A DNA stretch of 64,000 nt from Bacteroidota bacterium (GTDB taxonomy: Bacteria > Bacteroidota > Bacteroidia > Bacteroidales > FEN-979). Below the pieces are notes generated by a model. The model was not told the origin of the DNA. It ran no database searches and was given only the letters and a program-made list of their open reading frames with translations. Shown here piece by piece: positions 1-64,000 of this stretch; position 1 is the stretch's first letter, and every line of letters starts with the position of its first letter. Location: assembly GCA_026391355.1 (NCBI GenBank), contig JAPLDH010000077.1, positions 186,001-250,000 on the forward strand. The letters are read 5' to 3'. Position numbers and translations under genes: made by a program.

Positions 1-2
1 AG

Positions 3-1136
3 TTTGTCGGCACTCCGGGTTTCTCCGCCGACAATGCACCATGGACCAGCCTTGCCTTCAGTCCCGACGGTCAGCCCTATGTTGCCTATTCCGATCGCGG
101 ACATGCATGGAAAGCCACCGTGATGAAATTTGACGGCACGAACTGGGTGAACGTAGGAACTCCCGGTTTCTCCGACGGTGAAGTGCTTTACACCAGCCTT
201 GCCTTCAGCCCCGCGGGAGAACCCTGGGTGGCATTCCAGGACTACCCGGATTCGCACGATCCGGTCGTCATGAAATTCAACGGTACTTCATGGGTGAACG
301 TGGGAAGTGCACCCATTTCATTCTACGGCGCCTGGAGTTTAAACCTCGCTTTCAGTCCTTCCGGCATACCCTATGTAGCTTTTTCACAGGACTCCCCTGG
401 TGGTGGCATGGTGGTAAAGTTTGACGGAACCAACTGGACACCGGTAGGTCCCGATATCTTCTCCTACGATGTGGCAGGAGGTACAGACCTTACTGTTAAC
501 CCGGTGAATGGACAGCCTTACGTGACATTTATTGATTTTGCACATTCCTTCAAGGCTTCTGTCATGAGATTTGACGGCGCCAATTGGGTAGATGTCGGGA
601 CAAGGGGCTTCTCGCAGGGGAGCGTGGGCTATCCAACCATTGCATTCAATCCGGGCGGTGAACCCTATGTTGCATACATCGATTTTGGAAATTTCGATAA
701 GGCTTCGGTCATGAAATTCGACGGCACAAATTGGGTGAGTGTCGGAAATGCAGGCTTCTCTGACGGGGTCATCAATTCCCCATTCCTCGTAATGAGCCCC
801 GCCGGTCAACCATATCTCGCTTACGAGGATGTTGAAAATGGCAGGAAGGTAACCGTTAAGTATTTCGGTGCTCCCGCTGGCATCGATGAACCCGGTCAGT
901 TGCCACTCTCCTTCTATCCGAACCCTGCATCGGAATCCCTGACCCTGGACCTGGGAAATATCCCCGGCCATGTAACCTCCGTTAAAATCAACGATATAAA
1001 AGGGGTAAACTTTTTCGAAGAACAAAACTGCAAGGGGAATTTGGTCATTGATGTCGGAAATTATCCCTCCGGGATCTATCTTATTTCTGTTAGATCAGCC
1101 AATGCAAACAACTTTGGCAAATTCTGTAAAAAGTAA
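3..1136 (+). CDS. Secreted repeat protein (KFDGTNWVNVGTPGFSDG...SLAFSPxGEPYVAYxD repeats) with type A T9SS C-terminal sorting domain; 5' end outside window
   Basis: Frame 3 is open from the window edge (FVGTPGFSADNAPWTSLAFSPDGQPYVAY...) into the listed ORF; about 47-aa tandem repeats; C-terminus LSFYPNPASESLTLDL...YPSGIYLISV...GKFCKK is typical type A CTD. Confidence 0.9.
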   Translation, partial: FVGTPGFSADNAPWTSLAFSPDGQPYVAYSDRGHAWKATVMKFDGTNWVNVGTPGFSDGEVLYTSLAFSPAGEPWVAFQDYPDSHDPVVMKFNGTSWVNVGSAPISFYGAWSLNLAFSPSGIPYVAFSQDSPGGGMVVKFDGTNWTPVGPDIFSYDVAGGTDLTVNPVNGQPYVTFIDFAHSFKASVMRFDGANWVDVGTRGFSQGSVGYPTIAFNPGGEPYVAYIDFGNFDKASVMKFDGTNWVSVGNAGFSDGVINSPFLVMSPAGQPYLAYEDVENGRKVTVKYFGAPAGIDEPGQLPLSFYPNPASESLTLDLGNIPGHVTSVKINDIKGVNFFEEQNCKGNLVIDVGNYPSGIYLISVRSANANNFGKFCKK

Positions 1137-1141
1137 AAGGT

Positions 1142-1285
1142 ATGAAGAACCTTTTTCTGCTTTCTTCCGGACTCCTGGTGCTGGCAGGTTGTCACAAGAA
1201 TGAGACTACAGTGACATCGCATGTTTTCATTGAGAATACCCAGGTTTATCTCGCAATAAACTCACCCCCGGCCCCCTCTCTTTAA
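1142..1285 (+). pseudogene. Short lipoprotein-like ORF (47 aa), probably truncated; last codons lie in a C/G-rich hairpin repeat
   Basis: MKNLFLLSSGLLVLAGCHKNETT... has a signal peptide and LAGC lipobox; ends ...NSPPAPSL* inside the CCCCCTCTCTTT hairpin. Confidence 0.5.
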
Positions 1286-1300
1286 AACAAAGAGAGGGGG
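1272..1300. repeat. Palindromic C/G-rich intergenic repeat (REP-like), CCCCCTCTCTTT-AAAAC-AAAGAGAGGGGG
   Basis: Perfect 12-bp arms; same style as elements at 20996, 21875 and 31899. Confidence 0.75.
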
Positions 1301-1517
1301 GGATGATTTCCGTGCCAAGCAGAGTGAAATTCATAATGTCGCTCTATAGTCCTCATCTCAAAATCCGCAAAATAATTCCTAAATTTACGAAGCCAATGAA
1401 AAGCTCCTCAAGGCATGAAACAGGCAGGTGTTAGCTGCAATATAATAAGGAGACCCGGAATAGTCTGGCTCCTTCTGCTTATATTACCATTTTCCTGTTC
1501 GATAACTTCCATATTAA

Positions 1518-2282
1518 ATGAAAATATATATATACCTCTTTGCAGTCCTCATTCCTGGTATTCTTTGTGCCCAAAACACAAGATATCAGCCTTCTCAACT
1601 GGATACAATCTGGAGGAATGTCGGAAATCCCGGCTTTTCTGCCGGACATGCCGGCTGGACAAGTCTTGCCTTCGGTCCTTCAGGTGAACCTTATGTGGCT
1701 TACCAGGATTCAGTTAATTCGAGAAAATCTACTGTCATGCGTTTTAACGGAACGAACTGGGTGAATGTAGTAGATCCCGGTTTCTCTGCCGGAGAAGTAG
1801 ATTATACAAGCCTTGCATTCAGCCCTTCCGGTAAGCCCTATGTAGAATACATGGATCATTTCAACGGCTGGTTTGCAACGGTGATGAAATTTGACACCCT
1901 TTGTTTTGTCGCTCCGGCTGGTCCGATCACAGGCCCCAATCAAGTATGCCAGGGCACTTCCGGATATCTTCATTTGATGAAACCCGGAACCGGAGAGAAC
2001 TGCCTCGTGGTTTATAAGGTCCTGACCCCCAATGGTGACAAGCTCAATGACCGCTGGCTCATTTACTGTATAGAGAATTACCCGGTCAATAAGGTGGAGA
2101 ACTTTAATTATTGGGTAGATTTGGTCTCTTCCATTTCCAACTACGATAATATTACAAAGGTCTGGAACGGGACGGATAAAATCGGTGATGTTGTTCCGGA
2201 CGGAACCTATTATTATCTGATCAGTATAAAGAATGCGCAAACACTCAAGGGTTGGGTGTTTGTGCGGGCGGGATTAAAATGA
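1518..2282 (+). CDS. Secreted paralogue of the first gene's repeats with a C-terminal gliding-motility (CHU_C / type B T9SS)-like domain
   Basis: VGNPGFSAGHAGWTSLAFGPSGEPYVAYQD repeats, then AGPITGPNQVCQGTSG, then VLTPNGDKLNDRWLIYCIENYP...VWNGTDKIGDVVPDGTYYYLI. Confidence 0.75.
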   Translation: MKIYIYLFAVLIPGILCAQNTRYQPSQLDTIWRNVGNPGFSAGHAGWTSLAFGPSGEPYVAYQDSVNSRKSTVMRFNGTNWVNVVDPGFSAGEVDYTSLAFSPSGKPYVEYMDHFNGWFATVMKFDTLCFVAPAGPITGPNQVCQGTSGYLHLMKPGTGENCLVVYKVLTPNGDKLNDRWLIYCIENYPVNKVENFNYWVDLVSSISNYDNITKVWNGTDKIGDVVPDGTYYYLISIKNAQTLKGWVFVRAGLK

Positions 2283-2382
2283 ATCCTGGTAAAATGAATA
2301 AAAATAACGTCCTGTGATCAGCGAACAACTAACAGTGAACAGTTGTATTGTCAAAATTGCTACGGGGTGAATTTTGAGGCAA

Positions 2383-2412
2383 ATTGTTAATGGAGATAAT
2401 TTCTTACCTTTG
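2383..2412 (+). promoter_or_regulatory. Putative Bacteroidetes housekeeping promoter of the purF-like gene
   Basis: ATTG-N18-TACCTTTG (consensus about TTTG-N19-TANNTTTG) 27 nt before the ATG. Confidence 0.55.
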
Positions 2413-2438
2413 CACCTCCTTTTCTCAACATTTCAGAA

Positions 2439-4340
2439 ATGAGCGATGTTATCAATCATGAGTGCGGTATTGCCCTGATACGTTTGCTAAAACCCCTTGA
2501 ATACTACCTTTCCAAATATGGTACAGCCCTTTACGGGATAAACAAACTTCACCTGTTGATGCAGAAGCAACATAACCGGGGTCAGGACGGCGCCGGTGTC
2601 GCGACCATCAAGTTTGACACGGAACCTGGTCATCAATTCATCAATCGTGTAAGGTCAGATTCAGATACTCCGCTAAAGGATATTTTCCAGACAATTCGTG
2701 GCCGTATTCATGAAATTGGAATCAGGACGCCACAACGGTTATGCGATATCGGCTGGTTGAAAGACAATGTAGATTTTATTGGCGAAATCTATCTCGGTCA
2801 TTTACGGTATGGAACATATGGCAGCAATACCCTTATGAATATACATCCTATTGTAAGAGAGAATAACTGGATCACAAAAAACCTGGTTTTGGCCGGCAAT
2901 TTCAATCTTACCAATGTGGATGAACTTTTTAACAAACTTATTGACCTTGGTCAACACCCTGTTGAAACATCGGATACGATCACGATTCTTGAAAAAATTG
3001 GTCATTTCCTTGATGAGGAAAATGATGAGCTGTATCAGAAATTCAAGGCAGAAGGTTTTCCGAAACGAAAGATCACCGGTCAGATCGGAAAGCACCTTAA
3101 CATTCAGAAGATCCTGCGCAATTCAGCAAAGAATTGGGATGGCGGGTATGTTATTGCCGGGATGGTGGGGCATGGCGATGCTTTTGTAATGCGCGATCCC
3201 AATGGAATTCGTCCAGCCTTTTATTACAATAATGAAGAGGTTGTTGTGGTCACCTCCGAACGTCCTGTCATCCAGACCACGTTCAATGTTCCCTTTGAAT
3301 CAATCGCTGAGATCAAACCAGGTAATGCTCTGATCATTAAGAAAGATGGGACAGTATCCGAGAAGCAGATCAGAAAATCGAATGGGAAAAGGTCTTGTTC
3401 CTTCGAACGGATCTACTTTTCACGGGGAACGGATAAAGAAATCTATACCGAACGTAAGAAACTTGGTAAATTCCTGACACCCGGGATTCTGAAGGAAATT
3501 AATTATGATATCGAAAGCACGGTTTTTTCCTATATACCCAACACTGCTATTGATGCTTATTACGGTCTGATCAAAGAACTTGATATTTTCTGCGACGAGA
3601 TTAAAAAAGACCGGATACTGGAAGCAAAAGACAAACTTACTCCCCAAAAAGTTGATGAAATTCTAAAACTGCGTCCCAGAATAGAGAAAGTCGCAGTAAA
3701 GGACCTGAAACTCAGAACATTTATTGCCCAGGATAGTCAGCGGGACGACCTTGCTGCCCATGTTTACGATATTACCTATGGCAGCATCCGGAAGGGAATT
3801 GATAACCTGGTGGTGCTCGATGATTCAATTGTTCGGGGAACAACGCTTAAACAAAGCATCATCCGGATACTCGACCGGTTAGGACCGAAAAAAATTATCA
3901 TCGCATCTTCCGCTCCGCAAATCCGGTATCCGGACTGCTATGGGATCGATATGGCCAAATTGAATGATTTTATTGCTTTTAAAGCAGCCATTGCCCTCCT
4001 CAAAGAAACCCACCTTGAGGGGATCATTCATGAAGTTTACAGGAAAGCCAAAGAACAACAAGGGATCCCAAAGGAGAAAATGGTGAACTATGTAAAAGAG
4101 ATCTACCAGCCATTTACTCCCGGAAAAATTTCTGAAAAAATTGCTGCATTACTTAAGCCATCAGATATTAATGCTAAAATTTCAATCGTTTTTCAAACGA
4201 TTGAAGATCTCCATGAAGCCATACCGGATCATTCAGGCGATTGGTATTTTACCGGTAATTACCCAACCCCTGGCGGAAATAAAATGGTGAACCGTTCTTT
4301 TATCAATTATATTGAGGGAAGAAACGAAAGGGCTTACTAA
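2439..4340 (+). CDS. purF: Amidophosphoribosyltransferase-like class II glutamine amidotransferase (long Bacteroidetes form)
   Basis: HECGIALI Ntn nucleophile, QKQHNRGQDGAGV, PRPP-binding motif VVLDDSIVRGTT. Confidence 0.85.
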   Translation: MSDVINHECGIALIRLLKPLEYYLSKYGTALYGINKLHLLMQKQHNRGQDGAGVATIKFDTEPGHQFINRVRSDSDTPLKDIFQTIRGRIHEIGIRTPQRLCDIGWLKDNVDFIGEIYLGHLRYGTYGSNTLMNIHPIVRENNWITKNLVLAGNFNLTNVDELFNKLIDLGQHPVETSDTITILEKIGHFLDEENDELYQKFKAEGFPKRKITGQIGKHLNIQKILRNSAKNWDGGYVIAGMVGHGDAFVMRDPNGIRPAFYYNNEEVVVVTSERPVIQTTFNVPFESIAEIKPGNALIIKKDGTVSEKQIRKSNGKRSCSFERIYFSRGTDKEIYTERKKLGKFLTPGILKEINYDIESTVFSYIPNTAIDAYYGLIKELDIFCDEIKKDRILEAKDKLTPQKVDEILKLRPRIEKVAVKDLKLRTFIAQDSQRDDLAAHVYDITYGSIRKGIDNLVVLDDSIVRGTTLKQSIIRILDRLGPKKIIIASSAPQIRYPDCYGIDMAKLNDFIAFKAAIALLKETHLEGIIHEVYRKAKEQQGIPKEKMVNYVKEIYQPFTPGKISEKIAALLKPSDINAKISIVFQTIEDLHEAIPDHSGDWYFTGNYPTPGGNKMVNRSFINYIEGRNERAY

Positions 4341-4738
4341 GAGTAATAAAGATTCTCTCTGATCTTCCCTGCAATTTTAATAAACTCCTCCGGTTTCAGT
4401 TTGAGTTTTGGTTTTCTGAAATCAATGTCATAGATGGAGTTTAACGGCACAAGGTGGATGTGTGCATGAGGTACCTCAAGACCGATCACGGCAATTCCGA
4501 TTCTTTTGCATGGTACAGATTTTTCAACTGCCAGGGCTATCCATTTTGCAAAAACGATAAGACTGGCGAGATCATCATCCTGCATGTCAAAAATATAATC
4601 GGTTTGTTTTTTGGGAATTACAAGAGTATGTCCCTCGGTTAGGGGATTTATATCGAGAAATGCGTAATAATGTTCATTTTCAGCAATCTTATAGGAAGGG
4701 ATCTCTCCTGCAATGATCTTTAAAAAAATGCTTTCCAT
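4337..4738 (-). CDS. HIT family (histidine triad) protein
   Basis: CKRIGIAVIGLEVPHAHIHLVPL histidine triad; N-term ESIFLKIIAGEIPSYKIAE. Confidence 0.95.
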   Translation of the reverse strand: MESIFLKIIAGEIPSYKIAENEHYYAFLDINPLTEGHTLVIPKKQTDYIFDMQDDDLASLIVFAKWIALAVEKSVPCKRIGIAVIGLEVPHAHIHLVPLNSIYDIDFRKPKLKLKPEEFIKIAGKIRENLYYS

Positions 4739-4747
4739 GGATGATGA

Positions 4748-5230
4748 TTATACGGTTTGACGGGATATTTCAATAATTTCAAAAGCGACTTTACCTGCCG
4801 GTACAATTATTTCAACCTGATCACCGATGCATTTCCCCAAAATTCCTTTAGCGATCGGTGAATTTACTGAAATTTTACCCAATTTAACATTTGCTTCATT
4901 CTCTGGTACCAATGTATAGGTGACCGTGCTGTTGTTTTGGGGGTTTTTCAGTTTAACTATAGAGAAGATCAGCACTTTGGAGTAATCAAGTTTTGATTCA
5001 TCAATAAGCCTGGCGTTGCTTATCATTTCCTGCATTTTGGATATTTTCAGCTCAAGCATGGATTGTGCCTCTTTGGCGGCTGCATATTCTGCATTTTCCG
5101 ACAAATCTCCTTTATCCCTTGCCTCTGCTATCTGTTTTGAGATCAGCGGACGTTCAACGGCCACAAGGTTTTGCAATTCTTCCCTAATCTTATGCAAACC
5201 TTCAGGTGTATAATATTTTAACTCCGACAT
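4748..5230 (-). CDS. greA: Transcription elongation factor GreA
   Basis: YYTPEGLHKIREELQNL...RDKGDLSENAEYAAAKE...SPIAKGILGKCIGDQVEI; start assigned at MSELKYY. Confidence 0.95.
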   Translation of the reverse strand: MSELKYYTPEGLHKIREELQNLVAVERPLISKQIAEARDKGDLSENAEYAAAKEAQSMLELKISKMQEMISNARLIDESKLDYSKVLIFSIVKLKNPQNNSTVTYTLVPENEANVKLGKISVNSPIAKGILGKCIGDQVEIIVPAGKVAFEIIEISRQTV

Positions 5231-5261
5231 ACTTTTCATTTTCAAAGATACTACATAATAA

Positions 5262-5293
5262 GACAAAAGACCCTATGAAAGGGTCATTTTGTC
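5262..5293 (-). terminator. Putative intrinsic terminator downstream of the PorV-like gene
   Basis: Minus strand GACCC-TTTCATA-GGGTC followed by TTTTGTCTTATT. Confidence 0.65.
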
Positions 5294-5329
5294 ATTAATG
5301 AAAATAAGATTAACTAAACCAGGTAGTAT

Positions 5330-6406
5330 TTAAAAGTTAAGTTTTATACCTACAGAATGAGTTCCTGAGTACAGGTAGGTAGATCTGTAGGAGTATTCTA
5401 TTCCTATTCCGGTTTCTTTTTCTTTATTGAATGGAACTGAAACAGAGAATCCGCTACTGAATCCGCCGAAAACATTTCCACTTTCAGCAACCGTTCCTGC
5501 AAACATCCCATCCTGGTATGTATAACCTGCCCTTATTGAGAAATAGTATTTCAGCGCATACTCAAGCCCAAGTGTAACCTGATCCTTGGTAAAAGAGTTG
5601 GAGGTGAAATTTCCGGCAAGGGTGATTCTGTGCATTTCACTTGCAAGAACATCATAGGAGGCACCAATGCGAAGCGTAGCCGGTAATTCATAACCCTGCG
5701 ACCTTTGTTCAACGGTGAAGAGGTCATTGTCATTACCATGTGTGGCAATTATTCCACGGAATGAAAGGCCATCCCCTGTAAAGCTCATCGGGGTTCCGAC
5801 ATTTTTCAATGCAACGCCAAATTTGATTTGGTCCTTTGCACCTGTTATGTACTGGACCCCTGCATCGAGGGCAATACCCATAGCGCTTGCATTCTCAATA
5901 GATTCGGAAATAAGTTTAATATTCAAACCTCCGTAAATACTGTTGGAGAAAGCTTTTGCATAAGCCAGGTTAATATTGAGGTAGGCTGGCTTAAACACCC
6001 CCTGGTTCCCTTCCGGTGCATTTGTTGTCGTAATATTTATCTCACCGAAATTCATTGACATGATGCTGACTCCCAAAACCCCTTTGTTTTTGCCAAGTTT
6101 CTGAGAAAAACCAAAGGCCATTATACTGATATCGGAGCCCCTGAGCCAGTCTGTATAAGTAAAATTAATCTCAGTCCCTGCGGTGTGGGCCATACCTGCA
6201 ATATTTGAGTACATGGCATCCAATCCCCAAGCATTGGCAGTATTGACGGAACCCCATCCGCTGCTGTTTGCCCAAGGGTTGATCAGTAATTCCGATGCAC
6301 CCGCCTGACCTGACCTGTCTTTATTTCCTGCAGTTGCTTTATCCATAGGAAAAGCGATAAATCCCACTAAGAAAAGAACTATTAAGCAGCTATATAATTT
6401 TTTCAT
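5330..6406 (-). CDS. PorV/PorQ family outer-membrane protein
   Basis: Signal peptide; GASELLINPWANSSGWGSVNTANAWGLDAMYSNIAGMAHTAGTEINFTYTDWL is characteristic of the family; beta-barrel C-terminus. Confidence 0.8.
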   Translation of the reverse strand: MKKLYSCLIVLFLVGFIAFPMDKATAGNKDRSGQAGASELLINPWANSSGWGSVNTANAWGLDAMYSNIAGMAHTAGTEINFTYTDWLRGSDISIMAFGFSQKLGKNKGVLGVSIMSMNFGEINITTTNAPEGNQGVFKPAYLNINLAYAKAFSNSIYGGLNIKLISESIENASAMGIALDAGVQYITGAKDQIKFGVALKNVGTPMSFTGDGLSFRGIIATHGNDNDLFTVEQRSQGYELPATLRIGASYDVLASEMHRITLAGNFTSNSFTKDQVTLGLEYALKYYFSIRAGYTYQDGMFAGTVAESGNVFGGFSSGFSVSVPFNKEKETGIGIEYSYRSTYLYSGTHSVGIKLNF

Positions 6407-6457
6407 ATTCTTGAATTTTTACGTTTCTTAAGCTTTTAACTATCCGCATATAAATGA

Positions 6458-9400
6458 TTAGAATGAATTCAAGTCAACAGGTCGCAGAATTCCAAACCAT
6501 TTCACGGTCCTCTCACCAAGTCCTTCCGCTTTGATATGGATCAGATAAACACCACCGGATATCGGAATACCGGCAAAATTCTTCAGATCCCAGTCAAGAG
6601 AAGTTTTAGAGTCAGTATTGATACCATTGATGGATCCCCGGGGTTCGATGATACCCGTTTTATCAACGATGAACTGGCGGATCAATGTACCACTCATATT
6701 GAATATTGTAACGGTGCACTTAGAGGGCAGATTTACTATCTTGATCCGGTTGTCGAGCTGATTCCTTTCGTAGTCGTCATATGCATAATATGGATTTGGA
6801 ACCACATTGACAAGGTCAAGATCGCTTACTGATTTCTGATGTTCATTTTTCGTAGTGGCAATGGTTGATGTGTTGAAGGTGTACATTGGCCAGTTTCCGT
6901 TCAGCGTATCCATCGACTCCTTTGGCAAGTCCAAAGCATAATAACGCTGGTACGGTTTGCTTACCCTGATTTTTATGGTGACCTGGTTGCTGAGCCATGC
7001 TTTCCCTTCCACTGACAGTGGGATTCCTACATACAATGCAGAACCAAATGTATTTGCATGATTAAGCGCAGGATAACCTGACATCATGTTATTTCTGATA
7101 TAGGCGCCCCCATCATAGGCAGGGAAGTTTAGTTTTACGGTATCCTTTGCAGCATCAGCAAATTTCCTGGATCCCATGATGTAAACATATTGTTGTCCCC
7201 CGAAAACCGGGTAGAAGGATGCATCATAGATCCTCGGACTTGGATTCCAGATCATGTCACGGCCTCCATCTTTGACAAGCCATGAATTTTCAGAGAACAT
7301 GATATTCAACCGTTCACCGGTTTCCAGGTTAATTGCATACCCGGGAAACCAGCCCATCCCCGTAGGACTGATAAAATTTGATTTCTTTGTGGAATCGGTA
7401 CTTACTACTCCTGTGTCGCCGTCAATATTCACTGATTTTCCCTTCCGGAAATCAAACTGATTTGCACCACCTTCTGCCAACAGGGCATCAGCGCACATTT
7501 CAATGACTGGGCATCTTGACCATTTGGTCCTATCAGTGGTGATAACAATATCGACACTTGCCAGGTAATCCAACGTTGCAATACCTTTTGAGCGGGTAGG
7601 ATAAGCAGGTCCTTCATTGTAATTCAATTGGTTGGAAGCTGCTGAAAGACCATAAGGGGCCCAGGTTCCACCCTGAATTTTGGCGAAATTCTTGTTTGGG
7701 TCCCAAGGGTTACCGCCTCCCCCTGTTTTCATATCAAAATCATTATATGTTGAAACGTCACCTGCATAGGTACCTGACCTTATCCAGTTCTGGTCGTCAG
7801 TAGGGATATCGCTGTCGGGAACACCACTTAACCATTGTTCATTTTCGTTCTCGTAAATAGCAAGCGGAGCATACAACAAGCCATTATCAGAAAAAACATT
7901 GGTTTTGGAGGTATCCGCTTTATCACCGGCAAACGGAACCTGATGAATATTGAGTGCAATTCCCAAATCAAGGAACAACTGCTCATATGGGAAAATGGTC
8001 GTTGTATCAGAGTTGTACACTCTGTTGGTCGTATTGTCGATTAATTCAAATTTTCCGAATTTGATCTTTTTATTCATGAACAGTGAATTGGCTGGACCGG
8101 TATACATGGGAGCAAATTTAACCGTATAGCTTCCATTTATTACATTGAGCGGGTCGACTACTGTAACATTCAGTGGCCCTGCAGAAGCCTTATAAACAGG
8201 GTTATAGGATATCGGGTAGTCAGCGGTTCCATAAACATTCGTTACAGAGTCGGCCATTGGTTTTGCCAGAATCTCTGCGATGGTTGCATCAGAAAATTCC
8301 AGTGGTATGCCGCCATTTCCCTGACCCTGGATTCGGGTGATGATCGGGCCATCTCCATAATTTGAATTCATTTTGTCCTGAAGGGGAATATGCGGAATTG
8401 CAGTATATACTTTGAGGTTGTTACGTCCTCTTAAATAAGGTAACTTCTGACCATCATAATTATTTGGATTATCCTGCATGTATTGTTTATAATTGTTATA
8501 TGCATAAGCAACTGCCAGATAATAATATTGTTTGTGGTTGATTAGTTTGTTGTCTCCGGTAGCAAACGCATCAATTGTCAGAACAAATGAATGTTTGATT
8601 CCCTTGTTTTCTCCGGCCACTTTAATCGATCCGACATTTCCGTTTAAGGTTTGATCAAAACTCCAGTTTATCAGTGTCGATATTTTATTCTGTACATCAC
8701 ATTGTGCAACCAGTCTTGCTTTACTTGCATCGTCAATATCTGATGAACTTACCGTTGCATCTTTCAACTGGAATAATTGGTATCCTTCGAAATGGTAAAT
8801 GGAGTCATTACGAGGTGTAAGGGTGTCAGGATTGGGGATATTCGGGTCAAATTCAACATATTTTTCCTGGTAGTTACTACCGGCGTCATTGGTTTTCCTG
8901 TTTGAGATATAAATGATCAGTTGTTTATCCATTTCCTGTAAAGTGAGGTCGGGTGCGTTGGGGCCGCTCAATACAGCGAAGCAGTTATCAAACAGTGCCT
9001 GGCATTTATCATCCACAACTCTCAGTAATTCAACAGCATCCATCGGAGTGCCGGACACAGTACGTGCCCAGGGAATACCTACCGTGATATAGTTACAAGC
9101 GCCTGGTTTCAGTGTAAACGGACCGGCTGACTGCATAAAACGGCGGTCCTGCGGTGGGTTTCCTGCAGTTTCTTCAGTCCAGTATTTGGGCCCGTTGGGT
9201 GGCGCTCCGGCTGTTCCCCAGTCGCAAGGATCGGAATCACCGGGAAACATAAAATCACAGTCAGGGCCAAAAGCGTTTGCAGTTCTGTTAGCATTTCCAC
9301 CATAATACATCTTGGTATTGTCTTTCCAGATACCTCTCAGGAAGTTGTAATACTCAGGGGCATATAAAGGGTCAGTCATGTAAGGGGGAACACCGGCATT

Positions 9401-10783
9401 TGAGTTGTTGTGATATACGAATCGTCTCATACCATACCGCTCATTGTCGATAATCCCATCCCCAAAGTTCACCCCGTTTATTGCTTCCGAGCGTACCAGG
9501 AATGAGCCTGATAAGGAATTGTTTATTCCATAGGTCATATCGATTACTGATCCGTTTTGTGTAACTATATCGCAACTGCCGTGATAAGACGGACCCAGTT
9601 TCCCTTTCCCGGAAAAGGATGGGTTGTCATAGCCATCCGGATCAAGGTAAGGCCCCTGGAAAAAGTCAACACCAACAGCAGGCGGATGAGCGCCATAAGC
9701 CTGGATCTGACCTGTACCATCAATAGGGGTTCCGTTATAACAATACCCAAGTCCACGCTTTACATCACATCCTACATAGTCATCATTGGTATAACCAAGA
9801 TCCGGGTCAACCCATTGGCTAAAATAGGTGTTTGTCAATGTGAAGGTAGAACGGTTAATGATCTCAAAACTGTAAAAGGTCATATTATTGATCTCATCAT
9901 TGGTGGAAAAAGCGAATGCCTGTTCACGGATTTCAACACCAATTGGGTCGCCCTGGGTTTCAGAATGGTAATTTCCTTTATCGTTAAATACACACCACAA
10001 GGTCTGGTCTCCTTTTAAAACCTGGTCAACAAGAATTCCCAGCGTATCATCATCACCCCCGTTTTTTATTTTTGCCCTTTTAACTGTTTCTCCAGGTTTC
10101 AGGTTATGAGGACAAAGCTTGTTGGCAAGGTCATAATATGGATAGTCGCCCAGTTCAGGATGATAGTCACCATCACCATCCACGTCATTAAAAGGAGCCA
10201 GGTAATAGGCCTGGTTTTTTGAAAGTAAACCATGAGCAGGCCAGTTCTTGATGGAATTAGGGATGATATAATTCGGGAATTCAGCCTGGTTATCCCACCA
10301 TGCAAGAAATTCTTCCACCTCCGTCCGGGTCATCGGATAAAGCTGGTCATATGCTGCACAGGTCACCTGGTCAACGGCAGCGGTTCCATCAACAGTAAGG
10401 GGCCCAGGCCAGAAATCATTTTTAACGTGTGAGGTCGGGGAATTGGATCCCTGTCCATACCTGTATGCTGCAAGTTTAAGGTTGTTATTGATATCAATAC
10501 CGCCAATCCAGAGGGAATAAGAAAACATGGATGTTTTCCGTGAACCTTTCGGGATTTCATATTCGGCATTTTCCAGAAACCAGCCATTTCCATAAGAATA
10601 GAGGAGAGTTCTTACGTTATTGATATCCAAATATTTATAATTTGACCCTGGTTCACATCCTGCAGCTTGTTCTTTAACGGGATCTGAATTCTTTTTTCCC
10701 ATATGAACTTCCTCAGCATACGTAATACCGTTGAACATCAACCCGCAGAGAAAAATCAATAGTAAGCGAAAGATATTTTTCAT
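6458..10783 (-). CDS. Very large exported protein with T9SS/FlgD-like C-terminal domain
   Basis: Signal peptide MKNIFRLLLIFLCGLMFNGITYA; C-term VNVVPNPYYAYDDYERNQLDNRIKIVNLPSKCTVTIFNMSGTLIRQF...GGVYLIHIKAEGLGERTVKWFGILRPVDLNSF. Confidence 0.85.
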   Translation of the reverse strand: MKNIFRLLLIFLCGLMFNGITYAEEVHMGKKNSDPVKEQAAGCEPGSNYKYLDINNVRTLLYSYGNGWFLENAEYEIPKGSRKTSMFSYSLWIGGIDINNNLKLAAYRYGQGSNSPTSHVKNDFWPGPLTVDGTAAVDQVTCAAYDQLYPMTRTEVEEFLAWWDNQAEFPNYIIPNSIKNWPAHGLLSKNQAYYLAPFNDVDGDGDYHPELGDYPYYDLANKLCPHNLKPGETVKRAKIKNGGDDDTLGILVDQVLKGDQTLWCVFNDKGNYHSETQGDPIGVEIREQAFAFSTNDEINNMTFYSFEIINRSTFTLTNTYFSQWVDPDLGYTNDDYVGCDVKRGLGYCYNGTPIDGTGQIQAYGAHPPAVGVDFFQGPYLDPDGYDNPSFSGKGKLGPSYHGSCDIVTQNGSVIDMTYGINNSLSGSFLVRSEAINGVNFGDGIIDNERYGMRRFVYHNNSNAGVPPYMTDPLYAPEYYNFLRGIWKDNTKMYYGGNANRTANAFGPDCDFMFPGDSDPCDWGTAGAPPNGPKYWTEETAGNPPQDRRFMQSAGPFTLKPGACNYITVGIPWARTVSGTPMDAVELLRVVDDKCQALFDNCFAVLSGPNAPDLTLQEMDKQLIIYISNRKTNDAGSNYQEKYVEFDPNIPNPDTLTPRNDSIYHFEGYQLFQLKDATVSSSDIDDASKARLVAQCDVQNKISTLINWSFDQTLNGNVGSIKVAGENKGIKHSFVLTIDAFATGDNKLINHKQYYYLAVAYAYNNYKQYMQDNPNNYDGQKLPYLRGRNNLKVYTAIPHIPLQDKMNSNYGDGPIITRIQGQGNGGIPLEFSDATIAEILAKPMADSVTNVYGTADYPISYNPVYKASAGPLNVTVVDPLNVINGSYTVKFAPMYTGPANSLFMNKKIKFGKFELIDNTTNRVYNSDTTTIFPYEQLFLDLGIALNIHQVPFAGDKADTSKTNVFSDNGLLYAPLAIYENENEQWLSGVPDSDIPTDDQNWIRSGTYAGDVSTYNDFDMKTGGGGNPWDPNKNFAKIQGGTWAPYGLSAASNQLNYNEGPAYPTRSKGIATLDYLASVDIVITTDRTKWSRCPVIEMCADALLAEGGANQFDFRKGKSVNIDGDTGVVSTDSTKKSNFISPTGMGWFPGYAINLETGERLNIMFSENSWLVKDGGRDMIWNPSPRIYDASFYPVFGGQQYVYIMGSRKFADAAKDTVKLNFPAYDGGAYIRNNMMSGYPALNHANTFGSALYVGIPLSVEGKAWLSNQVTIKIRVSKPYQRYYALDLPKESMDTLNGNWPMYTFNTSTIATTKNEHQKSVSDLDLVNVVPNPYYAYDDYERNQLDNRIKIVNLPSKCTVTIFNMSGTLIRQFIVDKTGIIEPRGSINGINTDSKTSLDWDLKNFAGIPISGGVYLIHIKAEGLGERTVKWFGILRPVDLNSF

Positions 10784-10850
10784 AATAACTGTATTTTTAA
10801 ATAAACCGATATATATTCTGTTTGTCATGTTTAATTAATAAGTTGAATGA

Positions 10851-13800
10851 TCAGAAATTAAACATTAAACCAAGTCTCGTTTGGCGGGGTGTACTATAGT
10901 TGTACGGTTTGTCAATGAAAATCGAATAATAATCCCTGTATGATTGGGAATCAATTTGTTGACTAATCTGGCTCTGGTATTCAGGAGCTGAGAGATAACC
11001 ATCATCCTTTGGTGACCCTGTTGCAGGGTAAACTCCAGTTACGTTGGTTGTATTGAGCAGGTTGAGAATTTCAACATATACATTAAGCGTAGCTTGCTTT
11101 TTATTTTTGCCTGGCAGGGAAAAATTGAAATCCTTGTCAACCCTCAGGTTTAGCAGGAATTGCCAGGGAAGCCGGGCACCATTGATAGATCCGAGGATCG
11201 GACCCATCCCTCCCAGGTTTAAGATCTTACTTGATTTTGTATACGGCATTCCGGAACCTCCTGTCAAAGTCAGGTTGGCTCCCAGGTTTGAAAGAAACTG
11301 AACAGGAGGTTTGTTTTTCTTTTCCCTTTTAATGACCGGCCCATTGTAATCTTTGCCGCTTCCGTAACGGTAGTCAAGGCTTACTGCAAAAGAGTGACGG
11401 CGGTCGAAATTCAACGGGTTCATGGTACGTAAATTCGGCTGATCTGATCTTACGATCGTTGCGGCAGCATTTGCATCTGAACCGGTGCCATCAGCAAACT
11501 GAAGAGTATAATTGAACCTGATCCTGGCGTTGCTGGTTCTCCTGAGGTCATAGGTAACGGTTAACCCCTTGACCGTCCCGAAGTCGATATTCGCATAGGA
11601 ATAATAGGTTTTAGGATAAGCGCCACTGAGTCTGAACTGTTGGATCTGATCGCGCATTTCACGATAGAAAACGGTAAGCTTCATGGATGAAGCATTGTTT
11701 ATTTTTTGCTGGAATCCCAATTCATAATCGATTGTTTTTTCCGGTTGCAGGTTCGGATTATTGATTGTTCCGGAACTTCCGGTAACATTGATGAAGTAAT
11801 AAGAAATAAGATCTATCCGGTTTCCTGTTGTCGGGCGTTGTGTCAGAATGTCGTAGTGAGCATAGAAAAGAGCGTCATCAGAGATCGGGAACGAGAAGGA
11901 GATACGTGGCATATAATTGATCTGCGGAACATAATCCTTAAATACATTTGCACCGATTGTTGCTGGTTGATCCGGAGTCAGGTAAGGTTTTACACCATTC
12001 GGATCGATAACCCTTGGGTCAGAAACCGGTGAACCTTCTTTATTATACCATTGGTTTCCATTACGATAACCGGTAATTGCATTGGGATGACTTGCATCGT
12101 CAACATAGACGACATAATTGTCGCCAATACCTGCCGGGTGATTGACGGTCACACCATTGATTGTTTTGACTTCACTGGCTGTTTGTGCCTCAAAGAATAA
12201 ATATGGGTCTTTCAGCACCGACTGATTGGCATCATACCGGTCAACACGTAATCCGATGTTAAAAATGAGATCTTTGAATGCGAATTTATCCTGGATATAT
12301 CCGGCCATGTAAATGGGGGAGAAAGGTGCAATTTCATGTGTATAATTCCCTTTTGCATCCTGTTTATTAAAAAAATCTTCCACACTGGGCTTATGATTCA
12401 GCGCTTTCCCTGTATAGCCATAACCGTAATAATAAACCAATTCAGAACCATTATTCAGCAATTCATCTGCATTGAACATATCGAGTGAAAACAACGGGTC
12501 GCTGCGTTTCAGGGTATGAAGTACCTGGTTCTGGTCATAATAATTAATGGAGTTATTCTTGAAATCGTAAGAAAATAAATCGATCCAGTCGGTACCATTG
12601 ACCGGTAAACCAAGTTTTTCACGCAGGCTGATATCAAAATTTCTTTGTAATACCTGTGAATATCTGCGGAAATAATTAATGGTATCCATAAATACGCCAT
12701 CAGTACTGTATTGGAGTTGAGGATGAGCCAGGTCAAGATCCCTCAACTGGGAATTGGTCAAGCCTCGCATGGTCGACCATAAACTCACCGGGTCTTGTAC
12801 TGACCAGGCGGAACTGGAACGTTGCTGATACTGCAAACCAAATTGGATCTCATGATTTCCAAGGTCGGCAGCAAAGTTGGCATTTACCGAAACCTGTGAT
12901 GCTTCTGAATATCCGTAACCATTGTAAATGGTACCCGGACTTGCCCATAACCCATAAACTGATTCGGGTTGCATTCCATTAATGAGACCACCGTTCTGAA
13001 TGATCTCATCAATTGTTTCATAGAAACCGGTTTTATTGAATAAACGGTAGTATTCGGAAACCCAGTTTGCAGATTCCGGGTTGAGTGTTGATGGGTTATA
13101 AACAACGGCTGTATCCCTGTATCCGTTCTGGAGGTGGGCATATTTATGCGCTACTGTGTCAAAAGATAATGTAGGGGTGTACGCGCGGATTGTGTGAGTG
13201 GCAAAGGAGCCGATATAACCATATTTGAATACATCTGCTTTATGGTCGGCATCCATGTTCTCGGAATAACTGCGGGAATAGTCGGCGTTGATGGAATAGA
13301 AGACATTCTTTACGAAGGACTTACTATCGGAGCCTGTAGGGAAGCGTTGTGTAAACCTCCCGTTAACCCTCCATGTATTGCTGTTTGCGATACCATTATA
13401 ATTGGAATTCATCATGGATGAATAATAGTTCCAGAGGTTATTGTAATTATAGTGATAAGTACCACCGAATGACATGTTGATGGTGGGTGAAACCCTGATG
13501 TCAAATTTTCCTGATACGTTAGCATCAATAAATGAGGAGTTCAATGTATGATTGGTCTGTTCTAGATCACTCTTGTGCAGGTAATCTGCATTCAGGTAAA
13601 CACCCTGGCCATTGGCTCCGACCCTGATCGGATTCTCTTTTATTTTTGCAAGTACATCATCTTTAACTTTATACAATTTGAAAGCATATGGGTTTCCATC
13701 CTGTTGGTAGATCAGGTCACCAGCTACGAAGTATCCAAGGATAGGGGTCTTATATCCTAAGGTATCTTTACGTGAAATCAGCGGACCGGTGAAATTTAAT

Positions 13801-14561
13801 CCCAGCCTGTTATATCCGAACCTGTCAATATACTGGGATGTTTGTATATCAATACCGGCAGAAAATTCTTTTGACGGACCTTTGGTTGTAACACTGATAA
13901 TACCTCCCGTGGCATCTCCGTAACTTGCAGGGGTACCCCCAAGGATAACTTCAACCTGTTCGATGGCAGACTGGGGCAATGAATTGCTCCCGATTACCCT
14001 CATTCCGTCAATATAATAAACCGTTCCGGAGGAACGTTGACCACGAAGACTGGTAATATTACCATTGGCATCGGTTTGCACACCACCCACGGTAGTTGCC
14101 ACTGCGTCAGCAGAACGGTTTGCCATCTTGGAAATTTCCTCTGAAGTAACGGTTCCCCCTGAGGTTGTCTGGTCAGCAGAGATTAATGGAACTTTATATT
14201 GTACTACCTCAACTTCTTTAAGTGTTGTGGTGGTAGCCTCCATTTCTATATTCTGGAAAGTAATTTTATCAGGAGGAATGCTGATCGCTTTCATTATAAA
14301 ACCCCTGTAGCTGATACAAGTGGCCTTCATGTCCACTTTCCCGGGAGGAATGGGTTTAATAAGAAAATTACCATCAAAGTCAGAGGTGGAGCCGCCCACC
14401 TGAACGCCTCCAAACTCCACAACAATATTTGCAAAGGGAATGGCCTCCTTGGTCGCTTTGTCGGTAATTCGTCCTTTCAGGGTTCCTGACCCGGTCTGTG
14501 AAAATACTAACAAACTAGATGTCAGTACAAATACAAAGGTAAATAGTAAATTTCTTACCAT
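10851..14561 (-). CDS. TonB-dependent receptor with N-terminal carboxypeptidase-regulatory-like domain
   Basis: GTLKGRITDKATKEAIPFANIVVEFGG...; plug YYIDGMRVIGSNSLPQSAIEQVEVILGGTPASYGDATGGIISVTTK; C-terminal ...RQTRLGLMFNF. Confidence 0.95.
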   Translation of the reverse strand: MVRNLLFTFVFVLTSSLLVFSQTGSGTLKGRITDKATKEAIPFANIVVEFGGVQVGGSTSDFDGNFLIKPIPPGKVDMKATCISYRGFIMKAISIPPDKITFQNIEMEATTTTLKEVEVVQYKVPLISADQTTSGGTVTSEEISKMANRSADAVATTVGGVQTDANGNITSLRGQRSSGTVYYIDGMRVIGSNSLPQSAIEQVEVILGGTPASYGDATGGIISVTTKGPSKEFSAGIDIQTSQYIDRFGYNRLGLNFTGPLISRKDTLGYKTPILGYFVAGDLIYQQDGNPYAFKLYKVKDDVLAKIKENPIRVGANGQGVYLNADYLHKSDLEQTNHTLNSSFIDANVSGKFDIRVSPTINMSFGGTYHYNYNNLWNYYSSMMNSNYNGIANSNTWRVNGRFTQRFPTGSDSKSFVKNVFYSINADYSRSYSENMDADHKADVFKYGYIGSFATHTIRAYTPTLSFDTVAHKYAHLQNGYRDTAVVYNPSTLNPESANWVSEYYRLFNKTGFYETIDEIIQNGGLINGMQPESVYGLWASPGTIYNGYGYSEASQVSVNANFAADLGNHEIQFGLQYQQRSSSAWSVQDPVSLWSTMRGLTNSQLRDLDLAHPQLQYSTDGVFMDTINYFRRYSQVLQRNFDISLREKLGLPVNGTDWIDLFSYDFKNNSINYYDQNQVLHTLKRSDPLFSLDMFNADELLNNGSELVYYYGYGYTGKALNHKPSVEDFFNKQDAKGNYTHEIAPFSPIYMAGYIQDKFAFKDLIFNIGLRVDRYDANQSVLKDPYLFFEAQTASEVKTINGVTVNHPAGIGDNYVVYVDDASHPNAITGYRNGNQWYNKEGSPVSDPRVIDPNGVKPYLTPDQPATIGANVFKDYVPQINYMPRISFSFPISDDALFYAHYDILTQRPTTGNRIDLISYYFINVTGSSGTINNPNLQPEKTIDYELGFQQKINNASSMKLTVFYREMRDQIQQFRLSGAYPKTYYSYANIDFGTVKGLTVTYDLRRTSNARIRFNYTLQFADGTGSDANAAATIVRSDQPNLRTMNPLNFDRRHSFAVSLDYRYGSGKDYNGPVIKREKKNKPPVQFLSNLGANLTLTGGSGMPYTKSSKILNLGGMGPILGSINGARLPWQFLLNLRVDKDFNFSLPGKNKKQATLNVYVEILNLLNTTNVTGVYPATGSPKDDGYLSAPEYQSQISQQIDSQSYRDYYSIFIDKPYNYSTPRQTRLGLMFNF

Positions 14562-14741
14562 ACTATAAGATATTAATGTCTGATTATACTTTTAGCTAAA
14601 AAAGCGGGTAAAGGTAACAATAAATTAAAATAAGTTCCAAATGATTTTTTATGCCTGGTGAAATATAAAATCTTTCTAAATTGAATGTTAATAATGGTCT
14701 TTATAAAAAACTTGCAACATGGGATCCCGGATAATGATAAA

Positions 14742-15014
14742 TCATTTTATGGGTGTATTTTTTTTTGCTTCACGTTTGGCTTTTTTCATCATGGCTTTTG
14801 TCTCTTTTGATTGGTTGTCATAATGTTGTTTTACTGCTTTATCGTATTGCTTTTTTGCATTTTTTGCTTTTTTTGCACGTTCAGCATTAATCTTCCGTTG
14901 ATTTACCCTGGATTCCTGGGGCATGATTGCATATACCTGTATTCCCTGAACAAGATACAGGGCAAGCATGAAAACAATGGTGATTTTCCTAAAGAGATGA
15001 AATATGGATACCAT
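14742..15014 (-). CDS. Small secreted or membrane-anchored Lys/Ala-rich protein of unknown function
   Basis: N-terminal hydrophobic segment then INAERAKKAKNAKKQYDKAVKQHYDNQSKETKAMMKKAKREAKKNTPIK. Confidence 0.6.
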   Translation of the reverse strand: MVSIFHLFRKITIVFMLALYLVQGIQVYAIMPQESRVNQRKINAERAKKAKNAKKQYDKAVKQHYDNQSKETKAMMKKAKREAKKNTPIK

Positions 15015-15066
15015 GCTACGAATATAATAATTTTTAAGTTATCACGTTAGGTTCTAAATTTCTTTC

Positions 15067-15519
15067 ATGTTAAAGAATGTTCATATTTTACGGGGTTATC
15101 ATCCTTTTCTGTTTTTTTTATTGTCGTTGCTTTTTTTCACGAATTGTTCAAAAAACGGACAAAACTCCAATAATATCCCCAATGTTTCGGTGAGTTTTGT
15201 GATCAATCCCAATTCTACCGAATATAACCGGTTAAATACAGTAAATGGTTGGGAAATGCTGACGGGGGGTTATAAAGGGGTCCTGGTGTTCAGAAAATCG
15301 ATGGATGAATTTGTGGCATTTGAACGTGCCTGCCCTTACGACTGGCAAAACAGTAATGCCCGGATCAATGTTGACACTTCTGGGATAACTGCCTACTGCC
15401 CATCCTGTAAATCAAAATTTATCCTCATAGACGGAACACCTTACCAGGGTCCGTCACATTATTCTCTGAAGCAGTACACGGCATCCTATGATGGATCCCT
15501 GCTTTATATCTATAACTAA
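15067..15519 (+). CDS. Rieske-like lipoprotein with altered cluster ligands
   Basis: Lipobox LFFTNCS; ERACPYDW...TAYCPSCKSKFILIDGTPYQGPSHYSLKQY aligns by eye with the Rieske fold. Confidence 0.65.
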   Translation: MLKNVHILRGYHPFLFFLLSLLFFTNCSKNGQNSNNIPNVSVSFVINPNSTEYNRLNTVNGWEMLTGGYKGVLVFRKSMDEFVAFERACPYDWQNSNARINVDTSGITAYCPSCKSKFILIDGTPYQGPSHYSLKQYTASYDGSLLYIYN

Positions 15520-15534
15520 TACTTTTCCTTATTT

Positions 15535-16956
15535 TTAGTACCTGTAATGTTCCGGTTTATAAGGACCATCCACAGGAATCCCGATATAGTCGGACTGCTC
15601 AGGGGTTAATTGCGTAAGTTTGACGCCAAGCTGTTCAAGGTGCAACCTGGCAACTTCTTCGTCCAGTTTTTTTGGTAACCGGTAAACACCGATCGGATAG
15701 CTATTCGCCCATAGATCCAGTTGGGCAAGTGTCTGGTTGGTGAATGAATTGCTCATAACAAAAGAGGGATGGCCCGTAGCACATCCGAGGTTCACCAGCC
15801 GGCCCTCGGCAAGGAGATAGATGGCTTTCCCATCCCTGAAAATGTATTTATCTACCTGTGGCTTGATATTGATCTTCGTGATCCCCGGCCATGACTCTAA
15901 TTGTTCCACCTGGATTTCATTATCAAAGTGACCAATGTTACAAACAATTGCCTCCTCTTTCATCAGTGAGAGATGGCGGGCTGTAATAACGTCCTTATTC
16001 CCTGTTGCTGTAACAAAGATATTACCCTCCTTAAGGGCATCTTCTATGGTGGTTACCTCAAACCCCTCCATGGCTGCCTGCAATGCACAGATCGGATCGA
16101 TCTCCGTTATAAGCACCCTTGCTCCATATGCCTTCATGGATTTTGCACACCCTTTTCCCACATCACCATAGCCAAGGATGACCACGACTTTTCCTGCAAT
16201 CATAATATCCGTGGCTCTTTTTATCCCATCTGCCAGGGATTCACGGCATCCGTAAAGGTTGTCGAATTTTGATTTTGTTACCGAGTCATTCACATTGATG
16301 GCAGGTACCAGCAATTTATCCTTTTCCTTCATCTGGTAAAGACGGTGAACGCCGGTTGTGGTCTCTTCAGAAACTCCTTTCCATTCCTTCACCAGGTTAT
16401 GCCATTTATTTTTATTCTCAACATATATGCTTTTTAAAAGTTCGAGGATTGCACTTTCTTCCGCATTTGAAACAACGGCCTTTAAAAGCTCCGGATCGTT
16501 CTCGATATCATACCCTTTATGGATCATCAGGGTTGCATCTCCTCCGTCATCGACGATCAGGTTCGGTCCTTTTCCGTTTGGGAATGTCAATGCCTGGTTG
16601 GTACACCACCAGTATTCCTCAAGCGTTTCACCTTTCCATGCAAAAACCGGAATTCCATTAATGGCAAGAGCTGCTGCAGCATGGTCCTGGGTTGAAAATA
16701 TATTACAACTGGCCCATCTTACATCGGCTCCCAGTTCAATCAGTGTTTCGATCAAAACAGCAGTCTGAATGGTCATGTGGAGAGATCCGCTGATGCGGGC
16801 GCCCTTCAGGGGTTTTTCAACGGAATACTTCCTCCTTATGGCCATTAACCCCGGCATCTCTTTTTCGGCCATTTCGATTTCTTTTCTTCCCCATCCGGCA
16901 AGCTTGAGGTCGGCAACTTTATAATCCATCAATGTTTCAGGTTTAAGGTTATCCAT
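15535..16956 (-). CDS. ahcY: Adenosylhomocysteinase
   Basis: [61 protein letters not shown]-term [10 protein letters not shown]. Confidence 0.98.
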
Positions 16957-16975
16957 GATTTTCAAATTAAGGCTG

Positions 16976-17006
16976 CAAAAGTACAAATTTCCCTGATCAG
17001 GACAAT
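16976..17006 (-). promoter_or_regulatory. ahcY: Putative Bacteroidetes housekeeping promoter of ahcY
   Basis: Minus strand ATTG-N19-TACTTTTG, about 20 nt upstream of the start codon. Confidence 0.65.
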
Positions 17007-17147
17007 AGGGACAAAGGTTAATTTACAAATGGACGATTTTAGAGTCTCGATTAAAGTTACGAATAACGAATTACGGATATGCGAATAAAGAAAATGTGAA
17101 CTGGTTAGATTGCTGCAAGGGTAAATGGCGAATCTGCATTCGCTTTA

Positions 17148-20100
17148 TCAATTATCCCTGATACAGCGAACTGAAAAAGCATTCGACCTGAACGCCGGAT
17201 AACGTGATACAGATGGATCGGTATCGTTCATCCCATGACTCCAGGCTTTTGTCTCTCCATGCGATGTCGACGACCAGAAGAACGTTGTAAACCCGTTCCA
17301 GTCCCATGTTTTATTCATGTGCCGGGTTCCGGAAAGAAGGGCATTAAAACCGGAATAACCTGTGTAAAGCAACGGCCACGCTGCGAAAGCACTGCTGATG
17401 TATGTTGCAAACAAAGTATTCCAGTCCAATTCTGAAGGGACATGCCAACCGGGCGGGCAAAAGCCCTGTGTTGACATGGTTTCGTCGTATTGCATGAGCT
17501 CGTCCCATTGGTAGAAATCGTAACGCGTGACGGGTGACGCGTAACGCGAGTATTTCTCTGCGATGCAATTGTCACGTTGGTTCTGGGTTTCGGGGATTTC
17601 AGTGCCGTATGCCAGATTAGACGCCAGCCAGCATTGTGATCCGATCTGAACCGTTGGGTAAGATTTATTGTCGCGGATGTCTGTCAGCGGGTTGCCACAT
17701 GTTATTGGTAACGCGTTACGCGTTACGATCGTCACGAATGCATTTGCAGAACACAAAGCAACATTCGTATAGGTATAGGTAATTTGATGCGTTCCAACAC
17801 CTGCAATTGCAGGATAGAATTTGCCATTCGTTATGCCGGGTCCGGAATAGGTTCCTCCCAATGGGATCCCGCCTTTCAACCGGAACGGTTGTGCATTGAT
17901 TGTGGTGATGGAATCATTACATCTGGTGAACTGGACAACTGGTGAACTGGCGACGTTCATTGTAATAATATTGGATGTTGCAGGATTACCAGATGGGCAG
18001 GCGATATTCGATGTCAGGATGCAGGAAACCAGGTCGCCGTTTGCAGGGGTGTACGACATCGTAGGGGCGTACTGCGGTACGCCCACGCCATTGATAAACC
18101 ATTGATATCCCGGTGCCGTGCCACCATTTGTGGGTGTTGCCGAAAATGTAACCGTTGTTCCGGAACATACAGTAACATTAGAAGCACTGATAGCAAGGCT
18201 GACCGGAAGATTCGGGTTGACGGTCATGCAGATTGAATTTGAAGTTGCCGGGTTACCGCTGGCACAAACAAGGTTTGAAGTCAGGATGCAACTGATGCAA
18301 TCACCATTGACAGGGGTATAAGACATTGTCGGGGCGTATTGCGATACGCCCATACCGTTCACTTTCCATTGGTAGGACGGCGCAGTTCCTCCATTCGTAG
18401 GTGTAGCAGTAAAGGTCACGGATGTTCCGCTGCAAACGGTGGAAACAGGCGTGCTGATAACAATGCTCACCGGGTTCACCGTATTCTCCGCCATCGTGAT
18501 TGTATTGGAGGTTGCAGGGTTTCCCGTCGGACAGGCTATGTTTGAATTCATAACACAGGAAACCAGGTCCCCATTTGCAGGTGAATAGGACATTGTAAGG
18601 GCGGATGGCCATCCGCCCGTGCCATTCACCAACCATTGATACGATGGCATTGTACCGCCATTGGTTGGCGTTGCCGTGAAGTTAACGGCCGCTCCCTGGC
18701 AGTAGGGATCCTGTGAGGCATTAATGGAAACGCTGACCGGCAGCATCGGATGTACGGTCAGGGTGATGGCATTTGAGGTTGCCGGGTTATCGCTTGTGCA
18801 GGTGTCGGAGGATGTCAGGGCACAGGTAACAACATCGCCGTTAGTTGGCAGATACGCATAGAGAATGCTGTTCATTCCTGCATTGGTGCTATTCACCTTC
18901 CATTGATATGTTGGATTGGCGCCTCCGTTCGCTGGGGTTGCCGTAAAATGCACGGTGTCGCCTTCACAAACCTGGAATTGGTCTGCAACGATTGTCACAG
19001 CAGGAATGACAGGAGTAACAACGGTCATCTCAAGGGTATTTGAGGTAACTGCCCCGCTCCAGTCAGTCATGCAGTCAACCCTGGCCAGTCTCCTATACCA
19101 GGTGGACTGGGTGATTGTTCCGGGTGCATAACCGGCTGTGTTGGTTCCCGGGATATCACTGAAACCCGTCAATGGACCTGTTGTTGATACCTGCCACTTG
19201 TATTCTAATATGCCAGTCTGCCCGTTTGGAAAGGTTAAATTAGTTATATTGTTAGGAGTAAAATTCCCACAGCCCGATTGATCGTAACCAATTGTTCCGC
19301 CATTTGCAGGATTTACACATGTAGTAAGATACCAGATTGCAACTACAGTATCGGATATATATCCGGAAATCCCGGCATAGATATGATCCGTTCCGGGTGT
19401 AGTACCTGTTTGGGTATAACAGTACTGTGCATTCCCCAATGCATCAGTATATCCGAGTCCGGTCAACGGATTTATGCCGCTGACATGGAATGTTACAAGC
19501 ACTCCTGCCACCGGGGTACCTAGGCTATCAACCACATTTGCAGTCAGGCAAACATTGGTGACATTCAATTGTCCGTAGGAAGTATCCGGTACAAGAGTAA
19601 TGCTGTCCACCGTTGCGAGAGGGGATAATGAACACCCGCCGGGATAGCCATAAGAGTTGGCGATTATCCATCCGTAAACAAAAACTCCGAAAGGATAGGT
19701 GCTGGTAAAAGTATGTGAACCTTCCAATATAGATCTCTGTGCTCCGTAATAATTGGAAGTACCAATCTGTGTAAAAACTGCATTAGGGATCAGTAGGCCA
19801 TCCTGGTAAATAGTACCAAGCGCATAATCGGGTGCAACCACATTGACCCAATGTGAATAATAACCTATAGGGCTAACAATCGTATAATCTGTTATAAACT
19901 GTTCCGTAGGGGGTATCAGCATCATCATCGGATCCCCTGTGATCATCCCGGTACACATCTCTCCTTTTGCATATTGCGCAAGTAGTGCAGGTTTCGAGGT
20001 TACTATTGAATTGTAGCCAGTCAGGTTTGTTTCATAAAAGTCACCTGCATTAATGGTAGAGACCAGGGTTCCGTTTATTGAGATTTCCGTTCCGTTATTC

Positions 20101-20867
20101 GCTGCGACAACCCTGAAAACATCTCCGCTGTTATCCCTTCCGGCCAGGTTGACAGTTGCAAAGTTCTTTCCCCAGGAAGAATAAGGTAACATTTCCTCCA
20201 CAATATGATTTCCAGCATAACAGCCTGAAGGAACAAGCACATCATCATGTGAACCGAATACAGCCACAGGATGATTTGACTGAATCCTTGATCCCGTAAT
20301 ATCCACATATGAGGCAGGGGTTTCGTCATCCATATAGGCTTGTCCCTGATCCAGGTTCACCGTATTTGTAGAATTTGTCCAGTGGTTAAAAATAGTAAGA
20401 ACCGTATTGTCCATCGTTGCAACGACACTAAAACGCGAACCATTTCCAGAAAGGTATGAATAGGAAATAACCCTGTAATCTGTTCCCAATGCATTTACAG
20501 GAAGTGCAAGAAAAGCGTCTGCAGTTCCCGAAATATAATTCAAACCATAAACCGTTATCGGATCATAACTGGTGATCCTGATCCCTTTGTTTTCTATACC
20601 ACTTTGAAGGGATACCCCGGTTGGAATAGACAATGCAGTTACAATTCCCGGGCTGACAGTAAATGTCTGGTCAACCCCCGGGTATGCGGATGTCACTGAC
20701 CCGCCAGTGAAAAAAGAGGATGAAATGTATATAGTCAGGTTGGTTACACCGTTCCCATTGGGATTAAAAGCAATCCAGAAGTCCGTTCCTGAGCTTGTGG
20801 GTGTTTGGGAATTACCCGCGAAAACCAAAATAAAGCTTAGTAATATTATGAGTAAATACTTTTTCAA
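17148..20867 (-). CDS. Large secreted protein: IgGFc-binding-like N-terminal domain, tandem Ig-like repeats, C-terminal Fibrobacter major paralogous (FISUMP) domain
   Basis: N-term TPTSSGTDFWIAFNPNG; repeats YQWxVNGxG...TMSYxPxNGDxVSC; C-term YPTVQIGSQCWLASNLAYGTEIP...GFCPPGWHVPSELDWNTLF...FFWSSTSHGETKAWSHGM...AFSVRCIRDN. Confidence 0.85.
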   Translation of the reverse strand: MKKYLLIILLSFILVFAGNSQTPTSSGTDFWIAFNPNGNGVTNLTIYISSSFFTGGSVTSAYPGVDQTFTVSPGIVTALSIPTGVSLQSGIENKGIRITSYDPITVYGLNYISGTADAFLALPVNALGTDYRVISYSYLSGNGSRFSVVATMDNTVLTIFNHWTNSTNTVNLDQGQAYMDDETPASYVDITGSRIQSNHPVAVFGSHDDVLVPSGCYAGNHIVEEMLPYSSWGKNFATVNLAGRDNSGDVFRVVAANNGTEISINGTLVSTINAGDFYETNLTGYNSIVTSKPALLAQYAKGEMCTGMITGDPMMMLIPPTEQFITDYTIVSPIGYYSHWVNVVAPDYALGTIYQDGLLIPNAVFTQIGTSNYYGAQRSILEGSHTFTSTYPFGVFVYGWIIANSYGYPGGCSLSPLATVDSITLVPDTSYGQLNVTNVCLTANVVDSLGTPVAGVLVTFHVSGINPLTGLGYTDALGNAQYCYTQTGTTPGTDHIYAGISGYISDTVVAIWYLTTCVNPANGGTIGYDQSGCGNFTPNNITNLTFPNGQTGILEYKWQVSTTGPLTGFSDIPGTNTAGYAPGTITQSTWYRRLARVDCMTDWSGAVTSNTLEMTVVTPVIPAVTIVADQFQVCEGDTVHFTATPANGGANPTYQWKVNSTNAGMNSILYAYLPTNGDVVTCALTSSDTCTSDNPATSNAITLTVHPMLPVSVSINASQDPYCQGAAVNFTATPTNGGTMPSYQWLVNGTGGWPSALTMSYSPANGDLVSCVMNSNIACPTGNPATSNTITMAENTVNPVSIVISTPVSTVCSGTSVTFTATPTNGGTAPSYQWKVNGMGVSQYAPTMSYTPVNGDCISCILTSNLVCASGNPATSNSICMTVNPNLPVSLAISASNVTVCSGTTVTFSATPTNGGTAPGYQWFINGVGVPQYAPTMSYTPANGDLVSCILTSNIACPSGNPATSNIITMNVASSPVVQFTRCNDSITTINAQPFRLKGGIPLGGTYSGPGITNGKFYPAIAGVGTHQITYTYTNVALCSANAFVTIVTRNALPITCGNPLTDIRDNKSYPTVQIGSQCWLASNLAYGTEIPETQNQRDNCIAEKYSRYASPVTRYDFYQWDELMQYDETMSTQGFCPPGWHVPSELDWNTLFATYISSAFAAWPLLYTGYSGFNALLSGTRHMNKTWDWNGFTTFFWSSTSHGETKAWSHGMNDTDPSVSRYPAFRSNAFSVRCIRDN
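17521..17550. repeat. Intragenic heptamer-like repeat (TAACGCGTGACGGGTGACGCGTAACGCGAG)
   Basis: Direct reading; in-frame inside the FISUMP gene. Confidence 0.7.
17709..17727. repeat. Intragenic heptamer-like repeat (TAACGCGTTACGCGTTACG)
   Basis: Direct reading; in-frame inside the FISUMP gene. Confidence 0.7.
18065..18084. repeat. Intragenic palindrome GGGCGTAC-TGCG-GTACGCCC
   Basis: 8-bp perfect arms, inside a protein repeat unit. Confidence 0.85.
18332..18351. repeat. Intragenic palindrome GGGCGTAT-TGCG-ATACGCCC
   Basis: 8-bp perfect arms, homologous position in the next protein repeat. Confidence 0.85.
18599..18618. repeat. Intragenic palindrome GGGCGGAT-GGCC-ATCCGCCC
   Basis: Fully palindromic 20-mer, homologous position in a third protein repeat. 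Confidence 0.85.
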
Positions 20868-20995
20868 TGTTATGAGATTGAAAACTGGGGAAACCCATTC
20901 AAATTTACGAAATTTAACTATATACCATCATATTCTGTCTATAAGACGACATTTTTTCAAAATGGTTTACCATTATTCTGACAGCCCCCACCCTT

Positions 20996-21017
20996 CCCTC
21001 CCCCACGCGGGGGAGGG
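20996..21017. repeat. C/G-rich hairpin repeat CCCTCCCCC-ACGC-GGGGGAGGG
   Basis: 9-bp perfect arms, preceded by CAGCCCCCACCCTT. Confidence 0.7.
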
Positions 21018-21191
21018 ATCCGCAGAACGCCTGCTAACCTTAAGGCAGACCTTTCAGGTTTAGAGAATTGACAGATCTTCCTTTTGAGGATTCAACAAAA
21101 CCTGGAAGGTCTTTAATCGGAAGTCGTCAAATCGTAAATTCGTCTTGTCTATTCTTTGTATTTTTGCAGCCGTATCTTCATTTTTATTCTT

Positions 21192-21836
21192 ATGCCATTG
21201 ATCTTACAATCATCTGTCGCTGATAATGTTATGTTGGGAGTCTGGCGGATTGAGGAATCTGTTCCGGAATTGAAGGATATGCTGAATCCCGGTACGGAAG
21301 AGCGATCCTATTGCGAAACCCTCAAAAGTGATCTCAGGCGGAAACAATGGCTGAGTTACCGTGTAGCCGTTAATCATCTCATTTCCCCGGATAACGGTGA
21401 ATTGTTCTATGATGAATTCGGAAAGCCACAGTTTAAGCATAAACCCTGGCAATTGTCTGTTTCTCATTCCGGCAATTATGCGGCTGTGATCATCGGGAAG
21501 AAGAACCCGGTTGGAATTGATATAGAAAAAGTGAAGCCGCGGGTTGAAAGGGTTGCCGACCGGTTTCTTTCGCAGGAAGAACTTACCTCCATCGGAACTG
21601 AAAACAGGCTTGAAAAACTTTATGTGCACTGGGGGGCTAAAGAATCGCTTTATAAACTACACGGAAAACCTGAAATTGATTTCAGGAAAAATATTATTAT
21701 TGAACCATTCAATTACCTTTGCAGTGGGGAAGGTTCCTGTAAAGCCCTGATGAAAACACAGGAAGGATCCGGATTATATGATTTACAATACAGGAAACTT
21801 GAAAATTATATACTGGTATTTACATATAAAGGGTAA
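21192..21836 (+). CDS. 4'-phosphopantetheinyl transferase superfamily protein
   Basis: SVSHSGNYAAVIIGKKNPVGIDIEKVKPRVERVADRFLSQEE...HWGAKESLYKL. Confidence 0.9.
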   Translation: MPLILQSSVADNVMLGVWRIEESVPELKDMLNPGTEERSYCETLKSDLRRKQWLSYRVAVNHLISPDNGELFYDEFGKPQFKHKPWQLSVSHSGNYAAVIIGKKNPVGIDIEKVKPRVERVADRFLSQEELTSIGTENRLEKLYVHWGAKESLYKLHGKPEIDFRKNIIIEPFNYLCSGEGSCKALMKTQEGSGLYDLQYRKLENYILVFTYKG

Positions 21837-21874
21837 TTAAATCAATTGGTAAGAACCGGGGAATTAACCCACAA

Positions 21875-21937
21875 TACCCACCCCTTTAATCCCCTCCCTT
21901 ATAGAAGGGAGGGGAAGACTGAAGGTCGAGGTGGGTA
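21875..21937. repeat. Nested C/G-rich hairpin repeat (outer TACCCACC/GGTGGGTA, inner CCCCTCCCTT-ATAG-AAGGGAGGGG)
   Basis: Two concentric perfect inverted repeats in the gap between the PPTase gene and metH. Confidence 0.8.
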
Positions 21938-21976
21938 CATTAAAAGAGAAAATTCAGGGAAAAGAAGTCATTATTG

Positions 21977-24900
21977 ATGGTCAGAAATATCTTTGATGAA
22001 ATAACCAGGCGGGTGCTTGTCCTGGATGGTGCAATGGGTACCATGATACAGGCCTATAAGCTGGAAGAAACGGGGTACCGGGGAAATCGTTTCCAGGATT
22101 TTCCGTATTCTCTGAAAGGGAACAATGATCTGCTTTCGCTCACACAACCAAACATCATTTCAGAGATCCATGATCAATATTTGCAGAGCGGGGCCGATAT
22201 TATTGAAACCAATACGTTCAATTCCAACCGGATATCCATGGCGGATTACGGGATGGAAAATCTGGTTCATGAACTTAATTTCTCTGCAGCAAGGCTGGCG
22301 CGTGAAGCAGCCGACCGGTACACCATGCAATCACCTGAGAAACCACGCTTTGTTGCAGGTTCCATCGGACCAACAAATAAAACGGCTTCTCTTTCGCCCG
22401 ATGTGAATGACCCTGCCTTCAGGGCAGTGACCTTCGACGACCTTTATGCAGCTTATAAAGAGCAGGTGGAGGGTTTGATTGACGGAGGAGTTGATCTTCT
22501 GCTTGTTGAAACAATTTTTGATACGCTGAATGCAAAGGCGGCCATTATGGCTATTCAAGATGTGTTCAGGGAATTGGGCAAAGAGATTCCCGTGATGGTG
22601 TCGGTAACGATCACGGATGCCAGCGGACGTACGCTTTCCGGTCAGACACTTGAAGGTTTTCTCTTTTCACTTGCCAATTCAGGTCTTTTCAGTATCGGAT
22701 TGAATTGCGCACTGGGAGCCAAAGAACTCAGACCATACGTAGAAGAGCTTTCCGCAAAAACCACTCTATATACGAGCGCTTATCCCAATGCCGGTTTACC
22801 CAACCAGTTCGGGGAGTACGAGCAGACACCTGAAGCGATGGCCGCCCTGATAAAGGATTTTCTCGATCATGGATTTGTCAACATTATTGGGGGATGCTGC
22901 GGAACCACCCCGGCACATATCCGGTTATTTGCCGAACTTGCGGCTGACGCCAAACCAAGGGTGATTCCGAAAATAGAACCGGAACTCCGGATCAGCGGTC
23001 TTGAACCACTGACTGTTTTTAAGGGGAGTAATTTCATCAACATAGGAGAACGTACCAATGTGAGCGGTTCCCGGAAATTTGCCCGCCTTATCCTGGAAGG
23101 GAAATATGAGGAATCGGTTTCCGTTGCCCGCCAGCAGGTTGAAAACGGAGCCCAGGTGCTGGATGTGAACATGGATGAGGCCATGCTCGACTCCGAAAAG
23201 GCGATGACCCGCTTCCTGAACATGCTTGCCGCTGATCCTGAAGTTTCCCGCGTTCCGGTCATGGTCGACTCATCCAAATGGACCGTCATTGAAGCCGGGC
23301 TGAAATGTTTGCAGGGAAAATCCATCGTTAACTCGATCAGTCTAAAGGAAGGTGAAACTGTTTTTAAGGAACGGGCGGAAAAAATAAAGACATACGGCGC
23401 AGCAGTCATTGTCATGGCTTTTGATGAAGAGGGCCAGGCCGCAACGTACAAGCGAAAGATCGGTATCTGCAAAAGGGCTTATGAGATCCTTACGCAACAG
23501 GTTGGTTTCCCTCCTGAAGATATTATTTTTGATCCGAACATCCTCACCGTTGCCACAGGGATGGATGAGCATAACAATTATGCTGTCGACTATATCAAAG
23601 CCACGCGATGGATCAAGGAGAATCTTCCTTATGCCAGGGTCAGCGGGGGCATCAGCAACCTCTCCTTTTCTTTCCGGGGCAACGATCCACTCAGGGAGGC
23701 CATGCATTCCGTATTCCTGTACCATGCCATCCAGGCAGGTCTCGACATGGGGATCGTCAATGCTGGAATGTTGCCTGTTTATGAAGAGATCCCCGATGAC
23801 CTGCTAAACCTGATCGAGGATGTTGTCCTGAACCGCAGAAAAGATGCAACCGAACGGTTGATCATTTACGCTGAAAAAATAAAAAGTCCGGATAAAAAGG
23901 AGTTGAAGGAGGAAGAATGGAGGAACCTTCCCGTAGAAAAAAGATTAACCCATGCACTGATCAAGGGTATTCTCGATTATATCCCGGAAGATGTTGAACT
24001 GGCCAGGAAAAACTATAACAAGGCCCTGAATGTCATTGAAGGTCCGCTGATGGAAGGCATGAATCATGTGGGAGACCTGTTCGGCTCAGGCAAAATGTTC
24101 CTGCCCCAGGTAGTCAAGAGTGCACGGGTAATGAAAAGGGCCGTTGCCGAACTGATGCCATATATCCAGGAAGAGAATAAAATGTATGGTTCTGAAGATC
24201 ATTCATCCGGTAAGATTGTCATGGCCACGGTGAAAGGAGATGTTCATGACATCGGAAAAAACATCGTTGGGGTAGTCATGGCCTGCAACAATTATAAGGT
24301 GATCGACCTTGGAGTCATGGTCTCAGCAGAAAAGATCCTTCATGCGGCCATGGAAGAAAAAGCCGATGTGATTGGTCTCAGCGGACTGATCACTCCTTCA
24401 CTCGAAGAAATGGTTCATGTTGCAAAAGAGTTGCAGCGCAATAGTTTTTCGATCCCCCTGTTGATCGGTGGTGCAACCACCTCTGAAATTCATACTGCAG
24501 TGAAGATCGACAATTACTATTCGGCTCCGGTCATCCATGTGAAAGATGCTTCAAAAAGTATCGGGATCCTCGCTAATCTTGTATCCCCCGATTTGAAGAA
24601 GAAATTCGGGGAGGAGATGAAAAGAAAATACCAGGCCATCCGAAAACAATACGAAACCGATAAAGCAGGCGCCTCATTCATCAGTCTCAGGGAAGCAAAG
24701 GAAAATGCTTTTCATCCGGTTTTCTCAAAAGAAAGTATAATAAAGCCCCAGTTCACCGGGAACAAATATTTTAATGACTATCCACTGGATGATCTGAAAG
24801 ATACGATCGACTGGAACTTTTTCTTTCATACCTGGAAATTTGGCGGAAAATATCCCGCCATCTTCGACGATCCTGTGAAAGGGGAAGAAGCGCGCATTTT

Positions 24901-25651
24901 ATTCAACGACGCTCAAAAGCTTCTCGATGAGATCATTCAGAAAAAAATGTTGATTGCAAGGGGCGTAATTGGTTTCTATCCCTGCAATTCCGTTGGCGAC
25001 GATGTGGAAATCTATGATCCTGAGGTTTCAAATAAAAAAATTACAACGCTGCACTTTCTCAGAAACCAGCAAAAGAAGGAAGGGAAATTGCCGAATCTTT
25101 CTCTTTCAGATTATATCGCCCCGAAAGAATCAGGATTGACCGATTATATAGGATGCTTTGCGGTTTGCACCGGCTTTGGCGTTGATGAATGGGTGGATTA
25201 CTTCGAACAAAAGTTGGATGATTATAATTCCATCCTGATCAAAATACTCGCCGACAGGTTTGCGGAATCCTTTGCCGAACGGATCCATCAATTGGTTAGA
25301 ACGGAATTCTGGGGTTATGCCAAAGATGAAAACCTGGGTATTGAAAGCCTTTTAAGGGAGGAGTACCAGGGAATCCGGCCTGCCCCCGGATATCCGGCCT
25401 GTCCCGACCATTCCGAGAAAAGGATCCTGTTCGACCTGATGGATGTTGAGAAGAATCTTGGTATCAAGCTTACTGAGAATTTTTCAATGTACCCGGCTGC
25501 AGCAGTGAGTGGTTATTATTTCGCCCATGCAGATTCGCATTACTTTAACCTGGGAAAAATCAGTAAAGACCAGGTCAGCGATTATGCAAGACGTAAAAAC
25601 ATTGGCTTTGAGCAGGCAGAAAAGCTATTCCCAACAAACCTTAACTATTAA
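21977..25651 (+). CDS. metH: Cobalamin-dependent methionine synthase
   Basis: [32 protein letters not shown]12 motif [15 protein letters not shown]; activation domain ...[15 protein letters not shown]. Confidence 0.98.
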
Positions 25652-25654
25652 AAG

Positions 25655-26611
25655 ATGAAAGTCATCGACCATCTCAGGAATGCAAACAAGACCTTGTTTT
25701 CATTTGAGTTACTTCCCCCTTTGAAAGGGCATAATATCAATGGGATCTACAAAACAATTGATCCCTTGCTGGAATTTAATCCATCCTTCATCAATATAAC
25801 CTATCACCAGGAAGAAATCGTTTATAAAAAACATAAAAGCGGCCTCCTGGAAAAGAAAACCATCAGAAAACGACCCGGTACGGTGGCAATTTCGGCTGCT
25901 ATCAAATATAAGTATCCGGCGGTGGATGTGGTTCCGCATCTGATCTGCGGGGGCTTTACCTGTGAAGATACTGAATATGCGCTGATTGATTTTCATTTTC
26001 TGGGAATCAATAACATCCTGGCCCTGCGTGGGGATGCCCCAAAGGGATTCCGTGCCTTTATTCCGGAAAAAGAGGGTCATCCTTTTGCATCCGACCTGGT
26101 GAAACAGATCATTAATATGAATAAAGGCCATTATCTCGATGAAGAGATGGAAAATATCGCTGCCACCGATTTCTGCGTTGGAGTTGCCGGTTACCCTGAA
26201 AAACATATTGAATCTCCCAATATAACCTCTGACCTAACCTACCTGAAGCTGAAGATTGATTCCGGCGCTGAGTACATCACCACACAGATGTTCTTTGACA
26301 ATGAAAAATATTTCAGTTTTGTTAAAAGATGCCGTGAAGCCGGGATCACGGTTCCGATCATACCCGGGTTGAAACCCATCACTCACCTGAATGATATCAG
26401 ATCGCTGCCACAGGTGTTCAATATCGATATCCCGGAAGATCTTGTCAGGGAAATACAAAAATGCGAAAATAATGAACAGGCTTTTCATGTTGGCGTCGAA
26501 TGGGCAATCCATCAATCAAGGGAACTGGTCAAATTCGGTGTTCCTGTACTTCATTATTTTACAATCGGTATCTCCGAAAATATCCGGCAAATTGCCAAAG
26601 CCGTTTTCTAA
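25655..26611 (+). CDS. metF: Methylenetetrahydrofolate reductase
   Basis: FSFELLPPLKG; NNILALRGDAPKG; GVAGYPEKHIESPN; GAEYITTQMFFDNEKYF. Confidence 0.95.
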   Translation: MKVIDHLRNANKTLFSFELLPPLKGHNINGIYKTIDPLLEFNPSFINITYHQEEIVYKKHKSGLLEKKTIRKRPGTVAISAAIKYKYPAVDVVPHLICGGFTCEDTEYALIDFHFLGINNILALRGDAPKGFRAFIPEKEGHPFASDLVKQIINMNKGHYLDEEMENIAATDFCVGVAGYPEKHIESPNITSDLTYLKLKIDSGAEYITTQMFFDNEKYFSFVKRCREAGITVPIIPGLKPITHLNDIRSLPQVFNIDIPEDLVREIQKCENNEQAFHVGVEWAIHQSRELVKFGVPVLHYFTIGISENIRQIAKAVF

Positions 26612-26620
26612 AATCTTTGT

Positions 26621-27361
26621 ATGAAATCTAAATCTGCTATTTATCAGAAACTCATCAACAGGAAAAAGAAATTTGCTGTCCTGGTAGATCCTGATAAGTC
26701 CGATCCCCAAAGGATAAAGAATATTGCAATTTCTTCGGAGAAGTTTGCCGTTGATTTTATCTTTTATGGCAGCAGCCTCCTGACACAGGAAAACCATGAA
26801 AAGTTCATCTCAATCATTAAAGATAATTGTTCGGTTCCTGTCGTTCTCTTTCCGGGCAATTACCTGCACATCAACCGGAAAGCTGACGGAATATTGCTGC
26901 TGTCCCTGATTTCCGGACGGAATCCTGATCTTCTGATCGGTAAGCAGGTTATGGCTGCACCTTACCTGAAATCCAGCGGTCTTGAGATCATTCCAACCGG
27001 ATATATGCTCATTGAAAGCGGAAAAACAACTGCAGTCAACTATATAAGCAATACCATTCCCATCCCTTCAGATAAAGAAGAGATTGCCATTTGCACTGCA
27101 ATGGCGGGAGAATTGCTCGGGCTAAAGTTAATTTACATGGATGGCGGCAGCGGCGCACTGAATACGATCCCAGCCTCCATGATTCAAAAAGTCAAAGAGA
27201 ATATCTCCTTGCCGCTGATCATAGGTGGCGGAATCAATTTCTCAAGCCAGGCAAAGGAGATCTCCCTTGCAGGAGCCGATGTTATCGTGGTTGGAAATGC
27301 CATCGAGAAAAACCCATCGCGCCTATCAGAACTTTCCGATACCATTCACTCCCTGAATTGA
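26621..27361 (+). CDS. Geranylgeranylglyceryl phosphate synthase family (PcrB-like) protein
   Basis: KFAVLVDPDKSDPQ; FYGSSLL; LFPGNYLHINRKADGILLLSLISGRNPDLLIGK; YMDGGSGAL; IIGGGINFSSQAKEISLAGADVIVVGNAIE. Confidence 0.93.
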   Translation: MKSKSAIYQKLINRKKKFAVLVDPDKSDPQRIKNIAISSEKFAVDFIFYGSSLLTQENHEKFISIIKDNCSVPVVLFPGNYLHINRKADGILLLSLISGRNPDLLIGKQVMAAPYLKSSGLEIIPTGYMLIESGKTTAVNYISNTIPIPSDKEEIAICTAMAGELLGLKLIYMDGGSGALNTIPASMIQKVKENISLPLIIGGGINFSSQAKEISLAGADVIVVGNAIEKNPSRLSELSDTIHSLN

Positions 27362-27501
27362 TCATCCCCCGTTTTGTAATTTTTCAAATGATTTCCAATC
27401 ATTTAACAAAAAATTAACATCGTTTTGTTTATTTAGTCTAAATTATCATTATCTTTGTCAACGAATAGAAACCTCAAATTAATTTTAAACTAAAATCTGA
27501 A

Positions 27502-27540
27502 TGTAACCTGTAACTTTTCAATTTCAGCTTCGTCTTATGG
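27502..27540 (+). promoter_or_regulatory. Putative ECF-sigma-type promoter upstream of the first TPKEA protein
   Basis: TGTAACCTGTAACTTTT...CGTCTTATGG with a 16-nt spacer; matched by 32399-32429. Confidence 0.55.
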
Positions 27541-27591
27541 ATGAATTTGAAAAAATGAGATGGATTGGAAAGTAACTAAAAAACAAAAAAA

Positions 27592-28017
27592 ATGAAAACA
27601 AAGATCATAATATCCTTCGCAGCCCTGGTACTCAATATAAGTGTCATTTTTGCAAGTAATAATTATTTGCTGTCGTCACACAGACCAGTTGAACTCAAAC
27701 CGAATTCCGATGCAATGTATATAATACCATCTACACCAAAAGAGGCAACTTTTGAAGATGGAATGTTAGTTTACAAAAATGCAGAGAATGGAACCCTTTT
27801 AGCATCCGGTTTATCAAACGGAAATGCAGAAGGTCCTATCATGGATGCAGCATTTGACTATACTGTTTTTGCACCGGTGACACCTAAAGAAGCATCCTTT
27901 GAGGATGCAAGAAATGACGAAGAAGTTATCATCACTCCTGCCCTTCTGAAAAACCTGGCACCTGTTACTCCCAGGGAGGCATATTTCAGTGATAATTCAA
28001 TTTGTTCCGGAAAATAA
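27592..28017 (+). CDS. Small secreted protein with three xPxTPKEAxFED motifs
   Basis: Signal peptide MKTKIIISFAALVLNISVIFAS; IIPSTPKEATFED, FAPVTPKEASFED, LAPVTPREAYFSD. Confidence 0.8.
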   Translation: MKTKIIISFAALVLNISVIFASNNYLLSSHRPVELKPNSDAMYIIPSTPKEATFEDGMLVYKNAENGTLLASGLSNGNAEGPIMDAAFDYTVFAPVTPKEASFEDARNDEEVIITPALLKNLAPVTPREAYFSDNSICSGK

Positions 28018-28199
28018 ATCCAACGGATAAAATATTATTTTTTCCACCGCTCAAGACGCGGGATATTGCTGACAATACATTAAAATTCATTTATCTACTC
28101 CATACAATATCCAACAGAGAAAAGGAAATTAGCAGTCATGAACCCCATGATACTGATTGTCCGGGCGATCAGAATTCTGGGTTGTCTTAAAAACAAAAA

Positions 28200-29519
28200 T
28201 CAGCGCTTGATAATTTTGATGACTTCTGCCCTTTTTTCTGAAATTATCCTTACAAAATAAATCCCGCTCTTGAGGTTGCTCACATCAAGCTGTGTGGAGG
28301 TTGCTGAGAGGGTTTGCCTGACGACCTCCTGACCTTGGATGTTGAATAAGGAAATAACTCCTTTGGAAATTTCCCCTGGTATTTCGACCGAAATTTTATC
28401 TGTTACCGGATTCGGAAAAATACAAAATCCATTATCCCCGGGGGTCACCCTAACTGATAACAATGTGCAGGAATCCATTACCTGGTGGATGCTGTTGCAA
28501 CCGGAGGCATTGTTTTCAATTGTGGTCGATGACCAGGGTCCCGGAAGGAATCCGCAGATACTGTTCACAGCACATTTTGATAAGGAAGCGTTTCCTATAA
28601 GATATACCTCATGGATCGCGTTGCTGTTGATATTATCGAGTCCCGACAAACTAGCAAGATGATCGTTGTCATAAATGTCGATAAAACCACCGATGATATT
28701 CCAGTTGATGACGGTAAGGTTTTGCAGGGCGGAAATATCTGCCAGGGCAGGATTATAAGTGATCGAAAGATACCCCCCGATACTGCCCAGACCATTGAGA
28801 CCATTCAGGCTGACCAGGCTTGTATCGGAGTCTATCCACAAGGTCCCATGGATGGAGGTCAGGTTGCCCAGTCCGGTAAAGCTGGTCAGCGAATGATTCC
28901 CTTTGATGTTGACATCCCCTCCGATAGATGTAAGATGATCCAGCCCCTGCAGGTCAGGTAAGGCAGGATTATTGGTCAGATAGAAGTTTGAACCTGTTGA
29001 AGTAACACCATTCAGCCCGCAAATACAATTCAATACGGGATTGTCACGGATCACCAGGCCTTGCCCCAGGGTAGTCAGGTTACTCAGTGCCGATAAATTA
29101 TGCAGGGCATCTTCGTATTCGACCAGAAGGGAACCTCCGATATGGGTCAGGTTCACCAGGGCAGAAATGTCATTCAGGGAATGATTGGCGCCGTCGGAAT
29201 AGAGTCCGAGAGTCAGGTCACCACCAACGGAGGTAAGGTAATTCAGCCCTGACAGATTTGTCAGAATGTTATTACCTTTGATGGTCAGGCTTCCCCCGAT
29301 GGAGGTCACCTGCAACAGACCCAGCAGGTTGACAATGTGGTTACCTCCGCTAATCGTGATACTTCCCTGGGGCTGGGTACAACCCGGATACGCTACAGGA
29401 AAATTATCGACCTGTGACTGGTTAGTAAATGTAATGTCCCCTATCGGGCAGTTTTGCGCCAACAGCCCGGATGATAACCATATTGAACTCATAATGAGCA
29501 TGTAAGAAAATTTTTCCAT
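28200..29519 (-). CDS. Secreted leucine-rich / receptor-L-domain-like repeat protein with type A T9SS sorting domain
   Basis: Repeats LTSIGGDVNIKGNHSLTSFTGLGNLTSI...; C-term FCIFPNPVTDKISVEIPGEI...LKSGIYFVRIISEKRAEVIKIIKR. Confidence 0.88.
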   Translation of the reverse strand: MEKFSYMLIMSSIWLSSGLLAQNCPIGDITFTNQSQVDNFPVAYPGCTQPQGSITISGGNHIVNLLGLLQVTSIGGSLTIKGNNILTNLSGLNYLTSVGGDLTLGLYSDGANHSLNDISALVNLTHIGGSLLVEYEDALHNLSALSNLTTLGQGLVIRDNPVLNCICGLNGVTSTGSNFYLTNNPALPDLQGLDHLTSIGGDVNIKGNHSLTSFTGLGNLTSIHGTLWIDSDTSLVSLNGLNGLGSIGGYLSITYNPALADISALQNLTVINWNIIGGFIDIYDNDHLASLSGLDNINSNAIHEVYLIGNASLSKCAVNSICGFLPGPWSSTTIENNASGCNSIHQVMDSCTLLSVRVTPGDNGFCIFPNPVTDKISVEIPGEISKGVISLFNIQGQEVVRQTLSATSTQLDVSNLKSGIYFVRIISEKRAEVIKIIKR

Positions 29520-29561
29520 AACATATCCTCTTTTTAGGTGCATTAGGAATTTTGTCGAACC

Positions 29562-31646
29562 TTAGATTTTAATGAATTTCCCGATTTTTACCGTTTTGTT
29601 GCCGGTTACTTTAACTATGTAAATGCCTTTCGGAAGGTTACTGATATCGATGCTTGCTGAAGGCTGGTTTGTGTTTTGTGTCCGGAGTTCCCTTCCATTC
29701 AGATCAAGTATGGAAACCCGGGCTTTAGAAAATGATTCAGGGGTTTCAACGTGAATAGTAAGATCAGCGGGGTTGGGGTAGACGGTCAGATCACCCGGGT
29801 TCACGGGGTTATTCTCAACCCCAACAGGAAAACCGCCGCCATTTATGGTTTTTAATATTGTACCCCATTCTCCAGCAACATAACCTGTATGATTTTCATT
29901 AAAATAAATCGAAGTTAAATTATGGTCTGTCCCGGAATTCTGATTGACCCATGTTATCCCGCCATCAGTCGTCTCCTTGATCAGGTTATCACCAATAACA
30001 TATCCGTGGATACTGCTTGTGAAAAAAACAGAGACAAACGATTCATCAAGTGGCAAACTATACAGTGGTCCAAATCCTACCCCTCCGTTGGTAGTTTTAA
30101 AGATTGTACCAAAGGAACCAACAATGTACCCGGTACCTGGATCCGGGAAATGAATTGAAAGCAATGGGTTAGAGGTTCCCGACACCAGACTCTCCCAATC
30201 TGCTCCTCCACTTGTTGTTCGCAGAATTGTTCCATATTCTCCGACAACAAAGCCGGTATTCATGTCTGTAAAAAAGACAGAAAATAAGGTATTTGTCGTT
30301 CCGGATTCAAGGGTCGCCCAAGTAGCCCCCCCATTGGTTGTCTTAATTATCAAACCGTGATAACCAACAACATATCCTGTGTTTGAATCCGTAAAATAAA
30401 CTGAATTGAATGCCCCTACGACACCTGTAGGCTGAATTGTCCAGAGATCACCACCATTCATTGTTTTAATAATTACCTGGCTATCGTCCCAATAATTTCC
30501 TCCGACAGCATAGCCGGTATTGGCATTGGGGAAAAAAACCGACTTTAATGTTATTGCTGTTCCGGAATTTTGAGTTGCCCACATGGATCCGCCATCCTGC
30601 GTCTTTACTATCGTTCCCAGGTCACCAACTATATATCCGATATCCTCATTTGTAAAACAAATGGAATTAAATCCAACCGTTTTAATACCCAGTGAATAAC
30701 TTGTCCAGGTTGTTCCCCCGGTATTGGTTTTCACGATTTCGCCAATATCTCCGACCGAATATCCTGTTGTAGCATCGGTAAAACAGACACCGAATAAATT
30801 AAACAGGCTCGCCGGAGGTTGAATTATCCAGTTAGTACCGCCATTTGTCGTTTTCATATTCTGACCGGCCCATCCCACGGCATAACCTGTATTTATGTCA
30901 ATAAAATCAATAGAATAAAGTTCAACGGAAGTACCTGAAGCCTGAATAGTCCAGTTTATTCCGCCATTTATGGTTTTTAATATTGTACCATGGTACCCCG
31001 CGGCAAACCCTGTATTCACGTCGGGAAAGCATACTGAATATAAATGGTTTGTCGTTGTGGAATTTTGGACGGTCCAGGTTGCCCCTCCATTGGTGGTTTT
31101 GATAATGGTTCCATTTTCCCCGGCGAAATAGGCGGTATGACCGTCGGTACAAGCCACCGAAAACAGAGCGGTATTTCCAACCCCGGAGATGAGACTGACC
31201 CAGGAGTATCCCCCGTTCTCCGTTTTCAGAATTATTCCCGAATAACCTACGGCAAATCCTGTATCCGCATCCGCAAAAGAAACGGAGGTCAAGCATTGCG
31301 TTGTCCCTGATGGAACGGAATTCCAGGTATCTCCGGCATCCGTGGTTTTTAGGATGGTTCCTTCACTGCCAACCGCATAACCAGTATTGTCTCCGGTAAA
31401 GGAAATGGAGAATAAAGAATTTGTCGTTCCTGAGGGTTTAAATGCCCAGGATGCTCCCCCGTTCGTGGTTTTCAGAAGATTTCCATAATCACCCACACAA
31501 TAACCTGTGGTTGAACCGGTAAAACAAATAGATCGAATGGGATTACCGGTGGGTGAAGGATTTGACCATTCCCATCCCTGTGCATTCGCACAATGCAACC
31601 AAAGCATTAACAATAATAGGGGAAAGATCTTTTTCATATCCTTCAA
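29562..31646 (-). CDS. Secreted Ycf48-like beta-propeller repeat protein with type A T9SS sorting domain
   Basis: Repeats FTDxNTGYAVGxxGTILKTTNGGxTW; C-term LTVYPNPADLTIHVETPESF...LPKGIYIVKVTGNKTVKIGKFIKI. Confidence 0.9.
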   Translation of the reverse strand: MKDMKKIFPLLLLMLWLHCANAQGWEWSNPSPTGNPIRSICFTGSTTGYCVGDYGNLLKTTNGGASWAFKPSGTTNSLFSISFTGDNTGYAVGSEGTILKTTDAGDTWNSVPSGTTQCLTSVSFADADTGFAVGYSGIILKTENGGYSWVSLISGVGNTALFSVACTDGHTAYFAGENGTIIKTTNGGATWTVQNSTTTNHLYSVCFPDVNTGFAAGYHGTILKTINGGINWTIQASGTSVELYSIDFIDINTGYAVGWAGQNMKTTNGGTNWIIQPPASLFNLFGVCFTDATTGYSVGDIGEIVKTNTGGTTWTSYSLGIKTVGFNSICFTNEDIGYIVGDLGTIVKTQDGGSMWATQNSGTAITLKSVFFPNANTGYAVGGNYWDDSQVIIKTMNGGDLWTIQPTGVVGAFNSVYFTDSNTGYVVGYHGLIIKTTNGGATWATLESGTTNTLFSVFFTDMNTGFVVGEYGTILRTTSGGADWESLVSGTSNPLLSIHFPDPGTGYIVGSFGTIFKTTNGGVGFGPLYSLPLDESFVSVFFTSSIHGYVIGDNLIKETTDGGITWVNQNSGTDHNLTSIYFNENHTGYVAGEWGTILKTINGGGFPVGVENNPVNPGDLTVYPNPADLTIHVETPESFSKARVSILDLNGRELRTQNTNQPSASIDISNLPKGIYIVKVTGNKTVKIGKFIKI

Positions 31647-31822
31647 CTATATCTGATGCCGTAAAAGGTATAATTATTTCCGAAATATACGAAAATTCTA
31701 AGAAAACTGTATATCAGAAAAATTGCCGGATGATTATATCGCGAAATGGCTGAAAAGTAAGAAAGCAAAACAGTGAAATGATTTCGCCGCTTTGCTTTCT
31801 TGCTTTTTCACTTTTTGTCCTG

Positions 31823-31895
31823 AGCCTCTCAGGGGACTTGAACCCCCGACCTGCTAATTACGAATCAGCTGCTCTACCAACTGAGCTAAAGAGGC
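31823..31895 (-). tRNA. tRNA-Thr (anticodon CGT)
   Basis: Cloverleaf GCCTCTT-TA-GCTC-AGTTGGTA-GAGC-A-GCTGA-TTCGTAA-TTAGC-AGGTC-GGGGG-TTCAAGT-CCCCT-GAGAGGC-T; CCA not encoded. Confidence 0.95.
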
Positions 31896-31898
31896 AAA

Positions 31899-31951
31899 GC
31901 CCCCTCCCCCGACCCCTCCCCCCAAGGGGGAAGGGGTTCAAGGGTGGGGGC
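31899..31951. repeat. Nested C/G-rich hairpin repeat between two tRNA genes
   Basis: Outer GCCCCCTCCC/GGGTGGGGGC (one mismatch), inner ACCCCTCCCCC/GGGGGAAGGGGT. Confidence 0.7.
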
Positions 31952-31953
31952 AG

Positions 31954-32027
31954 TCGGGATGAGAAGACTCGAACTTCCGACCCCCACGTCCCGAACGTGG
32001 TGCGCTAGCCAACTGCGCTACATCCCG
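31954..32027 (-). tRNA. tRNA-Pro (anticodon CGG)
   Basis: Cloverleaf CGGGATG-TA-GCGC-AGTTGGCTA-GCGC-A-CCACG-TTCGGGA-CGTGG-GGGTC-GGAAG-TTCGAGT-CTTCT-CATCCCG-A. Confidence 0.95.
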
Positions 32028-32201
32028 AAATTTTTTTATCAGGGTTGCGAAATTACAACTTTTTTTAAACAGGTTCTATGGCGAAGAATCTTTTTTAGGA
32101 TGTCGGGGATTAGTTAATTTACGATTGGACGATTGAGTGTTAAAATGTTGTAACTATTCACCCTCTTACAGAAATAATTAATCAATTGAATTTTAATATT
32201 T

Positions 32202-32314
32202 TAACCACAATGGACACGAAGAATGGTCTATGGGCACAAAGGGTAAGTCACCCGTTATTATACTGAGGAACAACGCTTTGTGCTCTTTGTGATTTTTCGT
32301 TGTGCTCTTTGCAG
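32202..32314. repeat. Imperfect inverted repeat built from CACAAAG/CACAA-type words
   Basis: Left ACCACAATGGACACGAAGAATGG...GGCACAAAG; right CTTTGTGCTCTTTGTGATTTTTCGTTGTGCTCTTTGCAGT. Confidence 0.5.
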
Positions 32315-32398
32315 TAAATTTATTTATTTGTTAATCAATGCATTATATAGTGTGAGTTGTTACAAAATGTTAAATAAAGGTTAATAGTGACAGGTTTC

Positions 32399-32429
32399 TG
32401 TAACTTTTGGTAAAAAGGACGTCCTATGG
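32399..32429 (+). promoter_or_regulatory. Putative ECF-sigma-type promoter upstream of the second TPKEA protein
   Basis: TGTAACTTTT...CGTCCTATGG with a 15-nt spacer; matches 27509-27540. Confidence 0.55.
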
Positions 32430-32456
32430 TCATAAACAATAAATTACATTAAAAAC

Positions 32457-32801
32457 ATGATCACAATGAAAACAACAATTTTAATTCTGGGTTTGATGTT
32501 ACTTCTGGGTGGAAAAATTGTTTTTGCAGGAACCTGCAGTGATACTCCGGGCATTTCAACTTCAGCGCCAGAAATCAATATGAAATCAGTTGCACCGGTA
32601 ACACCAAAGGAAGCTACTTTTCTGGAGGCTGTCGAAACTTCCAACATAACTTATTTGTCAATATTTTTACGTCCCCTGACACCAAAAACAGCAACTTTTG
32701 AAGATGATCTGTCGAATGACCCGGAAATGGAGAAAATTTTAAAAGAAACCGCACCCGTGACTCCGGCAACTGCAGATTTCCCTGATAACGAAAAGAATTA
32801 G
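32457..32801 (+). CDS. Small secreted protein with three xAPVTPKEATFED-like motifs; paralogue of 27592-28017
   Basis: Signal peptide MKTTILILGLMLLLGGKIVFAG; VAPVTPKEATFLE, LRPLTPKTATFED, TAPVTPATADFPD. Confidence 0.8.
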   Translation: MITMKTTILILGLMLLLGGKIVFAGTCSDTPGISTSAPEINMKSVAPVTPKEATFLEAVETSNITYLSIFLRPLTPKTATFEDDLSNDPEMEKILKETAPVTPATADFPDNEKN

Positions 32802-32808
32802 CCGGAAC

Positions 32809-32856
32809 GTCAATATACTTACTGATCGCCAGATTTGCGATCAGCAGTATATTGAC
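32809..32856 (+). terminator. Long stable hairpin directly after the second TPKEA gene; no clear U-tract
   Basis: GTCAATATACT-TA-CTGATCGC / GCGATCAG-C-AGTATATTGAC around loop CAGATTT. Confidence 0.5.
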
Positions 32857-33307
32857 CAGCAAAATGGTCCTGAACCATCTCAGCACTCTTTGTAGATCCA
32901 GGAGAGTTTTCTATAGTTAAGTCAGATTTGGGTAGTATCTTTTTATTCCTTCTTGAATGTTCTGATAATCCACAAAACTCTTCTTCCAGCGAAAAAGCAC
33001 GTGACATAATAATATAATATGGCAGCCTTTTAATCAAGAATTCCTGTTTGAGATTTGGGTTATATTACTTAGTCAAAGATAAGAGTGAAATTATTTCCCC
33101 GCAATTGGGGGAACACGCTAATTTATCTTATGGTTTTCCGCAATAACGGCAATAATTTCCAATATTCAAATAACTGTTTTACATTGTATTACGCTAAATA
33201 CTATTCCTTTTAAGGCGAACATTTCAACCGTCGGAGAAATTAACAAACCGGTCGATTTCTTTATTCAGGTTAAATTCCGAGATTTGCATTTTAAAAAATC
33301 AGATCTT

Positions 33308-33556
33308 ATGGAAGAAATTGAAGTTCCTACGGACCATCTGCATGAGGAGATGGAACACAGTGCACGTCATTCGGAAGAACGCTGGATTACGCTGGTTGCA
33401 CTCACGGCTGCTTTACTTGCTGTATTGGCGGCAGTAACATCACTTTTGGCAAGTCATCATGCCAATGAGGCAATGATCGATCAACTCAGGTCATCTGACC
33501 AATGGGCGTTTTATCAGGCCAAGGGGATTAAACTCGCGATCATTGCTCATATATGA
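33308..33556 (+). pseudogene. N-terminal part of a DUF4337-like membrane protein, apparently truncated
   Basis: EVPTDHLHEEMEHSARHSEERWITLVALTAALLAVLAAVTSLLASHHANEAMIDQLRSSDQWAFYQAKGIK then stops at IAHI. Confidence 0.6.
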
Positions 33557-35277
33557 AGCAACGAATGAGACCAGGTAAAACAAAAATAAGTGACAACCTG
33601 CCTCTTATTGAAAGAAAAGGTAAGCCATCTCTCCGTTATTTTTTTATCCTTATTGGAATAATCCTGGTTACCGGTTTAGTCTATCGAGAATCCCTGAAAG
33701 GTGCATTTTTAAGCTATGACGACATTGAAAATGTTGTTAATAACCCATTAATACAACATCTTGCACTGAGCAACATTCCAAAATTTTTTTCCGTCAGCAC
33801 CTTATACATGTTTACACCATTAACCTTCCTTTCCTATGCCGTTAATTATGGGATCAATGGATTAGATCCTTACTGGTTCCGATTGACTAACCTTCTCCTG
33901 CATATGGTGAACGTGACACTTGTTTTTTTTCTGTCATTTCATATACTTAAAAAACAAAAACCTTCAATTATAATTGCGGCTTTATTCGCACTGAACCCGA
34001 TGAATGTTGACAGTGTTTCATGGATATCGTCAAGGAGTAATTTACTTTGCACATTATTCTTCCTCCTTTCATTGATCTGCTATCTCAAATACAGGGGAAA
34101 GAGCAGTAGATTATTTTATGGCCTGAGTTTGGTCACATTTATCCTCTCCCTCCTATCCAAATCATCAGGAATAATGCTTCCTTTTACCTTACTTCTGCTG
34201 GATTATTACCAGAACAGGCAAATGAAAGTAAAAATATTTTATGAGAAAATCCCGTATTTTATAATCGCTTTGATCATTGGGTTGATCACTGTCTATTTCA
34301 GAACGGATACGGGAAACCCACAAACAGTTATTGATTATTCCGTTCCTGACCGCTGCTTTCTATTCTTTTATTCCATCCTCGCCTATTTTATCAAAACCAT
34401 TATCCCGTTCCATCTTTCAGAGATTTATGCGTATCCATTAAAAATCAATGGCTTGCTCCCTTTTCTGTATTATCTGGCACCTGTCATTATAACCGGTTTG
34501 ATTGTGCTGCTGGTTAAACTTAAGGTCAACAAAAAAATTGTTATTTTCGGATTGGGATTTTTCCTGTTGAACATTATTATTACACAAGTTGCATTGCTGG
34601 AAGATGGTTTTCACGCAAACCGGTATGCGTATCTTCCCGGAATTGGTATTATTTTTATCTTGTCTGTCATATTATTTGAAATCTTTGAACAATCCAGTAC
34701 ATGGAAATACCTGGTTCTTTTTATTTTGGTGATAATAGTATCGGGAAATGCATTTGTTACCAGGAAACGGTCGTTAGTGTGGATGGATACAATGTTACTT
34801 TTTGATCATGCAATCAAAAAATCTCCAGGATCTGCTTTCGCTTACAATAACAGGGGAATTGCAAAGTACAACACAAATGATGTTGAAGGCGCGCTGTCTG
34901 ATTATACCCGGGCAATCGCTGAAAACCCAGGATATGCCGGTGCTTTTTACAATCGCGGAATAACCTATTATAACGACCGGCAATTTGAAAAAGCAATGGG
35001 AGACTATACCAGGGCCATAGCGCTAAATCCGCATTTTTTCAGTTGTTACACAGCCAGGGGTGTGCTTGAAATGGATGTCCTTCAGAACGATTCACTGGCT
35101 ATGGTTGATTATAACCGTGCAATTGAGGTCAATCCTTCGTTTGCTCAGGCATATTACAACAGGGGAATTCTTGCTTTGAGGAGAAGCGACCTGACCAATG
35201 CTTGTAAAGATTTTCAGATCGTAAAAAAGCTGGGTTATTCAAGGGCGGATGAATTGATTCACCGCTATTGCCGGTGA
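33553..35277 (+). CDS. Polytopic membrane protein with C-terminal TPR repeats (TMTC-like architecture)
   Basis: Many TM segments; NPMNVDSVSWISSRSNLLCTLFFLLSLICYLKY; TPRs AYNNRGIAKYNTNDVEGALSDYTRAIAENPGYAGAFYNRGITYYNDRQFEKAMGDYTRAIALNP. Confidence 0.88.
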   Translation: MKQRMRPGKTKISDNLPLIERKGKPSLRYFFILIGIILVTGLVYRESLKGAFLSYDDIENVVNNPLIQHLALSNIPKFFSVSTLYMFTPLTFLSYAVNYGINGLDPYWFRLTNLLLHMVNVTLVFFLSFHILKKQKPSIIIAALFALNPMNVDSVSWISSRSNLLCTLFFLLSLICYLKYRGKSSRLFYGLSLVTFILSLLSKSSGIMLPFTLLLLDYYQNRQMKVKIFYEKIPYFIIALIIGLITVYFRTDTGNPQTVIDYSVPDRCFLFFYSILAYFIKTIIPFHLSEIYAYPLKINGLLPFLYYLAPVIITGLIVLLVKLKVNKKIVIFGLGFFLLNIIITQVALLEDGFHANRYAYLPGIGIIFILSVILFEIFEQSSTWKYLVLFILVIIVSGNAFVTRKRSLVWMDTMLLFDHAIKKSPGSAFAYNNRGIAKYNTNDVEGALSDYTRAIAENPGYAGAFYNRGITYYNDRQFEKAMGDYTRAIALNPHFFSCYTARGVLEMDVLQNDSLAMVDYNRAIEVNPSFAQAYYNRGILALRRSDLTNACKDFQIVKKLGYSRADELIHRYCR

Positions 35278-35303
35278 TCGAACAGCATGGTTTGAACTCC
35301 GGT

Positions 35304-36095
35304 TCAATCAATCAAAAGGTTACCCTGAATTCTTCGGTCGGCCAGCAAATCATTGTAAGGATTAATTTTTTTATTTAATGCCTGGAAAGGATCGATCCTG
35401 GCAATTCCAACATATGTTTTGTCTCCTGGTGCGGAAGAAAGAATTTCCCCCCTGGTACTTGTGATCTGACTCATACCAGTGAAGATGAACTCATCCTCGC
35501 CACGTTTTTCAGTTCCAATCCGATTAGCAGTTATCGAAAATACACGGTTCTCAATACACCGGGTTACCATAGCTGCCTGACAATGCGGCATCACGAGGTT
35601 GGAAGGATGAGCAATGATCTGTGCTCCTTGAAGGGCAAGGGAGCGGGTTACTTCCGGAAAAATCCAATCGAAACAGATCATGATCCCGATGTTTACTCCC
35701 CGAACCCGATAAACCTTTGGTGGCTTATTGCCCGGAGAGAACCAAAGTTTTTCCTTGTTGAAAAGGTGCAGCTTCCTGTATATGCCAATGATTTCACTGT
35801 CAGCAACGATCATTGCAGAATTATAAATAGTGTCCCCCTCTTTCTCAACAAAGCCTGCTACGACTATCCCTCCCGTCTTTCCAGAAAGCAATTGCAAAAA
35901 GTGTGTGGTCTCCTCCCCCGGAAATTCACCCATTTCTGTTGTTTCTTCCTTTGATGCAAAAGTGTAGCCTGTAGCAAAAAGTTCGGGTAGAATCAACAGG
36001 TCTGTTTTTAGTGTACATGTCAGATTCAGCACTTCTCTGAAATTCATTTCCTTTTCACCAAAAAGTGGGAACGTCTGGATATATGCTATTTGCAT
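35304..36095 (-). CDS. Carbon-nitrogen hydrolase (nitrilase superfamily)
   Basis: LILPELFATGY (Glu), YRKLHLFNKEK (Lys), GIMICFDWIFPEVTRSLALQGAQIIAHPSN (Cys). Confidence 0.93.
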   Translation of the reverse strand: MQIAYIQTFPLFGEKEMNFREVLNLTCTLKTDLLILPELFATGYTFASKEETTEMGEFPGEETTHFLQLLSGKTGGIVVAGFVEKEGDTIYNSAMIVADSEIIGIYRKLHLFNKEKLWFSPGNKPPKVYRVRGVNIGIMICFDWIFPEVTRSLALQGAQIIAHPSNLVMPHCQAAMVTRCIENRVFSITANRIGTEKRGEDEFIFTGMSQITSTRGEILSSAPGDKTYVGIARIDPFQALNKKINPYNDLLADRRIQGNLLID

Positions 36096-36232
36096 TTCTT
36101 TGATATTTTTACAAATTTACAGATATGGCAGGACAGGTGAACAAAAATTCTTAACATTTCCTATACCAATAACATCAACAATAACGTTTAAGGTAGACCT
36201 TGAATATCACAACCAGAAAATTTCACAATCCT

Positions 36233-37462
36233 ATGACTCTTTTACCAAAAACCGGACTACTTTTATTTTTATTACTGGTGTTAGCCAGTGATTTGTCATA
36301 TTGCCAGATTTTAAGCCATAAAGAAAAACTTCAATTAGCTGATTCCGTCAGAACTATCAAAGTATGGACATACATCAAAGGGGATTCCACTTACTCACCA
36401 TACCTGGAAGCCATTCCGGAAATAAGGCTTACCCTGGGAAATAAAGGTTATCAATTCAAATTCCTTACTTTCACAAAAGCCGATGGAATTTCCCCTGAAA
36501 AATGGAAAAACGGGATTATTTCCAACCTGAAAATATCCGAAGCTTTTCTTGAAGTTACGACACAGATAACAGTCCGGTCAGGCGACAATACGCAAAACCG
36601 TACGATCAATTATGTGGTGGACCCATCGGGTGCTTCCATATATAACCGGAATCAGAATAACTCTCTGGATACCGTTCATATTAATTATTCCTGTTTTGCT
36701 GAAGCAGAATTATATGTCAACTGGAAGAATACACTTGAAAACGGTTTTGCACCGGTATATTCAAAAATTGAAAAACAGGAATCGAATGATATAAGACTCA
36801 TGGTGAAATGGGCTCTTACAGGTATTCCCGGGAGCAAACACCCAATACATGCCAATGAGTCAGCAACTATGAAGGAACCGGAGAAGACCCGGATTGAGTT
36901 CACAGGTTCAATAGGGTTTATGTTCGCTTCAACGATGGATGTAGCCGAAGGTTCTACAATTCTCCATCCGGGGGTTGCAAGATTTCATGCAAATGCTCCA
37001 TACGGACTGGAGTTAGGAATAGAACTCAATACTAATTTTGACGTTACAGGGGGCTACCAGCGAATGGGAACGATGATCAATGTAAATACACCAAAATTAC
37101 AGGAAAGAAAGTCCATACCCACAAATGAGAGCTTTATCCTTGTGGGCGGAAATTATAATTACAGGGCAAATAAATTGCTATCCCCATACATAGGAGCATC
37201 TATCGGGGCATTCAACAATGTACCTAAAGATGATTATTTCAGGGAAGTATGGTATTTTGCCACCGGTTTACATGGTGGTATTAAATTCTACCTGTCAAAG
37301 AGATTCGGATTTCGCATCCAGGCGGAGGCTCTGTACATAATTCACCCTGATGATGCACCATTCCTTTACAGCATGGAAACGTTCAATGTTCCCTGCAATG
37401 CTTTTTCTGATTTACTGCAAATCTCTGTTAACGGTGGGGTTATCCTGAGAATAGGAAATTAA
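36233..37462 (+). CDS. Exported protein, probable outer-membrane beta-barrel C-terminus, function unknown
   Basis: Signal peptide MTLLPKTGLLLFLLLVLASDLSYCQ; C-terminal NYNYRANKLLSPYIGASIGAF...GGIKFYLSKRFGFRIQAEALYI. Confidence 0.7.
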   Translation: MTLLPKTGLLLFLLLVLASDLSYCQILSHKEKLQLADSVRTIKVWTYIKGDSTYSPYLEAIPEIRLTLGNKGYQFKFLTFTKADGISPEKWKNGIISNLKISEAFLEVTTQITVRSGDNTQNRTINYVVDPSGASIYNRNQNNSLDTVHINYSCFAEAELYVNWKNTLENGFAPVYSKIEKQESNDIRLMVKWALTGIPGSKHPIHANESATMKEPEKTRIEFTGSIGFMFASTMDVAEGSTILHPGVARFHANAPYGLELGIELNTNFDVTGGYQRMGTMINVNTPKLQERKSIPTNESFILVGGNYNYRANKLLSPYIGASIGAFNNVPKDDYFREVWYFATGLHGGIKFYLSKRFGFRIQAEALYIIHPDDAPFLYSMETFNVPCNAFSDLLQISVNGGVILRIGN

Positions 37463-37483
37463 TCCTCCTCAATGATCACCAGA

Positions 37484-40400
37484 TCAGGCCAGGAATTTCC
37501 TGACAAGTTTGAATAATTCATCTTTTTTAAATGGCTTCGAAAGGTAGTCATCCATTCCGGCATCAATGCACCGTTCCCTGTCACCTTCCATAGCAATTGC
37601 CGTTAAAGCCACAATGGCAGTATGTTTATCTGTTCCCTCTGCTTCACGGATTGCTTTTGTTGCCTGGAACCCATCCATAACCGGCATATGGACATCCATG
37701 AAAATAAGATCGGCCGGGTTCAATTTGTGAGAATCGACAGCTTCGGCGCCATTTGTTGCAGTCATCACTTTTGCTCCTGTTTTTTGCAGCATCACATTCA
37801 GAAGTTTCAGGTTGATCGCATTATCTTCAACAATTAAAATGATTTTCCCGGGATCAATTTCTGTTTTTTCGTCCGGTACCTGCTCTTTCTGAGGTTTCAT
37901 TTCTCCACTCAGGTTTTTTTCTTTTTGCAGAACTTCAAGAAGCTCCTTCATTTTCACCGGTTTTGTAAGGTAACGGTCGATTCCTAATTGTTTTCCTATC
38001 TCGGTGACATGATCTTTTTCGATGGAGGAATACATGATGATCACCGGCTCCAGTTTCAGTTGCAGGTTGTTCCTGATCTCCTCGGCAACCGACAGTCCAT
38101 TCATTCCGGGCATATGCATATCGAGAATGACAATATCAAAATACTGTTTGTTATTATTAGCACTTTTCAATAAGTCCAATGCGTCTTTCCCGTTAGAAGT
38201 CAATTCAGCAGTGATACCCCAGTGAACAAGCATATCCTTCATGATCTTCAGGTTGGTTGCATTGTCATCCACAACCAATACTCTGTTAATTTTCAGGCTG
38301 ACAGGGGCAGGACTTGTTTTCTTGCCTGTAACCATTTTCAATGGTATTTCAAAGCTAAAGGTGCTGCCTGCATTCTCCCTGCTCTCAACTACCAGTGTGC
38401 CGCCCATAAGTTCTGTCAGGGTTTTTGCAATGGATAAACCTAAACCTGATCCTCCGTATTTCCGGGTGGTCGAACTATCGGCTTGTGTAAAGGGATTAAA
38501 TATGTGCGCTAATTTATCAGGGGCAACTCCAATCCCTGTATCCTGAACTGAAAATAAAATATTAACATAATATTCAGATTCATTTTTCTTGAACTTTCTT
38601 TTTACAGAAACACATATCTCCCCTTTTTCAGTAAATTTTATTGCATTACTGATGAAGTTCACCAGGATTTGCCTTATTCGCAAAGGATCACCAATAAATA
38701 ATTCCGGAAGATCCGGTTCAATTTCACAAAGTAATTCAAGATTTTTCTCAAATGCCCGTCCAGTCAATATATCCACGCTTCGTTCGATCACATCCCTGAG
38801 ATTAAATTCTACTTTCTCGAGATCGAATTTCCCTGCTTCAATTTTTGAAAAGTCAAGGATATTGTTTATTGTATCCAGCAGAAGGAACGCCGATGTCTGG
38901 ATTGATTCAAGGTAATCACGCTGGCTTGCTGTCAGATTTGTTGTCAGTGCAAGCTCTGTCATACCGATCACTCCATTCATGGGTGTCCGGAGCTCATGGC
39001 TCATGGTTGCCAGAAATTCAGATTTTGCCCTGTTGGCTAATTCAGCTTCTTCCTTTGCATTTTGTAATTCGGTTTCATGTTTTTTATGGTCAGTGATGTC
39101 AATTAAGATTGACAAGACAGCAGGTTCTTCATCATAAATGATATTATCTGCCCTTACAATTACATCCTTTAATTCCCCGGATTTAATCTTAATTCTTATC
39201 TCATAGTCCTTGATAATATCAGGCTCTTCTGTACGTTTTCTTAAGTTCTCAATAACCAATCTTTTGTCTTCATCAACGATATAATCCATGATATCGGTCC
39301 CTATCATTTCTTCACGACTCCTACCTATTCCATTGAGTGCGGCTTCATTCATAAAAATGATTCTCCCATTACGATGGATCACAATCATATCCGGCATTTT
39401 ATGAACCAGGGTTGAATACCGTTGCTGGCTCTCTCTAAGCGCTTTCTCAAAGGCGTTTCGATCAGTAATATCTTCGAAACTTTCAATTCCTCCTATGATA
39501 TTTCCATTGCTATCTTTTAAGAGATCGACATTTTTAGAAACGGTTATCCTCTTTCCATCTTTACTAAAGATTGTACATTCCTTTTTATAAATCGGTTTTG
39601 GAATGGTGGGTTCAAACAGTCCACATATTAAATTACAAGGGGTTTCTGCAAAGGAATTACAAAATTTACCGATCAGTTCTTCAGCAGTAAAACCTGTAAT
39701 TTTTTCAGCTTGATTATTCCAACTAGTGATCCTTTTTTCTGTATCGACAGAAAATATTGCGCTTGGTGTCAGATTATAAATCAATTCGGCGAATTCGCCG
39801 GCATCTTTCAACGCTTTTTCGATCTCTTTTTTTTCGGAGATATCCTCTTTTATAGCAATGAAATTGACAGTCATTCCCGCTTCATTCTTAATGGGGGCAA
39901 TGCTTGTCAATTCCCAGTAAAATTCACCATTCTTTTTCTTGTTATAAAGCTCACCCCTCCATTCCTTGCCTGAGGTTATCGTTTCCCAAAGATCTTTGTA
40001 AAACAAATCTGAATGTTCACCCGATTTTAAAATTCTTGGGTTATTTCCTATGGCTTCAAGCCAGGTGTACCCGGTGATTTCAGTAAAGCGCTTATTAACA
40101 TATTCAATATTTCCATTAATATCAGTGATGATTATGATATTTGCGCTTTGTTCGACAGCAGTCGATAATTTATTGACTTTTTCTTCTGCTTTATTTCGTT
40201 CCTCGATTTCCCTGAGCAAATCATTTTTCTGTACATCGAACTTATTAATTAGTCCGGCAACTGCTCCAAACTCATCATTCTTTCCCACAAGGTAAGAAAT
40301 TGTTTCCATATTTCCGCTGGAAAGGCTGCCGGCAATACTTTTCAATGGGCGACTGATCCATTTATTGGTAAAATAAAAGAACATAAGAAAAACAAGGACC

Positions 40401-41164
40401 AGGGCAGATACACCAAAGATCGTAGCATAACCGAAGAAATGAAGTTCCCCGGAAAGCGGATTCAACCTTGAAAAAACGATCCTGGCAATATCGTGGCCAT
40501 TCACATCTTTCAGGATCCGGATAATGGTAACTTCATTCCCCGAAATTATATCTGTATTTATTTTAGATTGCAAAATCAAACTGACATCAAAGCCCGTTAT
40601 TCTTTCAATTTCCACCATATAAGATTCATCCCATTGTCTTGCAGAGATCAGATACCCTTGTGGTATGGTTTTCTGTTGTATATCGAAACTGGGAACAACG
40701 GTACAACCAAATAGCTCATAAACTTTTTCGTCCATGAAAAAAAAGGCATGGACAATTCTTGTTTTTTTGAACAATTCAAGAATTTGACTCGTGTTTAAAA
40801 AGAAAGAATGGGAAATTGAATCAGCATAGGCATCAACCGGTTCTCCTGATATTGTATATGCTCCGAGATAGCTGAATGCGAAAGTTTCACGAATGGTTTT
40901 AAGGTTTTCGGCTGCCCATGTAACATCCTTATGCCGAATAAAATTCACCATCTCATCCCACGACGCGTTATCTTTTGTGGCTTTCAAATATCCCTGGGCT
41001 TTAAGTTCAAGTACATTATCAACCACCTGCTCTTCGCTGATCAGTTTGGATTTCAGGTAGATATTTTTCTCACTTGAATGGATATATTCAAACCCGATAA
41101 TGAACAAAAGAAAGAATCCTAATGCTGAAACTACCAGGATGATCAGTTTCATGCGCGTTTTCAT
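37484..41164 (-). CDS. Hybrid sensor histidine kinase: TM, CHASE4-like sensor, HAMP-like, three PAS, HisKA/HATPase, two receiver domains
   Basis: FLATMSHELRTPMNGVIGM (H-box), QDTGIGVAPDKL, GSGLGLSIAKTL; receivers VVDDNATNLK...DIVILDMHMPG and IVEDNAINLK...DLIFMDVHMPVMDG. Confidence 0.95.
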   Translation of the reverse strand: MKTRMKLIILVVSALGFFLLFIIGFEYIHSSEKNIYLKSKLISEEQVVDNVLELKAQGYLKATKDNASWDEMVNFIRHKDVTWAAENLKTIRETFAFSYLGAYTISGEPVDAYADSISHSFFLNTSQILELFKKTRIVHAFFFMDEKVYELFGCTVVPSFDIQQKTIPQGYLISARQWDESYMVEIERITGFDVSLILQSKINTDIISGNEVTIIRILKDVNGHDIARIVFSRLNPLSGELHFFGYATIFGVSALVLVFLMFFYFTNKWISRPLKSIAGSLSSGNMETISYLVGKNDEFGAVAGLINKFDVQKNDLLREIEERNKAEEKVNKLSTAVEQSANIIIITDINGNIEYVNKRFTEITGYTWLEAIGNNPRILKSGEHSDLFYKDLWETITSGKEWRGELYNKKKNGEFYWELTSIAPIKNEAGMTVNFIAIKEDISEKKEIEKALKDAGEFAELIYNLTPSAIFSVDTEKRITSWNNQAEKITGFTAEELIGKFCNSFAETPCNLICGLFEPTIPKPIYKKECTIFSKDGKRITVSKNVDLLKDSNGNIIGGIESFEDITDRNAFEKALRESQQRYSTLVHKMPDMIVIHRNGRIIFMNEAALNGIGRSREEMIGTDIMDYIVDEDKRLVIENLRKRTEEPDIIKDYEIRIKIKSGELKDVIVRADNIIYDEEPAVLSILIDITDHKKHETELQNAKEEAELANRAKSEFLATMSHELRTPMNGVIGMTELALTTNLTASQRDYLESIQTSAFLLLDTINNILDFSKIEAGKFDLEKVEFNLRDVIERSVDILTGRAFEKNLELLCEIEPDLPELFIGDPLRIRQILVNFISNAIKFTEKGEICVSVKRKFKKNESEYYVNILFSVQDTGIGVAPDKLAHIFNPFTQADSSTTRKYGGSGLGLSIAKTLTELMGGTLVVESRENAGSTFSFEIPLKMVTGKKTSPAPVSLKINRVLVVDDNATNLKIMKDMLVHWGITAELTSNGKDALDLLKSANNNKQYFDIVILDMHMPGMNGLSVAEEIRNNLQLKLEPVIIMYSSIEKDHVTEIGKQLGIDRYLTKPVKMKELLEVLQKEKNLSGEMKPQKEQVPDEKTEIDPGKIILIVEDNAINLKLLNVMLQKTGAKVMTATNGAEAVDSHKLNPADLIFMDVHMPVMDGFQATKAIREAEGTDKHTAIVALTAIAMEGDRERCIDAGMDDYLSKPFKKDELFKLVRKFLA

Positions 41165-41339
41165 GATCGAAGTTTATTTGTGTGATTGATTTTCAAAATT
41201 AATTTCTTACATTTTGAATATTTGATTAAACAAAAATATGAAAATCAGGATTGTTATCAAAAATTATTGCTATCTCTTTTTTTTGTGCCATTACTATTTA
41301 TATATTTGTTACTTATTCACAAACTAAAAACAATCATCC

Positions 41340-42665
41340 ATGAAAATCGCAATTGTTGGCAGCGGATATGTCGGTTTAGTTACCGGAACATGTTTTTCGG
41401 AAGTCGGAATCGAAGTTACATGTGTTGACATCGACAAGAAGAAAATTGACAACCTCAACAACGGGATCATCCCGATATATGAACCCGGACTGGAAGAGAT
41501 GGTTCACAGGAATGTAAAAAAAGGGAGACTACATTTTACAACAAACATTACAGAAGCGCTTGAAGATTGTGAAGTACTTTTCAGCGCCGTGGGAACCCCG
41601 CCCGACGAGGATGGAAGTGCTGATCTTCAGTATGTTCTCAGTGTCGCCCGGGATTGTGGGAAAAACATGAAAGATTATCTGTTGATCGTAACCAAGAGTA
41701 CAGTTCCTGTAGGCACCGCCAAAAAAGTCAAGAAAGCGGTTCAGGAAGAGTTGGATAAACGTGGAGTGAATATTGAATTTGATGTCGCTTCCAACCCTGA
41801 ATTCCTGAAAGAAGGTGCTGCCGTGGATGATTTCCTGAAGCCTGACCGTATTGTGGTAGGACTGGAATCTCCAAGAGCAGAAGAACTCATGAAGAGCTTA
41901 TATAAGCCTTTCACCCTCAATGGACATCCGGTGATCTTTATGGATATCACCTCTGCTGAAATGACAAAATATGCAGCCAATTCAATGCTGGCTACCAAAA
42001 TTAGTTTTATGAACGATATTGCTAATTTATGTGAAATAGTTGGCGCTGATATTAATAATGTAAGAAGAGGGATTGGTTCCGATTCCCGGATTGGTAACAA
42101 ATTCATCTATCCCGGCATCGGATATGGCGGTTCCTGTTTCCCGAAAGATGTCAAGGCTTTGATCCACACAGCAGACGACTATAAATATTCCCTGCGTGTT
42201 TTAAAGGCGGTTGAAGAGGTGAATGATGATCAGAAATCCGTGATGTATCATAAAATATTGAACTTCTATAAAGGAGACCTGAAAGGGAAGATGATCGGAA
42301 TGTGGGGTTTGTCATTTAAACCTCAAACTGATGATATGCGTGAAGCCCCGTCACTTGTTCTGATCAAGAAACTGCTTGAAGCCGGTGCAAAAGTGAAAGC
42401 TTATGACCCCGTGGCCATGCATGAAGGTAAGCGGATACTTGGGAACTCAATTGAATATGCAGAAGACCAATACGATGCCATTATAGATGCTGACGGACTT
42501 TTATTGGTCACTGAATGGCCGGAATTCAAATTTCCGAACTTCAATATTATACGGAAACTCCTGAAAGAACCGGTAATATTTGATGGCCGGAATATTTACG
42601 ATGTTCAGGAAATAAAACGAAAAGGATTCACATACTTCTGTATTGGGATTGATACTTCGAAGTAG
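41340..42665 (+). CDS. ugd: UDP-glucose 6-dehydrogenase
   Basis: MKIAIVGSGYVGLVTGTCFSEVGIEVTCVDID; NPEFLKEGAAVDDFLKPDRIVVG; GIGYGGSCFPKDVKALIH. Confidence 0.96.
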   Translation: MKIAIVGSGYVGLVTGTCFSEVGIEVTCVDIDKKKIDNLNNGIIPIYEPGLEEMVHRNVKKGRLHFTTNITEALEDCEVLFSAVGTPPDEDGSADLQYVLSVARDCGKNMKDYLLIVTKSTVPVGTAKKVKKAVQEELDKRGVNIEFDVASNPEFLKEGAAVDDFLKPDRIVVGLESPRAEELMKSLYKPFTLNGHPVIFMDITSAEMTKYAANSMLATKISFMNDIANLCEIVGADINNVRRGIGSDSRIGNKFIYPGIGYGGSCFPKDVKALIHTADDYKYSLRVLKAVEEVNDDQKSVMYHKILNFYKGDLKGKMIGMWGLSFKPQTDDMREAPSLVLIKKLLEAGAKVKAYDPVAMHEGKRILGNSIEYAEDQYDAIIDADGLLLVTEWPEFKFPNFNIIRKLLKEPVIFDGRNIYDVQEIKRKGFTYFCIGIDTSK

Positions 42666-42721
42666 AAGTGATCAAGTGATCAAGTGATCAAGTGATCAAG
42701 TGATCACGGGATCGGGGGATC
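42666..42721. repeat. 8-bp tandem repeat (AAGTGATC x5, then ACGGGATC, GGGGGATC... degenerate units)
   Basis: Direct reading, immediately after the ugd stop codon. Confidence 0.9.
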
Positions 42722-42795
42722 AGGAGAAAATGAAGTCTACAGGTATTTGATACCAATAGAGTAACAGGTTGTGTCCTAACCTTAATTTTCATGAT

Positions 42796-43137
42796 ATGAT
42801 CGATTGGGAAAAGTTTAATGAATATTTCCGGTATTTCGATAAAACGGTGGTCGATGAGATCATTGATTTATTTTTCATAGACTTCCCGGAGCGGATGGAA
42901 AAAATTCAAACCAACATAGAGGAAAAGGATTTTGAAAACCTATTTTTTAATGCCCATTGGTTGAAAGGGGTTCTTGCCAATTTCTGGGCGCCTTCTGCCA
43001 TTGACCTGGCCAGGAAACTGGAAGAGATCGGCAGGTTAAAAACCGATTCAGGGATGGCTGAAACTTTCAACAAACTGAGAATCGCAACAAATGAACTTTT
43101 GGCCGAGTTACAGGAATTCCGGAATAAAAAGTCATGA
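42796..43137 (+). CDS. Stand-alone Hpt phosphotransfer protein
   Basis: Four-helix pattern with FFNAHWLKGVLANFWA (HxLKG phospho-His motif). Confidence 0.85.
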   Translation: MIDWEKFNEYFRYFDKTVVDEIIDLFFIDFPERMEKIQTNIEEKDFENLFFNAHWLKGVLANFWAPSAIDLARKLEEIGRLKTDSGMAETFNKLRIATNELLAELQEFRNKKS

Positions 43138-43147
43138 AGTTTTTGTA

Positions 43148-44839
43148 TCATTTGATCTTAACAAACCTCCCCGAAACCGCTCTTCCTTCCATTCGTAAGG
43201 TATATAAGTAGACTCCCACGGGGAATTTATCAACATCCAAGGTTAGTTTATTATTACCTGCCGCTGTAAGTCCTTGGTTGTCATGAAATATTATTCTTCC
43301 CCGGAGATTATAAATATCAAGCACCACAACTGAAGAATTTGTTATCACATATTTAATGGTAAGCTTATTTCTGGCTGGATCAGGGTATGGAATTGGATAA
43401 TTTCCGGGATCAAATTGATCATTTTCTATTTGGAGCCAGGCTGGGTTGAATTCAAACGCCCCGATATCATATCCGGGACCAAATGGCCTTGCATGATGGT
43501 AAAAATCGAAGTAAACCTGTTTATTATCAGGATATGCCTCATCAATCAAGGGAGAACCGGGAACCAAAGAATAATTTGTTGCTGCAAAGCCGGCACTGTC
43601 GGGAGTTCTGCGGAAATAATTGTTCTTTAGCAGGATATCCGTAGCAGAATTGGGGATCATTACATAAGAATCCTCTCCGTTAAAATTCGTATGGCCATTC
43701 TGGTAAAAATCATAATTCCCGGGATTGATGATAACATTGGATGCGGCGAGATTGTTTTTACTTTTTACACTTAAAAAACGGATGCCATCTGACTTTGGAT
43801 TAACAATGTCATTGAAAAGGAGAAAAACCGATGAATCCTGCTGCATTGAAACATCGGTTACAAAGATCCCGTATTTCATCTGTTGAAGATCTTCGGGGTA
43901 AAATGTACGACCTGCATTTACAATGACATTATTAAAGATCCGGGAACCACCAAGTCCGTGAATTTCTATTCCATCACCTTTTCCATCAGAGACACAATTG
44001 TTATAACAATCGCATTTCGATCCTCCCCCAAGGATAATTCCCGACATCTGTCCGGAAATCATGGCCTGACTATCATTCATAATCAGATTATCATAAACCT
44101 GGCAGTTTTTTGAGGCAGAACTTACCTGAATGCCATCCCAACCGGGATAATTAATGATGTTGCTATAAATTTTTACCCCATCAAGAAGTGATGGAAGCAA
44201 TAATGTGTCTTTGCCATTGCAGTTGACTGTTTGCCCGAAATATTTGGTACTGCCGATGTACATTCCTTCATTTCCTGTGCCGGCAATATAATTATCATGA
44301 ATGATGGTATTGAACTGTGTAAAGTTTTCACGTGTGGAAGTGAAAGAACAATCAGGATCTGTCTTAGCATAGATGCCACTGATCAAAACATTTTCAATGG
44401 AAATATGATCAATTTCATAATCCGAACAAAGTTCGTTGAAACTAATGCCTGCCCCATTTTCTACCCGTTCTATCATAAAACCATAGAAACTGGCAGTATC
44501 ACCTGAACCGGTAAGTTTTATATAACGGCAATGTTCAAAGAGGAATCCAAAATAATGATCCGTATTGACGGTAACCTTCCCGTTCAGATTAGTAAAAACA
44601 AAGGGGTTTTCATACTCACCCTGGAAATTCCTGACAAGGAGATATTTACGTGGTCCGGCAAGAAAAAAAATTGTATCTCCCGGAAACAATTGATTGTATG
44701 GAGAGACACTGGCATCAATAATGAGAACGGAGGAATCAACAATAATACGGTGCCTTTGGGCCTTCAATCCGATGTTGAAGAATAGCAGGATAATCAGCAC
44801 TCCCAATACCATATAATGGCGTATCCATATATTGCTCAT
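43148..44839 (-). CDS. Secreted right-handed beta-helix protein with type A T9SS sorting domain
   Basis: GVKIYSNIINYPGWDGIQVSSASKNCQVYDNLIMND...GDGIEIHGLGGSRIFNNVIVNAG; C-term PYPDPARNKLTIKYVI...FPVGVYLYTLRMEGRAVSGRFVKIK. Confidence 0.88.
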   Translation of the reverse strand: MSNIWIRHYMVLGVLIILLFFNIGLKAQRHRIIVDSSVLIIDASVSPYNQLFPGDTIFFLAGPRKYLLVRNFQGEYENPFVFTNLNGKVTVNTDHYFGFLFEHCRYIKLTGSGDTASFYGFMIERVENGAGISFNELCSDYEIDHISIENVLISGIYAKTDPDCSFTSTRENFTQFNTIIHDNYIAGTGNEGMYIGSTKYFGQTVNCNGKDTLLLPSLLDGVKIYSNIINYPGWDGIQVSSASKNCQVYDNLIMNDSQAMISGQMSGIILGGGSKCDCYNNCVSDGKGDGIEIHGLGGSRIFNNVIVNAGRTFYPEDLQQMKYGIFVTDVSMQQDSSVFLLFNDIVNPKSDGIRFLSVKSKNNLAASNVIINPGNYDFYQNGHTNFNGEDSYVMIPNSATDILLKNNYFRRTPDSAGFAATNYSLVPGSPLIDEAYPDNKQVYFDFYHHARPFGPGYDIGAFEFNPAWLQIENDQFDPGNYPIPYPDPARNKLTIKYVITNSSVVVLDIYNLRGRIIFHDNQGLTAAGNNKLTLDVDKFPVGVYLYTLRMEGRAVSGRFVKIK

Positions 44840-44849
44840 GAATGATTTG

Positions 44850-46040
44850 TCACTTACTCCGTACGGCTCTTTCCCAGTTAACAGATTGCGTTTTTTTTAT
44901 AAACCGAATAAATCCAAGAAAAACAGAGAGGTTCATGATAAAAAAATAGTAGGGCACAAACAGCAATTTCACCCTGACCGACCTGTTTTCAAGGTACCAT
45001 CCCAATAGGGCCGCAATATAAAATGCTATTTGCAGCCAAAAGAGGATGCTGTAAAACCCGAAATTAAAGATCCCTTCCTGCAATGAAAGGATCAGACCCA
45101 CAATCAACATGAACAACAAAGAAAGCGGAGCCAGTGTCCATCGTAAAACTCGGTGTGAAATATACTGAAAGGATAAAGTGCCGTACCTGAAAACATTAAG
45201 CAGCGAATGCAACCGGATCACTGACTGTAAACCGCCTGCCGAAATGCGGATCTTTCGTTTAAGCTCCTCTTTAACATTCGCTGAGGCCGTTTCAATGGCA
45301 TACGCTTCCGGATCGTACTGGATGGTATATCCTTTTTGGGCGACCCGCAAGGAGATAATGAAGTCATCAAGCAGGGTATCGCGTTCAACCTCCTGGTAAA
45401 GTTCTGTCCGGATTGCAAAAAGCTCACCTGCTGCGCCTACAACGGAATAAAGTTCGGCATCCCATTTTTTCAACATGGATTCATATTTCCAGTAGAGACC
45501 CTCTCCTGCGCCTGCAGCGCTATCTTTTTCTTTGCTGAAAATACGTTTCTCTCCGGATACACATCCGACTTTCGGATCGCTGAAAAGTCGGACCATCCGG
45601 CGAATGGATTCCCGCCCCAGCATCGTGTTTGCATCGCAAAAGACCACGATGGGGGTTTTTACAAGTTTCATCCCCCTGTTTATCGCGCCGATCTTCCCGC
45701 TCCGTTCAGGAAGATGGTGAACTTCCAACCCTTCATACTGTTTAAGGAGTTCAGGGGTCCCGTCATCCGAACCATCTGTAACCCAAACCATGTGCAGCTT
45801 TTCGTGAGGGTAGTCAAGTTCCAGCGAATTTCTCACCTTTTCTGCCACATAATCACGTTCATTGTATGCTGCAATAAACAGAGTTACGTCCGGTTCATAT
45901 GTTTCATCAGGGTCTGTCTTTTTTGAACCTTCAAACAACCGTTTTACCCGGATCAGCAGAAATAGCAGGATACCATAGCCTATATATGTATAAAACACAA
46001 TGAAAACAAGAATCCACAAAGTAATTTGAAGCGCCAGCAT
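44850..46040 (-). CDS. Membrane glycosyltransferase family 2
   Basis: VTLFIAAYNERDYVAEKVRNSLELDYPHEKLHMVWVTDGSDDGTPEL; VFCDANTML; C-terminal TM segments. Confidence 0.92.
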   Translation of the reverse strand: MLALQITLWILVFIVFYTYIGYGILLFLLIRVKRLFEGSKKTDPDETYEPDVTLFIAAYNERDYVAEKVRNSLELDYPHEKLHMVWVTDGSDDGTPELLKQYEGLEVHHLPERSGKIGAINRGMKLVKTPIVVFCDANTMLGRESIRRMVRLFSDPKVGCVSGEKRIFSKEKDSAAGAGEGLYWKYESMLKKWDAELYSVVGAAGELFAIRTELYQEVERDTLLDDFIISLRVAQKGYTIQYDPEAYAIETASANVKEELKRKIRISAGGLQSVIRLHSLLNVFRYGTLSFQYISHRVLRWTLAPLSLLFMLIVGLILSLQEGIFNFGFYSILFWLQIAFYIAALLGWYLENRSVRVKLLFVPYYFFIMNLSVFLGFIRFIKKTQSVNWERAVRSK

Positions 46041-46042
46041 AA

Positions 46043-46819
46043 TTATACATTTTTAATTTTTCTTGCATAAATATTAAACTGATCCACAATCCCGAATTCA
46101 AATGGAGCGATACTGCTAAGGGCTTTTTTGATGGATTGGCCACCGCTATGTTTATCCTCCATAACAAAGGTAAGATTTGGGTACAGAAGGATAAACTCTT
46201 TTGCTCCGCGGATAGCTTCTGGTTCCATGCCTTCAATATCAAGCTTGAAGAGGATCTTCTCATCCAATCCAAGGCTAAGCTCAGGAAAAATGGAATCAAA
46301 TGTCCGGATGTTTGCCAGACAGTCTCCAGGGCCATTATCTCTTGTATAATGTGAAGCTCCAGTATTTACGGGATCAAAAATAAAATCCAGCCGCTTATTT
46401 TCATCACCAAGTCCATAAGGATAAACCCTGACCTTGGAGGATAAATTATTAAGCTCAACATTTTTTACCAGTATTTCATAGGTACTGAGCATTGGTTCAA
46501 AGGCCAGACAGGGCAAACCCAGACGTGCCAGCAAAATGGTATACCCGCCCACACAGGCGCCCCCGTCGATGAAAACAGTATGCTCCTTTCGCTGTTCAAG
46601 AATGAACTGTTTGACACTCCATTCATAACCGTAATTGGCAAACTGGAAATCATTCGTATTTTTCCTGCAAAAGAATTCTCCGATCGATGTTGTAATCAAA
46701 CGATCGTGGGAGTGGGAAGTTCGGAACAGGACATATTTTATTGCACTGATGACTGAAACAAGATCGCCATGTTTTATATACTCAAAGAAATAACGGAAAT
46801 AAATAATTAGTTTAGTCAT
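46043..46819 (-). CDS. FkbM family methyltransferase
   Basis: TVFIDGGACVGGYTILLARLGLPCLAFEPMLSTYEILVKNVELNNL; LFKLDIEGMEPEAIRGAKEFI. Confidence 0.9.
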   Translation of the reverse strand: MTKLIIYFRYFFEYIKHGDLVSVISAIKYVLFRTSHSHDRLITTSIGEFFCRKNTNDFQFANYGYEWSVKQFILEQRKEHTVFIDGGACVGGYTILLARLGLPCLAFEPMLSTYEILVKNVELNNLSSKVRVYPYGLGDENKRLDFIFDPVNTGASHYTRDNGPGDCLANIRTFDSIFPELSLGLDEKILFKLDIEGMEPEAIRGAKEFILLYPNLTFVMEDKHSGGQSIKKALSSIAPFEFGIVDQFNIYARKIKNV

Positions 46820-47044
46820 GATTTATGTACTTAGCTGATAAAACCAGTTCTTACCAAGGCTTCTCCTGGTTATTCTTATTGTCCTATAGTCCGGTTTAGA
46901 AATATTTGAATAAGAGAGTTTGTTAAGCCATGTCAATACAAATATAAAGAAAGAAAAGAAAGTGATGAAAGAATACGCATAATATTTTGAAATCTTCCTT
47001 ATATTAGCGTATAATTTACTATTGATTCACCAGAACTTTCATCT

Positions 47045-48901
47045 ATGAACTCAATTCAACCCTATATTTTTGGATTATTTGATCCGCAAGGTCAAATTAC
47101 AAGACAGATGAATACCAGTCAAATGCTTGGTCAGCTCACCGGGAGGATCCTTTCAAACGGATATGTTTCAGGTAAAAAGGGTGATCGCCAGGTGTACATT
47201 TACAGTCGCATTTATAACCTTGAAGAGGTCAGAAAACAAATTGGCAGTGCGCAAGGAAATTCAGCGGACCTGATCCTCGACATTTTTGACCGGGAAGGTG
47301 TAAAGGGTTTCAGACGGTTAAACGGGAAATTTACCATCATCATTTGTGAACCAGAGAGGATAATCATTATACGCGACAGGAACGGGGAAGGGCGGATGGT
47401 CTATTATACAAAAGATTTTTTCACGGATTCTTACCAGGGATTATCTCTTTTCAAAGGGTTCAAAGCAGTGCCTGATCTTACAGGGATAACAACATTTCTG
47501 AAGATCGGGTATATTCCTGCCCCGGTGACCTCGCTTGAAGGTGTCAGTAAAATCCCTGCAGGAGAAATACTGTATGTAACAGGGAAAGGGTTGAATCTTG
47601 AGAAACTATTTGATTTTGAAGAAATCAGACATCATGAACGGAAAGAGATCCCGGTTAATGAAGCCATAGAAAATTATGCTGATCTCCTTAAAAAATCATT
47701 GATCCGCAGGATAGGCAGTGCAGATACTGTCGGAGCATTGCTAAGCGGGGGATACGATTCGGGTGGAAATATTGCAATGCTGAGGGAGGTTCATCCCGGA
47801 AAGATCAAAACCTATTCAATAGGATTTAAGGATAATCCTGCTTCCGAGTTACCCTATACAAAGATGATGGCTGAGAAATTCGGCGCTGAGCACAGCGAAT
47901 ACCTGATGGATGGTACAGAGATCGAATACCTTCCGGACATCATCGATTCCCTGGGTGATCCTTTTTCCGAATCAGGGTTCATGCTTAACCATTCAGCCAT
48001 GAAAATGGTTGCCGGAGAAAATCTCGATGTTACGATCGGGGGTGATGGCAATGACCAATATTTCGGAGCAGGTATCCGGGAAACTGCATTGCGTTATAAA
48101 ATGCAGCGGTTCGGGTTGACTCCATTCTCGAAGGCGCTGAACAAATTAAGCGACAACAGCCTGTTTGATCTTGACAACCTTGCCTTCCGTATTCATTTTC
48201 AGAATCAAAAAATATTAGATGTGATGGAGCCTGAAACTTTTGGACTGCATGATTATCAGCTTAACCGCATTTTTAATATGGAATCCATTCCACCCCATCC
48301 TTATCTGAAGGAGATTCCCCGACATTTTAAATCGTATGAAGAATTATGGTTGCAGCGGAATTATTATCTCCATATCCGGCATTCGGTGAATGAGGTGATC
48401 ATATTCAAGGCATCGCGGCTTTCGGAGAGTTTCGGGGTTCATCTGGCATTTTCATATACCGATCTTGATATTTACAACTTCCTGCAAGGTCTTCCGATTT
48501 CGTTAAGGGCAAAAGGTACTATTGAGGAGTGCATGAAAGGGAAAGGAATCACTAAATTTATTCATAAGCAGCTTGTGAAACCGATGTTACCGGCAGCCGT
48601 TACAAACAGGCCCAAGCAAGGAGGATTCTCTCCGCTGGAGATATTCTTTAACGACAAAACCCGTCGTGAAAACATCTATCGTTATATCCGGAATTCCGCG
48701 TTTGCTGCTACTTTGAAAACCTCCGGATTTCTTGATGCTTTCTTTGAACAGTACGAACGTCTTTCGACGGGGAAAACATACTGGTTCTGGTACAAACAGG
48801 TTAAATCGAATCAGATGCTCAACCTCCTGATCATTACCTTATGGTGGGATCGTGTTCTGCAGGGAAAGAAATCGGGGAAATTATCAGATTATATTGGTTA
48901 A
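47045..48901 (+). CDS. Asparagine synthase-like protein lacking the N-terminal glutaminase Cys
   Basis: C-terminal synthetase domain GALLSGGYDSGGNIAML...TYSIGFKD...GGDGNDQYFGAG; N-term MNSIQPYIFGLFDPQG lacks MCGI. Confidence 0.85.
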   Translation: MNSIQPYIFGLFDPQGQITRQMNTSQMLGQLTGRILSNGYVSGKKGDRQVYIYSRIYNLEEVRKQIGSAQGNSADLILDIFDREGVKGFRRLNGKFTIIICEPERIIIIRDRNGEGRMVYYTKDFFTDSYQGLSLFKGFKAVPDLTGITTFLKIGYIPAPVTSLEGVSKIPAGEILYVTGKGLNLEKLFDFEEIRHHERKEIPVNEAIENYADLLKKSLIRRIGSADTVGALLSGGYDSGGNIAMLREVHPGKIKTYSIGFKDNPASELPYTKMMAEKFGAEHSEYLMDGTEIEYLPDIIDSLGDPFSESGFMLNHSAMKMVAGENLDVTIGGDGNDQYFGAGIRETALRYKMQRFGLTPFSKALNKLSDNSLFDLDNLAFRIHFQNQKILDVMEPETFGLHDYQLNRIFNMESIPPHPYLKEIPRHFKSYEELWLQRNYYLHIRHSVNEVIIFKASRLSESFGVHLAFSYTDLDIYNFLQGLPISLRAKGTIEECMKGKGITKFIHKQLVKPMLPAAVTNRPKQGGFSPLEIFFNDKTRRENIYRYIRNSAFAATLKTSGFLDAFFEQYERLSTGKTYWFWYKQVKSNQMLNLLIITLWWDRVLQGKKSGKLSDYIG

Positions 48902-48912
48902 ATTAAATGGTA

Positions 48913-50748
48913 TTAAACACGCTCCCAGAGTCCTGTTTCCGCATTTAACCGCTTAATTACCCTGCAGGGATTGCCAACGGCAACACAAAACGGGGGGATA
49001 TTCCTTGTAACTACGCTTCCGGCGCCGATTTGTGATCGCTCTCCGATGCTGACACCGGCAAGCACCACAGAATTAGCGCCAATGTGCGCTTCATCTCCAA
49101 TTGTCACCGGGTGGATATCAAGGGGTTGAACGCTTGAATTTTTAGTGGCATCCTGGTATCCATGGTTGAAGCCGCTGACAAACACATGCTGTCCCAGGCC
49201 TGAACCGTTTCCCATTTTCACCGGTCCGATGATTACAGAGCCAATGCCAACCCTGACACGGTTTCCAAGAATTACAGATCCCGAACCGTTGTTGATCGTT
49301 GTGAAATCCTCAATGGTTGTTAAGTTACCAATCTCAAATTTATTCCAGGGGAACACATCGATGCGTGACCAGCGCCGAATTTTTGATCCTTTCCCCCGTT
49401 TATGGACAAAAGGGTTAAGGAACCTTCGCACCCACCAGCGGGGACGTGGGTTTCGTCTTGGGGTGATTGTCCAGAGAAGAAAGCTTTTAAGCTTTGGATT
49501 TTTTTTCAGTTTGTCAATGAATCCCATGTTTTGAAACTTTTTACTTTGCCTGTTGGCAGAAACCTTTTCAATACAGTTATAAATCTCCGTTACATTGTTT
49601 TCCCACGTATGGCCGGTGGCATATTCACGGCGTTTCCGTTGGTTTTCAGGAGAATCCTCGCGGAGAGCCTGTTCAATCGCCCGGATATAGCCCGCTTTAT
49701 CTGTTGCAAGGTAAGTAAAGTCACTGAAATATTCCATCGCTTCGGTAGCCGTCGCAACAGTAGGTTTTCCCATGGCAAGGTATTCATCGATTTTCCGCGG
49801 GTAATTTCCCCGTGTTGCATCGTTGATTAATTGCGGGTTTATGCATACATCAAAGCCTTTAATATACCGTGGAAGGACTGACGGATCGCGCGAACCAAGA
49901 AAGTGAACATTAGAAATCGAATGGAGAACGGAAGATTTGAAGGCATCATCCTCCGGACCAACCAGCACAATACTCCATTCCGGCCGTTCCTTTGCTATGC
50001 CGGCAATCAATTGGATATCGAGGCGGCGCGACGACATAGCCCCCACATAACCTATGACCGACCGGGTAAAACCTGTTAAATCCTCTGCCGGCAGGATCTC
50101 TCGTTCAACATCATTGAACAGAGAAACATCGCAGCCTTGTCCAACCATATAGGAGTGTTGATTGAATTGTTTCCCGTATTCAGCATATAACGTGGAATTG
50201 TTTACCACCACATCGGCTTTGCGGATCAGTTGCGGTTCAAGACGAACACCTTGTTTACGCCAGTATGGATTTTTGGTCAGGTAATCGCGCATATAATAAA
50301 CATAGGTAGCCGGGTTCAATAGCTCCTTCATGTAAAGCCCATTGAACATTGAACTATCGTTGAACAAGATGAAATTCTGAAATCCAAGACGTTGGATGGC
50401 CGATCTGATGGCTTTTGCAAAAATCCGGTTATTCCGCTTGTTCAGGAAATCGTATAAAACCGGTGACCTGACCCAGTTGATCGATTCCAAGATCCCTCTC
50501 GGATTTAGGTTCCACAGGTTCTCATCGAGTTTCACCAGGTCCGGGATCTCGCCTTTCTGAACCCGGATCCGGTGTTTTATCCTGGGAGAGTCTTTTTCCT
50601 TATATACAGTGAAACGGTCGAGCGGGGAATTTACATAAAGCACACGGTTATGACGGGTAAATTCAATAGCAATGTTTTTGCAATTACTGCCAATTTCGAT
50701 ATCCCAGGGTTGAATTCCCACTACGATAATGTCGCGGTTCTGTATCAT
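48913..50748 (-). CDS. Fusion: N-terminal glycosyltransferase (GT4-like) and C-terminal left-handed beta-helix acyltransferase
   Basis: N-half VIGYVGAMSSRRLDIQLIAGIAKERPEWSIVLVGPEDD...YLAMGKPTVATATEAM; C-half ILGNRVRVGIGSVIIGPVKMGNGSGLGQHVFVSGFNHGY...IGDEAHIGANSVVLAGVSIGERSQIGAGSVVTRNIPPFCVAVGNPCRVIK. Confidence 0.88.
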   Translation of the reverse strand: MIQNRDIIVVGIQPWDIEIGSNCKNIAIEFTRHNRVLYVNSPLDRFTVYKEKDSPRIKHRIRVQKGEIPDLVKLDENLWNLNPRGILESINWVRSPVLYDFLNKRNNRIFAKAIRSAIQRLGFQNFILFNDSSMFNGLYMKELLNPATYVYYMRDYLTKNPYWRKQGVRLEPQLIRKADVVVNNSTLYAEYGKQFNQHSYMVGQGCDVSLFNDVEREILPAEDLTGFTRSVIGYVGAMSSRRLDIQLIAGIAKERPEWSIVLVGPEDDAFKSSVLHSISNVHFLGSRDPSVLPRYIKGFDVCINPQLINDATRGNYPRKIDEYLAMGKPTVATATEAMEYFSDFTYLATDKAGYIRAIEQALREDSPENQRKRREYATGHTWENNVTEIYNCIEKVSANRQSKKFQNMGFIDKLKKNPKLKSFLLWTITPRRNPRPRWWVRRFLNPFVHKRGKGSKIRRWSRIDVFPWNKFEIGNLTTIEDFTTINNGSGSVILGNRVRVGIGSVIIGPVKMGNGSGLGQHVFVSGFNHGYQDATKNSSVQPLDIHPVTIGDEAHIGANSVVLAGVSIGERSQIGAGSVVTRNIPPFCVAVGNPCRVIKRLNAETGLWERV

Positions 50749-50772
50749 TTTCGGCTATTTTTCCAGAATTGA

Positions 50773-51927
50773 CTATTTCAGGGTTGAATAAACTTCACGA
50801 TAAATTTCAAGTACATTTTCAGCCATTGCCCGCCATGAGAATTTTGCGGCCTGGATAAAACCTTTTTGTACCAAATCATCTTTCAGTAATTTCTCTTCCG
50901 TTAACCTGATCATGGCCTGTGTAATCTCTTCAGGTTTATAAGGATCAACGATAAATGCTGCCAATCCTGCAATTTCAGGCATGGAAGAGGTATTGGAAGT
51001 GATTACCGGCCCTCCGCAGGCCATTGCTTCAAGCATGGGAATGCCAAAACTTTCACGTAGCGATGGATATAAAAATACCTCGCAAAGACTGTAGATAGCC
51101 GGCAAATCAGTGTTTATTACATATCCGGTAAGGATGATCCGGTTGATCAGCGAGTTGTCCCCGATCTCTTCAAGAATTCTATCAAGTTCTGCACGGTCAT
51201 AATCAAGCATCACCAATTGGATATCGGCGCCGGTGAGTTTAATGAAATCAGCATATGCTTTCAACGTCCCTTTTGTGTTCTTCTTAGGATCTGTATTTCC
51301 CAGGAAAAAAAAGAAATGACCGGGAAGGTGATATTTCTCTTTTACACGATGTAATTCGGATGGATCGGAAACTGGTTTAAAATGGTCGCTTACCCCATTA
51401 TATACGGCTGTTAGCCGAGGATCCCCCTGCATCCCAAAAAATTCTCCGATTCTGTTCTTTTCAAAGTGTGAAACGGTGATAATGGCTTTGCTCTTTTTTA
51501 TTACCCTGGGAACTACAATTCTCCTGTAAACGTTCCCGAATTTCTGATAGGTTGTACCTGAACCGCTGAGGATTTTCGGGTAGCTGCTTTCCATGTAAAT
51601 GATGTCGTGCAATGTAACCACAAGTGGAATTGCTGTATTGACAGGGGCAGTATTGCTGGTACAATGAAGAATCTCGCAACCATCATTTTTAGCAGCCCGT
51701 GGAAGTGCAATCTGTTCCCACAGAGGGTAAAATCCCCCGGTGAGTTCAACAATCCTGAAATTTGGCGTTTCACGAAGGGCGGTTTTATCTTCATCCGGAC
51801 TGACATAGACCATATATTCATTTTCGTGGTCAATCTCCTGCAGGTTGTTGATCAATTCCAATGCGACCATATCCATTCCGTGCTTCTTTTTCCGGAATAG
51901 CCGTTGTCCTTCAATACCGATTTTCAT
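50773..51927 (-). CDS. Glycosyltransferase family 4 (GT-B)
   Basis: HFFFFLGNTDPKKNTKGTLKAYADF...ILTGYVINTDLPAIYSLCEVFLYPSLRESFGIPMLEAMACGGPVITSNTSSMPEIAG. Confidence 0.95.
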   Translation of the reverse strand: MKIGIEGQRLFRKKKHGMDMVALELINNLQEIDHENEYMVYVSPDEDKTALRETPNFRIVELTGGFYPLWEQIALPRAAKNDGCEILHCTSNTAPVNTAIPLVVTLHDIIYMESSYPKILSGSGTTYQKFGNVYRRIVVPRVIKKSKAIITVSHFEKNRIGEFFGMQGDPRLTAVYNGVSDHFKPVSDPSELHRVKEKYHLPGHFFFFLGNTDPKKNTKGTLKAYADFIKLTGADIQLVMLDYDRAELDRILEEIGDNSLINRIILTGYVINTDLPAIYSLCEVFLYPSLRESFGIPMLEAMACGGPVITSNTSSMPEIAGLAAFIVDPYKPEEITQAMIRLTEEKLLKDDLVQKGFIQAAKFSWRAMAENVLEIYREVYSTLK

Positions 51928-51946
51928 ATGAAAGATTTTTTGTATT

Positions 51947-52030
51947 CACCACAGATTACACGGATTACACAAATTAAAACATCTCATATTCAGTTATCTG
52001 TGAAAATCTGTGATAAATCTGTGTTATCTA
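51947..52030. repeat. Imperfect inverted repeat built from CACAGATT/AATCTGTG words
   Basis: Left CACCACAGATTACACGGATTACACAAATTAAAA; right CAGTTATCTGTGAAAATCTGTGATAAATCTGTGTTA. Confidence 0.65.
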
Positions 52031-52064
52031 TGTTGAAAAAATACTAATTAGTCATCTCTATTCT

Positions 52065-53261
52065 TTAATTGGCACCGTGTTTCGTATGTATAAATTGTTT
52101 GTTTGCACCTTTGATCCTAAGCAATGACCGGAGCATCAGGATCATTCCTTTTGGCAATGTGGATAGAGCTTTCAATGTCTTCACGTTGTATAGCCGGCGC
52201 GGGACTGAAAATAAAAATGTCAGGATACAAATCAGGACAATACCCATCCAAAGATAATTACAGATCAATTGATTATCCAGAAAAATATTGATGATGAAAA
52301 AAATTATTCCGAAAACTATTACCATTCCAAGTAAAAGAACCCGTGGAGGTTGAATGAACTGAATTGCCTTATCAAAATAATCAATATTACCTCTCATGAT
52401 AAAGGCTTTTAGCGCGGAGAGAAAATCTTTCCTGAAATAAACGAGTTGTGCGGAAAGCCAGCGCCGTCGTTGATTTGAAAACACCTCCGCTTTCTGCACT
52501 TTTTCATCGTACACATAAGCGTCATCAAGATATTCGATGGTGTTTCCTTCTTTTAATAATTTTAGCTCGATCTCCTTGTCGAAACCACCGATTGCCGTCA
52601 CTGTCGACATCATCTTCTTAAAAAAATCATACTTAAAAGCCATGCCTGATCCGATGATAGCGGAGGATAATCCAAGCATCCGGTGGCCTTTACGAAAAAT
52701 ATGGTTGTTGATCTCTTCGCTTGCCGCATCGAGAATGGCAAAAGAGGTATCCATGTTTTTTGCGGTCCTGTGACCCTGTACGGCAATAAATCCCTGTGCA
52801 AAAGAAGCATTGATCCTGCTTAAGAAATCCTGTGCCATCAGGTTATCCGCATCAAGGATAACTGCAATATCATACTCCTCCGGAAGCTGCTCCATTGCCT
52901 TATTCAGGGCTTTTGACTTTGTACTTTTATCGAACGAAACTTCAATAACCTTGATTGGCAGGCACTTCAGTGATTCAAGTGTGGAAAGTTCAAACGAATC
53001 GGCTATTACGACAACATCAAAGACTTCTTTCGGGTAATTCTGCAGAAGTGCATCTTTTGCGACATCAATAATGACATTGTCTTCCTTATAACCGGGGATC
53101 AGGACTGCAATTTTCCGGAAATCAGTTGGAGCAGAAAATGGTGGTTGGCGATAAAATATTCCGGCAAAAGAAAAGATAAATATATAGAGAACCGACAAAC
53201 CGAGGCATGCAAGCAGTAATAACTGGATTATATTATAGATGATGAGGATTGTCGGGTTCAT
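52065..53261 (-). CDS. Membrane glycosyltransferase family 2
   Basis: KIAVLIPGYKEDNVIIDVAKDALLQNYPKEVFDVVVIAD; YDIAVILDADNLM; QRRRWLSAQ; TM segments. Confidence 0.92.
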   Translation of the reverse strand: MNPTILIIYNIIQLLLLACLGLSVLYIFIFSFAGIFYRQPPFSAPTDFRKIAVLIPGYKEDNVIIDVAKDALLQNYPKEVFDVVVIADSFELSTLESLKCLPIKVIEVSFDKSTKSKALNKAMEQLPEEYDIAVILDADNLMAQDFLSRINASFAQGFIAVQGHRTAKNMDTSFAILDAASEEINNHIFRKGHRMLGLSSAIIGSGMAFKYDFFKKMMSTVTAIGGFDKEIELKLLKEGNTIEYLDDAYVYDEKVQKAEVFSNQRRRWLSAQLVYFRKDFLSALKAFIMRGNIDYFDKAIQFIQPPRVLLLGMVIVFGIIFFIINIFLDNQLICNYLWMGIVLICILTFLFSVPRRLYNVKTLKALSTLPKGMILMLRSLLRIKGANKQFIHTKHGAN

Positions 53262-53273
53262 GGCTAAACTTTA

Positions 53274-54188
53274 TCAAAACAAGGGGTTCGATTGGATATC
53301 TTTCGAAAACAGGGTCTTGACATGCCACAACACAGCTTTGTGAAATGCTTTGAAATGGCCGCTTTCTCCTTTCATGAGGAATTTCATAGCATTTTTCGGG
53401 ATCGAGATACAAAGTTGGTACATAATTGCTACCAGGAAAGGGAAACCCGTAATGTTTCTGCGAAGGTAAAGCAACCGGGCCCGGTTCATATAATAAACTT
53501 TTAGCGGACTCATCTTCCCTGTTGAGACAGATTCCTTGTGTAATACCACCGAATTGTGAATGTACCAGAGGTCATATCCTGCATTTTTTATCCGTGTCGC
53601 CCAGTCAAGCTCTTCGTAATAGAGAAAGTAACATTCGGCCATTAATCCGACCTTATGGATAACTTCGATGGGAACCATCATGGCTGCGCCATGAACAAAA
53701 TTCGTTAAAGCATCCTGGTTAAATTGTCCGGTATCTATTACACCAAAACCGTATCCTCTGCTCCGGATAGTATAAGGATTTATTGGGGAAAGACCGGCAA
53801 ATTGAAGGGTATCCGGGGTATAAAAAAATTTAATTTTCGGGCTGGCAGCGCCCATTCCGGCATCAGTTTCAAACTTAGCAACCAGCGGTTCCAGGAATCC
53901 AGGATCGACCTCGGTATCGTTATTCAGTAATAAAACATATTTCCCTTTCGCAACCCTGATTCCAAGGTTGTTCCCTCCTGCAAACCCAATATTTTCTTTG
54001 CTTTGAATGAAATGAACCTCTGGAAATGTTTGAGGAATGATGGTAGGATCATCGTTTGGGGAAGCATTATCCACGACAATAATCTCAATCGGGGAATAGG
54101 TAATTTTTCGCAATGACCCCAGCAACTGGCAGGTGACTTCCGGATGGTCGTAAGTGACAGTAATAATAGAAACAAGGGGGGGGTTCAT
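53274..54188 (-). CDS. Glycosyltransferase family 2 (rhamnosyltransferase-like)
   Basis: VSIITVTYDHPEVTCQLLGSL...IIVVDNASPNDDP...SKENIGFAGGNNLGIRVAKGKYVLLLNNDTEVDPGFLEPL. Confidence 0.95.
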   Translation of the reverse strand: MNPPLVSIITVTYDHPEVTCQLLGSLRKITYSPIEIIVVDNASPNDDPTIIPQTFPEVHFIQSKENIGFAGGNNLGIRVAKGKYVLLLNNDTEVDPGFLEPLVAKFETDAGMGAASPKIKFFYTPDTLQFAGLSPINPYTIRSRGYGFGVIDTGQFNQDALTNFVHGAAMMVPIEVIHKVGLMAECYFLYYEELDWATRIKNAGYDLWYIHNSVVLHKESVSTGKMSPLKVYYMNRARLLYLRRNITGFPFLVAIMYQLCISIPKNAMKFLMKGESGHFKAFHKAVLWHVKTLFSKDIQSNPLF

Positions 54189-54278
54189 TTCTACAAAATT
54201 AGTATTGTGAAAAAGCATATTGACCCTTAAACAGATTCAGTCACTAATAAACAAAGTTACGATAAATACGTTCTGTTT

Positions 54279-55739
54279 TTACGGATCATCGAATTGTTTA
54301 GCATTTAGCAATAATGCCATTGAAGTATACATCAATAAACCGGTTGGCAGCGTCCCGAGAACTGCATTTCCATACGAGGCGACCATAACGCCGAACATAC
54401 CTGAAACCAGTGCGGCCATTTTCCATTTAATTAATGGGTTCCGGATTTTTTGCAAAATCCAGTAAGAACCCTTTATAACCACATAGAAAAGAATAAAAAG
54501 ATGTAGCGCCAATCCCACGATTCCCTGCTCTGCCCAAAGCAATACATACCAACTGTCGGTTGCAACCTGCGAAAGAAAGGCATTCGGCAGGTATCGTTGG
54601 GCTTTGACTCCGGCATGTCCGATACCTCCGCCAAAGGGCTTGTTGGAAAGGTATGTACTCAGTTTTTTCTGGTTTGCAAGCCGTACCTGGAAGGAAGGAT
54701 CATTGGGATCAAATGCCGAACGCATTCGCCGGATTTGCAGGTTATCCTGCCCGATCGAGGTGTATTTGAAAAAGATATACACAAGCGCCAACAGTAAAAT
54801 TCCTATCCCAACGACCACTTTTTGTTTCCTCAGCAACGAATAGAGCAAAAAACCTGCAAAGGGAATACTGATAGCTCCCCTTGTTCCGGAAAGGAACATT
54901 CCATAAAATCCCAATCCGGCAGCAGTGAAATAGAATATTCTTTTCCATTTGTTTTTTTCTGCAAATCCGATGATGGTGGCAACTACGCCGGAATAGGCCT
55001 GGTTCGCGCCAAACTGACCTGCATCGCTCATGAAAGAAAAGATCCTCAGCTTTCCAAATATTATATGCGTAACAGCCCCACCGCCATCGAGCCATGCTTT
55101 TTCCCATCGGTCAACTCCAATGGTCAGTTGCATGATGCCTTTCATCGATGCAAGAATGGAAAAACCACACCAGATATAGAGGAAAACATCCATTTTCTTC
55201 CGGTCAGTGATAAATAATAAAACCAGCGGAATTGTCAGGAACATGTACAGGGAAACCCCTCTCATCCCGGCGAGCCAGGCCTCGCGGCTTTGCACCTCCG
55301 GATTGAAAAATTCGAAGAGAGAATAACCAAACCAGATTGTTGCCAGGATGGTGATATCCTTCTTTGCCGGTGACCAATCAATCTTTTCATGAAATTTATT
55401 GAAAATCAAGGCAATGTAAGTCAGAAAAAGGATCCCATCCATGGCAAGCCCTACCTGTACTCCTTTAATATACCTCACCGAACCCAGAATGATAAAACCC
55501 AATCCGATGGCTGTGTACAAACCTAAAATCGGCCTGCGAAAGATCATATAAACATAAAGAAGAATAAAAGGCAAAAAGAGAAGGCCGATTCCTGCGACCA
55601 TCCCCTGGATCCCGATGACGACAGCACAGCCAACTGAAAGGAAGATGATAACCAGAAGAAGTCGCGGACTTCGCAACTTATCTGATCCTGTCAGAATTTC
55701 AAATGGATTGGTTTGGTCATTCATTGAATTCTGCTTCAA
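54279..55739 (-). CDS. O-antigen ligase/polymerase family membrane protein (Wzy/WaaL-like)
   Basis: Polytopic; GLGFYGMFLSGTRGAISIPFAGFLLYSLL; ...FGGGIGHAG...DSWYVLLWAEQGIVGL. Confidence 0.85.
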   Translation of the reverse strand: MKQNSMNDQTNPFEILTGSDKLRSPRLLLVIIFLSVGCAVVIGIQGMVAGIGLLFLPFILLYVYMIFRRPILGLYTAIGLGFIILGSVRYIKGVQVGLAMDGILFLTYIALIFNKFHEKIDWSPAKKDITILATIWFGYSLFEFFNPEVQSREAWLAGMRGVSLYMFLTIPLVLLFITDRKKMDVFLYIWCGFSILASMKGIMQLTIGVDRWEKAWLDGGGAVTHIIFGKLRIFSFMSDAGQFGANQAYSGVVATIIGFAEKNKWKRIFYFTAAGLGFYGMFLSGTRGAISIPFAGFLLYSLLRKQKVVVGIGILLLALVYIFFKYTSIGQDNLQIRRMRSAFDPNDPSFQVRLANQKKLSTYLSNKPFGGGIGHAGVKAQRYLPNAFLSQVATDSWYVLLWAEQGIVGLALHLFILFYVVIKGSYWILQKIRNPLIKWKMAALVSGMFGVMVASYGNAVLGTLPTGLLMYTSMALLLNAKQFDDP

Positions 55740-55751
55740 ATCGGTAAGAAA

Positions 55752-57134
55752 TCACGTTTTTTTCGTTAAAAAGGTTGACCCGGCACTCCGGACTTTTATG
55801 TACAGACTTTTGTAAAATTCGATCCCAGCCTGGAAGATCTTTCGTTGTTCAAGTTGCAAATGCTGATCCAGAAAGCGGTACCCAATCCAGACTCCCAACA
55901 ACGTAAACAGGACTGAAGCTACGGCAACTCCGGCCAATGATTTGAAAACAAAAACCGCAATAAGATCGCCGACTACATTTGTGATCACCATATAAAGCAC
56001 CTTCATGAAATTTCTGTCAGGTTTGTTAATGCTGTCAAGTCCAATGCCGGTCATCCTGTCGAGCGGCAGTATCAATCCGTAAAGTGAAAATATCCTGACA
56101 ATATTTGCAGTGTTTGCTCCGGTGACCGGATCGGTTCCCAGGTATTGCCTTCCCCCGAGTACGAGCACGAAAAAATCGGCAAAAACAAAAGTGATCAGGC
56201 AGATGACAATAAAAAGGTAAGAAATGGCCCCGGAATAGGTATAAAAGGTCTCTTTCAATTGTTCGACCTTTCCCTGAATACTGGCTTTTGACATTTTCGG
56301 AAAGGCAGTAGCAACAAAACTCCTGAGAGGGATCTGTTGCAGTTCGGTGAGTTTCATAGGAATACTGTAAAGGGCAACGGCTGTGGTTCCCAATGGGCTC
56401 AGGCTGATGATGATCGTGTCGGCGCTTCGTAAAAGATTCGTTCCGATAAGCATGAACGTTGTATATTTCCCAAAGTCAAGCAGGACTTTGCTGGTTCGAC
56501 GTGTTGCTTTCCTGATGTGGCGCAGTCCATCCCATCCATTCATTGTACAGATGGAAGATGTGATAATATTGATCCCAATGTGTGCCCACACCAACTGGGT
56601 CAGGGTCATTTTCAGCCAGATGTAGTTCACGAGGAGAACCAGGAAAAACCCTCCTCCATTCAGCGTTTTGATGATCATGATTTTCCCGAAACGCTGATCT
56701 GCCTGCATGATAACCAGTGCTGTATTAAAAGGCAGGTTGATGAAAGCCAGGATTGGGTACCAGGCGAAAAAAAGTCCATACCCTGCATTCCGGATCGGTA
56801 CCGGGAAGAGGAGCCATGACGACCAGATCAAAATGGTAATACCGATTGTTGCAATGATCAGGATCAGTCCGTTGGAGCCGATGTATTTCAGGCGATCTTC
56901 TTTACTGACGCCTGAAAGATAGCGGATGATGGCCGTATTTGTGATGCCAAAACGGAACATTTCGATAAAGGTGGCAGATGAAATATAGAGGACCCATTGA
57001 CCAAAAATACTGATAGGATAACTCCTGGCAAGAAGTGCAAATCCGGCAAATCCAAAAACAGCAAAAAGCAAGTTTCCTGTTAAAGACAAAAAATTTGCTT
57101 CCCGGATAATTTTATTCAGCGTCGACTTCACCAT
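55752..57134 (-). CDS. Polysaccharide flippase (Wzx/MATE-like)
   Basis: Polytopic protein; GNLLFAVFGFAGFALLARSYPISIFGQWVLYISSATFIEMFRFGITNTAIIRYL. Confidence 0.88.
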   Translation of the reverse strand: MVKSTLNKIIREANFLSLTGNLLFAVFGFAGFALLARSYPISIFGQWVLYISSATFIEMFRFGITNTAIIRYLSGVSKEDRLKYIGSNGLILIIATIGITILIWSSWLLFPVPIRNAGYGLFFAWYPILAFINLPFNTALVIMQADQRFGKIMIIKTLNGGGFFLVLLVNYIWLKMTLTQLVWAHIGINIITSSICTMNGWDGLRHIRKATRRTSKVLLDFGKYTTFMLIGTNLLRSADTIIISLSPLGTTAVALYSIPMKLTELQQIPLRSFVATAFPKMSKASIQGKVEQLKETFYTYSGAISYLFIVICLITFVFADFFVLVLGGRQYLGTDPVTGANTANIVRIFSLYGLILPLDRMTGIGLDSINKPDRNFMKVLYMVITNVVGDLIAVFVFKSLAGVAVASVLFTLLGVWIGYRFLDQHLQLEQRKIFQAGIEFYKSLYIKVRSAGSTFLTKKT

Positions 57135-57142
57135 TCCTGGTT

Positions 57143-59605
57143 CTAAGGTTGTTGCCTGGAGAAAAACTCAAACCGGATCACTTTTTTCATTATCCTGCGG
57201 AGCCAGGAACGTTTCTTAAGCAATTCCCCGAAATAGGATTCAATGACATTTAATTCTACCCCATTAAGTAGAAACCGGGGATTGCGACCTGAAACTTTGA
57301 TAAAGGTTTCAAGGACATTCCTGTCAGCCTCACGCCATATACGGTTTGAACGGCATACCAGGATCGGCAGAGAACAGTTTGCGATCAATCCAGGAGGATA
57401 GGAATAATAAAGAAGAGCAGGAATTTCGATAAGAATATAATCTGGTTTAAAAGCCGGATGAATGTTATTGTTTTCAAACAAATCATGGTATGTTTGAAGT
57501 GAAAAGTAGTGCGTGTCAATACTGTAAAGGGCATATTCTTCCGGGCTGAGGAACTCATCCGGTGTTTGAAGGAACGGGCTATCCGGATCAACCCGTGTAT
57601 CCGGGTAACCCAGCAAATGGTTCAGGAAAATAAACGATTTCCGTGGTTTTATAAAACCGGAATTTGAAATTGCCGGGGGATTTTCCGGATACCCTGTTTG
57701 GGAAACTTCCATCCGGCGAAGGGATTCACGCGAAAATTTCAATACCAGGATCCTTTTCCCCTGGCTTTTCATCTTTCGTGCCAGATTGCCCATGACAATG
57801 GTTTTGCCTTCATTGCTAAGCGTACTGACAAAGACCAGGGTTTTTGTTTCTGTGCCCGAATTAATAATGTCAGGATGCCGGTCAATCTGCTGAATGATCA
57901 TTTCAAGCAACCGGTTTGTGACAAATGGAAAGTTGACTGCCCCGGTTCGGAGAAAGATTTTCGGAAAAATTCCCAGCGCCGAAAGATCCAGAATTTTTGA
58001 AGTTTTTGCAGGATTCTTCAGGGTATCATCAAAATATTCCATAATCAGGACGGTTGTAAATACAATCAGAAACCCGAGAACGGCAGCTATGATGATCAGT
58101 ATCTTCCGCTTGGTCGGGTTGGGTGAAAGCGGGTAATAAGGAAGATCAACAGCTTTGATGTTGGAAGATAATTCGGCATCCTGCATTTTAAGTTTAGCAA
58201 GGTTTAGCCCATGCAAAAGTTCCAGGAATTCCTGCTCGGAAACGGATATTTCCCGTTCGATCCGTTTCAGGTTAGCGCCAGCCGGGGCATAGGCAGCATA
58301 TTGTTTTTGAAACTCCTTGATCCGGTCTCCCAATACTTCAAGACCAGCTTTAATTTCTTCGTAATCAATAACATTGTTAATCCAATCGGTGAGCAATGAA
58401 CTAATCGGGAGCCCTTCAGTGGAGGTTCCGAATTTATATAACTCATTCACCGAGTTCCGGATCTCGTCTTTAAGTGTTTCGGCCTGAAGTTTTAATTTTC
58501 CAAGGGTTAAACTGGTGATAGAATCTCTAGCTCCACCAATCTCCGCGTTTGCAATCTTAAAATTGATATCTGCAAGTTGATTGCGTTTATCGATGATCCG
58601 CGTATTGTTCAACTGGACCTGTTGCTGGATCTTTAATTTTTCCTCAATGCGTTTGATAGCGGCGTCAATTCCCGCCAGCCGGATCCGTTTGTTATGATAA
58701 TCTACATCCAGATCTTCCTTTACGACAGCCACTGCCTTGCTTTGTTCGTAATAATTGATAATGTTGTTGTCCTCATTGAATTTCAGGAGTTTGTCTTCGG
58801 CAACTTTCAGCCGGCCTGATGCCTGGCTGACCTGGTTTTCAAAATACTTGACTACGGCATCCGACCTGTTTTCTTTGATGTTCTTATAGTTCATGATACA
58901 GACCCCTGTCAGAATTGCCAAAGTTTGCTGGCAAATTCCGGGATCGTCGGATTCAAAATGAATTTTTACCAGATCGCTGGAAGAAATGCGTACGACCGTG
59001 ATCGAAGAAATTGCATTGATCGAATAGTGCTGGTTGTTGAAATTGAGCAATCCATAAACAAAATTCGTATCATTCTTTTCCATATAATCCATGAGGTTGT
59101 CCACTGTTTGTTCATAAGCAACCGGATCCAGATAAGGAGGTTGCAGGATCCGGGTCTTTTCTGCTTCACCCGTATTCAAGGAAGTATCTGCTTCAGAAAT
59201 AACCCCGGATCTTTTTTTCAGATATTTGACAACCAGACTTTGTATATAGGGAGGAGTGATTTTTCGCAGGTCATCAAAAGATTTCTTCGTAATGTATTTC
59301 GGATCGGGATTGTTGAACATGAGGTGTTGTGCAAGGAGCCGGACCGCAACTTCCTGTTGGGTTTCCCGGGACTTTATGATGTTGATGAGGTTATCAAAAG
59401 CAGTGTTGGTGGCAAAGAAACTATAAGATTTATCCATTTCTACGGTCGTTCCAGAGGCGATACCCGTGTACAGGATGGTTTCTGACGAAAATCTATAGGA
59501 AGGATGCCGGGTCAGCATAGCAACGATCAGCGCCAGCACAATGGGCGTAATCAGGAGAAGAACAATGTGCTTCCGCAATAATCGCAACAGGTCAATTACC
59601 TTCAT
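57143..59605 (-). CDS. Wzc/GumC-like chain-length determinant with C-terminal P-loop (degenerate BY-kinase-like) domain
   Basis: Wzz-type N-term with TM, coiled coils, proline-rich TM2 YYPLSPNPTKRKILIIIAAVLGFLIVF; LVFVSTLSNEGKTIVMGNLARKM. Confidence 0.88.
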   Translation of the reverse strand: MKVIDLLRLLRKHIVLLLITPIVLALIVAMLTRHPSYRFSSETILYTGIASGTTVEMDKSYSFFATNTAFDNLINIIKSRETQQEVAVRLLAQHLMFNNPDPKYITKKSFDDLRKITPPYIQSLVVKYLKKRSGVISEADTSLNTGEAEKTRILQPPYLDPVAYEQTVDNLMDYMEKNDTNFVYGLLNFNNQHYSINAISSITVVRISSSDLVKIHFESDDPGICQQTLAILTGVCIMNYKNIKENRSDAVVKYFENQVSQASGRLKVAEDKLLKFNEDNNIINYYEQSKAVAVVKEDLDVDYHNKRIRLAGIDAAIKRIEEKLKIQQQVQLNNTRIIDKRNQLADINFKIANAEIGGARDSITSLTLGKLKLQAETLKDEIRNSVNELYKFGTSTEGLPISSLLTDWINNVIDYEEIKAGLEVLGDRIKEFQKQYAAYAPAGANLKRIEREISVSEQEFLELLHGLNLAKLKMQDAELSSNIKAVDLPYYPLSPNPTKRKILIIIAAVLGFLIVFTTVLIMEYFDDTLKNPAKTSKILDLSALGIFPKIFLRTGAVNFPFVTNRLLEMIIQQIDRHPDIINSGTETKTLVFVSTLSNEGKTIVMGNLARKMKSQGKRILVLKFSRESLRRMEVSQTGYPENPPAISNSGFIKPRKSFIFLNHLLGYPDTRVDPDSPFLQTPDEFLSPEEYALYSIDTHYFSLQTYHDLFENNNIHPAFKPDYILIEIPALLYYSYPPGLIANCSLPILVCRSNRIWREADRNVLETFIKVSGRNPRFLLNGVELNVIESYFGELLKKRSWLRRIMKKVIRFEFFSRQQP

Positions 59606-59621
59606 TCGTTCAGAAAAAAAA

Positions 59622-60365
59622 TTAGTAGATGTTAAATTTCATTCCGACAGTCTCCTCCAGTAACATATATGCAGTCTGAAAATTCATTTTTGAATTTTCG
59701 AAATCTGTTTCAGCCCGGTTTATGATCTCTGAGATCCGTGCAAACTCTGCTATGGAGATCACGCCATTCACGAATTGTTTCTCTGCCATCTGCATATTGA
59801 TCCTTGATGTCTCAAGGTATTTTACCTGGATTTTGAGTAAATGTTGTTTCACAATAAGGTCGTTGTATTGCATAATGACACGCTGCCTGACCTCTTTGGC
59901 CTGCTCTTCGACCAACTGTTTTGCCTGGAGTGTTTCGATTTTTGCTAATTTCACTTCATTTCTCCGGTTGAAGATGTCATATAGGGGAAATTTAATGTAC
60001 GCGCCAAGGCCATAATTGGTTTCGTTCCGTTTTGTGGCAAAAATGGAAGGGGATTGCCCCTCTGCCGTATTGGTCGAAAAAATATCGAATGAACCATACC
60101 GGACATCTGCCTGGACTCCCAGATTCTGCAACCAGAGGTTTTGGCTGCTTTTTAATTTGCTGTTATTCACCACGATCTGCAGATTCCGGAAATGGACATA
60201 TGGATCATGGGCAATGGCAGAATCCAGGAGCGTAGAGAGAGGAGGTAATTTATCTTTTATTTCATCCGTGAATGGGTCAAAGGTCGGTTTGGCTTGTGAA
60301 AATACGAATCCATGACCAAATGAAATGAAAAAAAGAAGCAATAAAAATAATCGGTCATTCTTCAT
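59622..60365 (-). CDS. TolC-like outer-membrane protein, single-repeat length
   Basis: Signal peptide; LPPLSTLLDSAIAHDPYVHFRNLQIVVNNSKLKSSQNLWLQNLGVQADVRYG...EVKLAKIETLQAKQLVEEQAKEVRQRVIMQYNDLIVKQ. Confidence 0.75.
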   Translation of the reverse strand: MKNDRLFLLLLFFISFGHGFVFSQAKPTFDPFTDEIKDKLPPLSTLLDSAIAHDPYVHFRNLQIVVNNSKLKSSQNLWLQNLGVQADVRYGSFDIFSTNTAEGQSPSIFATKRNETNYGLGAYIKFPLYDIFNRRNEVKLAKIETLQAKQLVEEQAKEVRQRVIMQYNDLIVKQHLLKIQVKYLETSRINMQMAEKQFVNGVISIAEFARISEIINRAETDFENSKMNFQTAYMLLEETVGMKFNIY

Positions 60366-60389
60366 TTTACACCTGTTTCAATGATAAGA

Positions 60390-61589
60390 TCAAACTGTAT
60401 CTTTTTGAAAAAGAGCCGGAATCGTTCGAAGGATCAAATTAAGATCATACCAGAAGGAATAATTGTCGCCCACAAAATGTTCCGCATATTTATTATCAAG
60501 ATTCTTACGCTCTTCATCCGACATAAATCCTCTTCTTCCCCTCAGTTCAACCTGCCAGAGTCCTGTTATTCCTGCAGGAGCAAGAAATCTTTTTGAAATT
60601 GAATTGATGGTCAGCAACTCGGCTTCATAAAGAGGAAGCGGGCGGTTTCCCACGATCGACATATCGCCCTTCAGCACATTGATCAACTGCGGAAGCTCAT
60701 CAATGCTTGTTTTGCGAATGAAATTCCCTACCCGGGTAATGCGCGGATCATCTGAGATTTTTACAAAAGTAGATTTCGAAAGTGCAACTTCCTTCTTCTG
60801 AAAAATGTACCAGTAATCGCAAATGGTAATTTTGCCGATATGAAGAACAGGGGAGCAAGTTTCGCCCGGGGGTAGCAGCTCACATTTCGGACATGGTTTA
60901 GAGAAATCAATAGATGCCCTGACCTGCTCAACTACATATTTATTCTTTTCTTTTGCCAGTTTTGTCAATTCGTCGTCTGCACCGATCCGCATCGAACGGA
61001 GTTTATAAAAATCAAACATTTTTCGCCCGACCCGTTTTGAGGTATAGTATATTTTCCCTTTTGATTCAATACGAATGGCAATAATGACTACGAGGAGTAA
61101 GGGTGACAGGCAGGCCAGGGCAACCGAGGCAACGATAATGTCAAATAACCGTTTCGACAATGGCATTTTGTATTTGATCGGGTCAACTTCTGAGGGTTTA
61201 TCATCCGGGTTTTTCTTCCGGAAATCGGCGAGGAACTTTATTCTCCCAAGAAGGCTTTCAACAGAGGGTACCGGAAGTACGTAAAAATCATCAATCTTTA
61301 CCTTTAAAGATCTTTTAAAATATTCTTCCTTGAATTCAAACGAGAGCAAAATAAATGGAATGGTAGTCAGGTTGAGCTTCTCACGCGCAAATGTGAACAT
61401 TTCGAACCCGGAGCCACCGGCAAGAAAGATCTCGCACAGGATAGCGTCAGGCAAAGGGCCTGATTCGAGGTACTGAGCTGCCGCCATGGCATTTTGCTGA
61501 ACAACCAGCGAGATTTCCGGGTTGGGGCTTAGCAGGTCGGTGATCTCTGAAGAGCTCCCTATGTATAAAATGATCATTTTATTTTCCAT
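60390..61589 (-). CDS. Polyprenyl-phosphate sugar transferase (PGT) with N-terminal pseudo-receiver domain
   Basis: PGT motifs [83 protein letters not shown]-term about 120 aa receiver-like. Confidence 0.9.
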
Positions 61590-61599
61590 GGTTATGGGA

Positions 61600-61986
61600 T
61601 TACCATTTTAGGGCATAATGGATCGGGTTCAGATTTTTCTTGATCAATTCATCAAGTTCTTCAGGGTTGAAGGGTTTTACCAGAAAATCCTGTGCCCCCA
61701 ACCGGTAACATTTAACACGGTCTTTACTGCTTTCAATACCCGAAAGCATAATAATGGGCGTATGTTTGGTGAAACCCCTCTGGCGAACCTTATCAACAAA
61801 CTGGTAACCATCGAGATTGGGCATTTGAATATCGCAGATGATCAGGTCGGGCAGGTTCCCTTCGAGCCATTCAAGAGCCTCCAGACCATCCCGCTTGACG
61901 ATGACTTCATACGATTTATTCAGGAAATTTTCAAGTAAAAGACAGATGCTTTGTTCATCGTCGATAACAAGTATTTTATTTTTCAT
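61600..61986 (-). CDS. Stand-alone CheY-like response regulator
   Basis: KILVIDDEQSICLLLENFL; DLIICDIQMPNLDGYQF; PIIMLSG; DFLVKPFNPEEL; start assigned at MKNKILV. Confidence 0.95.
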   Translation of the reverse strand: MKNKILVIDDEQSICLLLENFLNKSYEVIVKRDGLEALEWLEGNLPDLIICDIQMPNLDGYQFVDKVRQRGFTKHTPIIMLSGIESSKDRVKCYRLGAQDFLVKPFNPEELDELIKKNLNPIHYALKW

Positions 61987-62025
61987 TCCGTTCAGTTTTG
62001 GCCATGAAAGATTCTGTTGACATAG

Positions 62026-62033
62026 CAAATATA
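62026..62033 (-). promoter_or_regulatory. Candidate -7 element upstream of the response regulator (head of the EPS gene run)
   Basis: Minus strand TATATTTG fits TANNTTTG; no clear -33 match. Confidence 0.35.
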
Positions 62034-62195
62034 AGAAATTGTTAACAACTTTGAAATGAATTTTTTTTGTGTTAGAAACAGTTAAGATGTTTAGTTGGTG
62101 TTTTCTCATTAAATTGAAGTAATTTTATATCCCGATTTTTTTGAAAATTGCATGTTCTTTTTTCAATTATATCCAAAAATTTAATCATTCCTGAT

Positions 62196-64000
62196 ATGAA
62201 AAAATCATTCTGCTTTCTTATCCTGTGTCTTTTTCCCGGAACTTTTTCATTTGCACAGAAAGAGGCCTCAAAACCCATGGTTTCAAAACCCGTTTACTAT
62301 GACGTTTCTCCTCCTTTACGGGATATGGTAAAGATGCCCATGAAACCTGCCGACAACTCCTGGAAAAGCGGGAATATTAAAAACAGGCTGAACCCACGTA
62401 AACAGCGGGTATTGCCAAATTTACCCGGAAATTTCACAGACCCTGCAGGACAGTATTCCCAGGGTCCGGTCATTACATCGGATACAACCATCCAGAATTT
62501 CGACGGGAACAACAATACCCAGGGGTATGATCCACCGGATACCCACGGCGATGTTGGTCCCAATCATTTTTTCCAGGTTGTGAACTGCCACTATTCGATC
62601 TATAATAAAACAGGGACACTCTTACTTGGGCCTTCGAATACCAGCACCATCTGGAGTGGTATGCCTTATAACTCAAACAATGGCGACGGGGTAGTGCTGT
62701 ACGATGATAATGCTAACCGGTGGCTGGTCGTTCAGTTGTCATTGCCCAATGGCATGACTGCTCCTTTCTATGAAATGGTTGCCGTTTCCCAGACAGCCGA
62801 CCCGACAGGTTCCTGGTACCGGTATGAGTACTCATTTACAGACCTTCCTGACTATGAAAAATTGGGAGTGTGGGCCGATGGATATTATATGTCATGTAAC
62901 CGTTTCACTTCCTCGAGTCTTAATTATGCCGGGACCGGACAGGGTGTTTTCAACAGGTCGAAAATGCTCATCGGGGATCCTACCGCTGAAATGGTTTATT
63001 TTACCCTTCCTGCTTCTGATAATGCCTGGGCACTGCTTCCTTCAGATTGCGATGGCGCCTTTCCAACTGCAGGTACACCCAACTACTTTGTTTACTTCTG
63101 GGATGGCCCTTACTATCTTGGCATCTATGAATTTCATGTAGACTGGACAAATACCGCCAATTCCACTTTTGGAAATTACCTGCAACTTACCATCAATTCA
63201 TTTAATGATAACATCACAGGAATCCCTCAGAAAGGATCAACCAAGCTGGCGGATGTACTTGCCGACCGGCTTATGTACCGTGTTCAGTTCCGTAAATTCA
63301 GTGATCACTGGGGTATGGTTTGCAATCATACCGTAAATGCCAACGGCGCCGGCGTCGGGGGAATCCGCTGGTATGAACTTAGAAAATCAACGGGGGCCTG
63401 GTGGGTTCGCCAACAGTCCACTTTTCAACCGGATATCAATTCGCGCTGGATGGGCAGCATTGCCCTCGATACTGCCGGTAATATAGCGCTTGGTTATTCC
63501 ATCTCAAGCAGCAATATGTACCCGGCAATCCGCTATACGGGAAGGATGAAGAATGACATCCTGAACACCATGACCATTGCCGAAAAAGGGATATACAACG
63601 GTTCAGGCTCCAATACAGCCGGGGATGGCGTAGGTGGCAGTGGAAACTGTCGTTGGGGTGATTACAGCGCCATGCTGGTCGATCCATCAGCCTATGCGCT
63701 CTTCTGGTATACTCAACAATATGTTCAAACCAGCGGCGGTGCTGCCTGGAGAACACGCATCGCCTCTTTCTCATTCGCTAATGTACTTTCATTGACAGCT
63801 TCGGCAAACCCTTCAACGATTACCGTCCCGCAAACTTCACAACTGAATGTAATTGCCCTGGGCGGCACCGGCTCCTATACCTATTCATGGACCTCAATTC
63901 CGGCAGGATTCACCTCAAATATCCAAAACCCGGTTGTTTCACCTACCCTGACAATAAAGTATATTGCCCATGTGACCTCCGGAACCCAGACAAAGACAGA
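62196..64000 (+). CDS. Large secreted protein with C-terminal Ig/PKD-like region; 3' end outside window
   Basis: Frame from ATG 62196 (MKKSFCFLILCLFPGTFSFAQKEASKPM...) reads through ...YDPPDTHGDVGPNHFFQVVNCHYSIYNKTG... to the window edge; absent from supplied ORF list because it has no stop in the window. Confidence 0.88.
   Translation, partial: MKKSFCFLILCLFPGTFSFAQKEASKPMVSKPVYYDVSPPLRDMVKMPMKPADNSWKSGNIKNRLNPRKQRVLPNLPGNFTDPAGQYSQGPVITSDTTIQNFDGNNNTQGYDPPDTHGDVGPNHFFQVVNCHYSIYNKTGTLLLGPSNTSTIWSGMPYNSNNGDGVVLYDDNANRWLVVQLSLPNGMTAPFYEMVAVSQTADPTGSWYRYEYSFTDLPDYEKLGVWADGYYMSCNRFTSSSLNYAGTGQGVFNRSKMLIGDPTAEMVYFTLPASDNAWALLPSDCDGAFPTAGTPNYFVYFWDGPYYLGIYEFHVDWTNTANSTFGNYLQLTINSFNDNITGIPQKGSTKLADVLADRLMYRVQFRKFSDHWGMVCNHTVNANGAGVGGIRWYELRKSTGAWWVRQQSTFQPDINSRWMGSIALDTAGNIALGYSISSSNMYPAIRYTGRMKNDILNTMTIAEKGIYNGSGSNTAGDGVGGSGNCRWGDYSAMLVDPSAYALFWYTQQYVQTSGGAAWRTRIASFSFANVLSLTASANPSTITVPQTSQLNVIALGGTGSYTYSWTSIPAGFTSNIQNPVVSPTLTIKYIAHVTSGTQTKT

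Follow-up and report, generated by a model that had tools for sequence, protein, structure and literature searches.

The window analysed here, a stretch of 64,000 nucleotides from a Bacteroidota genome, contains two genes for small proteins, referred to below as members 1 and 2, whose positions and associated elements are given in Table 1. Both open reading frames lie where the original prediction had placed them, their lengths and translations are identical to those described there, and each protein does carry three copies of a 13-residue motif behind an N-terminus that resembles a Sec signal peptide.

Table 1. Features of the two window genes and of their upstream regions
Feature	Start	End	Strand	Basis
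Element TTTAGTCTAAAT, then housekeeping-type box TATCTTTG, upstream of member 1	27432	27457	+	pattern search
Candidate ECF-sigma-type promoter of member 1, TGTAACTTTTCAATTTCAGCTTCGTCTTATG	27509	27539	+	strict matches in relatives all upstream of members
Member 1 (P0001, 141 aa)	27592	28017	+	ORF translation; signal-peptide-like start, three motifs
Member 1 motif copy IIPSTPKEATFED	27721	27759	+	translation
Member 1 motif copy FAPVTPKEASFED	27868	27906	+	translation
Member 1 motif copy LAPVTPREAYFSD	27955	27993	+	translation
Candidate ECF-sigma-type promoter of member 2, TGTAACTTTTGGTAAAAAGGACGTCCTATG	32399	32428	+	pattern match
Member 2 (P0002, 114 aa)	32457	32801	+	ORF translation; signal-peptide-like start, three motifs
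Member 2 motif copy VAPVTPKEATFLE	32589	32627	+	translation
Member 2 motif copy LRPLTPKTATFED	32667	32705	+	translation
Member 2 motif copy TAPVTPATADFPD	32748	32786	+	translation

When the genome was searched with member 1 as query, family members were the sole matches. A third paralogue of 123 residues is found elsewhere (G000:C69:22643-23011); it contains four motif copies (LAPVTPKEATFED, LAPVTPTEAFFED, LVPVTPFEADFND and LAPVIPIAADFDE) and matches member 2 at 1.2e-8. The family had been presented as having two members, a count that must be raised: the window genome has three such genes in total, and related genomes possessing the family give 1 to 9 matches each. Altogether, 69 distinct members were read from loci of the window genome and related genomes, with 2 to 6 motif copies in each, and these together with the four-copy third gene exclude chance as the origin of the motif repetition.

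Neither window protein gave anything above cut-off against Pfam or NCBIfam. Fifteen members compared with Pfam produced scattered single weak matches and nothing more, the PHROGs collection returned one weak match (E 0.0086) to a family whose function is unknown, and a sequence search of the PDB found no match up to E 1. Plasmid and phage searches gave no family match, and the literature, searched for the motif strings and by topic, yielded no match and nothing relevant, respectively. The two findings that would have undone the original prediction, a match to a characterised family or a lack of multi-motif homologues in other genomes, are thus both contradicted, such homologues being present in many genomes. 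The window pair therefore belongs, with good support, to a real and hitherto undescribed family of small exported acidic proteins.

All 69 members begin with a signal-peptide-like segment, as judged by a simple rule (basic start, hydrophobic core and A-x-A-like end) and not by SignalP. Their median length is 122 residues, and the mature part is strongly acidic, with a median pI of 4.05 and 97% of values below 4.5. Two motifs are found in 6 proteins, three in 27, four in 33, five in 2 and six in 1, mostly spaced by 22-26 residues from start to start. The consensus is LAPVTPxEADFED, in which P2, P5, A8 and F10 are nearly invariant. Over 241 sites we counted L0 85%, A1 78%, P2 100%, V3 56%, T4 68%, P5 100%, any residue at position 6, E7 79%, A8 99%, D9 56% or T9 27%, F10 97%, E11 51%, and D12 72% or E12 21%; the values for P2, P5, E7, A8 and F10 are somewhat inflated because the pattern used to find the sites contained P2 and P5 and partly constrained the other three. 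An independent alignment of 15 whole proteins nevertheless has the P, P, A and F columns invariant or nearly so.

The first and last copies differ in character, T9 occurring in 45 of the 69 first copies and D9 in 53 of the 69 last ones, and the repeats must therefore be old. In 24 of the 69 proteins the chain ends at a motif (...DFE or equivalent). The motif had been proposed to be the most conserved part of these proteins, and the codons agree: among closer relatives (53 pairs), motif codons have a dN/dS of 0.17 and linkers one of 0.30, values that are descriptive because the pairs overlap in ancestry. Motif codons are thus under stronger purifying selection than linkers. No residue exceeds 26% at positions 13-15 after the motif start or at -4 to -1 before it in the 69 members, so that no conserved cleavage site was seen there. 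One protein of unusual build was also observed, a two-motif member fused to a C-terminal domain (FMFSNNGKLIVNEVTAPSKRLEEYVKKTL...; locus L064, G008:C33, ORF from 1413). By eye this domain resembles a small stand-alone exported protein at locus L136, which has an ECF-like upstream site; neither the fusion nor the L136 protein has a Pfam match above cut-off.

The family has a sharp taxonomic boundary. Among 98 genomes searched, comprising the window genome and its relatives, 41 gave matches, all of them in the taxonomic family of the window, where 41 of 43 genomes carry members; the 55 genomes representing the order's other families were all negative. A profile built from 15 members was positive in 5 of 393 genomes of an order-wide sample, all five again in this taxonomic family, and in 1 of 396 genomes of a phylum-wide sample, namely the window's own. 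The P0003 single-protein scan found members in a Lac Pavin MAG (JAPLDI01) and in an uncultured Bacteroidales bin (CAIWTA01). In the genomes sampled, the family is confined to one family of Bacteroidales.

Member 1 comes after metH, metF and a PcrB-type synthase gene, and members hold the same place in other genera. Because of this shared position and the lack of any plasmid or phage match, member 1 looks vertically inherited, and an origin in a mobile element or phage was rejected on the same grounds. Member 2 has two tRNA genes on one side and a DUF4337 open reading frame on the other; in the sister species, the second member does not occupy this place. In some genera a DPP-IV-type peptidase gene sits between the PcrB-type synthase gene and the member. 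An ECF-class member has such a gene (DPPIV_N plus Peptidase_S9) at a distance of about 0.3-1.5 kb at loci L083, L084, L085, L086, L090 and L091, which represent several genera; a gene of this type adjoins neither window gene. Elsewhere, in one genus, a LytTR-type response regulator and a histidine kinase, identified by eye, are found a few kb from members (L080, L088, L089 and L090); at several kb, the LytTR regulator was considered too remote to be given weight. A conserved functional operon was likewise discarded, since synteny alone accounts for the recurring neighbours; apart from synteny, no pocket protein is found repeatedly near members. Between the two window genes (28200-31646) lie two type IX secretion cargo proteins, one with a Receptor L domain and one with YCF48-like repeats. 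These neighbouring proteins match the C-terminal sorting domains Por_Secre_tail or CHU_C in Pfam, whereas the two family proteins of the window do not, and the latter were accordingly dismissed as type IX cargo.

The regulation of the family is a new point of this analysis: members are preceded by dedicated promoter elements, a conclusion that we consider well supported. They carry one of two types, an ECF-sigma type (class A) or an element with three half-sites (class B). The former has the form TGTAAC-N15/16-CGTCTTATG. Both window genes are preceded by TGTAACTTTT-N-CGTC(T/C)TATGG, in which a GTAAC -35 box and a CGTC -10 box stand 15-17 bp apart in the upstream region, which places them in class A. 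In the window genome this TGTAACTTTT-type form occurs upstream of the two window genes only, which proves little alone because the pattern was derived from those two genes. The relatives provide an independent test: across 14 genomes, the strict pattern GTAACN{14,17}CGTCTTATG had 13 matches, each of which precedes the start of a family member by 12-52 bp and has the same strand as that member.

A looser search, allowing two mismatches, located sites upstream of genes for MacB-type ABC ATPases, TolC-like proteins and a PspC protein, all names that, like the beta-barrel assignment below, were read from the sequence by eye. The MacB-type site of the window genome is accompanied by FtsX-like and HlyD-like genes, and in two genera a site precedes a gene for a beta-barrel protein whose neighbour is the same in both. 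At loci L179, L178 and L181, ECF-like sites of the form TGTAAC/CGTCTTA stand in front of a MacAB-type operon and also, in two genera, in front of a beta-barrel protein gene beside a LepA/EF-G-like gene (by eye). Since reversed-pattern controls at two mismatches gave 0 to 3 matches per genome, a single looser match is suggestive, and it is recurrence in orthologues that carries weight. The sites at MacAB and OMP genes have for the most part CGTCTTATT or CGTCTTAAT as their end, not CGTCTTATG, and may therefore belong to another sigma factor. In Flavobacterium, a conserved CGT box at -10 has been ascribed to ECF sigma factors by transcription-start mapping (PMC9723704). On the basis of the consensus and of the genes sharing it, we infer that the CGTC element functions as an ECF promoter; no gene for the sigma factor itself was found. 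The presence of looser sites in front of genes for MacAB/TolC efflux, OMPs and PspC suggests that the family is under envelope-stress control.

In class B members the start region is a TAnnTTTGCTTCATCAA one, accompanied by three half-sites (ACCGA, TCGG and CGA) near -80, -58 and -36 relative to the TTTG box; the element lies 112 bp ahead of the start codon. In 22 genomes, all 16 strict matches to this operator pattern are found about 112 bp upstream of members, and the reversed control gave no match. With one mismatch, 17 of 20 matches are upstream of members by their coordinates; the remaining three have no promoter-like context. Both types of cis-element are hence exclusive to the family in the strict searches, and almost absent elsewhere in those genomes. 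Member 1 has in addition the TTTAGTCTAAAT-TATCTTTG pattern, whose sole occurrence in the window genome is before this gene. A similar sequence precedes several other members, and the element looks like an operator, possibly a metal-responsive one.

Two AlphaFold2 predictions, from one sequence and from six, gave no fold beyond the signal helix. Mean pLDDT was 34.8 and 56.6, respectively; both alignments are shallow and, because the inputs were one sequence and six rows, these values are weak evidence for disorder. The mature chain is probably unstructured. The three-residue periodicity of P2, P5 and A8 would suit a polyproline-II-like docking peptide. Alternatively, the V-T-P-x-E-A core could belong to a small fold and serve there as an ordinary helix N-cap, although T4/E7 covariation is absent (p 0.38).

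We propose, with a probability of roughly 0.45, that the window proteins are members of a lineage-restricted exported family and act as stress-induced, unstructured, multivalent docking proteins of the periplasm or the cell surface. Envelope stress would lead an ECF sigma factor to switch on members 1 and 2, and the second promoter class would be switched on by a dedicated activator. Once exported by Sec, the mature acidic chain would display three to four near-identical docking motifs every 22-26 residues. If every L-A-P-V-T-P-x-E-A-D-F-E-D motif fitted one and the same pocket in a partner of the envelope, one chain would bind several copies of that partner, and under stress could work as a multivalent scaffold or tether, or as a chaperone-like buffer. 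Scaffolds of this general kind, unstructured chains with several short linear docking motifs, are known. The likeness lies in the probably unstructured chain and the several near-identical candidate docking motifs; the family differs in that no described motif was found to be related in sequence to its own, whose docking is conjectural. A more far-reaching reading, which we think unlikely, would give one Bacteroidales family a private system for envelope stress or signalling, in which two dedicated transcription inputs control the exported multi-motif proteins and PxxPxxAxF is a new docking or signal peptide for an envelope receptor or protease.

The acidity of the mature chains, and the resemblance of the ECF-type promoter to that of efflux and PspC genes, would also fit an acidic buffer or decoy which binds cations or cationic antimicrobial peptides, or solubilises misfolded envelope proteins, without a specific partner. 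We regard this as rather improbable, given that a generic acidic role does not call for near-invariant P, P, A and F residues in a fixed register. More doubtful still is a structural or adhesive repeat protein, whose motif would mediate assembly on itself or on a surface layer or matrix. The regular spacing and the several paralogues per genome are what one would expect of it; the very short chains, the lack of a type IX sorting domain, the fact that no cell-wall or lipid anchor was seen and the stress-type promoter are not.

Yeast alpha-factor is a multi-copy secreted peptide precursor, and the family resembles it in that tandem, near-identical short units come after a signal peptide. The exported chain could thus be cut into motif peptides or linkers acting as signals or antimicrobials, an idea to which the DPP-IV-type X-Pro peptidase gene near members in several genera and the similar promoter of MacAB/TolC-like genes lend some credit. 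Unlike alpha-factor type precursors, however, the family has no conserved processing site between motifs and its linkers are constrained, not hypervariable; this constraint on the linkers also argues against the motif being a mere cleavage tag around free cargo. With no DPP-IV gene adjoining the window genes, we hold a precursor role to be quite unlikely.

As for the regulation of the proposed docking proteins, a parallel can be drawn with the ECF sigma regulons of Bacteroidota. The SM6 promoters of Flavobacterium psychrophilum and PorXY-SigP of Porphyromonas gingivalis resemble the present case in the CGT(C) -10 box and in having targets among genes for the envelope and for export (PMC9723704; PMC4800418). 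The present case differs in that no T9SS component is found among the small set of sites examined here and that the CGTCTTATG form marks this family alone in the strict search.

Small exported repeat proteins under stress regulation have general precedents as a kind; for the family itself, no relatives were found in the databases searched. The family is well bounded, with a precise motif, a clean taxonomic limit and exclusive promoter elements, so that the sigma factor or activator and the partner of the motif are open to direct experiment. It also illustrates that taxon-restricted orphan proteins can carry their own dedicated regulatory signals.
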